Both the position numbers and the translations under genes were made by a program. The notes under the pieces were generated by a model, which worked only from the letters and a program-made list of their open reading frames with translations, was not told the origin of the DNA and did not search any database. Of a DNA stretch of 64,000 nucleotides, positions 1-64,000 are shown one piece after another (within the stretch, counting starts at the first letter, position 1; each line of letters opens with the position of its first letter). The DNA comes from an uncultured Pelagibacteraceae bacterium (GTDB lineage Bacteria > Pseudomonadota > Alphaproteobacteria > Pelagibacterales > Pelagibacteraceae): assembly GCA_902604975.1 (NCBI GenBank), contig CACLAY010000002.1:1-64000 (forward strand), given 5' to 3'.

Positions 1-905
1 CTTTTGGGTCTTTGAAGAGCATTTGCATCCACACCACCAGTTAAAACTTTTCCTGAACTTGGTACAACAGCATTATAAGCTCTTCCTAATCTAGTGATTG
101 AGTCTAATAAAATTACAACATCTTTTTTATGTTCTGTTAATCTTTTTGCTTTTTCTATAACCATTTCAGCAACAGCCACATGTCTCTGAGCAGGTTCATC
201 AAAAGTAGAACTTATAACTTCACCTTTAACTGTTCTTTGCATATCGGTTACTTCCTCAGGTCTTTCATCTATAAGTAATACCATCAAATAACATTCTGGA
301 TGATTGGCAGTTATAGAATTTGCTATACTTTGGAGTATCATGGTTTTTCCAGCTTTGGGAGGTGATATAATTAAAGACCTTTGGCCTTTACCAATAGGAC
401 TAACTAAGTCAATTAATCTTGGGGTTAAATCAGGTTTTTTTTCAATTTTATTTATTTCCACTTCCATTGCTAACTGTTTATTTGGATATAAAGGTGTAAG
501 GTTATCAAAAGCAATCTTATGCTTAAATTTATCCGGTTCTTCAAAGTTTATTTTACTTACTTGAAGTAATGCAAAATATCTTTCTCCTTCTTTTGGAGAT
601 CTAATAGGTCCTTCCACTGAATCACCAGTTCTTAAACCAAATCTTCTTATCTGACTTGGGCTTACATATATATCATCTGCTCCAGGTAAATAATTTGACT
701 CCATTGCTCTAAGAAAACCAAAACCATCTTGGAGTAATTGCAAAACACCTCCACCAGTAATCTCTTCACCTTTTTCTGCAAGTTTTTTTAAAATTGCAAA
801 ATAAATTTCTTGTCTACGTAGTGTGCTAGCGTTTTCTATACCTAGCTTTTCAGCTTCGGTGATTAACTTTTCTGAGCTTCTTTCTTTTAATTCTTGAATA
901 TTCAT
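1..905 (-). CDS. rho: Transcription termination factor Rho (3' end cut by window start)
   Basis: Minus-strand translation from ATG at 905: [27 protein letters not shown]...[16 protein letters not shown]-like region, [27 protein letters not shown] (Walker A), [29 protein letters not shown]; open at left edge so absent from ORF track. Confidence 0.97.
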
Positions 906-963
906 GTGTGGAAGATTTGTTTAAGATGATCTAAATATATATACTGACGCAAAAATTTCAACC

Positions 964-1398
964 CTAGATAGGCTTAAAAACCACAATAAAAACAATGAAA
1001 ATAAGTAATACTGTGGGTATTTCGTTTATTATCCTAAAAAATCTTGATGATTTTGAGTTTTCTTTAGATTTTAACGAGCGCATACATTTACCAAGATACT
1101 CATGATAAATTGTTAAAATCACTACAGATAGAATTTTAAGTTGTAACCATAAATAGGCCAAACTTTCAATTCCATTAATCCAAATCAATATAATTCCAAA
1201 AAGCCAAGACAAAATCATGGCTGGTCGCATGATATAATTATAAAGTTTTCTTTCCATCGTTTCAAAAATTTCAGTAGCTTGTTTCTTTTCAAAATTTTCA
1301 ACGTGGTAGACAAATATTCTTGGTAAATATAATAAGCCTGCCATCCATGAAATTACTGCTATTAGGTGAAGTGATTTAAATAAAAGATATCCACTCAT
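964..1398 (-). CDS. hemJ: HemJ-type protoporphyrinogen oxidase (UPF0093 membrane protein)
   Basis: 144 aa membrane protein, KSLHLIAVISWMAGLLYLPRIFVYH motif; adjacent to hemH/hemE. Confidence 0.9.
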   Translation of the reverse strand: MSGYLLFKSLHLIAVISWMAGLLYLPRIFVYHVENFEKKQATEIFETMERKLYNYIMRPAMILSWLFGIILIWINGIESLAYLWLQLKILSVVILTIYHEYLGKCMRSLKSKENSKSSRFFRIINEIPTVLLIFIVFIVVFKPI

Positions 1399-1401
1399 TG
1401 A

Positions 1402-2394
1402 TTATAAATTTTTTGAAATTAGGTGTTTGAATAAAGAAATATGATCTTCATTATCATTTAAACAAGGTATCATTTCAAAGTTTTCACCACCTGATTTGAT
1501 AAAACTTTCTTTCCCTTGAATAGATATTTCTTCTAAAGTCTCAACACAATCAGATGAAAAACCAGGACATATAACTAATATATTTTTTTTGCCTTCTTTG
1601 GGCAAAGCTTCAAAAGTTTTGTCTGTATAAGGTTGCAGCCATTCTTGAGGACCAAATCTTGATTGAAATGTTGTAATAATTTTAATATCTAAATATTTTT
1701 CGGAAATCAGCCTAGTAGTTTTATGACAGTAGCAATGGTAAGGATCTCCCTTGTCAAAATATTTTTTTGGTATTCCATGATATGAAGCTACTATTAAGTC
1801 TGGTTTCCAATTAATTTCGTTAATTTTTTTTTCAATACTATTTTTGATAGCATCTATATATAGAGGTTCAGATTCATAATGAGGAATTATTTTTAGATTT
1901 GGTTGCCATCTCATTTTCATAAGGGTTCTATAAACCTCATCACATACAGTTGCAGTTGTTGCAGCAGCATATTGAGGATAAAGAGGTAGTATAATTAAAT
2001 TTTCACAACCCTTTTCATGAAGTTCATTGATTTTACTTTTAATACTTGGATTGCCGTACCTCATAGCAAAATCAACAATCAACTTTTCATTGCCAATTTT
2101 TTCAGATAATTTACGAGCTTGGCTTTCTGTAAAAAACCTAAGTGGTGACATGTTCCTGTCTTTCATCCATATTTCTTTGTAAGCTTTAGCAGTTTTTGAT
2201 GGCCTGAAAGTAAGTATAAATAAATTAAGAATTACTTGCCAAATAAGTGGATTTACTTCAATAACTCTTCTATCTGACAAAAATTCCTTTAAGTATTTTC
2301 TTATATCAAACCAGCTAGTGGAATCAGGTGTGCCAAGATTTATAATTAAAATCCCTGTTTTACCATAATTAACTTTTGGGTGATCTGATCTCAT
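1402..2394 (-). CDS. hemH: Ferrochelatase
   Basis: GILIINLGTPDS, LPLYPQYAAATTATV, ASYHGIPKKYFDKGDPYHCYCHKTT, FQSRFGPQEWLQPYT. Confidence 0.97.
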   Translation of the reverse strand: MRSDHPKVNYGKTGILIINLGTPDSTSWFDIRKYLKEFLSDRRVIEVNPLIWQVILNLFILTFRPSKTAKAYKEIWMKDRNMSPLRFFTESQARKLSEKIGNEKLIVDFAMRYGNPSIKSKINELHEKGCENLIILPLYPQYAAATTATVCDEVYRTLMKMRWQPNLKIIPHYESEPLYIDAIKNSIEKKINEINWKPDLIVASYHGIPKKYFDKGDPYHCYCHKTTRLISEKYLDIKIITTFQSRFGPQEWLQPYTDKTFEALPKEGKKNILVICPGFSSDCVETLEEISIQGKESFIKSGGENFEMIPCLNDNEDHISLFKHLISKNL

Positions 2395-3392
2395 TTAAAA
2401 TTTCTTACGATTTTAATTAAGTCTTCAACCATTTCAATTTTAGTTTCTGGTAGTATTCCATGACCTAGATTAAAAATATATGGGTGATCTTTAAAAATAT
2501 TTAGATATTTTTGTGTTTCTCTTTTAAGTGTTTCTTTATCAGCTAGTAAAATTTTAGGATCTAGACCACCTTGTACAGGAATGTTAATTTCATCAACTAT
2601 TTTTTTTGGATCTGTATCATAATCAATGTTTACTGCGTCTGGTTTTACTATTTCGCAGAAATTTTTGTAGTCTTTAATACCTCTTGGAAAACAAATTACA
2701 GGCACGCCTAATTGTTTAACATATTCTACAATATTTAATGTGGGTATATAGATATATTCTGGAATTTTATCATTTAATAATCCTGCCCAACTATCAAAAA
2801 TTTGAATTACTTTAGCACCAGCCTCAACTTGATTTTTAATATGAACCTTTAAAAATTTTTCAATAATTCCTAATAGTCTATTTATTAGAAATTCATCTTT
2901 AAAGAATTCACCTGTTAGACCTTTTTTGGGTGATGATCTATTAATCATATATACAAGTATAGTCCACGGAGCTCCAACAAATCCTATCATATCTCTACTA
3001 TCCATCAAAGGATCCTTGGAAGTTTTGGAAATTGCTTTGTAAACTTTATAAACTTTTTCTGTAAAATTAATTTCATCAACATTTTTAATATTATCTAACT
3101 CTAGTTCTCCAAGCTTTGGTCCAAAATTTTTTTCAAATTCTACTTTTTGACCAAGACCATACGGTAACATTAAGATATCAGAAAATATTACCGCTCCGTC
3201 AAATCCAAATCTTTTTATAGGTTGAAGAGTTATTTCAGATGCTAAATCACTATTTAAACAAAGCTTTATAAAATCTGTATTTTTTTTTCTTATTTCTCGA
3301 AATTCAGGTAAATATCTCCCAGCTTGCCTCATTAACCATATAGGATTGGTTTTAGTGTCTTTATTTTTTATACAGTTTGTTATGGGACTCAT
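2391..3392 (-). CDS. hemE: Uroporphyrinogen decarboxylase
   Basis: NPIWLMRQAGRYLPEFRE, FSDILMLPYGLGQKV, GFVGAPWTILVYM, FNLGHGILPET. Confidence 0.97.
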   Translation of the reverse strand: MSPITNCIKNKDTKTNPIWLMRQAGRYLPEFREIRKKNTDFIKLCLNSDLASEITLQPIKRFGFDGAVIFSDILMLPYGLGQKVEFEKNFGPKLGELELDNIKNVDEINFTEKVYKVYKAISKTSKDPLMDSRDMIGFVGAPWTILVYMINRSSPKKGLTGEFFKDEFLINRLLGIIEKFLKVHIKNQVEAGAKVIQIFDSWAGLLNDKIPEYIYIPTLNIVEYVKQLGVPVICFPRGIKDYKNFCEIVKPDAVNIDYDTDPKKIVDEINIPVQGGLDPKILLADKETLKRETQKYLNIFKDHPYIFNLGHGILPETKIEMVEDLIKIVRNFK

Positions 3393-3676
3393 ATAAATAG
3401 ATTAATATTATTTACTTTATTAGTATTATGAATTGTGGATAACGTAAATTAGTCAATTATCACAGTTTGCTAACTTTTTATTAATAATTTAGATCTCTAA
3501 TTAGTTATATTTTATGGCGATTAATTAGGATTTCTCATATTTTATGCATATTATGTATAACTTTATTAACATTTTATAATTTAGGTAACTTAATGGAAAA
3601 AAAACTAACAACTATTATCCAGAGGCATAAATCTAAATTTTTCTTATTTTACTTATAGATTATAAACACTTTATAC
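3393..3676. other. Candidate chromosomal replication origin (oriC)
   Basis: 284-bp AT-rich non-coding gap between divergent hemE and PPSR genes; perfect DnaA box TGTGGATAA at 3434-3442 (reverse complement of TTATCCACA), one-mismatch box TTATCCAGA at 3615-3623; gene order typical of alphaproteobacterial oriC. Confidence 0.75.
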
Positions 3677-4504
3677 ATGAAAAATTTATATCAAATATAC
3701 TTAATATCAGATTCTACTGGTGAAACACTTGATAGAATTTTTTTAGCATTAAAGGCACAATTTCCTAATTTCGAATACGAAACAAATCATTTTTCTTTTA
3801 CTCGAACTGAGAGTCAAACCCTAGCTATACTAAAACAGGCAAAAGGAGAAAAAAACTCAATTATTTTATATACAATTGTTAACAGCAAATTAGCAAAGTA
3901 CCTTACGGAAAAAGCTTACGAAAGAAATATACCTTGTTTTGGAGTCCTTGGTGACTTGATTTTAAATTTTTCAAAAGTCTTAAATCAAAAAGCCTCTCAC
4001 CAACCAAGCGGGCAACATATTCTAAATGAAGAATACTATGACAGAATTGAAGCCATTCAATTTACGATGAACCATGATGATGGTAATCAGACTGATGATA
4101 TAGAAAAATCAGATATTATTTTATTAGGAGTAAGCAGAACAAGCAAAACACCAACCTCTATTTATCTAGCTAATAGAGGATTCAAAACCTCAAATATTCC
4201 ACTAGTAAATAAAAATTCTGTACCATCTAAAGTCACTGAAAAAAATTTTAAACCGTGCGTTGTTGGTTTAGTTACAGAGGCAGAAAGATTATATGATTTA
4301 AGAAAAAATAGATTAAGTTCTTTGAAAGAAGATCAAAATAGTGAATATGTAAATATTGAAAAGATTAAAGATGAACTAAATAGTGCTAGAAAATTATTCA
4401 AAGAGAATAATTGGCCAACGATAGATGTAACAAGAAAATCAGTTGAAGAAACCGCTGCCTCAGTAATAAAAATTTTTGAAATAAAGAATAAAAAAAATGC
4501 CTGA
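3677..4504 (+). CDS. Pyruvate, phosphate dikinase regulatory protein (PPSR, DUF299 kinase/pyrophosphorylase)
   Basis: YLISDSTGETLDRI, DIILLGVSRTSKTPTSIYLANRGFKTSNIPLV. Confidence 0.94.
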   Translation: MKNLYQIYLISDSTGETLDRIFLALKAQFPNFEYETNHFSFTRTESQTLAILKQAKGEKNSIILYTIVNSKLAKYLTEKAYERNIPCFGVLGDLILNFSKVLNQKASHQPSGQHILNEEYYDRIEAIQFTMNHDDGNQTDDIEKSDIILLGVSRTSKTPTSIYLANRGFKTSNIPLVNKNSVPSKVTEKNFKPCVVGLVTEAERLYDLRKNRLSSLKEDQNSEYVNIEKIKDELNSARKLFKENNWPTIDVTRKSVEETAASVIKIFEIKNKKNA

Positions 4505-5081
4505 CATAATTTTAGCTTCAAAAAGTAAAGTTAGAAAAGAAATACTAGATAATCATAATATTAATAGCAAGGTTGAAGCCTCATATGTTGATGAAGACCC
4601 TATAAAAGAAAGTTTATTAAAGGAAGGAGCTTCACCAGAAATTATTTCTAAAAATCTAGCAGAATTAAAAGCAAACAAGGTAAGTCAAAAAATTAATAAT
4701 GCTTTAGTATTAGGAGCAGATAGCGTTATCGATTTAACTGGAGAATTAATTTCAAAACCAGAAAGTAGAGAAGAGGCTTTGAATATTTTAAAGAAACTCA
4801 ATGGAAAAAAACATTCTTTGATTAGTTCAGTTTGTATATCTAAAAATGGATCTATGGTTTGGAACTATACCGACAAAGCTTACTTGACTATGAAGGATTT
4901 TTCTGAAAATGAATTAACTACCTATCTAAGTAAAATAAGTGATGAAGCTTTATATGCTTATAATGTTTATCAAATTGAAGGAGAAGGTAGAGCCTTATTC
5001 TCAAATATCGATGGAGATGAAGATACGATAATGGGCTTACCTATCAAAAAAATTAAGGAATATTTAGAAATTCAAAAATGA
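4497..5081 (+). CDS. maf: Maf-like nucleoside triphosphate pyrophosphatase
   Basis: IILASKSKVRKEIL, VLGADSVIDLTGELISKP, YAYNVYQIEGEG. Confidence 0.92.
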   Translation: MPDIILASKSKVRKEILDNHNINSKVEASYVDEDPIKESLLKEGASPEIISKNLAELKANKVSQKINNALVLGADSVIDLTGELISKPESREEALNILKKLNGKKHSLISSVCISKNGSMVWNYTDKAYLTMKDFSENELTTYLSKISDEALYAYNVYQIEGEGRALFSNIDGDEDTIMGLPIKKIKEYLEIQK

Positions 5082-5872
5082 AAAAATTTTTAGTAATAGG
5101 GAACCCAATTGAACATTCTTTGTCTCCAAAGTTACATAATTATTGGATTAAAAAAAATAGTTTAGATGCAATTTATGGGAAACTAGAAACTTATGATAAT
5201 GATTTACCTGAACTATGTAAATCTATAAAAAAGGGAGATTTGGAGGGTTTAAATGTTACTGTGCCTTTTAAAAAATCAATAATATCTCACCTAGATATTT
5301 TAAGTAGTAATGCATTAAAGACACAATCTGTAAATACTATCTCATTAAATAAAGGTAATCTGGTTGGAGATAACACTGATATTAATGGATTTGAATTAAG
5401 TATTAGAAAATTGAATTATGATGTTAGTGACAAGACAGTTCTGATATTAGGTGCTGGTGGAGTTGTGCCGTCAATAATTTTTTCATTGTTAAGAATGAAA
5501 GTATCAAAAATATTTTTGAGTAACAGAACTAAAAAAAAAGCTGATGATTTAAAAAATTTATTCAACGAGATTAATGTAGTAGAATGGGCTGATTTACCAA
5601 AGTTTGATATGATAATAAATGCCACTACTTTAGGTTTAAATAAAGTAGATAAATTTGGTATAGACTTTTCTCAAGTTGGCCAAAATAAGCTTTTTTATGA
5701 TGTTATATATGCACCATTTCACACAGAGTTTTCGGAGGCAGGAAATTCTGAGGGTAATTCAATTGTAAATGGTTTAAATATGTTTTTATATCAGGGGCAA
5801 CAAGCTTTTAATATTTGGCATAATATTGAGCCAGAAATTAACAAAGAATTAATTGAATTTATAAAAAACTGA
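5078..5872 (+). CDS. aroE: Shikimate dehydrogenase
   Basis: KFLVIGNPIEHSLSPKLHNYWI, GLNVTVPFKKSI, GDNTDINGF, LILGAGGVVPSI. Confidence 0.95.
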   Translation: MKKFLVIGNPIEHSLSPKLHNYWIKKNSLDAIYGKLETYDNDLPELCKSIKKGDLEGLNVTVPFKKSIISHLDILSSNALKTQSVNTISLNKGNLVGDNTDINGFELSIRKLNYDVSDKTVLILGAGGVVPSIIFSLLRMKVSKIFLSNRTKKKADDLKNLFNEINVVEWADLPKFDMIINATTLGLNKVDKFGIDFSQVGQNKLFYDVIYAPFHTEFSEAGNSEGNSIVNGLNMFLYQGQQAFNIWHNIEPEINKELIEFIKN

Positions 5873-5895
5873 AACTATGAGATCTAAAATTAAAA

Positions 5896-6489
5896 ATGAT
5901 TAGAGTTGGAATAATTGGCGGTATAGGTTCAGGAAAATCTTTTATTTCAAGACTTTTTGGCTATCCAGTATTTAATGCAGATGATGAAGTAAAATATATT
6001 TATAAAAAGAATAAAGAGTGTTTTAAAAAATTAAAAAAAAAATTACCAAAATTTATAAAAACATTTCCCATTAAAAAAAAGGAGCTTATATCCTCCATTA
6101 GCTCAAATAAAAAAAATCTAAAAATTATATCTTCCGTTGTTCATCCATTTGTGAGAAAAAATATGAAAAAATTTATAGTAAGAAATAAGAAGAGTGAAAT
6201 GATTATTTTTGATATCCCTTTATTAATAGAAAACAAGCTCAATAAAAAAAAAGATATAATTATTTTTGTTAAATCAAAAAAAACAAAAGTCTTGAACAGA
6301 TTAAAAAAGAGACCTAATTTTGATGACAAATTGATTAAGAAACTCAAAGAAAATCAGGTTATTTTATCCAAAAAAAAAAAATTAGCTGACTTTGTCATTA
6401 ATAATAATTTTTCAACAAATGTGATGAAAAAAAAAATTAAACTAATTAAAAATGAGATTTTAAATGAAAGAAATAGTTCTAGATACTGA
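5896..6489 (+). CDS. coaE: Dephospho-CoA kinase
   Basis: IRVGIIGGIGSGKSFISRLFGYPVFNADDEV P-loop; located between aroE and dnaQ. Confidence 0.92.
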   Translation: MIRVGIIGGIGSGKSFISRLFGYPVFNADDEVKYIYKKNKECFKKLKKKLPKFIKTFPIKKKELISSISSNKKNLKIISSVVHPFVRKNMKKFIVRNKKSEMIIFDIPLLIENKLNKKKDIIIFVKSKKTKVLNRLKKRPNFDDKLIKKLKENQVILSKKKKLADFVINNNFSTNVMKKKIKLIKNEILNERNSSRY

Positions 6490-7129
6490 GACAACAGGCT
6501 TATCTGTTAGAGATGGTCATAGAATTGTTGAAATTGGATGTATAGAGTTAGATAATTTAGTGCCGACAAAAAATATATTTCATTTTTATTTGAATCCAGA
6601 GAGAAAAGTGTCACAAAAAGCATTTGAGGTTCATGGTTATTCTGATGAATTTTTATCAACCAAGCAAAAATTTATTGAGATTGCAGATGAATTTTTAGAA
6701 TTTATTAAGGATAAAAGGATAATCATTCACAACGCTGAGTTTGATATTGGTCATCTTAATAATGAATTATCTTTAATTGGTAAGAAAAAAATTAATATTT
6801 CAAATGTTATTGATACATTAGAATTAGCAAGGAATAAATTTCCTGGGTCGGGTATTAGTCTAGATGCATTGTGTAAAAGATTTAGAATAGATAACTCAAA
6901 AAGGGAAAAGCATACTGCATTGATAGATTGTGAATTACTCGCTAAAGTATATATAAACTTAATTGGTCAAAAAGAGCCAACCTTAAATTTAAATGAAAGT
7001 AATGAAATTAAAATTTCTTTAACAAATACTGTCTTAGATTATTACAAAAAAATAGTAACTCCCAGTGAAGAGGAACTTTCAAATCATAAAGAATTTTTAA
7101 AAAAAAATTTAAAAAAAAATTTCTTTTAA
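6464..7129 (+). CDS. dnaQ: DNA polymerase III epsilon subunit (3'-5' exonuclease)
   Basis: EIVLDTETTGLSVRDGHRIVEIGCIEL, IIHNAEFDIGHLN, KREKHTALIDCELLA. Confidence 0.96.
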   Translation: MKEIVLDTETTGLSVRDGHRIVEIGCIELDNLVPTKNIFHFYLNPERKVSQKAFEVHGYSDEFLSTKQKFIEIADEFLEFIKDKRIIIHNAEFDIGHLNNELSLIGKKKINISNVIDTLELARNKFPGSGISLDALCKRFRIDNSKREKHTALIDCELLAKVYINLIGQKEPTLNLNESNEIKISLTNTVLDYYKKIVTPSEEELSNHKEFLKKNLKKNFF

Positions 7130-7548
7130 TTCAATCTAGATTTATACAACTCCTCAAAATCAATTTTCTTACCAAACTTTAAATCGGGCAAACCAGAATT
7201 TTTAAGAATAGTTAAAAACTTTTGTTCCAACTCAGGATAAATCTTTGTTTGTAAATCGCATAACACTATTTTTTCTAATTCAGCTTTTTTAATTTTTAAA
7301 TCTAATATATCTATTGCAGTCGCATATTTAATTTGAAAAAAACCACTAATTTTTTTTTTGTTAGGATTCTCGTATGTTAAAGTTGTTTGAACTTCTATAA
7401 TCTTTCTCTTTAAAGGTTTTGAGGATATATTTACCTTCATCTGGTATTCTGGAATTGAATTTCTAATTGTTACAAGACTTTCTGGACTTGGTATTTCTAC
7501 TGATAAATCTTGAATATAACTAACAATTATTTTGTATTTATTTTCCAT
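7126..7548 (-). CDS. secB: Protein-export chaperone SecB
   Basis: YKIIVSYIQDLSVEIPSPES, ending in the dnaQ-secB arrangement typical of alphaproteobacteria. Confidence 0.88.
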   Translation of the reverse strand: MENKYKIIVSYIQDLSVEIPSPESLVTIRNSIPEYQMKVNISSKPLKRKIIEVQTTLTYENPNKKKISGFFQIKYATAIDILDLKIKKAELEKIVLCDLQTKIYPELEQKFLTILKNSGLPDLKFGKKIDFEELYKSRLN

Positions 7549-7966
7549 CTTTATCCTCTATATCTTCGTACTCACCTTCAATATAATTTTTTTCTCTATT
7601 AGTATTTTTGGTATTTCCTGAATTTTTTTTTGAATACTTGCTTAAAATGATTCTTCTTGTAAATGGAAAAACTAATAAAATACCTATTATGTCAGTAGCG
7701 AAACCAGGTAATATCAATAGCAGAGCTGCAAAAGCTATTGCTGCTCCAGAAACTATCTCATAAAGAGGAATTTCATTTTTGACCAATTGAGACATCCCTG
7801 AGCGTAATGTGTTGAAGCCCTCATATCTCGCGTACCAAATACCCACTACTGCTGTTGTTAGAATGAGTAAAATAGTGTTTATTGCACCTATTTCTGATCC
7901 AACCTTTATAAATAGGTAGATTTCAATAAGAGGTATCCCCAAAATAAGAATTATTACTGTGTTCAT
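7538..7966 (-). CDS. fxsA: FxsA-family membrane protein
   Basis: LILGIPLIEIYLFIKVGSEIGAINTILLILTTAVVGIWYARYEG, LLLILPGFATDIIGILLVFP. Confidence 0.88.
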   Translation of the reverse strand: MNTVIILILGIPLIEIYLFIKVGSEIGAINTILLILTTAVVGIWYARYEGFNTLRSGMSQLVKNEIPLYEIVSGAAIAFAALLLILPGFATDIIGILLVFPFTRRIILSKYSKKNSGNTKNTNREKNYIEGEYEDIEDKDGK

Positions 7967-8024
7967 TTGTCTATAATGTAAATTCCAGGTTGAAATTAAT
8001 CAACATAGTAAATATTATTACTAT

Positions 8025-8615
8025 ATGAGTTATAGCTTTGAGTACATCGATATTATTTTATTAGCAATGATAGCAGGTTTTATTTTCCTTAGATTAAGAG
8101 GAATTTTAGGTAAAAAAACAGGATTTGAGGAAAATATCAATTCAAGTTTCCCTCATGAGGAAGTTCCAGAAACTAAGGCCTCACCAGTTTTAAATGCTGA
8201 AACTTTTGATGATGCAGCAAAAAAAGACTTTTTGAATGGTGCTAAAATAGCTTATGAAAGTATTATTACTAGTTTTTCTAAGGGTGACCTAAAATCTATA
8301 AAAAATCTTTTAGCAAAAGATGTATACGATCAATTTGACGAAGCAATTAAAGATAAAAAATCAAGAAATGTTACATCCGATACTACATTTATTGGTATTA
8401 ATTCTGCAGAAATAAAAGAGCATAATCAAAATAAAAATATGCTTGAAGTAACTGTTGAATTTGTAAGTGAAATAATATCTTGCATTAAAGATAAAGATAA
8501 TAAAGTTGTATCAGGTGATGCTCAAAAAGTTAAGAAAGTGCTAGATACTTGGAAATTTACAAAAGATAGCACATCAAAAAATCCTAACTGGTTAATAGTA
8601 GACACCCAGGCTTAG
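8025..8615 (+). CDS. Tim44/TimA-domain protein
   Basis: N-terminal TM helix followed by AKIAYESIITSFSKGDLKSIKNLLAKDVYDQF and VTVEFVSEIISCIKDKDNKVVSGDAQKVKKVLDTWKFTKDSTSKNPNWLIVDTQA. Confidence 0.88.
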   Translation: MSYSFEYIDIILLAMIAGFIFLRLRGILGKKTGFEENINSSFPHEEVPETKASPVLNAETFDDAAKKDFLNGAKIAYESIITSFSKGDLKSIKNLLAKDVYDQFDEAIKDKKSRNVTSDTTFIGINSAEIKEHNQNKNMLEVTVEFVSEIISCIKDKDNKVVSGDAQKVKKVLDTWKFTKDSTSKNPNWLIVDTQA

Positions 8616-9032
8616 TTGATAAAAAAAATATCAGACAAAGATAAACAAGATTGGCAAAATTTCTTAAACAGTTCTGATAAATTAGAAAATAAAGATCAAA
8701 AAATATCTGTAGCAACTAAAAGATATATTGAAAGATCAATTGATTTGCATGGTTATACTCTAGAGGAGGCAAATCAAAAGATGTCTTCCTACATAGAAGA
8801 ATGTTTTATTAACGGAGTTAATAAAATTAATGTTATTACAGGGAAGGGTTTAAGATCCAAAAATTTAAATGATCCATATCAATCTAATGATTTGAGTATA
8901 TTAAAACACTCAGTGCCTAATTATATTAAAAGTAGTGATCATTTAATGAGCAAAATTATAAGTATTGATTTTGAGGCTGTTGAAAATCCATCTCTTGGAA
9001 ATTTTGATATTTTTTTAAAAAAAAAAAAATAA
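8616..9032 (+). CDS. Smr/MutS2-C domain protein (TTG start)
   Basis: SIDLHGYTLEEANQKMSSYIEECFINGVNKINVITGKGLRS. Confidence 0.9.
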   Translation: MIKKISDKDKQDWQNFLNSSDKLENKDQKISVATKRYIERSIDLHGYTLEEANQKMSSYIEECFINGVNKINVITGKGLRSKNLNDPYQSNDLSILKHSVPNYIKSSDHLMSKIISIDFEAVENPSLGNFDIFLKKKK

Positions 9033-9035
9033 GAA

Positions 9036-10406
9036 CTATAAAATAAATTTTGATAAATCTGCGTCTTTAACAAGTTCACCAATATTTTTCTTAATATACT
9101 CAGAGTCTATACTTATTTTTTCACCTGCTCTATCTGTTGCTGTAAAACTTATTTCATCTAAAACTCTTTCAATTATAGTATGTAGTCTTCTAGCACCTAT
9201 ATTTTCGACAGTTGTGTTTACTTCACTTGCAATTGTTGCGATGGTATCAATTCCGTCCTCTGTAAATTCTAAATCAACATTTTCAGTTTTAAGTAAAGCT
9301 TTGTATTGTTTAATCAAACTATTGTCTGGCTCTTTTAAAATCCGCTTAAAATCCTCACTATTCAATGCATCTAGCTCAACTCTAATTGGCAGTCTTCCTT
9401 GAAGTTCAGGCAAAAGATCTGATGGTTTTGCTAACTGGAATGCCCCTGAAGCTATAAATAATATATGATCTGTTTTTATTGGACCATATTTAGTACTGAC
9501 AGTTGTTCCCTCGATTAGAGGAAGCAAGTCTCTTTGAACACCTTCTCTTGAAACATCTCCTCCAACCCTATCAGTTCTCGCTGAAATTTTATCTATTTCG
9601 TCTAAAAACACTATACCATTGTTCTCTGTAGTATTTTTTGCTGATTTAATAATTTTGTCTTGCTCAATTAATTTATCCGCCTCCTCATTTAGTAATATTT
9701 CATGAGACTCTTTAACTGACATCTTCTTCTTCTTAGCTTTTTGGCCCATAGACTTTCCAAGCATATCTGAAATATTAATCATGCCAACATTTGCACCGGG
9801 CATACCAGGAATTTCGAATGACGGCATTCCGCCACCACTCTCAGTTACAGCTATTTCAATTTCATTATCGTCCAAATCACCATCCCTTAATCTTTTTCTA
9901 AAGCTTTCTCTTGTTGCAACACTTGCTTTATTACCTACAATTGCATCAAGAACTCTATCCTCTGCTAACTTTTGTGCTTTCGCATGAACCTCTTTTCTTT
10001 TCTTTACCTTTTCCATTGCGATAGCAATTTCTAAAAGATCTCTAATTATTTGTTCAACGTCTCTTCCAACGTAACCTACTTCAGTAAATCTTGTAGCTTC
10101 AACTTTTACAAATGGTGCTTCAGCCAGTTTCGATAACCTTCTTGATATTTCTGTTTTACCAACACCTGTTGGTCCCATCATTAAAATATTTTTTGGAAGA
10201 ACTTCATCTTTCATATCACCTTCTAAAGCTTGTCTTCTCCATCTATTCCTTAAAGCAATTGCAACAGCTCTTTTTGCATTATTTTGTCCAACGACAAATC
10301 TGTCTAATTCAGAAACAATTTCTCTTGGAGATAATGAATTTTGAATATTATTTTTTTCTTTTTTTACTTTAGCGTTTGGTAGAGTTGTGACGTTTGATTT
10401 TTCCAT
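9036..10406 (-). CDS. hslU: ATP-dependent protease ATPase subunit HslU
   Basis: [57 protein letters not shown]. Confidence 0.98.
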
Positions 10407-10407
10407 T

Positions 10408-10923
10408 TTAAATTTTCTCTATGTTGCAATTATCATTTGTGAACACGCATATTTCAGAAGCAACTTTAATTGCTTTTTTGGCAACTTCTTCTGCAGATAA
10501 ATCTGTATCCATCAATACTTTTGCTGAGGCTAGTGCATAATTTCCCCCAGATCCAATTCCAATTACATCACCTTCAGGCTCTAAGACATCACCTGTTCCT
10601 GAAATAATGAAACTATTTTCTTTATCACCAACAGCCATTAAGGCTTCTAATCTTCTTAAATATTTATCTGTTCGCCAATCTTTAGCTAGTTCAACGGCTG
10701 CTCTTGCTAAATTTCCAGCATGTTTTTCTAGTTTAGACTCTAATCTTTCAAATAATGTTAAGGCATCTGCTGTAGATCCAGCAAAACCTGCGATCACATT
10801 TCTTTTCTCAATCTTACGAACTTTATTTGCAGTTTTCTTAATTACTGTGTTTCCCATACTAACTTGGCCATCACCAGCAACTACTACTTCATTGTCTTTT
10901 CTTACTAATACGATTGTTGTCAT
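10408..10923 (-). CDS. hslV: ATP-dependent protease subunit HslV
   Basis: [36 protein letters not shown]. Confidence 0.98.
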
Positions 10924-11014
10924 AGATTATAAATGGATACTAAATCTTATAGTTCAAGACCAAACCTAGAATTATTGCCATAATTGAATAATAGATATAT
11001 ACCTTTTTCAAACT

Positions 11015-11605
11015 ATGAAACGTAAAGCCAAAATAAGTAGAAAAACAAAAGAGACTAACATTAGTGTTGATTTAAACATTGATGGAAAGGGTAAGTACAA
11101 AGTTGACACAGGCATAGGATTTTTAGATCATATGCTTGAGCAATTATCAAAACACTCTTCCATGGATATGAACATTAAAGCTAAAGGTGATACGCACATT
11201 GATCTCCACCACACAACAGAAGATACGGGAATTGCGATTGGTGAATGTTTGAAAAAAGCATCTAAAAAGTTTGTTGGTATAAAAAGATACGCACATGCAA
11301 TGATACCAATGGATGAAACATTAACTAGAGTTGCAATTGATGTATCAAATAGACCTTATTTAATTTGGAAAGTAAAATTGAAAGTAGAAAAATTAGGTGA
11401 GATGGATACAGAATTATTTAAAGAATGGTTCCAAGCTTTTTCGCAAGCTGCAGGAATAACTTTACACATTGAAAATATCTATGGTGATAATAGTCACCAT
11501 ATTATCGAGTCTTGCTTTAAAGGATTGGCAAGATCGTTAAGAGCTGCTTTAGAAATGGATCCAAGAAATAAAACTACAATACCTTCTACAAAAGGTTCTC
11601 TATAA
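11015..11605 (+). CDS. hisB: Imidazoleglycerol-phosphate dehydratase
   Basis: [31 protein letters not shown]. Confidence 0.98.
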
Positions 11606-11610
11606 ATTTA

Positions 11611-12237
11611 ATGAATGTCACAATTGTTGACTACAATTCAGGCAATATAAGTTCGGTCATCAATTCGTTTAAAGAAGTTGCAAAAGACAAAGTAAATATT
11701 GCAGTTACATCAGATCTTACGACCATAAAAGCTAGCGATAAAGTTGTATTACCAGGACAAGGATCTTTTAAAAGCTGCATTGATGGGCTTAAGAATATTA
11801 ATGGTTTGATAGATACTCTCAATGAATTTGCATTAGAAAGTAAAAAACCACTTCTTGGAATTTGTGTTGGGCTTCAAATGTTTTCAGATGTTGGCTATGA
11901 AGAAACTGAAACTAAAGGGCTGGGATGGATTTCAGGCAAAGTATCTAAAATTGACAACCAAGGGGGTAAATTTAAGCTGCCACACATTGGTTGGAATGAA
12001 ATTAACATTATAAAAGATAGTAAGATTTTTAAAGGCATAGAAAATAACTCTCACATGTATTTTGTTCATAGTTATGAGTTTGTACCTGAAGACAAATCTG
12101 TAATTTCAGCAACAACTGATTACTCATCAAATGTTGTTTGTGCTGCAGAAAAAGAAAATATATTTGGAACTCAATTTCACCCTGAAAAAAGTGATAAAAT
12201 TGGTCTTAAAATAATTAATAACTTCATAAGTTTATGA
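11611..12237 (+). CDS. hisH: Imidazole glycerol phosphate synthase subunit HisH
   Basis: VTIVDYNSGNISSV, LGICVGLQMFSDVGYEE, FGTQFHPEKS. Confidence 0.97.
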   Translation: MNVTIVDYNSGNISSVINSFKEVAKDKVNIAVTSDLTTIKASDKVVLPGQGSFKSCIDGLKNINGLIDTLNEFALESKKPLLGICVGLQMFSDVGYEETETKGLGWISGKVSKIDNQGGKFKLPHIGWNEINIIKDSKIFKGIENNSHMYFVHSYEFVPEDKSVISATTDYSSNVVCAAEKENIFGTQFHPEKSDKIGLKIINNFISL

Positions 12238-12959
12238 AAATTTTTCCTGCAATAGATATTAAAGATAAAAAGTGTGTGAGGTTAGTCAAAGGAGACTTTG
12301 ATAATAAAACTGAATACGACATGTCTCCAGTTGAACAAGCTGTAAAATATAAAGATCACGGATTTAAAAATTTACATATAGTTGACTTGGATGGAGCTTT
12401 AACTGGAGAGACTGTTAATATTGATATTATTGAGGAAATTGTAAGGAAATTTGATCTTAAAATTGAGATAGGTGGTGGTGTTAGAAACTTTGAAAGTATT
12501 CGAAAATATACTGATGCTGGTGTTGAAAAAGTAATTTTAGGAAGTGCTGCAATTAAAGATAAAAATTTTTTAAAAGAAGCTTGCCAAAAATTTCCAGATA
12601 AAATTGCTTTAGGTCTAGATGCTAAAGATGGTTGTTTATCTGTGTCTGGATGGAAAGAAAATTCCAAGTTAAAAACTTTAGAATTTTTAAAAGATGTAAA
12701 TGATTATGGAGCTAGTAGATTAATTTATACAGATATTAATAGAGATGGAATGAAGTTAAGTCCAAATTTTGATGAAACAGAAAATGTTGCTAACAATTCT
12801 AATTGCCCTGTAATTATATCTGGGGGTGTTTCATCAATAGATGATATTAAAAAGGCAAAAGAAATTAAAAATAAAAATATTGAAGGAATTATAGTTGGTA
12901 AAGCTATATATGATGGAGATATTAAATTAGAGGAACTTGCAAAAGAGATAGATGCTTAA
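12234..12959 (+). CDS. hisA: Phosphoribosylformimino-5-aminoimidazole carboxamide ribotide isomerase
   Basis: [39 protein letters not shown]. Confidence 0.97.
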
Positions 12960-13707
12960 AAATAGAATTATACCATGTCTGGATGTTAAAAACGGAAGAG
13001 TTGTTAAAGGTATAAACTTTGTTGATCTACAAGATGCAGGTGACCCTGTTGAGCAAGCAAAAATTTATAGTGATGGTGGAGCAGATGAAATTTGTTTTTT
13101 AGATATAACAGCTTCAAATGAAAATAGGGATACAATTTACGAAGTTGTAAAAGATACTTCTAAAAAATGTTTTGTACCTTTAACTGTTGGCGGCGGAGTT
13201 AGAAGTGTAGATGATATTAGTAAACTTTTAAATTGTGGAGCAGATAAAGTTTCAATTAATACAGCTGCTGTTCAAAATGCAGATGTTGTTGTTCAAAGTT
13301 CAAAAAAATTTGGATCTCAATGTATTGTCGTTGCAATTGATGCCAAAAAAAATGGGGAGAAATGGGAGGTTTTTACTCATGGAGGTAGAAACAATACAGG
13401 AATTGATGCTTTAGAGTTCGTAAAAAAGATGGAAGAGAGTGGTGCAGGTGAGTTGTTGGTCACTTCAATGGACAGAGATGGTACTCAGGTAGGCTATGAC
13501 ATTGATCTTATGTCTAAAATTTCATCTATGGTAAACATACCAACAATAGCGTCAGGAGGAGTTGGTGATCTTGATCACTTAGTTGATGGCATCAAATTAG
13601 GCAATGCTAGTGCAGTTTTGGCAGCATCTATATTTCACTATGGAAAATATTCTGTCAAAGAAGCTAAAGAATATTTGGACTCAAAAGGAATACCTGTTAG
13701 GATTTGA
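12952..13707 (+). CDS. hisF: Imidazole glycerol phosphate synthase subunit HisF
   Basis: [45 protein letters not shown]. Confidence 0.98.
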
Positions 13708-13708
13708 G

Positions 13709-13981
13709 ATGCTAAATACCCTTGAGAGCCTATTTAAACTTGCAAGAGAAAGAAAATCTTCACCAGTTGATGGTTCTTATACTAATAAGCTTCTAAGTGA
13801 TAAATCTTTGAGTAAAGCTAAAGTGCTTGAGGAAATAAATGAATTGATAGAGGCAGTAGAAGAAGATACAAATAAAATTCATGAAGCTGCAGATGTATTT
13901 TATCATCTAGCCATGTACCTTGAAGCAAACAATATTAAAATTGAAGATGTAATGAGAGAATTAGATAAAAGAAAAAAATGA
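13709..13981 (+). CDS. hisE: Phosphoribosyl-ATP pyrophosphatase (start corrected from ORF-track 13604 to ATG 13709)
   Basis: MLNTLESLFKLARERKSSPVDGSYTNKLLSDKSLSKAKVLEEINELIEA; ATG directly after hisF stop. Confidence 0.93.
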   Translation: MLNTLESLFKLARERKSSPVDGSYTNKLLSDKSLSKAKVLEEINELIEAVEEDTNKIHEAADVFYHLAMYLEANNIKIEDVMRELDKRKK

Positions 13982-14916
13982 GCCATAAATTTTATAAACC
14001 TGCAAGATCAAGATTACAAAGAAGTGAATTAGCAGTACCAGGCTCATCTCCTAAAATGTTTGAGAAAGCTCTTAGTTCGGCAGCAGATTATGTTTTTTTA
14101 GATCTAGAGGATGCAGTTTCTCCTAATGATAAAATATCTGCTAGAGCAAATGTTATTAAAGCTTTGAATGAAATGGATTGGAGGGGTAGTGGTAAAACTA
14201 TTTCTGTACGAATAAATAGTTTAGATACTCATTACATGTATTCAGATTTAATTGAGATTGTTGAACAAGCTGGAGAAAATGTAGATACAATTTTGGTTCC
14301 AAAGGCAGGAACAGCAAGTGATGTTTACATGGTTGATTGCATGTTAACTCAAATTGAAACAAATAAAAAATTAAAAAATAAAATTGGAATTGAGTGTTTA
14401 ATTGAAACCGCATTAGGTATGTCGAATATCAAAGAAATTGCAACTTCGAGTGAAAGGTTAGAGGCATTTCATTTTGGTGTTGCAGATTATGCTGCTAGTT
14501 TAAGAGCTAGAACTACTGTTATAGGTGGTCTTAATGAAAATTATCCAGGAGACCAGTGGCATCATGGTTTATCAGAGTTAGTAATGACTTGTAGAGCATA
14601 TGGAATAAGAGCAATTGATGGACCCTTTGGAGATTTTAATGATCCAGATGCTTATACAGCAGCCGCTAAAAGAGGTGCTGCAATTGGTATTGAGGGTAAA
14701 TGGGCAATACATCCTTCACAAATTGAATTAGCAAATAATGTATTCTCTCCACCAGAAGCAGAAGTTACTAAAGCTAAAAGGATCTTAGAAGAGCTTGAAA
14801 AGGCGGCTAAAGAGGGTAAAGGAGCTGCTCAGCTTGATGGCAGGATGATAGATGCTGCATCAGCTAGAATGGCTGAAAACATTGTAAATATCGATAAGTT
14901 AATCCATAATAAATAA
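13978..14916 (+). CDS. mcl: HpcH/HpaI aldolase-family CoA ester lyase, likely L-malyl-CoA/beta-methylmalyl-CoA lyase
   Basis: RSELAVPGSSPKMFEKALSSAADYVFLDLEDAVSP, HFGVADYAASLRART, KWAIHPSQIELANNVFSP; adjacent to malate-CoA ligase subunits. Confidence 0.85.
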   Translation: MSHKFYKPARSRLQRSELAVPGSSPKMFEKALSSAADYVFLDLEDAVSPNDKISARANVIKALNEMDWRGSGKTISVRINSLDTHYMYSDLIEIVEQAGENVDTILVPKAGTASDVYMVDCMLTQIETNKKLKNKIGIECLIETALGMSNIKEIATSSERLEAFHFGVADYAASLRARTTVIGGLNENYPGDQWHHGLSELVMTCRAYGIRAIDGPFGDFNDPDAYTAAAKRGAAIGIEGKWAIHPSQIELANNVFSPPEAEVTKAKRILEELEKAAKEGKGAAQLDGRMIDAASARMAENIVNIDKLIHNK

Positions 14917-14924
14917 ATAAAATT

Positions 14925-16088
14925 ATGGACATTCACGAATATCAGGCAAAAAAAATACTTTCAAACTTTGGAGTAACAATTCCTAGAGGTGGAATTGTTT
15001 ACAGTCCAGAGAATGCTGAGAATAAAGCTAGAGAAATTGGTGGATCAAGATGGGTAGTAAAAGCACAAATCCATTCTGGCGCTAGAGGAAAAGCTGGAGG
15101 GATAATTGTTTGCAATACACCATTAGAAGTTGCTCAAGCAACAGATAAATTATTAGGAAAAAAATTAGTAACAAACCAAACAGGACCAGAAGGTAAAATT
15201 GTAAATAGAATTTATATTGAAGAAGCTACAGATATTGAAAAGGAATTATATTTAGGATTGGTTTTTGATAGAAGCTCAGAAAGTATTATGGTAGTCGCAT
15301 CAACAGAAGGTGGAATGAGTGTTGAAGAAATTTCAAAGGAAAAACCAGAAACAATTATTAGATCTAAAATTGAAGTTGCAGTTGGTATGCAAAATTTTCA
15401 AGCTAGAGAATTAGCATTTGGTCTTGGTATAGAGCCAGATTTAATTAGAAGAGCTTCTGAAACTATTATTGGATGTTATAAAGCTTTTAGTGAATTAGAT
15501 GCAACAATGGTTGAGGTTAATCCATTGGTAATTTCAAAACAAAAACAAATTTTAGCTTTAGATTGTAAAATGAGTTTTGATAACAATGCAATGTTTAGAA
15601 GAAGCCAAGTTTCAGAGCTAAGAGATAAAACTCAAGAAGACTCAAAAGAAATTTTTGCATCAGACAGAGGTTTAAATTATGTCAGTTTAGATGGAAATAT
15701 AGGTAATATAATTAATGGTGCAGGACTTGCAATGGCATCTATGGATATGATTAAGTTAGCTGGAGGAGCTCCTGCAAATTTTTTAGATGTAGGAGGTGGA
15801 GCAACGCCAGAAAAAATAGTTAAAGCCTTTAAATTAGTTACAATGGATGAAAAAGTTAAAGTAATTCTTGTAAATATTTTTGCTGGTATCAATAGATGTG
15901 ATTGGGTTGCAGAGGGAATTGTAGATGCATTAAAAAAAATTGAAATTAAAGTTCCATTAGTTATCCGTTTAGCAGGTACTAATGTCGAAAAAGGGAATAA
16001 AATCTTAAAAGAGAGTAAAATAAATTATATAGAGGCAAATACTTTAGAAGACGCAGCTAATAAAGCAGTTACTGCACTAAATAAATAA
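14925..16088 (+). CDS. mtkA: Malate--CoA ligase (malate thiokinase) beta subunit, SucC-like
   Basis: MDIHEYQAKKILSNFGVTIPRGGIVYSP, AQIHSGARGKAGGIIVC, NIFAGINRCDWVAEGIVDAL; closer by eye to remembered methylotroph MtkA than to canonical SucC; co-located with mcl. Confidence 0.82.
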   Translation: MDIHEYQAKKILSNFGVTIPRGGIVYSPENAENKAREIGGSRWVVKAQIHSGARGKAGGIIVCNTPLEVAQATDKLLGKKLVTNQTGPEGKIVNRIYIEEATDIEKELYLGLVFDRSSESIMVVASTEGGMSVEEISKEKPETIIRSKIEVAVGMQNFQARELAFGLGIEPDLIRRASETIIGCYKAFSELDATMVEVNPLVISKQKQILALDCKMSFDNNAMFRRSQVSELRDKTQEDSKEIFASDRGLNYVSLDGNIGNIINGAGLAMASMDMIKLAGGAPANFLDVGGGATPEKIVKAFKLVTMDEKVKVILVNIFAGINRCDWVAEGIVDALKKIEIKVPLVIRLAGTNVEKGNKILKESKINYIEANTLEDAANKAVTALNK

Positions 16089-16091
16089 ATC

Positions 16092-16979
16092 ATGACTGTA
16101 CTAGTAGATAAAAATAGCAAGATAATTATCCAGGGTTTTACAGGTAAAATGGGATCTTTTCATGCAGATGAGATGATAAAATATGGCTCAAATGTAGTCG
16201 GTGGAGTAACCCCAGGAAAAGGAGGCTCAAAGCATCTAGATTTACCGGTTTTTAATACAGTTAAAGATGCTGTTAATGAAACAGGAGCTGATGCATCTAT
16301 TTTATTTGTTCCCCCAGCTTTTGCAGCCGACTCTGCGATGGAAGCAGCAGATGCTGGAATAAAAATATGCGTAGCAATAGTTGATGGAATACCTTCTCAC
16401 GATATGATCAGAATAAAAAGGTATATGAGAAGATACACTAAAAGTTCTAAAATGACATTAGTTGGACCAAACTGTGCTGGAATTATTAGTCCTGGAAAAT
16501 CAATGTTAGGAATAATGCCTGGACATATTTATAAAGAAGGTAGAATTGGAATTATTAGTAGATCAGGAACATTAGGCTATGAGGCTGCCCAACAACTAAA
16601 AAACTTAAATATTGGTGTTTCAACAAGTGTAGGAATTGGAGGGGACCCAATTAATGGTAGCTCATTTAGAGATATAATAGAAAAGTTCGAAACAGATGAC
16701 GAGACAGATGCAATATTGATGATTGGTGAAATTGGTGGTCCACAAGAGGTTGCAGCAGGTGAATTTGCAAAAGAAAATATGAAGAAACCAGTTATTGCTT
16801 ATATAGCTGGACTAACTGCACCAAAAGGAAGAGTGATGGGTCATGCAGGTGCAATAGTTTCAGCTTACGGAGAAAGCGCAATTGAAAAAGTTGAAATTTT
16901 AAAAGAGTGTGGAATTACAATTTCTAAAAATCCATCTGTTATGGGTGATACAGTAAAATCAGTTCTAGAAAAAATGTAA
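16092..16979 (+). CDS. mtkB: Malate--CoA ligase (malate thiokinase) alpha subunit, SucD-like
   Basis: IIIQGFTGKMGSFHADEMIKYGSNVVGGVTPGKGG, GPNCAGIISPGKSMLGIMPGHIYKEGRIGIISRSGTLGYEAA. Confidence 0.82.
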   Translation: MTVLVDKNSKIIIQGFTGKMGSFHADEMIKYGSNVVGGVTPGKGGSKHLDLPVFNTVKDAVNETGADASILFVPPAFAADSAMEAADAGIKICVAIVDGIPSHDMIRIKRYMRRYTKSSKMTLVGPNCAGIISPGKSMLGIMPGHIYKEGRIGIISRSGTLGYEAAQQLKNLNIGVSTSVGIGGDPINGSSFRDIIEKFETDDETDAILMIGEIGGPQEVAAGEFAKENMKKPVIAYIAGLTAPKGRVMGHAGAIVSAYGESAIEKVEILKECGITISKNPSVMGDTVKSVLEKM

Positions 16980-16981
16980 TC

Positions 16982-17347
16982 ATGAGTTACGATGATAATA
17001 ATATATTTGCAAAAATATTAAGAAATGAGATACCTTGTAATAAAATTTATGAGGATGAATTTGTTTTATCTTTTCATGATATAAATCCTCAAAAAAAAAT
17101 TCATGCTTTAGTAATTCCAAAAGGAAAATATGTTGATTTAGATGACTTTAGTCAAAACGCATCATCTGAAGAAATGGTTGGATTATTAAAAGGCATAAAT
17201 ACTGTAGCAAAGAAATTAAATATATCTGTTGATACCGGCAAAGGATATAGAGCGCTAGCAAATATAAGCGAAGATGGAGGACAAGAAGTTCCACATTTGC
17301 ATTTTCATTTGTTTGGTGGGGAGAAAATCGGTAAAATGGTCTCGTGA
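16982..17347 (+). CDS. HIT-family (histidine triad) hydrolase
   Basis: NIFAKILRNEIPCNKIYEDEFVLSFHDINPQKKIHALVIPK, QEVPHLHFHLFGGEKIG. Confidence 0.95.
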   Translation: MSYDDNNIFAKILRNEIPCNKIYEDEFVLSFHDINPQKKIHALVIPKGKYVDLDDFSQNASSEEMVGLLKGINTVAKKLNISVDTGKGYRALANISEDGGQEVPHLHFHLFGGEKIGKMVS

Positions 17348-17856
17348 AAATTAATGTTGATAGAAGTTTTTTAGAGATAAATTCAATAAGTGATCTAAAC
17401 CGTTCAAAAAGTCCAGGTTCAAATTTTAAAATTAGTGAAGTAGACCCACCAGATTTCCATCTAAACAAATTTTTCTATAAGCAAATTGGAAAAAAGCATA
17501 GATGGATAGATAGATTAACCTGGGGAGATAAAAAATGGATTGAGTATGTTGAAAATCCTAGAATAAAAACCTTTATTTTAAAAGATAATAACAACCTAGC
17601 TGGATATTATGAAACTATTCGTGATCTGGACCATAATCATTCTGAAATCGCATATTTTGGTATTTTGGAGGAATATTTTGGAAAGAAATGTGGTGGCTAT
17701 CTTCTTTCTGAGGCTATTAAGAAATTATTTGAGGAAGGTATGACAAGAGTTTGGCTCCACACTTGTTCACTAGATCATGAAAATGCAATTAAAAATTATT
17801 TAGCTAGAGGAATGCAGGTATTTAAATCTGAAAAAATAAATGTTGAGGTTAATTAA
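17344..17856 (+). CDS. GNAT-family N-acetyltransferase (GTG start overlapping HIT stop)
   Basis: AYFGILEEYFGKKCGGYLLSEAIKKLFEEGMTRVWLHTCSLDHENAIKNYLARGMQVFKSE. Confidence 0.88.
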   Translation: MKINVDRSFLEINSISDLNRSKSPGSNFKISEVDPPDFHLNKFFYKQIGKKHRWIDRLTWGDKKWIEYVENPRIKTFILKDNNNLAGYYETIRDLDHNHSEIAYFGILEEYFGKKCGGYLLSEAIKKLFEEGMTRVWLHTCSLDHENAIKNYLARGMQVFKSEKINVEVN

Positions 17857-18406
17857 CATACTTTTGTAAAGAAAATATATTTTCTTCAATATTAACATTT
17901 GTATTAATATCACTTAAAAAAGTTTGTATTAGATTTTGGTATATGTCTTTTGTCTCCCAACCTATTAAATCTAAACTTTCTTTATCAAAAAAAACCTTAA
18001 TTCGATTATTTTCGTATTCAAAATTAAATACATAATAAAAAGGATAATTTTTGTCATTTTCTACTTCTTTCATTTTTGAAATTAAAAATTTTTTATCTAA
18101 AATAAAATTTAAAGGTGTTTTATCTAAAGGATATCTATAATAATTTTTGATTTTATCTGAATTAATAACTAAAGATTTACCGTTCGAAACTAGGATTTTA
18201 TTGTAAATATCATAATACTTACAAAGAATTTTTTTCGGATATAAAATAATACACTCACCTTTTTCAATATTATTATTGTCTATCTTCTGTATAAATTTAA
18301 ATTCCAAAGAATTTATTTTTTTTAAATGACTTATAATTTCTTGATTTGAACTATGTGCATTTAAATTAAAAAATAAAATGAAAAAATAAATTAAACATTT
18401 TCTCAT
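17849..18406 (-). CDS. LolA-like outer-membrane lipoprotein carrier protein
   Basis: Signal peptide, LEFKFIQKIDNNNIEKGECIILYPKKILCKYYDIYNKILVSNGKSLVI; next to ftsK. Confidence 0.82.
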   Translation of the reverse strand: MRKCLIYFFILFFNLNAHSSNQEIISHLKKINSLEFKFIQKIDNNNIEKGECIILYPKKILCKYYDIYNKILVSNGKSLVINSDKIKNYYRYPLDKTPLNFILDKKFLISKMKEVENDKNYPFYYVFNFEYENNRIKVFFDKESLDLIGWETKDIYQNLIQTFLSDINTNVNIEENIFSLQKYVN

Positions 18407-20490
18407 TTAAGAACTTCTCTTTTACCAACGTGATTCGCTTGACTTACTTCTCCGTTTGCCTCCATTTGATCAACTATTCTAGCTGCTCTATTGTAACCAA
18501 TTTGTAATTTTCTTTGTAGAAAAGATGTCGATGCTTTTCTCTCAGATTTAACTATTTCAAGGGCTGTATTGTACAATTCATCTAAGTTTTCATTATCTTT
18601 TGAATTATTATTAACTTCTTTTTCGTCTGCAAAATTTAGAATTTCATCCACATAATCTGGCTCAGCCTGATTTCTTAAGAAGTTATTTATTTTCTCAATT
18701 TCTCCTTCCGATACAAATGGCGCATGGATTCTCGTCATTCTGTTAGCCGAGGTCATGTAAAGCATATCTCCTTTACCTAGCAATTGCTCAGCTCCTTGTT
18801 CTCCAAGAATTGTTCTACTATCTATTTTAGATGTAACTTGAAATGATATTCTAGTTGGAAAATTAGCTTTTATTGTTCCTGTGATTACATCAACACTTGG
18901 TCTTTGAGTAGCCATTATTATATGTATTCCAGCTGCTCTCGCCATTTGTGAAAGTTTTTGAATATAATTCTCTATATCCTTTCCAGCAACCAACATTAAA
19001 TCTGACATCTCATCAACTATTACAACAATATAAGGCATAGAAACCTTATGTTTTTCGTTATATCCGTCAATATTTCTAACCCCAACTTTGGTCATTAATT
19101 TGTATCTATTTTCCATTTCTTTAACAACCCAACCTAAAACTGAAGCTGCTCTTTTTGCTTCTGTTATTACGGGACACAGCAAATGAGGAATTCCTTCGTA
19201 TGTTGATAATTCTAACATTTTAGGATCGATCAATATAAATTTACATTTTTCTGGGGAGTGTTTGTACAAAAGGGATAAAATAATTGTATTAATACAAACT
19301 GATTTACCTGAACCAGTTGTACCAGCTATAAGCAAATGAGGCATACTGCTTAAATCACTAGTTATTGGCAACCCAGAAATACTTTTACCAAGAGCAATCG
19401 GGAGTTTTATGTCTTTCTTTTTATAACTAGAGTCAGAAATTATTTCACTTAAGAAAACATTCTCCCGTTGAGGTTTAGGTAATTCAATTCCTATAGTATT
19501 ACTTCCAGGGATTGTTGCAATCCTTGCAGATTCTGAACTAGTATTTCTAGCAATATCCTCAGAAAGATTAATTATCTTTGATACTTTAACACCTGGAGCA
19601 GGTTCAAACTCATATAATGTAACAACAGGACCTTGGCTAACCTTTTTAACCTCTCCTTCTACACTAAAATCTAATAAAATTTTTTCTAACATTTTTTCAT
19701 CAATCTTATTTTCTGATGAATTTTTATCTTTCTTTGAAGGATTTTTTAAAAAATCCAATGAGGGTAATTTATATTTAATAACTTTTTTATCTGGCTGAGT
19801 CGTATTTTTATCAAATGAAAAATTTTCTTGGACCCTAGTTTCATTATTAAGATATTCAGTTTCATCTAATAAATTTTCACTATAATTTTCAACAATACTT
19901 TTAGAAGGTGCCTTTTTAGATCTAGAGAAAATTATTAACAAGAATTTTAAATATCTTAACTTGAAATTAATACTAAGAAGAAAAAATAATGATATTAAAA
20001 TAATTAAAATTACATAACTAATTTGATTATTTAAGTTTATCAAATTCATAAAAAAGGTCTCTTCAAATAAATTACCTAAAAATCCATTATTTCCATTAAT
20101 TGTAAGCCAGTATGATTCTGTATGGAAAGCTGTAAAGAATAATGTTCCTGTTATAGAATATAGAATTGTAAAAAATAAACTTTCAATAATATGTAAAATT
20201 TTTTTTTCGATTATTACTGATATAGATATTAACAAAAAAGAAATCGGTACTAATAATGAGATTAAACCGATTGATTGAAATAAAATATCAGAGGCATAGC
20301 TACCTTTTGAGCCTAATAAATTCTTAATTTCTGTATTCTCTGGAAAAATAAAGTTAGGATCCTCAGGTGAATAGCTAATTAATGATGCTAAGAGTAACAT
20401 AGACAGACAAAGTAAGGCTAAACCCATTAATTCAGATAACCTTTTAAGAAGAAAACTTGTTGTATTATCTACTAAATTTTTAATTTTCAT
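18403..20490 (-). CDS. ftsK: DNA translocase FtsK/SpoIIIE
   Basis: N-terminal TM helices, PHLLIAGTTGSGKSVCINTIILSLLY, ILIDPKMLELSTYEGIPHLLCPVIT, gamma-like C-terminus FLQRKLQIGYNRAARIVDQME. Confidence 0.97.
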   Translation of the reverse strand: MKIKNLVDNTTSFLLKRLSELMGLALLCLSMLLLASLISYSPEDPNFIFPENTEIKNLLGSKGSYASDILFQSIGLISLLVPISFLLISISVIIEKKILHIIESLFFTILYSITGTLFFTAFHTESYWLTINGNNGFLGNLFEETFFMNLINLNNQISYVILIILISLFFLLSINFKLRYLKFLLIIFSRSKKAPSKSIVENYSENLLDETEYLNNETRVQENFSFDKNTTQPDKKVIKYKLPSLDFLKNPSKKDKNSSENKIDEKMLEKILLDFSVEGEVKKVSQGPVVTLYEFEPAPGVKVSKIINLSEDIARNTSSESARIATIPGSNTIGIELPKPQRENVFLSEIISDSSYKKKDIKLPIALGKSISGLPITSDLSSMPHLLIAGTTGSGKSVCINTIILSLLYKHSPEKCKFILIDPKMLELSTYEGIPHLLCPVITEAKRAASVLGWVVKEMENRYKLMTKVGVRNIDGYNEKHKVSMPYIVVIVDEMSDLMLVAGKDIENYIQKLSQMARAAGIHIIMATQRPSVDVITGTIKANFPTRISFQVTSKIDSRTILGEQGAEQLLGKGDMLYMTSANRMTRIHAPFVSEGEIEKINNFLRNQAEPDYVDEILNFADEKEVNNNSKDNENLDELYNTALEIVKSERKASTSFLQRKLQIGYNRAARIVDQMEANGEVSQANHVGKREVLK

Positions 20491-20529
20491 TTTATCACTA
20501 ATGATTTGTCACTTTGTATCATTTAATTT

Positions 20530-21615
20530 TTGTTGATAAAATTAAATAATATTATGAATATTTGTCTTTTAGGAAATAATTTAACAAATTTAGTTTTGGC
20601 AAACATATTACTTAAGAAAAGGATCAATGTTGATATTATCTCACAAACTAATCCATCAATATTAATAAATACAGTTAGGACAATCGCTATATCAAATGAA
20701 AATTATAAATTTTTGAGAGAAAATATTAAAGGAATCTCCAATTTGGGGTGGCCAACAGAAAAAATTAAAATTCATTCTGACAAAAATAAATCATCAGAGT
20801 TATTTGAGTTCAAAAATAAACATCAAAAAAATTTTTACTTATTTAAATATAGTACATTGTATAATTTGATGAAAAAAAATAAATCTTTAAAATTTATTAA
20901 ACTTAAAAACTATAATTTAGATGTTATTAAGAAACGAAACTATGATTTAATTGTTAACTCAGAACAAAATAATTCAATAACAAAAAAGTATTTTCAAAAA
21001 AAAATAGAAAAAAATTATAGGTCTTTAGCTCACACAGCAATAATAGATCACAAAAAAGTTGAAAATAAAATTGCTAATCAAATTTTTACAAAAAAAGGTC
21101 CAATAGCATTTCTTCCTTTGTCTAATAATCAAACTTCAATTGTATTTTCAAATAATTCAACAAAACTTATTGACAAATTAAATCTTCTTCAAATCATTAA
21201 TCAATGTAATCATCAATATATGATCACTAAAATTAGTGAAGTTGAGTCTATTAGCATTAAGTTCTTGGTACTTCGAGACTATTTCTATAAAAATATTCTA
21301 TCTTTTGGAGATTTAATACATAAAGTTCACCCACTGGCAGGACAAGGATTCAATATGACAATTAGAGATATAAAATCTCTATCAAATATATTAGATGAAA
21401 ATATTAAATCAGGTATTAATGACGGAGAAATAATTGCCCAAATATTTCAAGAAAAAAATAAACATCTGAATTTTATCTATGGATTAGGAATAGACACTAT
21501 AAATACCTTTTTCAACCTCGATAGTAAGTTAAAAAATAATTTATCAGAACCTATATTTAAACTTTTAAAAGGTAATAAACTTTTGAACAAATATGCAACT
21601 TTCTTATCTAATTAA
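20530..21615 (+). CDS. Divergent UbiH/COQ6-like FAD monooxygenase (start may be ATG at 20554)
   Basis: N-terminal Rossmann-like MNICLLGNNLTNLVLANILLKKRINVDIIS; C-terminal LSFGDLIHKVHPLAGQGFNMTIRDIKSLSNIL typical of the UbiH/F/I family. Confidence 0.75.
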   Translation: MLIKLNNIMNICLLGNNLTNLVLANILLKKRINVDIISQTNPSILINTVRTIAISNENYKFLRENIKGISNLGWPTEKIKIHSDKNKSSELFEFKNKHQKNFYLFKYSTLYNLMKKNKSLKFIKLKNYNLDVIKKRNYDLIVNSEQNNSITKKYFQKKIEKNYRSLAHTAIIDHKKVENKIANQIFTKKGPIAFLPLSNNQTSIVFSNNSTKLIDKLNLLQIINQCNHQYMITKISEVESISIKFLVLRDYFYKNILSFGDLIHKVHPLAGQGFNMTIRDIKSLSNILDENIKSGINDGEIIAQIFQEKNKHLNFIYGLGIDTINTFFNLDSKLKNNLSEPIFKLLKGNKLLNKYATFLSN

Positions 21616-21621
21616 ATATTA

Positions 21622-22299
21622 TTATTGTAAAGTTTTGTTATTAAAATTGTCTAAAATATAAGTATTTAGGATTTCTTCTAACTTCTCTTTTCTTATATTT
21701 AAATCCTTGCTTTCAAGTAAGACTTGTTTTTCTTCTAATGAAAATGGAGATGCCATAGATAGTGTGTTAACTGTTTGGTCTAAACTTTGTTTTTCGATCT
21801 CTTTCCAATTAATTTCATATCCTTGTTTTTTAAAAAGTCCTTTAAGATTTTGAAATATTAATTTTAAGTCTGAAAATTTGATTGAATCTTTATTTTCAAC
21901 TAAATCACTATAAAAATCCCTATATTCTACTTTGCATTCTCTAAATAAGTTATCATTAATAACTTCGTCTGTAATTTTAAATCTACAAATCCCATTTAAA
22001 ACTATCAAATATCTTCCATCATCGGTTTCATTAAAACTTGTAATTTTACCAGCACAACCAACACTGTGTAAATCAGGTTTTTTTAACTCTCCTGTCTTTT
22101 TGGGCTGTATCATTCCTATAATTCTGTTACTTTTCATACACTTATCTATCATCTGAACATATCTTGGCTCGAAGATATTTAATGGAACAGTTGTTCGGGG
22201 GAAGATTATAAAATTTGAAAGTGGAAAAACTGGTAATATATTTGGAAGATCTTCTTTTTTCATATTTTTTAAAATATAACAAATAATTAATGAATTCAA
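21622..22299 (-). CDS. LON substrate-binding-domain (Lon N-terminal) peptidase-like protein
   Basis: ILPVFPLSNFIIFPRTTVPLNIFEPRYVQMIDKCMKSNRIIGMIQP. Confidence 0.9.
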   Translation of the reverse strand: MNSLIICYILKNMKKEDLPNILPVFPLSNFIIFPRTTVPLNIFEPRYVQMIDKCMKSNRIIGMIQPKKTGELKKPDLHSVGCAGKITSFNETDDGRYLIVLNGICRFKITDEVINDNLFRECKVEYRDFYSDLVENKDSIKFSDLKLIFQNLKGLFKKQGYEINWKEIEKQSLDQTVNTLSMASPFSLEEKQVLLESKDLNIRKEKLEEILNTYILDNFNNKTLQ

Positions 22300-23933
22300 A
22301 TAATTTTGGCAGAGAAAAAAAAAAAATTCTTAAACTATTTAAAGAAAAAAAATATTTAGAAGTTTCTAATCTAGGCTTTATATTGCACCAACAAACACCT
22401 GATGATAGTGATTTAGTTCATATATTAGGACTAACTTCTATTAACACTCAAAACTTCTTAGAAGCTGAAAATTACTTTAAAAAACTTTTGATATTAAAGA
22501 AAAGTGATGAAGCCTACTATACTTTAGGTAATATTCAGAAAAAGATAAAAAAATATGAAAATGCTATTTCATCTTTTGAAAATGCAATAAAACTTAACCC
22601 TAAATTTTCTGAAGCTTTTAATAATTTAGGCAACACTAAAAAATTGATCCACAAAAGAGATGAGGCTATATCTCATTATAGAAAAGCAATAAGTTTAAAA
22701 GAGGATAATATTCCAGCACTTATAAACTTATCAATAATTTTAAAAGAAAATAATAATTATAAAGAATTGATAAATATATACAAAAAAATATTAAATTTAG
22801 ATTCTAAAAATATTAAGACAATTTATAATTTGGGAACCGCCCATCTTTTTTTAGGAAATTCATTAGAAAGTAGAAAATGTTTTGAAAAAGTAATTGAACT
22901 TGATAACTTTAATATTCCAAGTTTTAGGAATTATGTTTCAATAACATCAATAAATAAAACTAATAAAGTATTTAAACAATTTGAAAAAATTGATTTATCC
23001 AAATTAGATCATATAAATAAAATCTTAATTTTAGATGCTTTAAGTAAATGTTATTTTGATTTGAATAAAGTCGACCTTGCTTTTAATTGTCTTAATAGAT
23101 CAAATTTATTAAAAAAAGAACAATCAAAATTTTCTATGCACGATGAAGAAAAATTATTTCAAAAGATTAAATACTTATTTTCAAAAATAAATAATGATGA
23201 GTTGCAATATGATGATAAAATTAAAAATACACCTGTTTTCATTGTTGGAATGCCAAGATCAGGTACTTCACTGATTGAACAAATTTTATCAACGCATTCC
23301 CAAATCTATGGAGCTGGAGAGCTCAATTATTTTCAGAAAATTGTTGTAAAGGCTGGTTTAAAAATACCAAATAATAATCATAAATACTTTGCAGATATAA
23401 GAGAGGCTTATTATGAGAAAATAAATAAAATATCTAATAGCACTTTCATTATCGACAAATTACCATCAAATTTTAGATGGATAGGTTTTATTTTAAAATC
23501 ATTTCCAGAGGCAAAAATTATTCATATTCAAAGAAACCCAATGGCTGTCTGTTGGTCTAATTATAAAACTTTTTTTATAGATCAAGGTTTGGATTTTAAT
23601 TTAACTCAGAAAGATGTAGCTCAATATTATTCTATGTATTCAGATTTAATGAATTTTTGGAATAACAAATTTAAAAATAATATCTTAACAGTAAACTACG
23701 AAATTTTTGTTAATAACTTTGAACAAAACACAAAAAAAATTTTAAATTATCTAGATTTAGAATGGGAAGATCAATTATTAGAATATGCAAAAACTAGTAG
23801 GCCAGTTACAACTGCTTCACACAATCAAGTAAGAGAAAAAATTAAAAAAGATACATCTGATCAATGGAAGAAATATACAAATTACCTTGGTATTATGCGT
23901 GAGACTTTAACAAGTTTAAAAATAAAATACTAA
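22290..23933 (+). CDS. TPR-repeat protein with C-terminal sulfotransferase domain
   Basis: TPR units (YYTLGNIQKKIKKYENAISSFENAIKLNPKFSEAFNNLGN...) then PVFIVGMPRSGTSLIEQILSTHSQIYGAGE and IIHIQRNPMAVCWSNYKTFF (PAPS-binding loops). Confidence 0.93.
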   Translation: MNSNNFGREKKKILKLFKEKKYLEVSNLGFILHQQTPDDSDLVHILGLTSINTQNFLEAENYFKKLLILKKSDEAYYTLGNIQKKIKKYENAISSFENAIKLNPKFSEAFNNLGNTKKLIHKRDEAISHYRKAISLKEDNIPALINLSIILKENNNYKELINIYKKILNLDSKNIKTIYNLGTAHLFLGNSLESRKCFEKVIELDNFNIPSFRNYVSITSINKTNKVFKQFEKIDLSKLDHINKILILDALSKCYFDLNKVDLAFNCLNRSNLLKKEQSKFSMHDEEKLFQKIKYLFSKINNDELQYDDKIKNTPVFIVGMPRSGTSLIEQILSTHSQIYGAGELNYFQKIVVKAGLKIPNNNHKYFADIREAYYEKINKISNSTFIIDKLPSNFRWIGFILKSFPEAKIIHIQRNPMAVCWSNYKTFFIDQGLDFNLTQKDVAQYYSMYSDLMNFWNNKFKNNILTVNYEIFVNNFEQNTKKILNYLDLEWEDQLLEYAKTSRPVTTASHNQVREKIKKDTSDQWKKYTNYLGIMRETLTSLKIKY

Positions 23934-23976
23934 ATTAATTACTAAAGTTTAGTTTTTTAAAATCGTTCTTAAATAT

Positions 23977-24105
23977 TTAATAAGCAATATACTTTTGATT
24001 AGGTGTTACAATTTTTTCCAACTTATTTTTATTTTGTGTACTTGTAATTACTTTTGGAAAACCTTTCTCTCTTTCTTGATATTTTAGTAGTTTAATACCA
24101 ATAAT
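23977..24105 (-). pseudogene. Candidate 3' remnant of a decayed gene (42 codons, no start)
   Basis: Minus-strand open stretch IIGIKLLKYQEREKGFPKVITSTQNKNKLEKIVTPNQKYIAY* of protein-like composition in a convergent intergenic gap; no start codon at its 5' end. Confidence 0.4.
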
Positions 24106-24121
24106 TTAGATCGATTTTGCA

Positions 24122-25420
24122 TCAAAGTTCATTTCTTCTGAAATCGATTTGATTTTTTAATCGTAAATTTAAAAAATTAGGTGATGCCTTCATTTTATAA
24201 AATTTTTTAAAGGATTCATCTCCAATTAACTCGGCATAATTTAACCAATTTTTAATTATTAAAAAGTCAGACAGATTCATTTTATTAATAGATTCTACTA
24301 TTACTCTTTTATCTCTGTTTGGAGATTCATCATCTATAATTTTTTCAAATTTTTTCCACGTTTCACTGTAAAGCATTTCTTGTGGACCATTTAAGTTAAT
24401 TTTTTTAAAATCGGGATATTTTTGATAATATTCTGTACAACCGTGTTTTATCTCAATATTTTTGTAATCAATACCGAATTCATTTAATTTAACTTTTGTG
24501 GTTTCACAAATATTTTTGGCATCATCTAGACCTGTACAATAAATAAATCCTTTATAGTTTTCTTTAACTTGATATCTAGTTTCTACCATACATTTTCTGA
24601 TATGATTTGATAAAAAATCAGAATTAAATAAAAATAATAATTTTATTAATTGAAAAACATTCGTAGTATTGATCTGTACCTTATAACAACCAAAGCAATA
24701 TTCTGGTATTATACTGAATTTATCAAAAACTTTAAAATGTCTTTTACAATCTAAGTTTAATCTATTTCTTCTAAAGATTTCAGTTTTATTATAATCTATT
24801 TGACTATTTTCTTTTTCTAGTGTTTTTTCAATTTCTTCAATTATTGTTATTATATCTAAATTTTTTGATATATCAGTAATTTTCTTGTTGTAAAAAAAAT
24901 CTAATATTTGTTTATTTAGTTGTAATATATAGTTACCCGTTTCATCATTCGGGATTACATAATTTAATAAATCTATCAATAAAATATTACAATTTTTATT
25001 CCTCTTATTAATTGTTAAAGCTTTTACAAAATTTTCTATAGCATTTTGATATTCTCCAATATGAACATAACACATTCCCAAATTTTGATAAGGAGATACA
25101 ATATTATTATTCTTTTCTATACACTTAATAAAATATTTTATAGCTATGTTTACTTTTCCAAGATGAAAAAGTGTAACAGCTAAATTATTGTAGACTTCAA
25201 AAGATCCATCTTCATGAGAAAGTAATTTATTATGATAAATAAGTGAATTTTCCCATTTTTGTGATAAAAAATATATTGATGCATATAGTTGTAATTTAAA
25301 AATTTTAAAATTCTTGTTTTCAGGAATTTTATCTAAAAGTTTTAAAGCATTTTTAAAATCTCTATTGTTATACTTTATTATTATATCTTTGAATTCAGAT
25401 GGAAAGTTTATAGATGGCAT
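24122..25420 (-). CDS. TPR-repeat protein with C-terminal Cys-containing domain of unknown function
   Basis: TPR (FEVYNNLAVTLFHLGKVNIAIKYFIKCIEKN...) followed by PEYCFGCYKVQI, RKCMVETR, FIYCTGLDDAKNI, IEIKHGCTEYYQKYPDF. Confidence 0.8.
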   Translation of the reverse strand: MPSINFPSEFKDIIIKYNNRDFKNALKLLDKIPENKNFKIFKLQLYASIYFLSQKWENSLIYHNKLLSHEDGSFEVYNNLAVTLFHLGKVNIAIKYFIKCIEKNNNIVSPYQNLGMCYVHIGEYQNAIENFVKALTINKRNKNCNILLIDLLNYVIPNDETGNYILQLNKQILDFFYNKKITDISKNLDIITIIEEIEKTLEKENSQIDYNKTEIFRRNRLNLDCKRHFKVFDKFSIIPEYCFGCYKVQINTTNVFQLIKLLFLFNSDFLSNHIRKCMVETRYQVKENYKGFIYCTGLDDAKNICETTKVKLNEFGIDYKNIEIKHGCTEYYQKYPDFKKINLNGPQEMLYSETWKKFEKIIDDESPNRDKRVIVESINKMNLSDFLIIKNWLNYAELIGDESFKKFYKMKASPNFLNLRLKNQIDFRRNEL

Positions 25421-25548
25421 ATTTAGTGATCATATTTATCATAAAATAAAATTAATCTACACACTCAGAAGACAGTTGATTAAATTTCATCTATTTTGCC
25501 TATTGCTTAATTATTAAAAAGCTAATAGTTTCAACACTTATAGAACAG

Positions 25549-25623
25549 GCGGGCATAGCTCAGTGGTAGAGCGTCTCGTTGCCAACGAGAAGGTCGTGGG
25601 TTCGAGTCCCATTGCCCGCTCCA
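25549..25623 (+). tRNA. tRNA-Gly (anticodon GCC), 3' CCA encoded
   Basis: GCGGGCA/TGCCCGC acceptor stem, GCTCAGTGGTAGAGC D arm, CTCGTTGCCAACGAG anticodon arm, GTGGGTTCGAGTCCCAT T arm, terminal TCCA. Confidence 0.97.
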
Positions 25624-25628
25624 AAATT

Positions 25629-26474
25629 ATGATTATTTGGATCGCATCTTACCCCAAAAGTGGAAATACATACTTGAGATCTTTTATTTCATCTTATTAC
25701 TTTTCTAAGAAAGGAAAATTTAATTTTGATTTACTTTTAAGTATTTTACAGTTCCCATCAGTAAAGTTTGCAAAAAACAAAATAAATTCTGAACTAGAGG
25801 CAAGTCAAAGTTGGGTTTATAATCAGAAACACTTTTTTTCTGGTGAAAAATTACATTTTATAAAAACACATAATTCACTTAATCAATATAAAGAAAATAA
25901 TTTTACAACAAAAGATTTGTCTCTTGGTGCAATTTATATTGTTAGAGATCCTAGAAATGTGATAACTTCGATGAGAAACCATTACACATTAAGCTACGAG
26001 GAAGCATATTCAAAATTAATTAATGAAAAACAAACACTTTTAGAAAAATCTATTGACGGAGATCATAGCAATTTTACTTTTTTAGGATCTTGGTCGAGCC
26101 ATTATAAGTCTTGGAAAGATAGTAAGGATTTTAAAACACTTTTTATTAAATTTGAGGACTTAGAAAATAATAAATATGACACATTTCTCAAAATTATTAA
26201 ATTTATCAACGCTTTAAAAAAAGATAAATCATTGATAAATGAAAAAAAGCTTATAAATTCTATTAACTCTACAAATTTTTCTAATTTAAGAAATAAAGAG
26301 GAAAATGAAGGATTTGAAGAAAGTGTAAATTCTAAATCAGGAAAAAAAAAAAGATTTTTTAATTTAGGTTTTAATAATAGGTGGCAAAAAATTCTACCAA
26401 AAAATATTCTAAGTAAATTAAATTATACTTTTCAAAATGAATTAAATGATTTAGGATACGAAATTAATGACTGA
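25629..26474 (+). CDS. Sulfotransferase domain protein (start corrected to ATG 25629; ORF-track start lies inside the tRNA)
   Basis: MIIWIASYPKSGNTYLRSFISSYYFS and GAIYIVRDPRNVITSMRNHY, the 5'-PSB and 3'-PB PAPS motifs. Confidence 0.92.
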   Translation: MIIWIASYPKSGNTYLRSFISSYYFSKKGKFNFDLLLSILQFPSVKFAKNKINSELEASQSWVYNQKHFFSGEKLHFIKTHNSLNQYKENNFTTKDLSLGAIYIVRDPRNVITSMRNHYTLSYEEAYSKLINEKQTLLEKSIDGDHSNFTFLGSWSSHYKSWKDSKDFKTLFIKFEDLENNKYDTFLKIIKFINALKKDKSLINEKKLINSINSTNFSNLRNKEENEGFEESVNSKSGKKKRFFNLGFNNRWQKILPKNILSKLNYTFQNELNDLGYEIND

Positions 26475-26805
26475 TTTAGCTGATAAAAAATGTATTCCGT
26501 GCGAAGGTGGAATTCCCAGTTTTAACCTAGAGGAAATTCACAAGTATCTTAAAAAAGTTGATGGATGGGATGTGGAGTCCGTAGATGAAAAAGATTACTA
26601 TATTATTAAGAATTTTAAATTTAAAAGTTTTTTAGAAAGCCAATCATTTGTTAATAAAGTTGGAGAAATTGCAGAACAAGAAGGACATCATCCAGATATA
26701 TGGTTTGGTTGGGGATATGCAAAAATAAAAATACAAACGCATGCAATTAACGGACTACATGAAAGTGATTTTGTGCTTGCTGCAAAAATTGACAGAATTG
26801 ACTAA
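26467..26805 (+). CDS. 4a-hydroxytetrahydrobiopterin dehydratase (PCD/DCoH)
   Basis: ADKKCIPCEGGIPSFNLEEIHKYLKKVDGWDV, AEQEGHHPDIWFGWGYAKIKIQTHAINGLHESDFVLAAKID. Confidence 0.95.
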   Translation: MTDLADKKCIPCEGGIPSFNLEEIHKYLKKVDGWDVESVDEKDYYIIKNFKFKSFLESQSFVNKVGEIAEQEGHHPDIWFGWGYAKIKIQTHAINGLHESDFVLAAKIDRID

Positions 26806-26808
26806 GTC

Positions 26809-28371
26809 TTAATGTTTAAAGTGCCTTGTTTTTGAAAAAACTAGTATAACGCCTAACTTATTTGCAAATTTTATAATTTCTTTGTCCCGAATAGAGCCAG
26901 ATGGTTGAATAATTGCACTCACTCCATTTTGAACTAAAGTTTCTATTCCATCTACGAAAGGAAAAAATGCGTCTGATGCTCCTATGATTGTGTCTTCATC
27001 ATTAATTTTATGAAATTTTTTCATTTTATCTATTGCTATTTTACAACTATCTAACCTACTTGGTTGACCCGATCCAATTCCAATGGTTGAACTTTTTTTT
27101 GATAAAACAATTGCATTAGATTTTACATTTCTACACACATTAAATGCGAAAATTAGATCATCAAAAATTTTTTTTGATGGCTTAATTTTAGATACAACTT
27201 TAAAATTATCTTTACCAAAAATCTTGTTGTCTGAATTTTGTATCAATAAAGAGTCAAAGTTACTTGTTATATTGCTTAAATTGTTTCTTTTTAATTTTGA
27301 TGCATCGATTAGTCTTAAATTTTTTCTTTTTTTCAAAATTTTTAGAGAGTTTTTTTCAAAACCAAGTCCAATGATAACTTCTAGAAATATTTTACTTAAT
27401 TCCGAGGCTATTTTTTTATTTACTTTAAAATTACATGAAACAATTCCTCCAAATGCACTTATTGGATCACATGCCAGAGCCTCTTTATAACTTTGTATTT
27501 TATTCTTATTTATTGAAACACCGCATGGGTTGGCATGTTTAACTATTACAGTTCCAGTATTTTTTGGGAGTGTTTGTGATATATTCAAAGCTGCATAAAT
27601 ATCATTGTAATTATTATAGCTTAATTTTTTTCCACTTAACTGAAATATATCTAAGCTATTATTTTTGCTATAGATTGCTGATCGCTGATGGGGGTTTTCG
27701 CCATATCTCAAAACTTCAACTAAGTTTCCATGAACAGTTTTCTTTCGAGGAAAATTATTTTTATTTTCAGTATTCAAATATTCTGAGATTACAGAGTCGT
27801 AGTATGCTGTTAAATTAAATGCTTCTTGAGATAGTTTTTTTCTAAATGCCAAACTTGTGGAACCTTTATTTTTATCTAAATCTAAAATAAATTCTTTATA
27901 CTGATGCGGAGAAGTCAGTACTGTTGTATGATTATAGTTTTTAGCTGCTGCTCTAACAAGAGTTGGTCCCCCAATATCTATATTTTCAATGAGTTTATTA
28001 TGATTTTTTGTACTTTTTAACTTTGCTTCAAATGGATAAAAATTAACTATTACTAGATCTATTTCGTCATAATTATTTTTTTTTAACTCTTTTTTGTGAC
28101 TTTTGTTTTGTCTTTTGTTTAGAATACCTGCATATAACTTTGGATGAAGCGTTTTTACCCTACCATCTAAAATCTCATCTGTATTTGTATACTCTGATAC
28201 TTCTGTACATTTAAAGCCTAATTTCCTAATTTCTTTTGATGTGCCCCCTGAGCTTATTACATGTACTTTGTATTTTTTAAGGGTATTTAAAATTAACTTA
28301 ATGTCAGATTTATCTGAGAGAGATATAATTGCTTTTTTAATTTTATTACTCATATTTTGCTTATCTGCCAT
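26809..28371 (-). CDS. purH: Bifunctional AICAR transformylase/IMP cyclohydrolase
   Basis: KKAIISLSDKSDIKLILNTLKKYKVHVISSGGTSKEIR, GRVKTLHPKLYAGIL, RYGENPHQRSAIY, IVKHANPCGVS. Confidence 0.97.
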   Translation of the reverse strand: MADKQNMSNKIKKAIISLSDKSDIKLILNTLKKYKVHVISSGGTSKEIRKLGFKCTEVSEYTNTDEILDGRVKTLHPKLYAGILNKRQNKSHKKELKKNNYDEIDLVIVNFYPFEAKLKSTKNHNKLIENIDIGGPTLVRAAAKNYNHTTVLTSPHQYKEFILDLDKNKGSTSLAFRKKLSQEAFNLTAYYDSVISEYLNTENKNNFPRKKTVHGNLVEVLRYGENPHQRSAIYSKNNSLDIFQLSGKKLSYNNYNDIYAALNISQTLPKNTGTVIVKHANPCGVSINKNKIQSYKEALACDPISAFGGIVSCNFKVNKKIASELSKIFLEVIIGLGFEKNSLKILKKRKNLRLIDASKLKRNNLSNITSNFDSLLIQNSDNKIFGKDNFKVVSKIKPSKKIFDDLIFAFNVCRNVKSNAIVLSKKSSTIGIGSGQPSRLDSCKIAIDKMKKFHKINDEDTIIGASDAFFPFVDGIETLVQNGVSAIIQPSGSIRDKEIIKFANKLGVILVFSKTRHFKH

Positions 28372-29978
28372 TCAATTAATTGTTCATTATTTTGAGTAAC
28401 ACCTGAGATAAAAATATTCTGGTTCTCAATATATTGATTTTTATTACCAAAGTATAGCCCAGTTTCAACTCCTATCAATCCATCATTTGAAAAAAATCTC
28501 CAACCAGAATTCTCTAATTCAATTAAAATAGATTTATTATCTTGAAGCTTTGTTACTTTAATATTTGGTAGCAGATGAAATCTTATTTCAAAGTTTGTAA
28601 CTTTAAAATTCTTTTTTTTTATAAGTTTTTCCTTACCAAAAATAATATTTTTATCTACATCAAATTCTAAATTTCTTTGGTGAATTACTCCATATCTAGA
28701 TAAATATCCATCGTGTGAACATTTAATACTCCAATAATTTTTTTCATAGGATATTTTATTATCAAATGTTTTGAATCCTTTACTTACTATACTAGGACCT
28801 TTACTATTTTTTTTGAAATTACAAGTTGAAGAATTATCTATAATTAATGTTGAGTGAGTTGCAGTTGATTTTGAAATCGAATTCAGTTGATGATTATGAT
28901 CTTGAAAATAACCAGAATTTGTAATGAGTTTTTTATCTTTAAAAAAAAACTCAAATGATAATGGTCCACTTTGATAATTTTCCGAATAATTTTTTAGAGG
29001 ATTACTTCCTGTATCCATTGCAAGAACTACGTTTTTATTTTTTAGGATTGTATAACCGGATGTTTCAAGCTCATTATTCTTAAACTTATACCTAAATAGA
29101 GATAAATACTTATCAAAGTCTTTATTATTTAAATTATTATTTCCATTAAATAATAAACTCTGCTTTAATGACCCCCAAATAAACTCATAGGATTTGCCAA
29201 GGAAATGAATTATTTCATTTAAGTATTCTGGAATATCATTTAAAGAATCTTTTAAAAGCTCTCTTATCAAGATAAAATATTTTAAATAAAAAACCAACTG
29301 TCTGATATTTCTTGATTTTGGAAAGTAGTTATTATCAAATGAAGTATTAATAATTTTCTTTAGTAAATTTAATCCATATTCCAAAAACCTATTATTTTTG
29401 TATGCTATTCCTGAGAGAGTTATCGCTGTACACCCAATCATTTTGTCATTTAAATCAGATGATCTGTCAATTTCATTCATTAAATGATTTACTTGCTTAC
29501 TGATTATTTCGTTAAAACTATTTTTATATTTATTTCCAGATTCATCATAGGTAATTTTTGAATTTGATATCCAAGCTATTACTCTTTTAGAAAGAATGTC
29601 TATTTCCCAACTTTTTGCTTCATAGTTTTGATTCTTTTTAATCCAATTTTCAATAATTGACTGTGTAACTTCATTTGAAGATTTTAGATCTATTGAAAAC
29701 AACCAATAAAAACTATGAAGTTTTTTAAAGTGATTATAATTTAGACCTTTGTCTTCCCATATGGATTGAACATTAAAATCTTCAATCTTCTTTTTTTGTT
29801 TTTCGTATTTTATTAATGAACTAAGTATATTAAGACTTGGTTGATAAACTAAAACATTTTCATCAAATCTTGAAATTTTTCTATTATAAATAGATGAGTT
29901 TAAATAAATTTTTCGTATTTGGTTTTTAAAAATAAAATAAAATTCATTGATATAATTAAAAGGACTTTTTAAAAACAT
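28350..29978 (-). CDS. Heparinase II/III-family protein
   Basis: DKMIGCTAITLSGIA, VLAMDTGSNP, GPLSFEFFFKDKKLITNSGYFQ, STATHSTLIIDNSSTCNF; between rpe and purH as in other alphaproteobacteria. Confidence 0.87.
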   Translation of the reverse strand: MFLKSPFNYINEFYFIFKNQIRKIYLNSSIYNRKISRFDENVLVYQPSLNILSSLIKYEKQKKKIEDFNVQSIWEDKGLNYNHFKKLHSFYWLFSIDLKSSNEVTQSIIENWIKKNQNYEAKSWEIDILSKRVIAWISNSKITYDESGNKYKNSFNEIISKQVNHLMNEIDRSSDLNDKMIGCTAITLSGIAYKNNRFLEYGLNLLKKIINTSFDNNYFPKSRNIRQLVFYLKYFILIRELLKDSLNDIPEYLNEIIHFLGKSYEFIWGSLKQSLLFNGNNNLNNKDFDKYLSLFRYKFKNNELETSGYTILKNKNVVLAMDTGSNPLKNYSENYQSGPLSFEFFFKDKKLITNSGYFQDHNHQLNSISKSTATHSTLIIDNSSTCNFKKNSKGPSIVSKGFKTFDNKISYEKNYWSIKCSHDGYLSRYGVIHQRNLEFDVDKNIIFGKEKLIKKKNFKVTNFEIRFHLLPNIKVTKLQDNKSILIELENSGWRFFSNDGLIGVETGLYFGNKNQYIENQNIFISGVTQNNEQLIEWQISKI

Positions 29979-29979
29979 T

Positions 29980-30639
29980 TTACATTGATTTTAGTTTTTC
30001 AATATTAGTTTTAATATCCCCATCATTCTCGTTAAAAACTGTTGTTCCAGACACCAAAATATCAGCTCCAGCTTCTAAAACAATTTTTGAATTACTAAAA
30101 TTAATTCCTCCATCAACCTCAATATCAAACTGATATTTGTTTTTGTCTTTTATTTTTTTCAATTCTTTTATTTTATCTAATATTTCAGGCATAAATTTTT
30201 GCCCACCAAAACCAGGGTTAACACTCATAACAAGAACTAAATCAATTTTGTCAATTTCATCAATTAAAGTTTTTATTTCAGTTTTTGGATTTAAAGATAC
30301 ACCAACTTTTTTGCCAAATTTTTTAATTAAACTTATAGATCCTTTCAAGTTTTCAGTAGCTTCAGGGTGAATAGTTATTATATCAGCACCAGCATTTGCA
30401 TAATTTTCAATATATTCGTTTACTGGAGAAATCATTAAGTGTACATCAAATGGAAGCTTGGTATATTTTCTTAGGTTTTTTATTACTGGAGGTCCAATTG
30501 TTAAATTTGGAACAAAGTGACCGTCCATTACATCGACGTGAATTAAGTCGGCCCCACCTTGTTCTAGCTTCTTAATTTCATTACCAAGCTGGCTGAAGTC
30601 TGCAGATAATATAGAAGGAGAAATTTGAATTTTTTTCAT
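29980..30639 (-). CDS. rpe: Ribulose-phosphate 3-epimerase
   Basis: ISPSILSADFSQLGNEIKKLEQGGADLIHVDVMDGHFVPNLTIGPPV, VMSVNPGFGGQKF. Confidence 0.98.
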   Translation of the reverse strand: MKKIQISPSILSADFSQLGNEIKKLEQGGADLIHVDVMDGHFVPNLTIGPPVIKNLRKYTKLPFDVHLMISPVNEYIENYANAGADIITIHPEATENLKGSISLIKKFGKKVGVSLNPKTEIKTLIDEIDKIDLVLVMSVNPGFGGQKFMPEILDKIKELKKIKDKNKYQFDIEVDGGINFSNSKIVLEAGADILVSGTTVFNENDGDIKTNIEKLKSM

Positions 30640-30682
30640 TTGATACTAAAAATATTAGTATCAATTTTTTGTTCTATTTGAA

Positions 30683-31033
30683 TTAGTTTTTACTAAATAT
30701 TCTATATATTTCTCGAGCAATTTCACTTTCAAGAGGGAAAGAAAGCATACCCATTACTGAATAACCAAGTAAATAAGGCATTAAATAGAAACGACCCATG
30801 TAAAAGAACCAAGCTACATAGAGTGGTACTAAAGGTCCTATAATAAAGCTTGGGGTAATTGGTTTAAATATTTTTATAAGTGGGTTAGTTAATTTCACAA
30901 ATACTTTCATAAAGAAAAACTGTGAATCTTCTTTCTGAAATATATTCATCGCAACTCTTCCAATTAGAGTCCACATTATAACTCCAAGGACATAATCAAT
31001 TATATAAACTAAGGGATGAAAGTTTGCTGACAT
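30683..31033 (-). CDS. Small integral membrane protein, YggT-like
   Basis: 116 aa hydrophobic protein, FVKLTNPLIKIFKPITPSFIIGPLVPLYVAWF resembling the YggT repeat. Confidence 0.55.
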   Translation of the reverse strand: MSANFHPLVYIIDYVLGVIMWTLIGRVAMNIFQKEDSQFFFMKVFVKLTNPLIKIFKPITPSFIIGPLVPLYVAWFFYMGRFYLMPYLLGYSVMGMLSFPLESEIAREIYRIFSKN

Positions 31034-31046
31034 TTTAGATCTTATC

Positions 31047-31069
31047 TAGGGGCGAAATTTTCGCCCCTA
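31047..31069. terminator. GC-rich perfect hairpin between symporter and YggT-like gene (terminator or processing element)
   Basis: TAGGGGCGAA-ATT-TTCGCCCCTA, 10-bp perfect stem; no strong T-run immediately after it on the minus strand. Confidence 0.5.
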
Positions 31070-31085
31070 AAATAATATATTTTAA

Positions 31086-32900
31086 TTAATGTTGTTTTCC
31101 AAGTATGGTTTTACCACTTGGTACACGCACATCATCAACCATTTTCTGAGTAGCTGCGTCTGGTGCTGCAGTTATTAAACTGACAACAATCATAGAAACT
31201 AAACTTACAGCTGCTCCAACTATTCCAAAAGTAAGTTGAGTTATGCCTAAGAACCCAGATCCACCACTTCGTACCCAAACTAGATACGCAGTTCCTGAAA
31301 TTAGTCCTAATAGCATTCCCGCAACAGCTCCTGGTGCATTAGCTCTCTTCCACCATACACCAAGTACAAGTGGGAAGAATAGCCCAGACATCGCAAAGTC
31401 AAAAGCCCAAATTACCGAACCTAGAATACCTTGTATCTCTAGTGCAGCAATTGTAGCTCCTGCAAAACCAATCAATACAAGCAATACCCTTGCAACAATT
31501 AATCTTTTTGCAGTTTCAGCTTTTGGATTAATGATTTTGTAGTAAACATCATGTGATAACGCATTTGAAATAGCTAAAACTAATCCATCTGCAGTTGACA
31601 TGGCAGCAGCCATACCTCCAGCAGCAACAAGTCCAGATATTACATAAGGTAATCCAGCAATCTCAGGTGTTGCTAGTACAACAGCACTACCTTTCATAAA
31701 GAACTCGTTAAGTTCTAGAGTTCCATTGCCGTTAAAGTCACTTACAAACATCAACTTCGCTTGGTTCCAGTTTTGATACCAGTCAAGAGCTTGAACTTCA
31801 GTTATCGATTTACCGATAATTCCAGTAGCTAGATTAGGATCCATCAAAGAAATTTTTGATAGAGTAGCTAACATTGGAGCAGAAGAGTAAAGTAGGAATA
31901 TAAAGAATAATGACCAACCTACCGATCTTCTAGCTGTTCTTACACTTGGAGTAGTAAAGTATCTCATCATAACGTGAGGTAATGAGGCTGTTCCTGCCAT
32001 CATACATACTGCTAATGAAATAAACGCCCAAGGTGTTGCATTAACTGAAGAGTGCGCTTTAGTAATTGCAGATAATCCTTTTGGAACTGTAGCTAAATCT
32101 GCAGCTGAGTTTTTAACAAATCCAAATTGACCTTCAAGTTCTGCAATTCTTGCTACTTCGTCAGCTAACATGAAGTGTGGGAAGAAACCTGCACCAATAT
32201 TGTTACTTATCCAGAATACTGGAAGTAAATAAGCAATAATTAGTACAATATATTGAGCAACTTGTGTCCAAGTTACTGCTCTCATTCCACCAAGCATTGA
32301 GCACATCAAAATACTAGCTAGTCCAACGTAAACTGCAATTTCAAATGGAATATCTAAAGCAACAGAAGCAATTGTTCCTGTAGCGTTAATTTGAGCAGTC
32401 ACGTAAGTGAATGATGCAACAGTTAAGACTATAACAGCACTAAATCTTGCTAAGTTACCACCGTAACGAGTTCCTATAAAATCTGGAACAGTATAACATC
32501 CAAATTTTCTAAGATATGGTGCTAATAAAGAAGCAACTAGTACATATCCACCAGTCCATCCAACAAGCAGTGCCATATAACCATAGCCCTTAAAGTAGAT
32601 ACCACCTGCCATGGCTACAAATGATGCACCAGACATCCAGTCAGCTGCAGTTGCCATTCCATTAAAAACAGTAGGTACTTGCCTTCCAGCTACATAATAA
32701 GCATCTGTTTGAAGTGTTCTGGATAACCAACCAATTAAAGCATAAATCAAAACTGTAAATGATACAAAAAAGATACCAATCATTTTTGCTGTCATTCCCA
32801 TTTGTTCTGCTATGGCCATTATGATGATAAATACAAGAAATCCTCCAGTATATATCCCATAGACTTTAGGTAAGTTATCTATAAATTTACCTTTTATCAT
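31086..32900 (-). CDS. Sodium:solute symporter (SSS family, ActP/acetate-permease-like large subunit)
   Basis: TDAYYVAGRQVPTVFNGMATAADWMSGASFVAMAG, YGGNLARFSAVIVLTVASFTYVTAQI, paired with a DUF4212-like small subunit. Confidence 0.94.
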   Translation of the reverse strand: MIKGKFIDNLPKVYGIYTGGFLVFIIIMAIAEQMGMTAKMIGIFFVSFTVLIYALIGWLSRTLQTDAYYVAGRQVPTVFNGMATAADWMSGASFVAMAGGIYFKGYGYMALLVGWTGGYVLVASLLAPYLRKFGCYTVPDFIGTRYGGNLARFSAVIVLTVASFTYVTAQINATGTIASVALDIPFEIAVYVGLASILMCSMLGGMRAVTWTQVAQYIVLIIAYLLPVFWISNNIGAGFFPHFMLADEVARIAELEGQFGFVKNSAADLATVPKGLSAITKAHSSVNATPWAFISLAVCMMAGTASLPHVMMRYFTTPSVRTARRSVGWSLFFIFLLYSSAPMLATLSKISLMDPNLATGIIGKSITEVQALDWYQNWNQAKLMFVSDFNGNGTLELNEFFMKGSAVVLATPEIAGLPYVISGLVAAGGMAAAMSTADGLVLAISNALSHDVYYKIINPKAETAKRLIVARVLLVLIGFAGATIAALEIQGILGSVIWAFDFAMSGLFFPLVLGVWWKRANAPGAVAGMLLGLISGTAYLVWVRSGGSGFLGITQLTFGIVGAAVSLVSMIVVSLITAAPDAATQKMVDDVRVPSGKTILGKQH

Positions 32901-33163
32901 TGATCACCCTCTCTTTCAGTAAATCCGAATTCATCATCTATTTTCTCTTGTCGACCGGCAAACCAGAAAATTAGAATTACGAAGATTGCAAGCGATCCCT
33001 GACATGTAAACCAATACGTTAAAGGATATCCAAATGGTCTAATGCTTGATTCTTGCATTTCGGCTCCGAAAAGAAAGATGCCAATTGAGAAAACAAACCA
33101 AATTGCTAGTGTAATAAAGAGCAAGTTTCTGGTTTTTTCCCAGTGTTGTTCTTGTTTTGACAT
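32897..33163 (-). CDS. DUF4212-type putative solute:sodium symporter small subunit
   Basis: 88 aa, HWEKTRNLLFITLAIWFVFSIGIFLFGAEMQ, PLTYWFTCQGSLAIFVILIFWFAGRQEKIDDEF; overlaps symporter start. Confidence 0.9.
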   Translation of the reverse strand: MSKQEQHWEKTRNLLFITLAIWFVFSIGIFLFGAEMQESSIRPFGYPLTYWFTCQGSLAIFVILIFWFAGRQEKIDDEFGFTEREGDQ

Positions 33164-33283
33164 TTTTTCTCTCTCCTATAGGTTAAAGAGAGAACCATAC
33201 CGATAATCAAACATATTTAAACCCCTAAAAACACTCGATATTGTGTCATTTTTACATTATACATCAACATATTAGTTAGATAA

Positions 33284-33910
33284 ATGGCCCTTAAATACAG
33301 ATTCAACTTAAAAGATATAAAAATTGAAGACTTCAAAGTTTATTTAGTTGCAATGTTCAAAGGTATTCTTCCAAAGAAAAAAATAAAGAATATCGAGGAT
33401 CTTGCAGAATTTATTCAGCAAAAATCAGCATGGGTATCACAAGTTACTTTATATAATTATTTAAAAACAAGAATGGGCACTAAATGGGTTCTCCATTTTG
33501 ATGATGAAAAGTTTTTAAAATCAATTAACACTGCCAAATGGAACATATATGCAATTTCACTTCAAGATTTATCTTTTTATACTGTTTCATATTTAAATGT
33601 TTTTTTTAATTTCCAAGAAACTAATAAAGCTTCTGAAATTTATAATAATATTTTGGATAAAGAATTAGAGAATGGCATGCCGAAGGAAATTGTTGATGAA
33701 GCGAGAGCTAGTTTTCAAAAAAGATTAGATCAAATTAAATGGGATGACTATTATAAGTCTTGGCCATTTAATGAAAGTGCTCTTGCACTTTATAATTGGG
33801 CTCCAGTAGCTACTGAACTAAAATCTATTGATAGAAAAATAGTACTGAATTCTATGATTTTAAAATGGGATAATATTAAGGAAGAGTTTTCTAAACTAAT
33901 AAAGATCTAG
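33284..33910 (+). CDS. Conserved protein of unknown function
   Basis: 208-aa ORF with ATG start, protein-like composition and no recognised motif; divergent from the symporter operon. Confidence 0.7.
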
Positions 33911-35892
33911 ATATTTTTTCTATTATCGACCAAGCTTTCAACAACTGAAGGATCAGCTAAAGTGGTTGTATCCCCTAATTGACCATGTTCATTAGCAGCG
34001 ATTTTTCTCAGAATTCTTCTCATTATTTTACCTGATCTTGTTTTTGGAAGGCCTGGAGCAAATTGAATTAAGTCCGGAGTTGCTATTGGACCAATTTGTT
34101 TCCTCACCCAAAGTTTTAAATCTCTCTCTAAATCAAGAGTACTTTTTTCTCCAGCATTTAAAGTGACATAGCAGTAAAGCCCATTTCCTTTTATGTCATG
34201 TGGATATCCAACCACTGCTGCTTCAGCCACCTTTGGATGAGCTACAAAAGCACTTTCAATTTCTGCAGTACCTAAATTATGTCCAGAAACAATAATTACA
34301 TCATCTACTCTTCCTGTAATCCAATAGTATCCATCTTTATCCCTTCTGCAACCATCACCTGTAAAATATTTTCCATCAAATTGTGAAAAATAAGTATCTA
34401 TAAATCTTTGATGATCGCCATACACACTTCTCATTTGCCCAGGCCATGATTGTGAAATACAAAGTCTACCTTGTGCTTCTCCTTTTAAAACCTTGCCATC
34501 TTTGTCTAGGATCTCTGGTTTAATTCCATAAAATGGTTTTGTTGCAGAACCAGGTTTTAAATCTATGGCACCAGTTTGAGGACTGATCAAAATTCCACCT
34601 GTTTCTGTTTGCCACCAAGTATCAACGATTGGGCAACTGCTATCACCAACGGTTTTGTAATACCATTCCCAAGCTTCAGGATTAATTGGTTCACCAACAG
34701 TACCTAAAAGTTTCAAAGTTTTTCTAGATGTTTTTTTTACAGGTTTATCACCTTCTCTCATCAAAGCTCTGATTGCTGTAGGAGCTGTATAAAAAATATT
34801 AACTTTATATTTATCAACTATTTGCCACCATCTAGATGTATCAGGATAAGTGGGTATTCCTTCAAACATAATTGTAGTTGCGCCATTGGCAAGCGGACCA
34901 TAAATAATATAACTGTGTCCTGTAACCCAGCCTATATCAGCCGTGCACCAGTAAATATCTTTAGGTTTATAATTAAAAATATATTGGTGAGTCATTGATG
35001 CATAAACCATATATCCACCAGTTGTATGTAACACACCTTTTGGTTTCCCAGTTGAGCCAGATGTGTAAAGAATAAATAATGGATCTTCGGCATTCATTTC
35101 TTCAGGCTCACATTTTGCTGAAACTTTACTTGTCATTTTGTGATACCAAACATCACGATCATTGTACCAATCAATCTTTTTGGTACCTGTTCTCTTTACA
35201 ACGACACATTTCTTTACGTTTGGACAGCTCTGCAAAGCTTCATCTGTAATAGATTTTAAAGGAATTGTTTTGCCACCTCTTACACCTTCATCTGCAGTTA
35301 TTACATAATCAGATTCGCAATCATTAATTCTACCTGAAATACTATCTGGTGAAAAACCTCCAAATATTATGGAGTGAACTGCACCTATTCTTGCACATGC
35401 AAGCATTGTGTAGGCAAGCTCTGGTATCATGGTAAGATAAATTGTTACTCTATCACCCTTTTGAACTCCAAGATTTTTTAATCCATTAGCTGTTTTTGAT
35501 ACCTCTTTATGAAGTTCTTTATAAGTAATTTTTTTTTGAACTTTAGGATCGTCTCCTACCCATATAATTGCAGTCTTATTAGCATTCTTTTTAAGATGCC
35601 TATCAATGCAATTCGCAGAGGCATTTAAAGTACCATCATAGAACCATTTGATGTGAACATCATCTTTACTATATTTAACATCTTTAATTTTTTTATAAGG
35701 CTTAATCCAATTAATTCTTTTTCCTTCTTTTTTCCAAAATCCATCGTTATCTTTAATCGATTCGTTATATTTCTTTATATATTGAGATTTATTAACGGTA
35801 GCTTTACTTATCCATTCTTTCTTAGTTTTATAAATTGTCTCTTTAGGTTTTTTAGAGATTATTTTTTTTTTAACTTTTTTTTTCTTAGGCAT
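33907..35892 (-). CDS. acs: Acetyl-CoA synthetase, with Lys-rich N-terminal extension
   Basis: [71 protein letters not shown]. Confidence 0.97.
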
Positions 35893-35902
35893 GAATTTTT
35901 TT

Positions 35903-36319
35903 TTAATTAATTCTACCCATCTTCAAAATTATTTTCCAGCTTTTAGTATCAATAGGCATGACAGATAGTCTACTTTGCCTAATTAAAGATAAGTTATCCA
36001 AAGCCTTAGTTTTTTTGATGTTTTCAAGTGTTACAGGATTTTGAAGTTTACTTTTAAATCTTACTTTAACAGCAACAAACCTTTTTTCCTTATCCGTTGG
36101 ATCAATGAATGCCGTTTTAATAACTTCGACTATACCAACTATCTCTTTTCCAATATTAGAATGATAAAAAAAACAAAGATCTCCTTTTTTCATTTTTTTT
36201 AAGTTACTTGCTGCTTGGTAATTTCTTACACCATCCCAGTCAGCTCCTTTTTCTCCAGCTTTGATTTGTTGATCAATTGACCAAACATCCGGCTCAGATT
36301 TAATTAACCAGTAATTCAT
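35903..36319 (-). CDS. EVE-domain (thymocyte nuclear protein-like) protein
   Basis: [53 protein letters not shown]. Confidence 0.95.
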
Positions 36320-36393
36320 CTAATTGTTTCTCCAATTTTTATTTATATTAAGTTTTGAATATAATTTTCTATTGTTTTTTTTGTTTTACCTAA

Positions 36394-36480
36394 CTAACAG
36401 TTATTGTGTATCGTTTTATCTCCTTTCCCACATTTATCACCTACTAGTTCTATACTGTAAGGATTTTTTTCTTTTAACAT
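36394..36480 (-). CDS. Possible 28-aa microORF or gene remnant
   Basis: MLKEKNPYSIELVGDKCGKGDKTIHNNC* in a 215-bp intergenic gap; no clear Shine-Dalgarno. Confidence 0.2.
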   Translation of the reverse strand: MLKEKNPYSIELVGDKCGKGDKTIHNNC

Positions 36481-36534
36481 AATAATTATTACTTGTTGAT
36501 TTATATAATTTATTTTAGATAATTAACATAATTA

Positions 36535-37593
36535 ATGAAATTCCCAGTTCTAACAAATAAAAGAAAAAAAAAAATATCTGAAAAAGAAATATTAGGCAAA
36601 GGGGAATTTATATTTAATAAAAAATATAATTTTATAATAAATTCTAAATTTGAAAGTAAAATTATAAAGTATGATAAATCATACAATAACGAACAATCTA
36701 ATTCGATTAAGTTTCAATCACATTTAAATAATGTTGTGAAAGTAATTAAAAAAAATTTTGAATACAATCAATCTATTATAGAGATAGGTTGTGGAAAAGG
36801 TTTTTTTTTTGACTTATTAAATAAAAATAAGTTTAAAAATATCAGAGGTTTTGACAAAACTTACGAAGGAAAAAATTCTAAAATTATAAAAAGGTATATA
36901 AATAATAAAGATTATATCCCTGAGGATTTGATAGTTCTCAGACATACCTTGGAGCATATACCAAATTTTTTTGAATTTTTAAAATTAATTAAAGATATCT
37001 CAAGTAAAAAAACAAAAATATTAATTGAAGTACCATCGGTAGAATGGATATTAAGAAATAAAGCATTTTGGGATTTTAATTATGAGCACGTAAATTATTT
37101 TAGTATACGAACATTTGAAGGTTTATTTAAAAAAATTATTTACAAAGATATAATTTTTGAAGGTCAGTATATTTTAATCATTGCAGAAATAAATAGCTTG
37201 AATTTAAATTTTTTGAAACAAACAAAAAAAAATTTTATAAAATTTGATATTTTTAAAAAATTTAATATTAAAAAAAAAATAGATCAAATATTTCATAAAA
37301 AAAAAAATATTTATTTCTGGGGAGGTGCAACTAAAACATTAATGTTTTTGGTTTTTGTAAGGCATTTCAATAAAAAACTTCTGGAAAGAGTAGCAAATGT
37401 TATAGATATTGATAAAAAAAAACACAATCTATATCTTCAAATTGTTAATAAAAAAATTATCTCGCCACTTAAATTTGTTAGAAAATCGAATAATAACGAT
37501 CTTATAGTTGTATCAAATCCAAATTATTACCTTGAGGTTAAAAATTTCCTCCTAAAAAATAGAAAAAATCATATTTTATTAAAAAAACTTTAA
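36535..37593 (+). CDS. Class I SAM methyltransferase with C-methyltransferase-type C-terminal domain
   Basis: SIIEIGCGKGFFFDLLNKN, LIVLRHTLEHIPNFFEFLKLI, C-terminal KNIYFWGGATKTLMF...NDLIVVSNPNYYLEVKNFL. Confidence 0.85.
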   Translation: MKFPVLTNKRKKKISEKEILGKGEFIFNKKYNFIINSKFESKIIKYDKSYNNEQSNSIKFQSHLNNVVKVIKKNFEYNQSIIEIGCGKGFFFDLLNKNKFKNIRGFDKTYEGKNSKIIKRYINNKDYIPEDLIVLRHTLEHIPNFFEFLKLIKDISSKKTKILIEVPSVEWILRNKAFWDFNYEHVNYFSIRTFEGLFKKIIYKDIIFEGQYILIIAEINSLNLNFLKQTKKNFIKFDIFKKFNIKKKIDQIFHKKKNIYFWGGATKTLMFLVFVRHFNKKLLERVANVIDIDKKKHNLYLQIVNKKIISPLKFVRKSNNNDLIVVSNPNYYLEVKNFLLKNRKNHILLKKL

Positions 37594-37654
37594 AGTAATC
37601 ATTTAAATTTTCATTAAGAAATAATTAATAGTAACAATTTTCAAAATATTTAAA

Positions 37655-37771
37655 TTAGTTATTTTTCCTCCTTTTTTGTTTTTTTAATTTTCTCTTTTCT
37701 TTTAAAGATAGTTTTGCTTTTTTCATTACACTAGCGTCTTTAAACGATTTACCACTATATCTTTTTGACAT
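37655..37771 (-). CDS. 38-aa Lys/Arg-rich small protein immediately downstream of tsaD (absent from ORF track)
   Basis: MSKRYSGKSFKDASVMKKAKLSLKEKRKLKKQKRRKNN*; ATG directly abuts tsaD stop (TAA|ATG). Confidence 0.6.
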   Translation of the reverse strand: MSKRYSGKSFKDASVMKKAKLSLKEKRKLKKQKRRKNN

Positions 37772-38845
37772 TTATAATCTAACTCCTGCTCCTTTTAAAA
37801 ACTTTGCTTTTTCGTCAAGTGGTAGTCTTGGACTTGCAGGAAGATCTAAATTATCAAATTTTTTGATTTTATACTTTTCAAGACCAACTAGTGCAATCAT
37901 GGCTGCATTATCCCCACATAATTTTGGTTCAGGGAAAATTGGTCTAAAATCATTTCTCTTACATACTTTTATTAATTTTTTTCTAATACCCTTATTGGCA
38001 GCTACACCTCCAGCGATTACAAAAGTTTTATTCTTGTTTTTGTTGTTCTTTTTGAACTCATCAAATGCTATTTGTGTTTTTACTTCCAAAATTTCTTCGA
38101 TTGTTTTTTGAAAAGATGCTGCAAGATCATATTTTTCTTGTTTAGATTTTATAGTGCTTGATATCCTTAAAATTGCAGTTTTAAGACCTGCAAATGATAA
38201 ATTACATCCACCTTTATTTATAATTGGTTTAGGAAGTTTAAATTTATTTGCATCTCCGTGCTTTGCAAAACCTTCTAACTTTGGTCCTCCTGGAAATTCA
38301 ATACCTAAAAGTTTTGCAGTTTTATCAAATGCTTCTCCTAAAGCATCATCAATTGTTGTTCCTAATCTTTTATATTTTCCAAGTCCATTCACACTAAGAT
38401 ATTGTGTATGTCCTCCTGAAATTAATAATAATAAATATGGGAAATCTAAGGTTGTACTAAGTTTTGGACTTAAGGCATGTCCTTCAAGATGGTTTACACC
38501 AATAAAAGGTATATTTAGGCTTGCAGATAATGCTTTGCCAAAATTTAAACCCACGGTAAGGCAAACAATTAATCCTGGTCCAGATGTTGAAGCAATTGCA
38601 GAAATATCATTTAAATTCACACCGCTTTCATTAATTGCTTTTTTTGCAATTAAATCAATTTTTTCAACATGAGATCGTGCTGCAAGCTCAGGAACCACAC
38701 CTCCAAATTCTTTATGAATATCAAATTGACTTGAAACTACATTAGATAATATTTTTATCTTACTGTTTTTATCTCCTTCTATGATTGATACTGCTGTTTC
38801 ATCGCAACTTGTCTCAATTCCAAGGATTATTTTTTTTTCATTCAT
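37772..38845 (-). CDS. tsaD: tRNA N6-adenosine threonylcarbamoyltransferase
   Basis: ILGIETSCDETAVSII, VVPELAARSHVEKI, LLISGGHTQYL, FVIAGGVAANKGIR. Confidence 0.98.
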   Translation of the reverse strand: MNEKKIILGIETSCDETAVSIIEGDKNSKIKILSNVVSSQFDIHKEFGGVVPELAARSHVEKIDLIAKKAINESGVNLNDISAIASTSGPGLIVCLTVGLNFGKALSASLNIPFIGVNHLEGHALSPKLSTTLDFPYLLLLISGGHTQYLSVNGLGKYKRLGTTIDDALGEAFDKTAKLLGIEFPGGPKLEGFAKHGDANKFKLPKPIINKGGCNLSFAGLKTAILRISSTIKSKQEKYDLAASFQKTIEEILEVKTQIAFDEFKKNNKNKNKTFVIAGGVAANKGIRKKLIKVCKRNDFRPIFPEPKLCGDNAAMIALVGLEKYKIKKFDNLDLPASPRLPLDEKAKFLKGAGVRL

Positions 38846-38899
38846 AAATATTTATAATTAATACAATTAAACTATAAGAATGTAATAAAAATAAGAATT

Positions 38900-39811
38900 A
38901 TGAAAAGGGATAAATTTATTATTGGCACTCGAGGAAGTCAGTTAGCTCAAATTTATACCGAAAAAGTGATAAACCATCTTAAAAAAGTTTCATCGACCCA
39001 AATAGAAACAAAAAAAATAGTTACAAGTGGAGATGAAAACCAAAAGGATAGGCTGTCAAACATTGGAGGAAAAGGATTATTTTCAAAAAAAATTGAAATA
39101 GAATTAATTAATAATAATATTGATATAGCTGTTCATGCTTTAAAAGATATGCCATCAATTGAAACAGCTGGGCTAATAACAAATTTTTATTTAAAAAGGA
39201 ATTCGCCCAATGAAATTTTTATTAGCAACAACAATATAAATTTTCTAGACCTTAAACCTAATTCGGTAATAGGCACTTCTTCTTACAGAAGGGAATACCA
39301 GTTAAAAAGTATTAGATCAGATCTGGATTATAAATTAATAAGAGGAAATGTGGATACTAGGATAAAGAAATTAGAGAATGGAGATTATGATGCAATTTTA
39401 CTTTCCAAAGCTGGTATTGAAGCTTTAAGTTTGACAAATAAAATTACACATGAATTTAGTACTGAAGAACTAATACCTTGTGCTGGACAAGGTATTATTG
39501 CCATACAATGTAGAGAAGAAGATCAAGAAATAATAAATATCTTAGAAAAAATTAATGATTATCAATCGAGAATAATTGCAAATGCTGAAAGAAAAATTTT
39601 AAAAATACTCGAGGGTGACTGCGATACAGCAGTTGGTGTGTATGCAAAGATTGATAAAGATGTTGTAAATATAAAAGCTGAACTTTTTTCAGTGGATGGT
39701 AAACAAAGATTTTTTGTTGAAGAAAGTGAAAATAAAAAAATGGTTAATGATTTAAGTATTAAGATTGGAGAAAAATTAAAATCAGAGTCAAAGGGATCTT
39801 ATAAAAGGTAA
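38900..39811 (+). CDS. hemC: Hydroxymethylbilane synthase
   Basis: FIIGTRGSQLAQIYTEKV, DIAVHALKDMPS, LIRGNVDTRIKKLENGDYDAILLSKAGI. Confidence 0.97.
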   Translation: MKRDKFIIGTRGSQLAQIYTEKVINHLKKVSSTQIETKKIVTSGDENQKDRLSNIGGKGLFSKKIEIELINNNIDIAVHALKDMPSIETAGLITNFYLKRNSPNEIFISNNNINFLDLKPNSVIGTSSYRREYQLKSIRSDLDYKLIRGNVDTRIKKLENGDYDAILLSKAGIEALSLTNKITHEFSTEELIPCAGQGIIAIQCREEDQEIINILEKINDYQSRIIANAERKILKILEGDCDTAVGVYAKIDKDVVNIKAELFSVDGKQRFFVEESENKKMVNDLSIKIGEKLKSESKGSYKR

Positions 39812-39812
39812 A

Positions 39813-40511
39813 ATGCATATTTTATTAACAAGACCATTAGAGGATAGTAAAGAATTAATATTAAAATTTAGTTCTTTAGGACATAAAGTTTCTCATTTAC
39901 CCGTGATAAAAGTTGAACCAATTAAATACGACGAGCCTGACTATACCCAATTTAAGGGAATAATATTTACAAGTTCAAATGCGATTAAGAATTTAGATTT
40001 ATATAGAGTTGATAAAAAAATTGAATGTTATTGTGTAGGCTCTGCAACAGAAAAAGTTGCAAAGCTAAACGGTTTTCAAAATATTATTTCTGCAGAAGGA
40101 AACGTAAATAATTTAAAAGAATTAATATTACAAAACTTCGACACAAAGAATGGATCACTCCTTTACGTAAGTGGTGAAATAGTTTCTAGCAGGCTAGATA
40201 AAGATCTAATTTCTGAAGGTTATTCTTTAAAGAGATTGATTAACTATACGGTTTCATCAACTCAAGAAATAAAAGAGGAATTTAGAGCACAATTAAAAGC
40301 CTCAATCCCTGATATAATTTATGTTTACTCAGAAAATAGCGCTAGGAGTTTATTAAATTTACTTAAAAAATATGATCTTTTAGACAGTTGGATGGATACC
40401 AATTTAATGTGTATGGGTGAAAAAGCATCAGCCATTTTAAATGAGATCAAGTGGAAAAAAATTTTTCTATTTAACTCTGGTGAAGAAGAGTTTTTACTAT
40501 ATAAAATTTAG
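39813..40511 (+). CDS. hemD: Uroporphyrinogen-III synthase
   Basis: HILLTRPLEDSKELILKFSSLGHKVSHLPVIKVEP, GIIFTSSNAIKNL; directly after hemC. Confidence 0.9.
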   Translation: MHILLTRPLEDSKELILKFSSLGHKVSHLPVIKVEPIKYDEPDYTQFKGIIFTSSNAIKNLDLYRVDKKIECYCVGSATEKVAKLNGFQNIISAEGNVNNLKELILQNFDTKNGSLLYVSGEIVSSRLDKDLISEGYSLKRLINYTVSSTQEIKEEFRAQLKASIPDIIYVYSENSARSLLNLLKKYDLLDSWMDTNLMCMGEKASAILNEIKWKKIFLFNSGEEEFLLYKI

Positions 40512-40513
40512 CC

Positions 40514-41599
40514 ATGAGTGTTTTTGAGAATTTTTCAGGACTTTTTTTGTCTGTATGGCAAAAAGGGATTTTAGGTGTAAACTTTGTTGAGATCTTAATA
40601 GGTCTTGGAATATTCTTTATATTCTTAGTTTTTAGAGGGTTGATAAGTAAATTAGTAATCAAAAAACTAGAATTAATATCAAAAAGAACAACCAATAAAC
40701 TTGATGATACTTTCGTTAAGGCAATGGAGGGGCCAGCTAGATTTCTTCCAATTGTTCTTGGAGTATTTTTTGCAAGTTACTATATGTCTTTTGCAGAAGA
40801 TACGAGGTTATTTTTAGATAACGTAAATAGAACGTTGATTACGATTTTACTTTTTTGGATTATTCATCAAATTATTGAACCAATTTCCTACATACTAAGT
40901 GGATTTGATAAGATTTTAACTAGAGAACTAATTGGCTGGATTATCAAATCATTAAAAATTTTAATTTTAATCTTAGGAGCTGCAGCTGTTTTAGAATTAT
41001 GGGGAATTAAAATTGGTCCAATTATTGCCGGACTTGGTTTATTTGGTGTTGCAGTTGCTTTAGGAGCACAAGATTTATTCAAAAATTTAATTTCAGGAAT
41101 TTTAGTACTAGTTGAAAAGAGATTTAAAATGGGTGATTGGATTGAAGTTGAAGGAATAATTGAAGGTGTAGTCGAAAAAATAGGTTTTAGATCAACTGTC
41201 ATAAGAAAATTTGATAAGTCTTTGGCAATTATTCCAAATTTTCAGTTTGCAGAGAATGCTGTAATTAATAAAAGTCAAATTACAAATTGGAGAATAAGTT
41301 GGACGATAACACTCCAGTATGACTCGACTGTTGAACAATTAAAAACTATACGAAATGAGATAGAAGATTTTATAAATAGTTCAGAAGATTATGATACTAA
41401 AGTTGGTGTTTCTGTTAGGGTTGATAAATTTGCTGATAGCTCAATAGATATGTATGTAAGATGTTATACAAAAACAAATAGTTGGAGCGAAATGTTAATG
41501 GTTAAAGAAAGACTGGCAATTAAAATTAAGGAAATTGTTGAGGGTAACAAAGCATCTTTTGCTTTCCCAAGCACTTCTGTATATGTAGAGAAGAAATGA
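40514..41599 (+). CDS. MscS-family mechanosensitive ion channel
   Basis: IIAGLGLFGVAVALGAQDLFKNLISGILVLVEKRFKMGDWIEVEGIIEGVVEKIGFRSTVIRKFDKSLAIIPN. Confidence 0.95.
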   Translation: MSVFENFSGLFLSVWQKGILGVNFVEILIGLGIFFIFLVFRGLISKLVIKKLELISKRTTNKLDDTFVKAMEGPARFLPIVLGVFFASYYMSFAEDTRLFLDNVNRTLITILLFWIIHQIIEPISYILSGFDKILTRELIGWIIKSLKILILILGAAAVLELWGIKIGPIIAGLGLFGVAVALGAQDLFKNLISGILVLVEKRFKMGDWIEVEGIIEGVVEKIGFRSTVIRKFDKSLAIIPNFQFAENAVINKSQITNWRISWTITLQYDSTVEQLKTIRNEIEDFINSSEDYDTKVGVSVRVDKFADSSIDMYVRCYTKTNSWSEMLMVKERLAIKIKEIVEGNKASFAFPSTSVYVEKK

Positions 41600-41886
41600 T
41601 AGCTATTTTTTACCTAGCTTTACAATTATTAAAATTGTATTCTTATGTAGTAATCGCTAATGTTGTTATAAGCTGGTTAATAGCTTTTAATGTCTTAAAT
41701 ACTTCAAATAGATTTGTTTATTCAATATTAGAGTTTACTTATAAGCTTACTGATCCAATTCTTAATAAAATAAGGGGTTTTTTGCCAAGTCTAGGTGCTT
41801 TCGATATATCGCCCATCATTCTTCTTTTGTTGATCTGGTTTGTAGAAATGTGTATGAAACTCTACGTAGCACCACTTATTTTTTAA
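41596..41886 (+). CDS. YggT-family protein
   Basis: ALQLLKLYSYVVIANVVISWLIAFNVLN...FTYKLTDPILNKIRGFLPSLGAFDISPIILLLLI. Confidence 0.93.
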   Translation: MIAIFYLALQLLKLYSYVVIANVVISWLIAFNVLNTSNRFVYSILEFTYKLTDPILNKIRGFLPSLGAFDISPIILLLLIWFVEMCMKLYVAPLIF

Positions 41887-41891
41887 TAATC

Positions 41892-42740
41892 ATGATTTTA
41901 ATAGACGGAAAAAAACAATCAGCTGAACTTAGAGAGGAATTAAAAATCGAAGTTGATGATCTTAGAGAAAAATATAATAAAGTTCCAGGGTTAACTGTTA
42001 TTCTTATTGGAGACTTAGCTCCAAGTCAGATTTATGTAAGAAATAAAGAAAAATCAGCAACACAAGTTGGTTTAAAATCTGAAGTTGTTAAATATCCAGA
42101 TACTGTAGATGAAAAAACAGTCTTAGATAAAATTGAGGAACTTAATAAAGATGAAACTGTTTCAGGTATTTTGGTTCAATTGCCACTTCCAAAACACATT
42201 AATAAGCAACACGTTATAGAAACTATTTCACCACATAAAGATGTTGATGGTTTACACCCCATGAATGTTGGTAATCTTTCATCTGGATACCAAGGTTCAA
42301 TTCCTTGTACACCTCTTGGATGTTATTATTTATTAAAAAAAATAGAACCTAACTTAACAGGAAAAAAAGCTGTAATGATTGGGAGGTCAAACTTAAATGG
42401 TAAAGCGATGGCACAACTTTTACTTCAAGAAGATTGTACGGTAACAATTACTCACTCAAAAACAAAAGACCTTCAGCATGAATGTCAAGAAGCAGATGTT
42501 ATAGTTGCTGCTGTTGGAATTCCTGAACTTATAAAAGGTAATTGGGTGAAAAAAGATGCAATAGTTATTGATGTTGGAATAAACAAAACAGAAAATGGTT
42601 TAGTAGGTGATGTTGATTTTGAAGAAGTTTCAAAAGTTGCAAAAGCTTTAACCCCAGTTCCAGGAGGAGTTGGACCAATGACAATTGCTTGTTTGTTAAA
42701 AAATACAATTGAGTGTTTCAAAAGAACTCTAGACAACTAA
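41892..42740 (+). CDS. folD: Methylenetetrahydrofolate dehydrogenase/cyclohydrolase (start corrected to ATG 41892)
   Basis: ILIDGKKQSAELREEL, GILVQLPLPKHINKQHVIETISPHKDVDGLHP, IGRSNLNGKAMAQLL, TPVPGGVGPMTIACL. Confidence 0.97.
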   Translation: MILIDGKKQSAELREELKIEVDDLREKYNKVPGLTVILIGDLAPSQIYVRNKEKSATQVGLKSEVVKYPDTVDEKTVLDKIEELNKDETVSGILVQLPLPKHINKQHVIETISPHKDVDGLHPMNVGNLSSGYQGSIPCTPLGCYYLLKKIEPNLTGKKAVMIGRSNLNGKAMAQLLLQEDCTVTITHSKTKDLQHECQEADVIVAAVGIPELIKGNWVKKDAIVIDVGINKTENGLVGDVDFEEVSKVAKALTPVPGGVGPMTIACLLKNTIECFKRTLDN

Positions 42741-42746
42741 AGATTT

Positions 42747-43805
42747 TTGCCAAAGTTAACAATTTTAATTGTTATATTTTTTATTTATAATTCTTTTACA
42801 TTAGCTATGGAAAAAACACCTTATCATCATTTACCAGACGGTAGTTTTAGAAATCCTGAAGGATCTCCAGAACGAAACTCAAATTTTAAGTGGTCATTTA
42901 AAATATTTAATAAGGAAAAGAAAAAACTTGATATGGCTATTCCCGAAGATCACGCTATTGAAAAACAAAAAGTACTGTCAGATTTAGAAAATCTAAAAAA
43001 TGACGATTATATTGGCTGGATAGGACATGCAACCTTTCTAATTAAGCTTGGAAATACAACAATAATAACTGATCCTGTCTTTTCAAAAAATGCAGGTCCA
43101 CTAATTTTTGGTCCAAAACGGTATGTTAAAACAGCACTAGATTTAAATGAAATTCCTAAGACAGACTTATTTCTTCTAACTCATAATCATTACGATCATC
43201 AAGATATGACAACGATAAGAAAATTTCCTTTCAAAGATGCAAAGGTTTTGCTTCCATTAAGACTTGGAAAATATTTTACAAGAAATAATTATCATGATGT
43301 AAACGAAATGGACTGGTATGATGAAATTAAGATTAATGAGGATTTAAAAGTAACTTTAGTTCCTGCGGTACATTGGTCAAAAAGAAGTTTAACTGATACT
43401 AACAAAACATTGTGGGGAAATTTCTTAATTGAATATAAAAATAAAAAAATACTTTTTGCATGTGATACTGGTGTAGGAAATGTTTATAAAAAGTTAGGTG
43501 AAAAGTATGGGCCTATTGATTTAACTTTTATTAATATTGGTGCTTATAATTTTTACCCATTATCTCCAAATAAAGATAAATCTTCTTATCACACTAATCC
43601 CGAGGAAGCCCTAAGTATTGCAAGAGATCTAAAAAGCAAAAAAGTATTAGGGATGCATTGGGGAACTTTTGTTTTGTCTTTAGAACCAATTATGGAACCA
43701 CCTGTTAGATTTAAAGATAATGCAGAAAAATATAGTTTTAAAAAAGAAGATGCAATTATTTTTAAAATTGGTGAATTTCGGTCTTTAAAAAATTTAGGAA
43801 TTTAA
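42747..43805 (+). CDS. Secreted/periplasmic metallo-beta-lactamase-fold hydrolase, NAPE-PLD/UlaG-like (TTG start)
   Basis: N-terminal signal-like LTILIVIFFIYNSFTLA; DYIGWIGHATFLIKLGNTTIITDPVFS, LLTHNHYDHQDMTTI, VPAVHWSKRSLTDTNKTLWGNFLIEY, MHWGTFVLSLEP. Confidence 0.9.
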   Translation: MPKLTILIVIFFIYNSFTLAMEKTPYHHLPDGSFRNPEGSPERNSNFKWSFKIFNKEKKKLDMAIPEDHAIEKQKVLSDLENLKNDDYIGWIGHATFLIKLGNTTIITDPVFSKNAGPLIFGPKRYVKTALDLNEIPKTDLFLLTHNHYDHQDMTTIRKFPFKDAKVLLPLRLGKYFTRNNYHDVNEMDWYDEIKINEDLKVTLVPAVHWSKRSLTDTNKTLWGNFLIEYKNKKILFACDTGVGNVYKKLGEKYGPIDLTFINIGAYNFYPLSPNKDKSSYHTNPEEALSIARDLKSKKVLGMHWGTFVLSLEPIMEPPVRFKDNAEKYSFKKEDAIIFKIGEFRSLKNLGI

Positions 43806-44038
43806 CAACAGCTACAAGTTTTCTTTGGCTTACTTTTTTCTTCTTTTAATAATTTTTCTTCAGCTTTTGCTATTTCTAGCTCTTTTGCATTTTCTTCTAA
43901 AGCAGTTTTTTCCTGTAACAATTTGTTTTCAAAATATGCATAAAGTGATTTAAAACCTTGCTTAGAGGCTTTTTTTTCTTCATAAGTTCTCCTTCCTCTA
44001 AGATTCTCAATCATTTTTAATATTTGTTGGGTTTGCAT
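43802..44038 (-). CDS. Small coiled-coil-like protein with CSCC C-terminus
   Basis: 78 aa; IENLRGRRTYEEKKASKQGFKSLYAYFENKLLQEKTALEENAKELEIAKAEEKLLKEEKSKPKKTCSCC. Confidence 0.7.
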   Translation of the reverse strand: MQTQQILKMIENLRGRRTYEEKKASKQGFKSLYAYFENKLLQEKTALEENAKELEIAKAEEKLLKEEKSKPKKTCSCC

Positions 44039-44092
44039 AGTATTTTTATCTCATAAATTTATAAAACTTCAATAATAATTATTTTTTTTAAA

Positions 44093-44809
44093 TTATTTAT
44101 TTAAGATATATATATTTAAGAAATCTAGTTCATTTTTCTCCTTAATTCTAAAAGAGAATTTTCTTAAATTATAAGGTTCAATTTCTACATTGATATACCT
44201 AAATCTACCTTCAGTTTTCAACTCATTATTTTTTTTCAATCCTGGAGTTGTTGTTAATCCTAAATATTTAATATTTGTTTTTTTTAATTTATCTAAAAAA
44301 CTTAATATTTGATGATTTTTTAAATGTATAAACACATCTCTTACTAAAACTATATCAAATCCCTCAGGAATTTTATCTTCTACTAAGTCAAAACTTTTAA
44401 AAGAAATTTTATTGGATGAAAATTTTTTATTATTTTTTTTTATTAATTCATCGACAATATCTAACCCTAAGTATTCGCGATACTCATCATATTTTTTTAG
44501 CAAAAGGTTCATCCATATGAAATCTCCACAACCAATATCAAGAATTTTTCTTACACTATTTTTTTGGAAAAAGTTTAACAATTCATATGTTAAATTTCCA
44601 GTATAATCCAAATTTGATCCTGGCCCACTTAAAGATCTATTTTTATCAATCTTAAAATTATATTGCCAATGAGATGACAAATAAATGTATTTAAAAGTAC
44701 TTTTTCTCAGAAACCTTTCAGGCAAAAACAATCTTGTTATTTTTGATATATAAAATCTTCTTAACCAATAAGTTATTTTAAGAATCCTTAACCGATTTTT
44801 TATAATCAT
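44093..44809 (-). CDS. Class I SAM-dependent methyltransferase
   Basis: VRKILDIGCGDFIWMNLLL, EYLGLDIVDELIKKN, FDIVLVRDVFIHLKNHQILSFL. Confidence 0.85.
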   Translation of the reverse strand: MIIKNRLRILKITYWLRRFYISKITRLFLPERFLRKSTFKYIYLSSHWQYNFKIDKNRSLSGPGSNLDYTGNLTYELLNFFQKNSVRKILDIGCGDFIWMNLLLKKYDEYREYLGLDIVDELIKKNNKKFSSNKISFKSFDLVEDKIPEGFDIVLVRDVFIHLKNHQILSFLDKLKKTNIKYLGLTTTPGLKKNNELKTEGRFRYINVEIEPYNLRKFSFRIKEKNELDFLNIYILNK

Positions 44810-44871
44810 ATCTACTCTTTGAATTTAATTTAAATCCTTAATTTAATTGAAATATTATTATAATAATAAAA

Positions 44872-46014
44872 TTAATTTAGCGAATTTAAAATTTGAGGAA
44901 TAAATTTTTTAAAGTTAAAAAAACCTTTGTTACAGAATTTCCAGGAGTTTTGGTCAATTCTTCTATAAAGAAAATCAATATTTTTTAATGAGTTTTGATT
45001 TAAGTAATCTAAATTTTCCCCAACTGTTGGATAGAGGCAGTAGACTTTTTCTAAATTTTTGATTTCACTAATATTAATAATTTCGCAATTAATTGATTTT
45101 TCTATCAATCTTTTTTTTTGATCTTCAATTAAACTAGTTTTAAAATTCAATACATTTTCACTGAGTTTAATATTTCTATTTTCATTTTTGTTATCAATAA
45201 GAAGAATTTTTTTGAACTTTTTAATTGCAAAGTCAGTGATTTCAAATGCTAAATTATTTTCAAAAACTAATAATTTTTTCTCTTCAATATTTATAGGATT
45301 TTCAAAAGTTTTATCAAGAATAGTATAATTTTTATCACTTATTATTGGAGGTGCATTTTCGTTAAGTTTTATATTTTCAAATCTATTATTTGTAAATTTT
45401 TTAATATTCCATTCACTTGCAAGATAATGTTTTCCTTGAGTTTGAATACCTGCAACCCAACGCCAGCCCAAGGTATTAGATGCAGTATCACCATCGTATA
45501 AGTGTTGCATAAATAATTCAGCACCAAGTTGCCAAGGTAAGTCTAGTGTAAATATCCAAATGCTCGCAAACCACATTCTGGTATGATTATGCAAATAATT
45601 ATAAGTCTTAAGTTCATTTACCCATTCATTGAAGCATTCAATTTCAGTGTTACCTTCAATGGCATTTAAGTAACTTTTATTATCTTTAAATTCTTCTTTT
45701 ATTCTTTTTAAATCTAATAAATAATCATCCCAAACTTCTGATCTTAGTTCTAACCAACCTTTCCAGTATGTTCGCCATAAAACTTCTTGAATAAATTTTT
45801 CATTTTTTGAGAAGGAAAATTTTTCCAGTGACTTACTAATCACTTCTTTTTCATTAATCACTCCATGTGTTATATATGGTGATAGGCAAGATGTATTTGA
45901 TCTTCTGTCAGGACCAAAATCAAAATTTCTTAATTTTGAATATTCTCCAAGACTATTTTTAATAAAATTATCTAAGATCTCAATAGCCGAAGCTCTTGTA
46001 GTTTTAAATTCCAT
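44872..46014 (-). CDS. Photolyase/cryptochrome-like protein: N-terminal FAD-binding domain plus C-terminal alpha/beta-like region
   Basis: GPDRRSNTSCLSPYITHGVI, FIQEVLWRTYWKGWLELR, YNYLHNHTRMWFASIWIFTLDLPWQLGAELFMQHLYDGDTASNTLGWRWVAGIQTQGKHYLA. Confidence 0.88.
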   Translation of the reverse strand: MEFKTTRASAIEILDNFIKNSLGEYSKLRNFDFGPDRRSNTSCLSPYITHGVINEKEVISKSLEKFSFSKNEKFIQEVLWRTYWKGWLELRSEVWDDYLLDLKRIKEEFKDNKSYLNAIEGNTEIECFNEWVNELKTYNYLHNHTRMWFASIWIFTLDLPWQLGAELFMQHLYDGDTASNTLGWRWVAGIQTQGKHYLASEWNIKKFTNNRFENIKLNENAPPIISDKNYTILDKTFENPINIEEKKLLVFENNLAFEITDFAIKKFKKILLIDNKNENRNIKLSENVLNFKTSLIEDQKKRLIEKSINCEIINISEIKNLEKVYCLYPTVGENLDYLNQNSLKNIDFLYRRIDQNSWKFCNKGFFNFKKFIPQILNSLN

Positions 46015-46021
46015 TTTTTTA

Positions 46022-47206
46022 TTATCTTAATTTTCTTTTATGAAAGTTAATAAATCTTTCTACATTTGATTTATTAAAAGTTTTATTTTCTTCGAAAGAA
46101 ACTTTTTTCATTGAGTAAGCATTACTGGAAGTTTGTCTTGATTGAATTGTAATATTTCCTTTATAAAGTTTAAGTTTTACTGATCCATTTACTTTATTTC
46201 TTTTTAGATCAACTATTTTTTGAAGTTTAAATCTTTCCTTAGAATACCAATAACCATTGTAAACAAGCTCTGCATACCTTGGCATTACCTCATCCTTTTT
46301 ATGCATTGTATTTTTGTCTAGAGTAACAGATTCTATTGCTCTGTGTGCTACAAGCAATAATGTTCCTCCTGGAGTTTCGTAAACTCCTCTTGATTTTATT
46401 CCAATGAATCTATTTTCAACTAAATCTACTCTCCCTATTCCATTTTTGCCGGCTAATTGATTGAGTTTATCCAAAACCTTTGCAGGAGGTAAATTTTTTC
46501 CATTCAGACCAATTGGATCAGCATTTTTGTAATTAATAGTAATAAAGCTTGGTTTATTTGGAGCCTTTTCAGGAGAAGTTGTTCTTTGAAATATAAATTC
46601 AGGTGCAGAATTTTTTGGATTTTCTAAAACTTTACCCTCTGTTGAAGTATGGAATAAATTATCATCTACTGAGAACGGCGGTGCTCCCTTTTTATCCTTA
46701 GGGATTGGTATTTCATGTTTTTTTGCATAATTAATGAGATCTGTTCTTGATTTTAATTTCCATATTCTCCATGGCGCAATTATTTTAATTTTAGGACCAA
46801 AGTAATGATATCCAAGTTCAAATCTCACTTGATCATTTCCTTTTCCTGTTGAACCATGTGAGACAGCATAAGCATTAAATTTTTTAGCAACCCTGATTTG
46901 ATCTTTTGCAATGAGTGGTCTTGCAATTGATGTACCTAACAAATAAACACCTTCATAAAGAGCATGACCTCTTATCATTGGGTAGACATAATCTTTAACA
47001 AAAATATTTTTTAGATCTTGAATTATGATTTTTTTAACTCCCAATTTTTTTGCATTCTTAATTATTTTTTTTCTATCCATTTCCTGCCCAACATCAGCAG
47101 TGTATGCTATAACTTCAGCATCATAATTTTCCTGAAGCCATTTAAGAATGATAGACGTATCCAAACCACCTGAATAGGCGAGTACAATCTTCTTTTGTTT
47201 TTTCAT
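46022..47206 (-). CDS. argG: Argininosuccinate synthase
   Basis: KIVLAYSGGLDTSIILKWLQENYDAEVIAYTADVGQ, HGSTGKGNDQVRFELGYHYFGP. Confidence 0.98.
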   Translation of the reverse strand: MKKQKKIVLAYSGGLDTSIILKWLQENYDAEVIAYTADVGQEMDRKKIIKNAKKLGVKKIIIQDLKNIFVKDYVYPMIRGHALYEGVYLLGTSIARPLIAKDQIRVAKKFNAYAVSHGSTGKGNDQVRFELGYHYFGPKIKIIAPWRIWKLKSRTDLINYAKKHEIPIPKDKKGAPPFSVDDNLFHTSTEGKVLENPKNSAPEFIFQRTTSPEKAPNKPSFITINYKNADPIGLNGKNLPPAKVLDKLNQLAGKNGIGRVDLVENRFIGIKSRGVYETPGGTLLLVAHRAIESVTLDKNTMHKKDEVMPRYAELVYNGYWYSKERFKLQKIVDLKRNKVNGSVKLKLYKGNITIQSRQTSSNAYSMKKVSFEENKTFNKSNVERFINFHKRKLR

Positions 47207-47719
47207 TTAAGTGCAGCTTTTTTTTGCAGCGTTATAAGCTTTGGTAAATCCCATTAATGAATAGTCATCTGTAGTTCTTTTGCCACTTTGTTTGTAGGCT
47301 GTTATCATTAATCTAGATGCCTTTTTCATTCTTTTAATTATTTTTTGTTCTGTTTTTCCACTAGAAATCCAAGCAAATTTGTTTTGTGGTAGGTCAAACT
47401 CAAATTTTGATTTACCCGATGTAGCTAAAATTGAGTTTTGTGGATTAAAATCGTAACCAGATGTTATGCTCACTTCATCAGAAATCTTATCTTCAGGTCT
47501 AAAGGATACAAATAATCTTGCTTCTCTGTTGCTTGCCTTAGGAGACTGGCTTACTGGTATAGAATAAGCAAAACAGATTTTTCCAGTTTCATTAAAAACT
47601 GCAACAGCATTCCAATCTTTAAAAGTTCCTAACCTTGTTAAGTCTTCTGACTGGACAGATGTCATTAGAAATACTGTCAATATAAGTGTTTTTAAAAATA
47701 ATTTTTTAATTATGGACAT
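47207..47719 (-). CDS. Invasion-associated locus B (IalB)-family periplasmic protein
   Basis: Signal peptide; GTFKDWNAVAVFNETGKICFAYSIPVSQSPKASNREARLFVSFRPEDKISDEVSITSGYDF. Confidence 0.85.
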   Translation of the reverse strand: MSIIKKLFLKTLILTVFLMTSVQSEDLTRLGTFKDWNAVAVFNETGKICFAYSIPVSQSPKASNREARLFVSFRPEDKISDEVSITSGYDFNPQNSILATSGKSKFEFDLPQNKFAWISSGKTEQKIIKRMKKASRLMITAYKQSGKRTTDDYSLMGFTKAYNAAKKSCT

Positions 47720-48744
47720 GGATTGGGATATTTTTTTTGTACATTATTAATTTCTTTTATTACTTCACTATCAAGATTCACTTTTACACTTTCTACGTTA
47801 GTTTTCAACTGCTCCATAGTTGTTGCTCCAATAATTACACTAGTCATAAAGTCTTGAACTTCACAGAATTTTATAGACATTTGACTCATATCAAGGTCAA
47901 ATTTTTGACTAATTTTGTAATAATCTTCAACAGCCTCTTCCATATTTGGTTTTCTATATCTTGTCCAAAAATCAAAATCTCTTTCCATTCTTGATCCTTT
48001 TGGAAATTTTTTATTTCTATATTTGCCTGTTAAATAACCACTAGCTAAAGGTGAATAAGATAAACATCCTATATCTTCTCTTATAGATACTTCTGCTAAA
48101 CCAACTTCATAAGACCTATTTAATAAACTGTATGGATTTTGAATTGACATCATTCTTGGTAGATCTTTATTTTTTGAAAGTTGAATATAATTCATAACTC
48201 CCCATGGGGTTTCATTTGACAAACCAACATACCTAATTTTACCCTGTCCAATAAATTTTTTTAAGTTTTCAAGAACATCTTCAAATTTATTCCAGTCATT
48301 CTCTTTATGTTCGTAACCTAGTCTTCCAAAGTTATTAACATTTCTTTCAGGCCAATGTAGTTGATAAAGATCAATATAATCGGTTTTTAATCTTTTTAGA
48401 CTTCCATGGAGAGCATTCTCTAAGTTTTTGCCTGTAAAACTATTTTCTCCATTTCTCATATATTTTCTACTAGGACCACCCACTTTGGATGCGAGTATTA
48501 CGTCTTTTCTTTTTTTTGTTTTTTCAAACCAATTTCCAATTATAGTTTCTGTATGACCATATGTTTCAGCTTTTGGTGGAACTGCATAAAGTTCAGCTGT
48601 ATCCCAAAAATTTACTCCATTATCTAAAGAGTAATTCATTTGTTCAAATGCCTCATTTTGGGTATTTTGTTCACCCCAAGTCATTGTCCCAAGACAAATT
48701 GTACTTACATTTAGCTCAGTATTTCCTAGTTTTTTATAATTCAT
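47710..48744 (-). CDS. Aldo/keto reductase (Tas-like)
   Basis: YKKLGNTELNVSTICLGTMTWGEQNTQNEAFEQMNYSLDNGVNFWDTAELYAVPP, KTDYIDLYQLHWPER. Confidence 0.95.
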   Translation of the reverse strand: MNYKKLGNTELNVSTICLGTMTWGEQNTQNEAFEQMNYSLDNGVNFWDTAELYAVPPKAETYGHTETIIGNWFEKTKKRKDVILASKVGGPSRKYMRNGENSFTGKNLENALHGSLKRLKTDYIDLYQLHWPERNVNNFGRLGYEHKENDWNKFEDVLENLKKFIGQGKIRYVGLSNETPWGVMNYIQLSKNKDLPRMMSIQNPYSLLNRSYEVGLAEVSIREDIGCLSYSPLASGYLTGKYRNKKFPKGSRMERDFDFWTRYRKPNMEEAVEDYYKISQKFDLDMSQMSIKFCEVQDFMTSVIIGATTMEQLKTNVESVKVNLDSEVIKEINNVQKKYPNPCP

Positions 48745-48815
48745 AATTTATGTAGTATTTGTTACATTTATTTTGACGACTTGAAAATCTTAAAAAAAAA
48801 TCTTATATAAATAAT

Positions 48816-49574
48816 ATGGAATTCAATAAAGATAATATTTTAAATAAAGCAACAACAGCCAAGCAAAATGTTGTTATGGATGAAGGCTTAAGAGCCTACA
48901 TGCTTAAAGTTTATAACTATATGGCAACTGGTGTCTTGCTTACTGGAATAATAGCACTTTTATCATTTAAAATGTCTGTAGTAACAGATTTAAATGGAGC
49001 AATTGTTGGATTAACAGAATTTGGGAATGCAATTTATTTATCAGGTTTAAAATGGATTGTAATGTTAGCTCCATTAGGAATTGTGTTTTATATGAGTTTT
49101 GGAATTAATAAAATGAGTGCTTCAAGAGCTCAGACAACTTTCTGGTTATTTGCTGCATTAATGGGATTATCTCTTTCATCAATATTACTTGTTTACACAG
49201 GTTTAAGTGTAACAAGAGTATTCTTTATTTCTTCAGCAACATTTGGTGCAATGAGCATCTATGGCTATACAACAAAAAGAGATTTAACTAAGATGGGATC
49301 TTTTTTAATGATGGGTTTGATAGGAATTATAATTGCATCAGTAGTAAATATATTCTTAAAATCATCAATGATGTATTTTGCAATATCAATAATCGGTGTT
49401 TTAGTATTTGTTGGCTTAACTGCATACGATACACAAAAAATTAAAAATATGTATGCTGCCTCTGACAGCGGTGAGTTAATGGGTAAAAAAGCCGTTATGG
49501 GAGCATTAACTTTATATTTAGATTTTATAAATTTATTTATAATGCTTTTAAGATTATTTGGTCAAAGAAGATAA
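48816..49574 (+). CDS. Bax inhibitor-1/YccA-family membrane protein
   Basis: VMDEGLRAYMLKVYNYMATGVLLTGIIALLSF, FGAMSIYGYTTKRDLTKMGSFLMMGLIGIIIASVVN, GLTAYDTQKIKNMY. Confidence 0.95.
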   Translation: MEFNKDNILNKATTAKQNVVMDEGLRAYMLKVYNYMATGVLLTGIIALLSFKMSVVTDLNGAIVGLTEFGNAIYLSGLKWIVMLAPLGIVFYMSFGINKMSASRAQTTFWLFAALMGLSLSSILLVYTGLSVTRVFFISSATFGAMSIYGYTTKRDLTKMGSFLMMGLIGIIIASVVNIFLKSSMMYFAISIIGVLVFVGLTAYDTQKIKNMYAASDSGELMGKKAVMGALTLYLDFINLFIMLLRLFGQRR

Positions 49575-49577
49575 AAA

Positions 49578-49916
49578 CTAAATTTTTTTCCAATCAACTT
49601 TATTCAAGAGTATCTTAAGATCATATGAATTTTTTATTATCTTACCATTAGTATCTGTAATTAAATATTTAAGATTTTTATTTGAAGGCTTAAAGTTTTT
49701 ACAAATTTTATATATAGCTTTTTCAGCTGCGTTTTTAAAAACACTAAAACTTACCTGCTTTCCAGAAATAGAAAGACCATAGTCTTTCCAATTGCCCGAG
49801 GAAACCATTTTTGCATAAAGATCTAATATAATTTTTAATTCAGTTCTCTCAAAAAAAAGTTTTTTATCTTCATCTTTATTCGTATTATTTACTACTAATT
49901 TTAAATTTCTATTCAT
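49578..49916 (-). CDS. DUF2794-family protein
   Basis: FFERTELKIILDLYAKMVSSGNWKDYGLSISGKQVSFSVFKNAAEKAIYKICK. Confidence 0.85.
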   Translation of the reverse strand: MNRNLKLVVNNTNKDEDKKLFFERTELKIILDLYAKMVSSGNWKDYGLSISGKQVSFSVFKNAAEKAIYKICKNFKPSNKNLKYLITDTNGKIIKNSYDLKILLNKVDWKKI

Positions 49917-50460
49917 TCAGTTTATGTTTGTTTATTAATCCTATTTGAAAAGCGGTAAAAATAAAGGTTATTGGCAACATTCCCCAAACTTTAAAGTTTA
50001 CCCAAAATTCTTCTGATTGTGTTCTCCAAATTATTTCATTTAAAATCGCTAATCCAAAAAAGAAGTAAGTCCATCTTTTATTTAAAATCTCCCATCCTTC
50101 ATCACTTAAGGGCATTGATTTTCCAAGTAATTTTTTTAAAACTGGTTCATCCGTAAAGTATTTGCCAAACATTAATGCAAGACCAAACAAAATATTTATT
50201 ATTGTTGGCTTCATGTAAATAAATATAGGATCATCAAAATAAATTGTTAAACCACCAAACAATGTAATCAATATTCCGCTTATTAATGGTACCTTTGGAA
50301 TTGTTTTTTCAACAATCCACATAATTAAAACTGCTATTATTGTTGCAACTATGAGTGGAGGTATTGCAACAATTAAATTTTTATCATTGTTATAATAAAA
50401 ATAAAAAAATATTACCAAAGGCCCTAAATCAGTAACAAATTTTAAAACAGATTTATTCAC
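49909..50460 (-). CDS. Inner-membrane-spanning protein YciB / septation protein A (IspZ)
   Basis: KFVTDLGPLVIFFYFYYN, LFGGLTIYFDDPIFIYMKPTIINILFGLALMFGKYF, RWTYFFFGLAILNEIIWRTQSEEFWVNFKVWGMLPITFIFTAFQIGLI. Confidence 0.94.
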   Translation of the reverse strand: MNKSVLKFVTDLGPLVIFFYFYYNNDKNLIVAIPPLIVATIIAVLIMWIVEKTIPKVPLISGILITLFGGLTIYFDDPIFIYMKPTIINILFGLALMFGKYFTDEPVLKKLLGKSMPLSDEGWEILNKRWTYFFFGLAILNEIIWRTQSEEFWVNFKVWGMLPITFIFTAFQIGLINKHKLNE

Positions 50461-50537
50461 TGCTACATAATAGCAGAATAATAAAACAATTATATTTTTT
50501 TTATTGATTTTTAATTTTAAATATCCATATTTATCGT

Positions 50538-50858
50538 GTGACTGTTCAAAAAGGAAAATTTTCTATTGGAGATGTTGTAAAACATAAGCACTTCGATTTT
50601 AGAGGTGTAATTTATGATGTTGATTTTGAGTTTAATAATTCTGAGGAGTGGTATCAATCTATACCAAAAAACGTAAGACCTAGAAAAGACCAACCATTTT
50701 ATCATTTATTAGCTGAAAATGACGAAATCACCTACGAAGCATACGTTTCTGAGCAAAATTTATTAGTGGATGACTCTGATGAACCAATAAAACACCCTCT
50801 AATCAACGAGATATTCTCAGGGAAAAAAGGCTCTGGTTATTTTAAGCCTTCTAATTAA
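50538..50858 (+). CDS. hspQ: Heat shock protein HspQ (GTG start)
   Basis: KFSIGDVVKHKHFDFRGVIYDVDFEFNNSEEWYQS, PFYHLLAENDEITYEAYVSEQNLL. Confidence 0.93.
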   Translation: MTVQKGKFSIGDVVKHKHFDFRGVIYDVDFEFNNSEEWYQSIPKNVRPRKDQPFYHLLAENDEITYEAYVSEQNLLVDDSDEPIKHPLINEIFSGKKGSGYFKPSN

Positions 50859-50925
50859 GCTAATTTACATTATTTAAACACATTTCGTGCAAACCTTTGT
50901 CATAGATTTTTTCTAAAGTAAATTA

Positions 50926-50988
50926 TATTTTGACCAAGGATGTTTTATCCCATTTATTTTATCTCCCTCTGCGTTCTTGGTCAGAATA
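50926..50988 (+). ncRNA. Candidate structured RNA (18-bp hairpin with CU-rich loop) upstream of ccmC
   Basis: 50926-50943 pairs with 50971-50988 over 18 contiguous positions including 4 G.U pairs on the + strand; 27-nt loop UUUAUCCCAUUUAUUUUAUCUCCCUCU lacks G. Confidence 0.55.
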
Positions 50989-51039
50989 ACTCACCAGAAA
51001 AATTTTCATAATTTAAATTTGTGTTATAGATAACAGAAA

Positions 51040-51747
51040 ATGTTTAAGTATTTAAAACCAAATAATTTATTAAAAATAATAAATAAAACACAAAAATTTG
51101 TATTTGTTATTTTTTTAGTAATTATAAGCATTGGCCTTGTTGAGGCTTTAATACTTTCTCCAGAAGATTATAAACAAAGCGATTCGGTGAGAATTATGTA
51201 TGTCCATGTTCCAGCAGCTTGGATTTCTCTTGGAATTTTTTCTTTAATTGCTGTTTTGTCATTTGGTATTTTAGTTTTTAAAAATAAGAATCTTTCTTTA
51301 ATAACAAAAAGCTTAGCACCATCTGGTTTTGTTTTTAATGTTATTGCTTTGGTTACAGGATCCATTTGGGGTAAACCTACTTGGGGAACCTGGTGGGCAT
51401 GGGATGCAAGAATAACATCAATGTTATTACTTGCTTTTTTTTATTTAATGTTTCTTCTAAGTTGGAGGGTAACTGACAATGAGGAAAAAGCTGTAAAGAT
51501 TAGTTCGTACATAGCAATAATAGGTTTAATAAATGTCCCAATAATCAAATTTTCTGTTGAATGGTGGTCAACATTGCACCAACCTTCTTCAGTAAATATT
51601 TTTACAGAAACCTCCATTCATGCTTCTATGTTGTTACCTTTAGGTATAATGACTGCGGCATTTGCACTTTTTTCGCTTTTGATATTTTTGATGAAATATA
51701 ATACAGAACTGATAAAAATAAAAAATAAAGGATTAGATAGATTATGA
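51040..51747 (+). CDS. ccmC: Heme exporter/cytochrome c maturation protein CcmC
   Basis: VRIMYVHVPAAWISLGIF, WGKPTWGTWWAWDARITSMLLLAFFYLMFL. Confidence 0.96.
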   Translation: MFKYLKPNNLLKIINKTQKFVFVIFLVIISIGLVEALILSPEDYKQSDSVRIMYVHVPAAWISLGIFSLIAVLSFGILVFKNKNLSLITKSLAPSGFVFNVIALVTGSIWGKPTWGTWWAWDARITSMLLLAFFYLMFLLSWRVTDNEEKAVKISSYIAIIGLINVPIIKFSVEWWSTLHQPSSVNIFTETSIHASMLLPLGIMTAAFALFSLLIFLMKYNTELIKIKNKGLDRL

Positions 51748-51977
51748 TTAACGAAGTTTTATACATGAATGGATATGGTCTCTATGTATGGTCTTCTTTT
51801 GCATTTACTCTTTCTTGTTTCTGTATTTTATATTCAGTAATCAAACTTCAACTTGTTAAAGAGCAAAAGAAATTTAGGACGCGTTTTGAAAATTTAGATA
51901 CTGATAAAATTGAAATAGCAAAAAAACAAGAGACATATAAAGAAATAATAGCTACCTCATCTGCATCTAAAATTTAA
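51744..51977 (+). CDS. ccmD: Heme exporter protein CcmD
   Basis: 77 aa, one TM helix, [28 protein letters not shown], between ccmC and ccmE. Confidence 0.88.
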
Positions 51978-51988
51978 TTTTTATTTTC

Positions 51989-52411
51989 ATGTATGGTAAA
52001 AAAGTTAAATTAAGAGCCATCTTTATATTATCTATATTCTTTTCATTTATCTTAATTGTATTTTTAGTTTTTAAATCACTTGAGGAAAACATTGTTTATT
52101 TTAAATCACCTACAGAAATAAAAAATTTAACAGAGTTGACATCAAAAAAAATAAGAGTTGGTGGAATGGTTAAAGCAAAATCAATTAATGTTAATCAGTC
52201 AGAAGTTAACTTTGTTATAACTGACTTTAAAAATGAATTAATCGTTAATTATAGTGGTTCTGTTCCAAATTTATTTGAAGAAGGAAAAGGAGTTGTGGCT
52301 GAAGGTTTTTTAAAAGATCGTAATTTTTTAACTGCGGTTAAAATATTAGCAAAACATGATGAAAATTATATGCCACCTGAGGTGAAAGAGGCATTAAAAG
52401 AGAGTAATTAA
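51989..52411 (+). CDS. ccmE: Cytochrome c maturation protein CcmE
   Basis: [58 protein letters not shown] (heme-binding His). Confidence 0.96.
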
Positions 52412-54282
52412 TGATAAACCAAATTGGAAATTATTCACTTTATATTGCTTTACTGTCATCTATTTTAATAATCATTCAATCTCCAATATTATTAAATCGC
52501 AATAATATAAATGTTAGTGGAAGAATTTTTTCACTAATTTCTATTCAATCATTAATGATTATAATAAGTTTCATTGCTCTTGTAATAGCCTTTATAATCT
52601 CAGATTTTAGTAATGAGACAGTCTATAATAATTCTCATACCTCTAAACCTTTATTCTATAAAATCTCAGGAACATGGGGAAACCATGAGGGAAGTTTACT
52701 TCTTTGGTTATTAGTATTATCAATTTTTTTATTAATTTTTACAATTAATTCAAAAAATCTTTCAAATAAATATAGGATTCTTACTTTATTTTTTCAGGAA
52801 ATAATAATTGCAGGATTTTTATTATTTATTCTTTTTACTTCAAATCCCTTTATGAGTTTATTCCCAATTCCAAACGAGGGAACTGGTTTAAATCCAATAC
52901 TTCAAGACCCAGCATTAGCAATTCATCCACCAATATTATATTTAGGATATGTTGGAACATCTATTATTTTTTCTTCCTCACTCGCAGCCTTAATATCAGG
53001 TTCTGTAAATAAAACCTGGGCCAAGCATATAAAGAATTGGGTACTGGTTTCATGGATTTTTTTATCTATTGGAATTTTATTAGGATCTATATGGGCTTAT
53101 TATGAACTAGGATGGGGAGGTTTTTGGTTTTGGGATCCAGTTGAAAATGTATCCCTTATGCCATGGTTTTGTTTAACGGCTTTATTTCACACTATTTTGA
53201 TTTTGGAAAAAAGAGAAATGTTTCATTCCTGGGCAGTAATTTTATCAATTACAACTTTTTCATTAAGTATGAGTGGAACATTTTTAGTTAGATCTGGTAT
53301 TTTAAATTCAATCCATACTTTTGCAAATGATCCATCAAGGGGAGTATTTATTCTTTGTTTTTTATTTATATTAATTACGTTGTCTATTTTTATTTATTTT
53401 TTTTATCAAAACAAAATCAAAAACAATTTCACAAAAACTTATATTGTTAGTAAAGAAACAGCTGTTCTAGTTAATAACTTGTTTATGATGTTTTTTTTAT
53501 CGGTTGTCTTAATTGGCACAGTTTATCCAATATTTCTAGAAGTAGTAAATAATGATAAAATTTCAGTTGGTCCCCCCTTTTATCATAAATTAATTGTACC
53601 TTTTTTGATTCCTTTTTTAATTTTTATGGCAACTGGACCAAATTTAAATTGGATTAAAGATAAAATAAATAAAATTAATCAACAGCAGCTTTTATTTTTT
53701 ATTTTATCAATAATTATTTCTTTTATTTTTTTAAAAAGAGTTGGAATTTCTTATCTATTTTCACTCCCACTTTTTATTGCAAGTATTTTTCTTTTTTTAA
53801 TTACTATTAAAGATTTTTCAGTAAAAAAAACAAATTTATCTCAAAAAATATCTCATTTCGGTTTTAGTTTGTTTATTTTAAGTGTTTTAGTCAATGGTGT
53901 TCTTGCAAAAGAGTACTCATCAAATATGAAAGTTGGAGATGAAAGAAAATTTTTAAATAAAACAATTAAATTTGAAAGTCTTAAAGTAAATGAAAGTAAA
54001 AATTACCAGTCTTTAGAGGCAAATTTTAAAATTTCAGACAAAAATAATTCGATCAATTTGAAACCAGAGGTAAGAGTTTATGATCAGCCACAAACAATAA
54101 CTAGTGAGGCCGATATAAAATCGACATTATACTCTGATAATTTTTTGGTGTTTAATATATTAAAAAATGATGGATTTTATAATGTCAGGTATCAAATAAA
54201 ACCGTTTATGATATGGATTTGGATATCAATAATATTAATCTCCTTTGGAGGGATATTAAGCATAGTAAAAAAAAATGGTTAA
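52411..54282 (+). CDS. ccmF: Heme lyase CcmF
   Basis: ISGTWGNHEGSLLLWLLVLS, LQDPALAIHPPILYLGYVGTSI, WAYYELGWGGFWFWDPVENVSLMPWF. Confidence 0.98.
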   Translation: MINQIGNYSLYIALLSSILIIIQSPILLNRNNINVSGRIFSLISIQSLMIIISFIALVIAFIISDFSNETVYNNSHTSKPLFYKISGTWGNHEGSLLLWLLVLSIFLLIFTINSKNLSNKYRILTLFFQEIIIAGFLLFILFTSNPFMSLFPIPNEGTGLNPILQDPALAIHPPILYLGYVGTSIIFSSSLAALISGSVNKTWAKHIKNWVLVSWIFLSIGILLGSIWAYYELGWGGFWFWDPVENVSLMPWFCLTALFHTILILEKREMFHSWAVILSITTFSLSMSGTFLVRSGILNSIHTFANDPSRGVFILCFLFILITLSIFIYFFYQNKIKNNFTKTYIVSKETAVLVNNLFMMFFLSVVLIGTVYPIFLEVVNNDKISVGPPFYHKLIVPFLIPFLIFMATGPNLNWIKDKINKINQQQLLFFILSIIISFIFLKRVGISYLFSLPLFIASIFLFLITIKDFSVKKTNLSQKISHFGFSLFILSVLVNGVLAKEYSSNMKVGDERKFLNKTIKFESLKVNESKNYQSLEANFKISDKNNSINLKPEVRVYDQPQTITSEADIKSTLYSDNFLVFNILKNDGFYNVRYQIKPFMIWIWISIILISFGGILSIVKKNG

Positions 54283-54808
54283 AAATATTAAGCTAATAGC
54301 AGTAGTTTTTTTAGTTATTGTAAGTTTTTTTATTCTTCTTAAAGGCCTTAATAAAACAAATAATTATTCCCCCAATTTAAACTCAAGTAATATTGATTTT
54401 AACTTTAAAGCTAAGTTTCTTTATTCTAATGAGGAGACAACATTATACGAATTGATAAATGATAAAGATTTTTCATTAATAAATATATGGGCCTCATGGT
54501 GTCTACCATGTCGAGATGAGCATCCTTATTTATTAAATTTAAATTCGTTAGGTAAATTAAATATTATTGGAATTAACTATAAAGATAGTGAGGTAAATGC
54601 AAAAAAATTCATTAAAGAATTGGGTAATCCGTATTCTAAAATTGTAGTTGATCCTTCAGGAGTTAATTCAATTGAGCTAGGTGCATATGGTGTACCTGAA
54701 ACAATTCTTATAAATAACAATTCCAAAACTATTTTAAAAAAATATATTGGTCCACTTGATGATAAAAAACTTGCTGAACTTAAAATAATAATCAAAAATG
54801 AAAATTAA
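54275..54808 (+). CDS. ccmG: Thiol:disulfide interchange protein CcmG/DsbE
   Basis: SLINIWASWCLPCRDEHPYLLNL, GAYGVPETILI. Confidence 0.95.
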   Translation: MVKNIKLIAVVFLVIVSFFILLKGLNKTNNYSPNLNSSNIDFNFKAKFLYSNEETTLYELINDKDFSLINIWASWCLPCRDEHPYLLNLNSLGKLNIIGINYKDSEVNAKKFIKELGNPYSKIVVDPSGVNSIELGAYGVPETILINNNSKTILKKYIGPLDDKKLAELKIIIKNEN

Positions 54809-55160
54809 AATTTTAGTCCTTACAATATTTTACTTAATAGGTTCTTTTAATCTATCATATGCAGCTAATTCTAAAAAGGTTGATCAAATTTCAAAAAATT
54901 TGAGATGTTTAATTTGTCAAGGACAATCAGTTTATGACTCTCAATCTGATTTTGCTTTAAGTATGAAAATTTTAATTCAAAATAAAATCGATGAAGGTAA
55001 AAATGATGAACAGATTTATGATTTTCTTAAGAGCAAGTATGGAGAGTGGATAGTTTATGATCCAGAAATCAACAAAAACACAGTTTTACTTTGGGTATTA
55101 CCTTTGATTTTATTTGTTTTTGGCGGTATTTTAATTCTTAGAAAAGTATCTATAAAGTAG
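54798..55160 (+). CDS. ccmH: Cytochrome c maturation protein CcmH (CcmL)
   Basis: ISKNLRCLICQGQSVYDSQSDFALSMKILIQNKIDEGKNDEQIYDFLKSKYGEWIVYDP. Confidence 0.95.
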   Translation: MKIKILVLTIFYLIGSFNLSYAANSKKVDQISKNLRCLICQGQSVYDSQSDFALSMKILIQNKIDEGKNDEQIYDFLKSKYGEWIVYDPEINKNTVLLWVLPLILFVFGGILILRKVSIK

Positions 55161-55173
55161 GTACAAATTTTTT

Positions 55174-55674
55174 ATGCAAACCATTTTAAAATTATTGTTA
55201 ATTTATTTTTTGCTGGGTTTAAATTTAGCAAATGCAGATGGACATAGTTCTAATGAAAATTGGAGTTTTTACACTGGGACTTTTGATTTTAGTGATGAGG
55301 GAAAAAAGTCTACTTTAATTGGTATACAGCATGTTAATACTGGAAAAGATAAAGAGAGCTTTTTAGGAATCCTTCAACCAGTAACAGGTCTAATGGTGAC
55401 AGCAGATAACGCGGCATACATTTATACAGGTTTTCAAATTTACAATGAGGGTCCTTTGAAGTTTACTCCAAGCTTTACTCCTGGTCTATATTCTAAAGGT
55501 GATGGTAAAGATTTAGGACATGTGATTGAGTTTAAAACAGAAATACAAATTTCTTATGAATTTTCATCAAATAGTGAAATAGCCCTGTCATATAACCATA
55601 TATCAAACGCGAGCCTTGGGGATAAAAATCCTGGGGCAAATAGTTATATGTTTAATTATATAAAAAAATTTTAA
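55174..55674 (+). CDS. Acyloxyacyl hydrolase / PagL-like lipid A 3-O-deacylase
   Basis: Signal peptide; beta-barrel-like; C-terminal IALSYNHISNASLGDKNPGANSYMFNYIKKF containing the HxSNA catalytic motif. Confidence 0.82.
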   Translation: MQTILKLLLIYFLLGLNLANADGHSSNENWSFYTGTFDFSDEGKKSTLIGIQHVNTGKDKESFLGILQPVTGLMVTADNAAYIYTGFQIYNEGPLKFTPSFTPGLYSKGDGKDLGHVIEFKTEIQISYEFSSNSEIALSYNHISNASLGDKNPGANSYMFNYIKKF

Positions 55675-55683
55675 ATTAAAATT

Positions 55684-56835
55684 ATGAATTTAAAAGACTG
55701 TCACAATTTTGGTGATTTTAGAAAATTAGCTAAAAAAAAATTACCTTCTCCAATTTTTCACTACATTGATGGTGCAGCTGATGATGAAATAACGTATGCA
55801 AGAAATACTAGTGCTTTTGATGATGTTGATTTAGTTCCAAATGTTTTAAGAGGAGTTGAAAATGTTGATCTTTCAACAACAATATTTGGAAAAAAATTGG
55901 ATTTACCGTTTTACCTAGCACCCACAGCATTACAAAGACTTTTTCATTATGATGGAGAAAGAGCAGTTGGAAAGGCAGCAAAAAAATTTAATACAATGTT
56001 TGGTGTTTCAGCTTTGGCTACAGTCAGTGTAGAAGAAATTTCTGCTATGATTGATACTCCTAAGATGTTTCAATTTTATTTTCACAAAGATAGAGGCTTA
56101 AATGACTCTTGTTTAGAGAGAGCCAAAGCAGCAAAATTCGATGTAATGGCTTTAACGGTGGATACTATTACAGGTGGAAACCGAGAGAGAGATTTAAGAA
56201 CTGGATTTACATCTCCGCCTAAATTAACTCTATCAAGTTTGTTTAGTTTTGCCACTAAGCCTATGTGGGGAATAAACTATCTGACTAAAGGTAAATTTGA
56301 ATTACCACACCTTCAAGATTTTGTGAAAGAAGGTACAAGCACTAACTCTTCAATTGGGAGTTATTTTTCTACTATGTTAGACCAATCTATGAATTGGAAA
56401 GATGCTGAAAAACTTTGTTCTCAATGGGGTGGCCATTTTGCGCTTAAAGGTATTATGAGTGTTGAAGATGCAAAAAAAGCTGTAGATATTGGTTGCACTG
56501 GAATTATGGTTTCAAATCACGGAGGAAGACAACTTGATGGTTCTAGATCTCCTTTTGATCAACTTGCAGAAATTGTTGATGCTGTTGGCGATAAACTTGA
56601 TGTTATATGTGAAGGCGGAATTCATAGAGGAACTCACATGCTAAAAGCACTATCTTTAGGAGCTAAAGCTTGTTCAGGTGGAAGACTTTATCTTTATGCT
56701 TTAGCTGCAGCAGGTCAAGCAGGAGTGGAAAGAGCACTAAATCAATATAAAACTGAACTGCAACGAGATATGAAACTAATGGGTTGCACAAAAATCAGTG
56801 ACCTAAACAGAAGTAATTTAAGATTCAGAATATAA
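55684..56835 (+). CDS. FMN-dependent alpha-hydroxy-acid oxidase/dehydrogenase (LldD/GOX family), paralog 1
   Basis: SPIFHYIDGAADDEITYARNTSAFDD, FYLAPTALQRLFHYDGE, VSNHGGRQLDGSRSPFDQL. Confidence 0.94.
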   Translation: MNLKDCHNFGDFRKLAKKKLPSPIFHYIDGAADDEITYARNTSAFDDVDLVPNVLRGVENVDLSTTIFGKKLDLPFYLAPTALQRLFHYDGERAVGKAAKKFNTMFGVSALATVSVEEISAMIDTPKMFQFYFHKDRGLNDSCLERAKAAKFDVMALTVDTITGGNRERDLRTGFTSPPKLTLSSLFSFATKPMWGINYLTKGKFELPHLQDFVKEGTSTNSSIGSYFSTMLDQSMNWKDAEKLCSQWGGHFALKGIMSVEDAKKAVDIGCTGIMVSNHGGRQLDGSRSPFDQLAEIVDAVGDKLDVICEGGIHRGTHMLKALSLGAKACSGGRLYLYALAAAGQAGVERALNQYKTELQRDMKLMGCTKISDLNRSNLRFRI

Positions 56836-57986
56836 TGAGTTTGAGCAATTGCTATAACTTTGATGACTTTAGAAAGTTAGCAAAAAAAAAACTCCCTGCA
56901 CCTATTTTTCATTATATAGATGGAGGGGCAGACGATGAAGTTACAATGAATAGAAATACAGATTCATTTAATGACTGTGATCTAATTCCAAATATTTTAA
57001 ATAGTGTTGGTGAACCTGATTTAAAAACAGAGGTCTTTGGAACAAAGATGGATATGCCGATCTTTTTATCACCTACGGCTATGCAAAGTTTATATCACCC
57101 AGACGGAGATAAGGCTTCTGCTCGTGCTGCAGAAAAATTTGGTACGATATACAGTATGTCTACCATGGCTTCCTTTTCGATTGAAGAAATTGCAAATCTT
57201 TCAAGTGGGCCGAAAATTTTCCAATTGTATATTCATAAGGATCAATCGATAACTAATGACTTAATTGATAGATGTAAAAGAGCAAACTTCAATGGAATGT
57301 GTGTCACAGTTGACACTATTGTTGCTGGAAATAGAGAAAGAGATCACAGGACAGGTTTTACAACACCACCAAAATTTACTTTAGATAGTTTAATGAGTTT
57401 TGCCATGAGACCTCAGTGGGTCTTTAATTATTTTACGCATAAAAAATTTGAATTAGCAAATCTTAAAGATAAAGTTGATAAGGGTACAAATATTGCCCAA
57501 TCTGTTATGGGATATATAAATGAGCAATATGATCCTGCCATGAATTGGAAAGATGCAGAGTATTGTATAAAAAAATGGGACGGTCCAATTGCACTTAAAG
57601 GAGTTATGTCAGTTGATGACGCTAAAAGAGCAATAGACATAGGATGTACCGCTATAATGATATCAAACCATGGTGGAAGACAACTTGACGGGTCTAGATC
57701 TCCTTTTGATCAAGTAAAATCTATAAGAGATGCTGTTGGAGATAAATTAGAGGTAATTTTAGATGGTGGAGTTCGAAGAGGAACACATGTTCTTAAAGCT
57801 TTAGCAGCAGGTGCGACAGCTTGTAGTTTTGGTAAAGCTTTTTTGTTTAGTTTAGGGGCTGGTGGCCAAGAAGGAGTAGAAAGATTACTACAAAATATGC
57901 ATGATGAAATAAGACGTAACATGATCTTGATGGGATGCAAAAGTATAAGAGACTTAGATGAGTCCAAAATTATTTATAGAAGATAA
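56835..57986 (+). CDS. FMN-dependent alpha-hydroxy-acid oxidase/dehydrogenase (LldD/GOX family), paralog 2
   Basis: APIFHYIDGGADDEVTMNRNTDSFND, ISNHGGRQLDGSRSPFDQVKSI; in tandem with paralog 1 (start A overlaps previous stop). Confidence 0.94.
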   Translation: MSLSNCYNFDDFRKLAKKKLPAPIFHYIDGGADDEVTMNRNTDSFNDCDLIPNILNSVGEPDLKTEVFGTKMDMPIFLSPTAMQSLYHPDGDKASARAAEKFGTIYSMSTMASFSIEEIANLSSGPKIFQLYIHKDQSITNDLIDRCKRANFNGMCVTVDTIVAGNRERDHRTGFTTPPKFTLDSLMSFAMRPQWVFNYFTHKKFELANLKDKVDKGTNIAQSVMGYINEQYDPAMNWKDAEYCIKKWDGPIALKGVMSVDDAKRAIDIGCTAIMISNHGGRQLDGSRSPFDQVKSIRDAVGDKLEVILDGGVRRGTHVLKALAAGATACSFGKAFLFSLGAGGQEGVERLLQNMHDEIRRNMILMGCKSIRDLDESKIIYRR

Positions 57987-58051
57987 AAAATTTTAATTAA
58001 TAGACATAGATAACCTTTTCAGTTAGTTTTCTCACATTAAAAAATAAAATT

Positions 58052-59218
58052 ATGATATTGGCAAAAAATTTAGAAAACTTAGGAACAGAGTCTGCATTCA
58101 GCGTATTAGCTGAAGCTAAAGCATTAGAAGCAAAGGGTCACCCAATGATACATTTGGGATTAGGTCAACCGGATTTTAAAACACCAAAACATGTAGTTGA
58201 AGCTGCAAAAAAAGCTTTAGACGATGGTCATCATGGATATGTTATGTCTAACGGAATTCCAGAATGTAGAGAAGCTGTAACAAGATGGATTAAAAAACGA
58301 TATAATTCAGATATTGATGCTGAAAGAATTTTAATCATGCCAGGTGGAAAGCCCACAATGAGTTATGCTATTCAATGTTTTGGTGAACCAGGAGCAGAAA
58401 TAATTCATCCTACACCTGCCTTCCCAATTTATGAGTCAATGATAAATTATACTGGTTCAACACCAGTACCATACGATCTTACTGAAGATAAAGATCTTAA
58501 ATTTGATCCAGATAAAATATTATCTTTAATTACTGATAAAACTAGATTGTTAATTTTAATTAACCCAAATAACCCAACGGGAAGTTTTGTTGAGAAGCCA
58601 GTGATAGATTATTTTGCTAAAGAGTTAGAAAAACATCCACATGTTACGATCTTAAGCGATGAAATCTATAGTAGACAAATTTTTGACTACAAAGAAATGC
58701 CATCGTTTTTTCATTATGAAAATTTAAGAGATAGGTTAATTGTATTAGAAGGTTGGAGTAAAGCATATTCAATGACTGGATGGAGATTAGGTTGGAGTTT
58801 TTGGCCGAAAGAACTAGTTGAACATGTGAATAAATTATTAATTAATAGTGTATCTTGTGTAAATGCAGCAGCACAATTTGCTGGTATAGCTGCATTGGAT
58901 GGACCAGATGATTCAATTAAAGATATGTTAGATAAGTTTACTTTAAGAAGAAATTTAATTCATAAAGGTTTAAATGATTTACCAGGGATAGAGTGCAGTC
59001 TCCCAGGTGGAGCTTTTTATGCATTTCCAAATGTAAAAGGTACTGGAATGACAGGCGCAGAATTTTGTAAAAAAGCAATGCATGAAGCTGGTGTTGCAAT
59101 AGTGCCTGGAACAGCATTTGGACAAACTTGCCAAGACTACGTAAGATTTAGTTTTGCCGCATCTAGAGATAACATACAGCAGGCCTTAGAAAATATAGGC
59201 AAGATGCTTTCTAAATAG
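58052..59218 (+). CDS. Pyridoxal-phosphate aminotransferase, class I/II (AspC-like)
   Basis: MIHLGLGQPDFKTPKHVVEAAKKAL, LILINPNNPTGSF, ILSDEIYSRQIF, LEGWSKAYSMTGWRLGW. Confidence 0.96.
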   Translation: MILAKNLENLGTESAFSVLAEAKALEAKGHPMIHLGLGQPDFKTPKHVVEAAKKALDDGHHGYVMSNGIPECREAVTRWIKKRYNSDIDAERILIMPGGKPTMSYAIQCFGEPGAEIIHPTPAFPIYESMINYTGSTPVPYDLTEDKDLKFDPDKILSLITDKTRLLILINPNNPTGSFVEKPVIDYFAKELEKHPHVTILSDEIYSRQIFDYKEMPSFFHYENLRDRLIVLEGWSKAYSMTGWRLGWSFWPKELVEHVNKLLINSVSCVNAAAQFAGIAALDGPDDSIKDMLDKFTLRRNLIHKGLNDLPGIECSLPGGAFYAFPNVKGTGMTGAEFCKKAMHEAGVAIVPGTAFGQTCQDYVRFSFAASRDNIQQALENIGKMLSK

Positions 59219-59255
59219 GCTGTATTTTTAAAAGATTTTTCTGTAATATTTACTT

Positions 59256-60629
59256 ATGAATGAGAATGTACAAACAGAATTGAAAAAAATCTTTAACGGA
59301 AGATTTTCAACCTCAGAGTCTACACGAGCAAATTATGCAAGAGGTGAAGATACGTATGATCCAATTCTTTCAAAAGCTGTAGTATTTCCAGAAACAAATG
59401 AGGAAGTTTCTCAATTATTAAAACTATGTAACGAACATAAAATACCTGTAGTTCCATTTGGTACAGGTACTTCTTTAGAAGGTCACGTTGTGGGAAATCA
59501 AAACGGTATTACTATTTCTCTTGAAAAAATGAATAAAGTTTTAAGTGTCAATGCCGAGGACTTTGATTGTAGAGTTCAAGCAAATGTCACAAGAAAACAA
59601 TTAAACGAATATTTGAGAGAAGATGGAGTATTTTTTCCAATTGATCCAGGCGCAGATGCTGCTCTTGGTGGGATGGCAGCAACGTCAGCTTCAGGAACAA
59701 TGGCTGTTAAATATGGAACTATGAGAACTGTAATTTCAGGTCTGACAGTTGTTCTTCCAAATGGAGATATTATTAAAACAGGAGCTAGAACAAAAAAAAC
59801 TTCTGCGGGATATAATCTTACAAATCTATTTATAGGTTCAGAGGGAACACTTGGAATTATTACTGAAGTACAATTAAGATTATCACCTATACCTGAAAGT
59901 ATTATGAGTGCAGTTTGTTATTTTCCAGATTTAGACTCTGCAGTTAAAGCATCTCAAGAAGTTATCCAATATGGTGTTCCGATTGCAAGAATTGAAATGC
60001 TTAACAAAGATCAAATGGAAATAAGTATTAAGTATTCTAAATTAGATAATATAAAAGCGTCACCTACTCTATTTTTTGAATTTCATGGAAGTGAAGCATC
60101 AAATAATGAAAATATTGGAATTGTAGAAGAAATTTCAAAAAGTAATGGCGGAAGTGATTTTCAATGGGCGTCTTCTCCTGAAGAGCAAAAAAAATTATGG
60201 AAAGCAAGACACGATGTTTACTATTCTGTTAAAGCTTTGGGAAATGATATGAAAGTTTATTCTACAGACGTATGTGTACCAATTTCAAGATTAGTTGAGT
60301 GTATTTCATGGGCAGAAAAAGAAGTACAAAAGCTGGGACTAACTGCTCCAATGGTAGGTCATGTTGGTGATGGAAATTTTCATTCTATAGTTCTTTATGA
60401 TCCAGATGACGAAGACAAACAAAAAAGAATAAGACAATATAGTGATGATTTAATAAATAAAGCACTTGAACTTGAGGGAACTATAACTGGAGAACATGGT
60501 ATAGGACTTCAAAAAAAACATTACTTACTTAGAGAACATCCAGATAACGTACCTGTAATGAAATCTATTAAACGATCAATAGATGTAAATAATATAATGA
60601 ATCCTGGTAAAATCTTCGATTTAAATTAA
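59256..60629 (+). CDS. FAD-linked oxidase, GlcD/D-lactate dehydrogenase-like
   Basis: VVPFGTGTSLEGHVVGNQNGITISLEKMNKVL, GADAALGGMAATSASGTMAVKYGTMR, GEHGIGLQKKHYLLRE, NIMNPGKIFD. Confidence 0.95.
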   Translation: MNENVQTELKKIFNGRFSTSESTRANYARGEDTYDPILSKAVVFPETNEEVSQLLKLCNEHKIPVVPFGTGTSLEGHVVGNQNGITISLEKMNKVLSVNAEDFDCRVQANVTRKQLNEYLREDGVFFPIDPGADAALGGMAATSASGTMAVKYGTMRTVISGLTVVLPNGDIIKTGARTKKTSAGYNLTNLFIGSEGTLGIITEVQLRLSPIPESIMSAVCYFPDLDSAVKASQEVIQYGVPIARIEMLNKDQMEISIKYSKLDNIKASPTLFFEFHGSEASNNENIGIVEEISKSNGGSDFQWASSPEEQKKLWKARHDVYYSVKALGNDMKVYSTDVCVPISRLVECISWAEKEVQKLGLTAPMVGHVGDGNFHSIVLYDPDDEDKQKRIRQYSDDLINKALELEGTITGEHGIGLQKKHYLLREHPDNVPVMKSIKRSIDVNNIMNPGKIFDLN

Positions 60630-60638
60630 TCTAACTTA

Positions 60639-61592
60639 ATGAAAAAAATATTGGTCACAAGAAGATTGCTAAGATCTTGTGAGGACAAAGCAAAAGAAAT
60701 CTTTGATGCAAACTTAAATCTTAATGATGAACTATATTCACAAAAAAAATTAATTGAAATGAGTGCTGGCTGTGATGGTATACTATCGGCTTTAACTGAT
60801 AAGCTTGATGCTGATACAATCAATCAATTACCAGACTCCGTCAAAATACTTTCTAACTTTGCAGTTGGATTTGGAAATATTGATTTAGAAGCAGCAAAAA
60901 ATAGAGGTATAGCAGTAACTAATACTCCAGATGTTTTAACTGATGCAACAGCAGAAATTGGAGTTCTTTTAATTCTTGGTGCTTGCAGAAGAGCTTCAGA
61001 GGGAATTGAAAGAGCTAGAGAAGGCGGATGGGTTTGGTCAGCAGATTTATTAATTGGAAAACAATTAACAGGTACAAGGCTAGGTATATTAGGTATGGGA
61101 AGAATAGGACAAAAAATTGCAAAAGTTGCTAAATCTCTTGGAATGATAATTCATTATCATAACAGATCAAAACTTAGTGAGGAAAAAGAACAAGGTGCAA
61201 TTTATCATGATAATTTAAAAGATCTTCTATCTGTATCAGATGTGTTATCTGTATGTTGTCCAGCATCAAAAGAGACAATTGATATGATTAATAAAGATAC
61301 AATCGAATACTTACCAAAAGGCGCAGTAGTTACTAATGTTGCAAGAGGAGATATAATTGAAGACGAGGCAATGGTTGATGCACTGGATAGAAGAAAAGTT
61401 TATGCAGTTGGGTTAGATGTTTATAAAAATGAGCCAAATCTAAACAAAGGTTATTACAAACATAAAAGTGCGTTTATACTTCCTCATTTAGGCAGTGCTA
61501 CAAAGGAAACTAGAACAGCTATGGCCAATCTAGCTATCGATAACTTGGATGAATACTTCAAAACTGGACACTGCAAAAACAAAGTTAACTAA
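60639..61592 (+). CDS. D-2-hydroxyacid dehydrogenase (glyoxylate/hydroxypyruvate reductase-like)
   Basis: KKILVTRRLL, LGILGMGRIGQKIAKVAKSLGMIIHYHNRS, ALDRRKVYAVGLDVYKNEP, LPHLGSAT. Confidence 0.95.
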   Translation: MKKILVTRRLLRSCEDKAKEIFDANLNLNDELYSQKKLIEMSAGCDGILSALTDKLDADTINQLPDSVKILSNFAVGFGNIDLEAAKNRGIAVTNTPDVLTDATAEIGVLLILGACRRASEGIERAREGGWVWSADLLIGKQLTGTRLGILGMGRIGQKIAKVAKSLGMIIHYHNRSKLSEEKEQGAIYHDNLKDLLSVSDVLSVCCPASKETIDMINKDTIEYLPKGAVVTNVARGDIIEDEAMVDALDRRKVYAVGLDVYKNEPNLNKGYYKHKSAFILPHLGSATKETRTAMANLAIDNLDEYFKTGHCKNKVN

Positions 61593-61632
61593 CAATCTCA
61601 AGTTGTACTATTTAATTCCTGTGACAAAAAAA

Positions 61633-61645
61633 AGGTATGTTACCT
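61633..61645. promoter_or_regulatory. Candidate operator palindrome upstream of the ADH/solute-binding operon
   Basis: AGGTA-TGT-TACCT perfect inverted repeat in the 113-bp intergenic region. Confidence 0.3.
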
Positions 61646-61705
61646 AGACATATTTTTTGATTCAATCTACAATTTAAAAATAAATTTTTAATCGAGAGGA
61701 ATAAA

Positions 61706-62767
61706 ATGAAAGCTCAGGTTTTGCACAAGTATGATCCAGAAATGAAAGAAGAAGTTTGGGTCACAGAACAAGAAATGCCAGATCCAAAATTAGAAAAATC
61801 ATCAGATGTAATAGTAAAAATAGGTGCTGCAGGAGTTTGCAGAACAGATTTACATATTATTGAGGGTGTATGGAAACACATTCAAGATCCAGATGGAGAT
61901 TTACTTCCATGTGTTATGGGTCATGAAAATGCTGGTTGGATTGAGGAAGTCGGCAAAGATGTAACAAATTTTAAAAAAGGAGACCCTGTTATTCTTCATC
62001 CTTTAATATCAGGTACTGATGGCACTTGTCTAGATTGCAGAAGAGGTAATGATATGCATGCAGAGGCAGGAGCATTTCCAGGATTGAGTATGAAAGAAGG
62101 AGGTTATTCTGAATTGCTAAAAACTAGTGTGAGAAATTTAATTAAAATTCCTAAAATTCTAACCCCAAAAGATGTAGCACCATTTTCAGATGCTGGACTT
62201 ACAGCTTATAGAGTTGTTAAAAAAGCAACTAGGCTTTTATTGCCAGGAGATAGTTGTGTAGTTATTGGCGCTGGTGGTTTAGGTCATATTGCAATTCAAT
62301 GCCTGAGAGCAATGTGTGCTGCTCATATTATTATCGTTGAGAAATCCCAAAAAGCACTTGATCATGCAATGTCATTAGGTGGAGATCATGGAGTATTAAT
62401 TGATGGTAATGAAGTAGAAAAAGTAAAAGAACTTACCAAAGGAAAAGGTGCTGAAGCTGTCATAGATTTTGTTGGTGAGAAAGGATCAACATCAATGGGT
62501 TTAAATATGACAAGACCTGGAGGTTACTTTTATATTGTAGGATATGGTGAAGAAATTAAAATTCTTGCAGTAGATGTGATTTTTACTGAGAGAAATATTA
62601 TAGGAAATTTAGTAGGAACGTGGTCTGAATTATATGAACTAATGGAGTTGGCTGACAAGGGGTTGGTCAAACTTTCAATGGCTGAATATAGATTAGACGA
62701 TGCTAACAAAGCGCTACATGATCTTAATGATGGAAAAGTCAAAGGTCGTGCAGTGTTAGTTCCATAA
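61706..62767 (+). CDS. Zinc-dependent (MDR family) alcohol dehydrogenase, NAD(P)-dependent
   Basis: GAAGVCRTDLHIIEGVW, LPCVMGHENAGWIEEVGKDVTNFKKGDPV, VIGAGGLGHIAIQCLRAM; GAGAGG SD before ATG. Confidence 0.95.
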   Translation: MKAQVLHKYDPEMKEEVWVTEQEMPDPKLEKSSDVIVKIGAAGVCRTDLHIIEGVWKHIQDPDGDLLPCVMGHENAGWIEEVGKDVTNFKKGDPVILHPLISGTDGTCLDCRRGNDMHAEAGAFPGLSMKEGGYSELLKTSVRNLIKIPKILTPKDVAPFSDAGLTAYRVVKKATRLLLPGDSCVVIGAGGLGHIAIQCLRAMCAAHIIIVEKSQKALDHAMSLGGDHGVLIDGNEVEKVKELTKGKGAEAVIDFVGEKGSTSMGLNMTRPGGYFYIVGYGEEIKILAVDVIFTERNIIGNLVGTWSELYELMELADKGLVKLSMAEYRLDDANKALHDLNDGKVKGRAVLVP

Positions 62768-62790
62768 ATAACAAAAGAGAGGAAATGAAG

Positions 62791-64000
62791 ATGAAGACAA
62801 TAAAAACTTGCGTAACTGCTCTTATATCAGCTTTGTTGGTATTCAGTCCTGTTGCGTATGCTGATAAGTGGAGTGATCAATTTCCACATATCAAAACTAC
62901 TGGGGATATTCCCGGTGAGTGTTCTTACGAGTCAATGTCAAAAAAAGACTACTCTGGTAAAACACTAAAAATAAATACACATGCTGTGCCAGTTATGGGT
63001 GAGCCAACAGCTCTTCATGCTGAACAGTTTGCTAAGTTAACTGGAGCAAAAGTTGATGTAACTCATACACCAGCTGGAGATCTATATGCAAAAGCTATGG
63101 TTCCTTTCCAAGCAGGTCAAGCTCCATATGATATCGTATTTGGATTTTCTAATTTCATTAATGATTGGAGAAGATACTTAGAACCAGTTCCAAAAAAATA
63201 TGTTGAGATGAAACAAATGCAAGACGTTACCCCATCTCACATTGGTGTAGCTTCTTGGGATGGTGTCATGTATCAGTTTCCAGTTGATGGTGATAGACAC
63301 TATCTTAAATATAGAAAAGATGTCATTGACAATCCTGAATATCAAAAAAAATATAAAGCCGACACTGGTAAAGAGTTAAGAGTTCCACAAACTTGGAAAG
63401 AGTATGGAGAAATGGCTGCTTACTTTAATGATTGGGACTGGGATGGTGATGGTGAGAAAGAATATGGATCAGCAGAGGTAATGAAAAAAGATGACCTTAT
63501 GTATGCTGCTTTCTATTCTAGATCAGCTGCTTATTCTAAAAACCCTAAAACACCAGGTGGTTTTTTCTTTGATCTAGAGACTATGACTCCACTAATTAAT
63601 AATCCTGGTTTTGTAGAAGCTCTAACTGACTGGGTTGCTGCTACTAAATACGTTCCACCAGGAGGGATTAACTTCGGTTTAGGTGATGAAATTGGATCAT
63701 TTGGTGGTGGACAAACTTTATTTAGTTTTTCATGGGATGATGCATTTGTTGCAGCTATGCAACCTGACAGCCCAATTAACAATAAAGTTGGTGCTGCACA
63801 ATTACCAGGTGCTATGAAAGTTTGGAATAGAAAATCTAATTCTTGGGATGAAGGTTTTAACCAAGCTCCTTTCTTCGTATGGGGATGGGCAGTTGGTGTT
63901 GCTAAGAAAAGTAAAGAGAAAGAAATGGCATTTGACTATTTGTGTTTCTTTGCTAACGAGGCAAATCACCAAGCTGATATAGGAATTGGTAGATTTGGAG
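62791..64000 (+). CDS. ABC transporter extracellular solute-binding protein, family 1-type (truncated by window end; alternative start 62785)
   Basis: Signal peptide MKTIKTCVTALISALLVFSPVAYADKW; GEPTALHAEQFAKLTGAKVDVTHTPAGDLYAKAMVPFQAGQAPYDIVFGF; ORF open to window end. Confidence 0.9.
   Translation, partial: MKTIKTCVTALISALLVFSPVAYADKWSDQFPHIKTTGDIPGECSYESMSKKDYSGKTLKINTHAVPVMGEPTALHAEQFAKLTGAKVDVTHTPAGDLYAKAMVPFQAGQAPYDIVFGFSNFINDWRRYLEPVPKKYVEMKQMQDVTPSHIGVASWDGVMYQFPVDGDRHYLKYRKDVIDNPEYQKKYKADTGKELRVPQTWKEYGEMAAYFNDWDWDGDGEKEYGSAEVMKKDDLMYAAFYSRSAAYSKNPKTPGGFFFDLETMTPLINNPGFVEALTDWVAATKYVPPGGINFGLGDEIGSFGGGQTLFSFSWDDAFVAAMQPDSPINNKVGAAQLPGAMKVWNRKSNSWDEGFNQAPFFVWGWAVGVAKKSKEKEMAFDYLCFFANEANHQADIGIGRFG

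Follow-up and report, generated by a model that had tools for sequence, protein, structure and literature searches.

A conserved single-hairpin RNA of the Pelagibacteraceae, a probable small RNA gene with an anti-Shine-Dalgarno-like loop

Hairpin loops with anti-Shine-Dalgarno (anti-SD) sequences are a feature of the Rhodobacter CcsR and CCUCCUCCC-type RNAs. In the alpha-r14 RNAs of the Rhizobiales (NfeR1/SmelA075), the hairpin loops keep an anti-SD motif and the stems have diverged strongly; a conserved stretch lies upstream of the gene, periplasmic components of ABC transporters are among the targets, and the RNAs are described as Hfq-independent (PMC10746234, PMC3927594). AbcR1 and AbcR2, found in the Rhizobiales and in Brucella, present the M1 motif CUCCCA single-stranded in their first hairpin and regulate transporter mRNAs (PMC5461406). 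Intergenic structured RNAs have also been surveyed in 'Cand. Pelagibacter ubique', from the same group of organisms as the DNA studied here (Meyer 2009; PMC2704228).

We analysed a hairpin in the 181-bp gap between hspQ and ccmC (50859-51039) of an uncultured Pelagibacteraceae bacterium. The window, the whole stretch of DNA analysed, is 64,000 nucleotides long. The two genes and the parts of the hairpin are as follows.

50538..50858, + strand: hspQ (YccV-like; Pfam PF08755, E 7.1e-30)
50926..50943, + strand: 5' arm of the hairpin (conserved part 50929-50943), from the fold and from covariation in 40 sequences
50944..50970, + strand: loop of 27 nt, G-free, with an upstream UCCC tract and UUAUCUCCCUCU, from the fold
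50959..50970, + strand: conserved loop motif UUAUCUCCCUCU, core CUCCCU, an anti-Shine-Dalgarno-like seed, the core nearly invariant in relatives
50971..50988, + strand: 3' arm of the hairpin (conserved part 50971-50985), from the fold and from covariation
51040..51747, + strand: ccmC (Cytochrom_C_asm; Pfam PF01578, E 9.4e-35)

In the minimum-free-energy fold of the + strand, 50926-50943 pairs with 50971-50988 through 18 pairs, 14 of them Watson-Crick and four G.U. The earlier note had read these coordinates and pairs, the G-free loop and the length of the gap from the sequence, and the fold bears it out. Compared with shuffled sequences, the + strand fold was unusually stable (z -2.66, 1 of 200), and the - strand fold was not outstanding (z -0.83, 42 of 200). 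No U-tract follows the 3' arm and no intrinsic terminator was found at the hairpin.

A scan with Rfam 15 at the gathering score gave no match to the hairpin, a tRNA being the only match in the window, and relaxing the threshold to E values up to 10 added only weak matches to the region, four in number, all unrelated and none of them relevant. The rhizobial RNAs that the earlier note had named as relatives are analogues only, given the lack of an Rfam match and the detection of the element in the SAR11 family only. Like alpha-r14, the SAR11 hairpin has a conserved loop in a divergent, covarying stem. NfeR1, however, is 123 nt long and folds into three hairpins that carry CCUCCUCCC, whereas the SAR11 RNA would be about 60-65 nt long, its single hairpin lies between a predicted promoter and a poorly conserved 3' flank, and its loop reads UUAUCUCCCUCU instead. 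AbcR (alpha-r15) RNAs have more than one hairpin and, between hairpins, the second motif GUUCCC; the SAR11 RNA is a single hairpin without a terminator, and its loop contains CUCCC but continues with U. The CcsR and CCUCCUCCC-type RNAs, compared by the Rfam scan only, differ from it in motif and setting. We infer that the SAR11 RNA would work like alpha-r14/NfeR1 and AbcR while being a member of neither. The gap between hspQ and ccmC is absent from the GC-rich gaps in Table 1 of the 2009 Pelagibacter survey, where neither gene is mentioned (PMC2704228). The hairpin was thus previously unlisted in both Rfam and that survey, and it may have an unnamed record in metatranscriptomic catalogues of small RNAs.

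A DNA search against 100 relatives recovered the region in most genus-mates, with many matches stopping at the 3' arm of the hairpin. Among 26 aligned hairpins (alignment A1), 11 of the 18 pairs had changed on both sides and TATCTCCCTC in the loop was invariant; the three pairs at the base of the stem (50926-50928 with 50986-50988) were poorly conserved, with 35-62% of cells unpaired. Extending the comparison to 40 sequences revealed changes on both sides at all 16 stem pairs tested, with 128 double-changed cells and 91% of cells paired. This level of covariation was reached by none of 500 shuffles, and slid controls scored far lower. Conservation is highest in the loop: its core, CUCCCU, is nearly invariant, and CTCCCT occurs in all genera read. 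These results confirm that the hairpin is real, conserved and beyond chance, because its stem covaries and its loop is kept across the family. Pairing at the hspQ-ccmC junction of relatives was the check suggested by the earlier note, and there the stem covaries around a fixed loop. In one g9 genome (G129, L078:1526-1650), a part of the hairpin region that includes the CATCATCTCCCTCTTCGCT part of the loop is tandemly repeated just downstream of the hairpin.

The same alignments bear on the strand. Over the 40 sequences (alignment A4) we counted about 74 G.U or U.G cells and about 11 A.C or C.A cells; G.U being the commoner, the RNA is therefore read from the + strand, as had been supposed from the window's four G.U pairs. 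A DNA inverted repeat, serving as an operator or a recombination site, would account for a long dyad present as a single copy near promoter-like boxes. Such a palindrome has no reason to show this strand asymmetry, however; the high conservation of the loop also speaks against it, and we consider this reading scarcely credible.

Searching with a covariance model revealed that genus-mates, in their large majority, each carry one strong copy; the genome to which the window belongs likewise has a single one. Nine genus-mates (g1) of at least 90% completeness and without a strong match were checked, and in all nine hspQ was also missing from the assembly, so the locus is simply missing from these assemblies. 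In other genera the hairpin has a different stem sequence with the same CTCCCT loop and again follows hspQ; it was present in every Pelagibacteraceae genus with a complete, readable region downstream of hspQ. No hairpin of this kind followed hspQ in the six genomes read from the sister family, and viral contigs gave no exact match. Across 386 genomes of the class, matches were confined to the Pelagibacteraceae and to one Pelagibacter-like contig (L172) in an alphaproteobacterial MAG of another family (G636), which we took as contamination. That contig is syntenic with Pelagibacter, its hspQ and ccmC being 89% and 74% identical to those of the window, and it is probably a contaminant. Four weak matches of the covariance model (L080, L087, L092 and L093) were discarded as chance: none is beside hspQ, and that in L080 falls inside an ORF. 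L090 and L091 are not copies of the hairpin and are antisense to a ribosome-binding site. As far as we searched, the element is restricted to the Pelagibacteraceae.

Between hspQ and the hairpin, alignments of 64 g1 sequences and 18 sequences from other genera revealed a further conserved stretch, which contains or precedes two promoter-like boxes.

50873..50904, + strand: conserved upstream block TTTAAACACATTTCGTGCAAACCTTTGTCATA, with the family form GCCacAAATTTAACA..ATT..TTCAAA.CT.TGACA
50897..50902, + strand: -35-like box TTGTCA (9/12 sigma-70 match, 16-nt spacer)
50919..50924, + strand: -10-like box TAAATT, 16 nt beyond the -35-like box

This block of about 35 nt is kept in the genus and, in altered form, across the family, and ends in TTGTCA or TTGACA. 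It is probably an upstream activator site that runs into the -35 box. Transcription from the -35/-10 pair would begin at the base of the stem, near 50931. A simple promoter scan found three sites where 1.5 were expected and is itself weak evidence; the argument for a promoter is carried instead by the conservation of the block. The prediction is thereby supported, at the level of sequence.

The neighbouring genes are less constant than the unit formed by block and hairpin. On the 5' side, hspQ adjoins the unit in nearly all genomes and was found beside it in all genera read. On the 3' side, ccmC is the usual but not the constant neighbour. In L076 and L084 the hairpin is followed by a PagL-like ORF and then by an lldD-like one (both named from the ORF sequence alone), and ccmC was absent from the stretch fetched for L078; the hairpin is kept in all three. 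In one g7 genome (L086), an additional ORF sits between hspQ and the unit, with the upstream block and the hairpin remaining together. This ORF (L086:767-1471) encodes 234 aa and resembles a methyltransferase by its sequence. Because ccmC is not next in L076 and L084 and was not found in L078, and because an ORF is inserted after hspQ in L086, the hairpin unit is independent of both neighbours, as a small RNA gene should be.

This independence weighs on two cis-acting explanations. One is that the hairpin belongs to the 3' untranslated region of hspQ, where it could affect stability or termination or give rise to a small RNA. The constancy of hspQ as a neighbour speaks for it, but the L086 arrangement, in which the block stays with the RNA, and the promoter-like boxes between hspQ and the hairpin argue against it; moreover, there is no U-tract, and a terminator has no need for a loop of invariant sequence. 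We give this explanation a slim chance. The other, which the earlier note had offered beside a trans-acting small RNA, is a 5' leader of the ccmC operon acting in cis, for example on mRNA stability or translation. In most genomes ccmC does come next on the same strand, the distance from CTCCCT to its ATG is confined to 50-87 nt (96 loci), and no terminator intervenes. A leader should, however, always lie upstream of the gene that it regulates, and the hairpin is kept in L076, L084 and L078. In the sequences inspected, the surroundings of the ccmC starts showed no complement of the loop. In addition, ccmC may have its own promoter downstream of the hairpin, a possible -10 of which lies just upstream of the gene in the window.

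51025..51031, + strand: TATAGAT, possible -10 of ccmC's own promoter

In 61 of 96 relatives, a loose TATA-type pattern lies between the hairpin and ccmC, no more than 24 nt from the start of the gene. A ccmC leader is accordingly disfavoured and rated unlikely, and of the two proposals the trans-acting RNA is the one that stands. TATA-type 6-mers are strongly enriched genome-wide 2-20 nt upstream of predicted start codons in G012 and G109, which suggests that many SAR11 transcripts are near-leaderless.

We therefore favour, with somewhat better than even confidence, a gene for a trans-acting anti-SD small RNA of the Pelagibacteraceae, about 60-65 nt long and made of a single hairpin. The RNA would begin at the stem base, driven by the promoter just upstream, and the stem, whose structure is shown by covariation, would hold the G-free loop open. 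No terminator or U-tail was found behind the hairpin, which counts against this explanation. The CUCCCU(CU) seed could then pair with GGGAG-type ribosome-binding sites of a few mRNAs and block ribosome loading. In g1, proteorhodopsin would be the first candidate target, with ammonium transporters, solute-binding proteins and trimethylamine (TMA)/methylamine genes as further candidates. Transcription as a small RNA, translational repression and a wider regulon are what we infer from these features. The anti-SD reading of the CU-rich loop, already made in the earlier note, gains from the conserved CUCCCU core and from strong complements at several ribosome-binding sites.

A pattern search for proteorhodopsin start regions matched 152 of 250 genus-mates. 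In the roughly 150 rows listed, which share ancestry and are not independent tests, AGAGGGAG or GAGGGAG precedes the proteorhodopsin ATG in all but four (G030, G378, G449 and G942). The site stays while the bases upstream of it and the synonymous codons vary. AGAGGGAG is the exact complement of CUCCCUCU in the loop, an 8-nt match; with the 16S tail, two G's of this site could form no more than wobble pairs. Duplex energies at this site were -14.9 kcal/mol with the loop and -10.4 with the assumed 16S tail, against -5.4 with the loop and -8.8 with the tail at an AAGGAG site; the tail is the standard sequence, the genome's own not having been found by the pattern used. No other single observation is as strong, and proteorhodopsin is the best candidate target in g1 on present sequences. 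The arrangement AGAGGGAG-TTTTTT-ATG is itself nearly invariant (G012 C1:210078-210133 and about 150 other genus-mates), and loop pairing does not explain the T6. Because the genomes share ancestry and this spacer is also conserved, other constraints on the 5' region are possible. GAGGGAG also precedes a proteorhodopsin-like start in g17 (25-genome family sample). In g12 (G109), proteorhodopsin has the canonical site AAAAAGGAG, which does not match the loop, and the set of targets therefore appears to differ between genera.

The loop might instead be read by a protein. Cold-shock proteins, Rho and other pyrimidine-tract binders bind G-free CU tracts, and the loop is a tract of this kind. A protein-binding RNA or decoy would also fit the energies computed over all ribosome-binding sites of G012 and G109, where the loop paired no better overall than shuffled loops, a result that counts against the anti-SD small RNA. 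It would leave unexplained the exact 8-nt match at the proteorhodopsin ribosome-binding site in nearly all listed g1 genomes, and we hold it to be distinctly improbable.

Transcription factors are scarce in SAR11 bacteria, which are believed to depend on post-transcriptional control, with riboswitches as its documented RNA examples (PMC13198564, PMC2704228). One paper describes proteorhodopsin as constitutively expressed (PMC3090418). A family-wide small RNA with a named candidate target would make the idea of post-transcriptional control in SAR11 testable and would provide a candidate regulator for proteorhodopsin. The hairpin may control genes for light energy and nutrient uptake in some of the sea's most abundant cells, and suggests that a distant and streamlined lineage uses the rhizobial anti-SD loop principle too, reduced to a minimal form with one hairpin. 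More tentatively, and at somewhat less than even confidence, this SAR11-specific RNA might be a global post-transcriptional regulator of proteorhodopsin light capture and nutrient uptake, in bacteria whose transcriptional regulators have mostly been lost.

Few Shine-Dalgarno sites exist in SAR11, and the enriched form in G012 is AAGGAG (40 occurrences versus seven for GGGAGA). The loop pairs poorly with AAGGAG and strongly with GGGAG-type sites, better than the assumed standard 16S tail does. Besides proteorhodopsin, GGGAG-type sites in G012 precede two Amt transporters, DctP and SBP_bac_1 solute-binding proteins, an FMO (probably Tmm), a glutamine-synthetase-like gene (probably GMAS) and an alcohol dehydrogenase. 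In G109, many genes with GGG-type sites have N-termini like those of solute-binding proteins, and signal-peptide-like N-termini were called in 11 of 27 genes with GGG-type sites versus 11 of 98 with canonical ones (p 0.001); the corresponding figures in G012, 4/19 versus 17/144, were not significant (p 0.27). This enrichment is suggestive only, because the signal-peptide call is a crude heuristic with evident errors (an FtsZ-like protein of G012 was called secreted) and the GGG-type pattern was chosen post hoc, after the loop had been seen. Full-length loop complements before ATG were also collected from 121 genomes and set aside: recurrent matches with readable N-termini lay mostly inside genes, in reading frames resembling, by sequence, a GTP-binding elongation factor and a carotenoid desaturase, which is a further point against the favoured explanation. 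GAGGGAG is found ahead of a solute-binding-protein-like gene of g7, which carries an 11-nt complement of the loop. In the 25-genome sample, GAGGGAG also preceded a MKKLSLIALATA start in g7 (candidate identity) and, in g11 and g6, a GMAS-like and a coxS-like start respectively.
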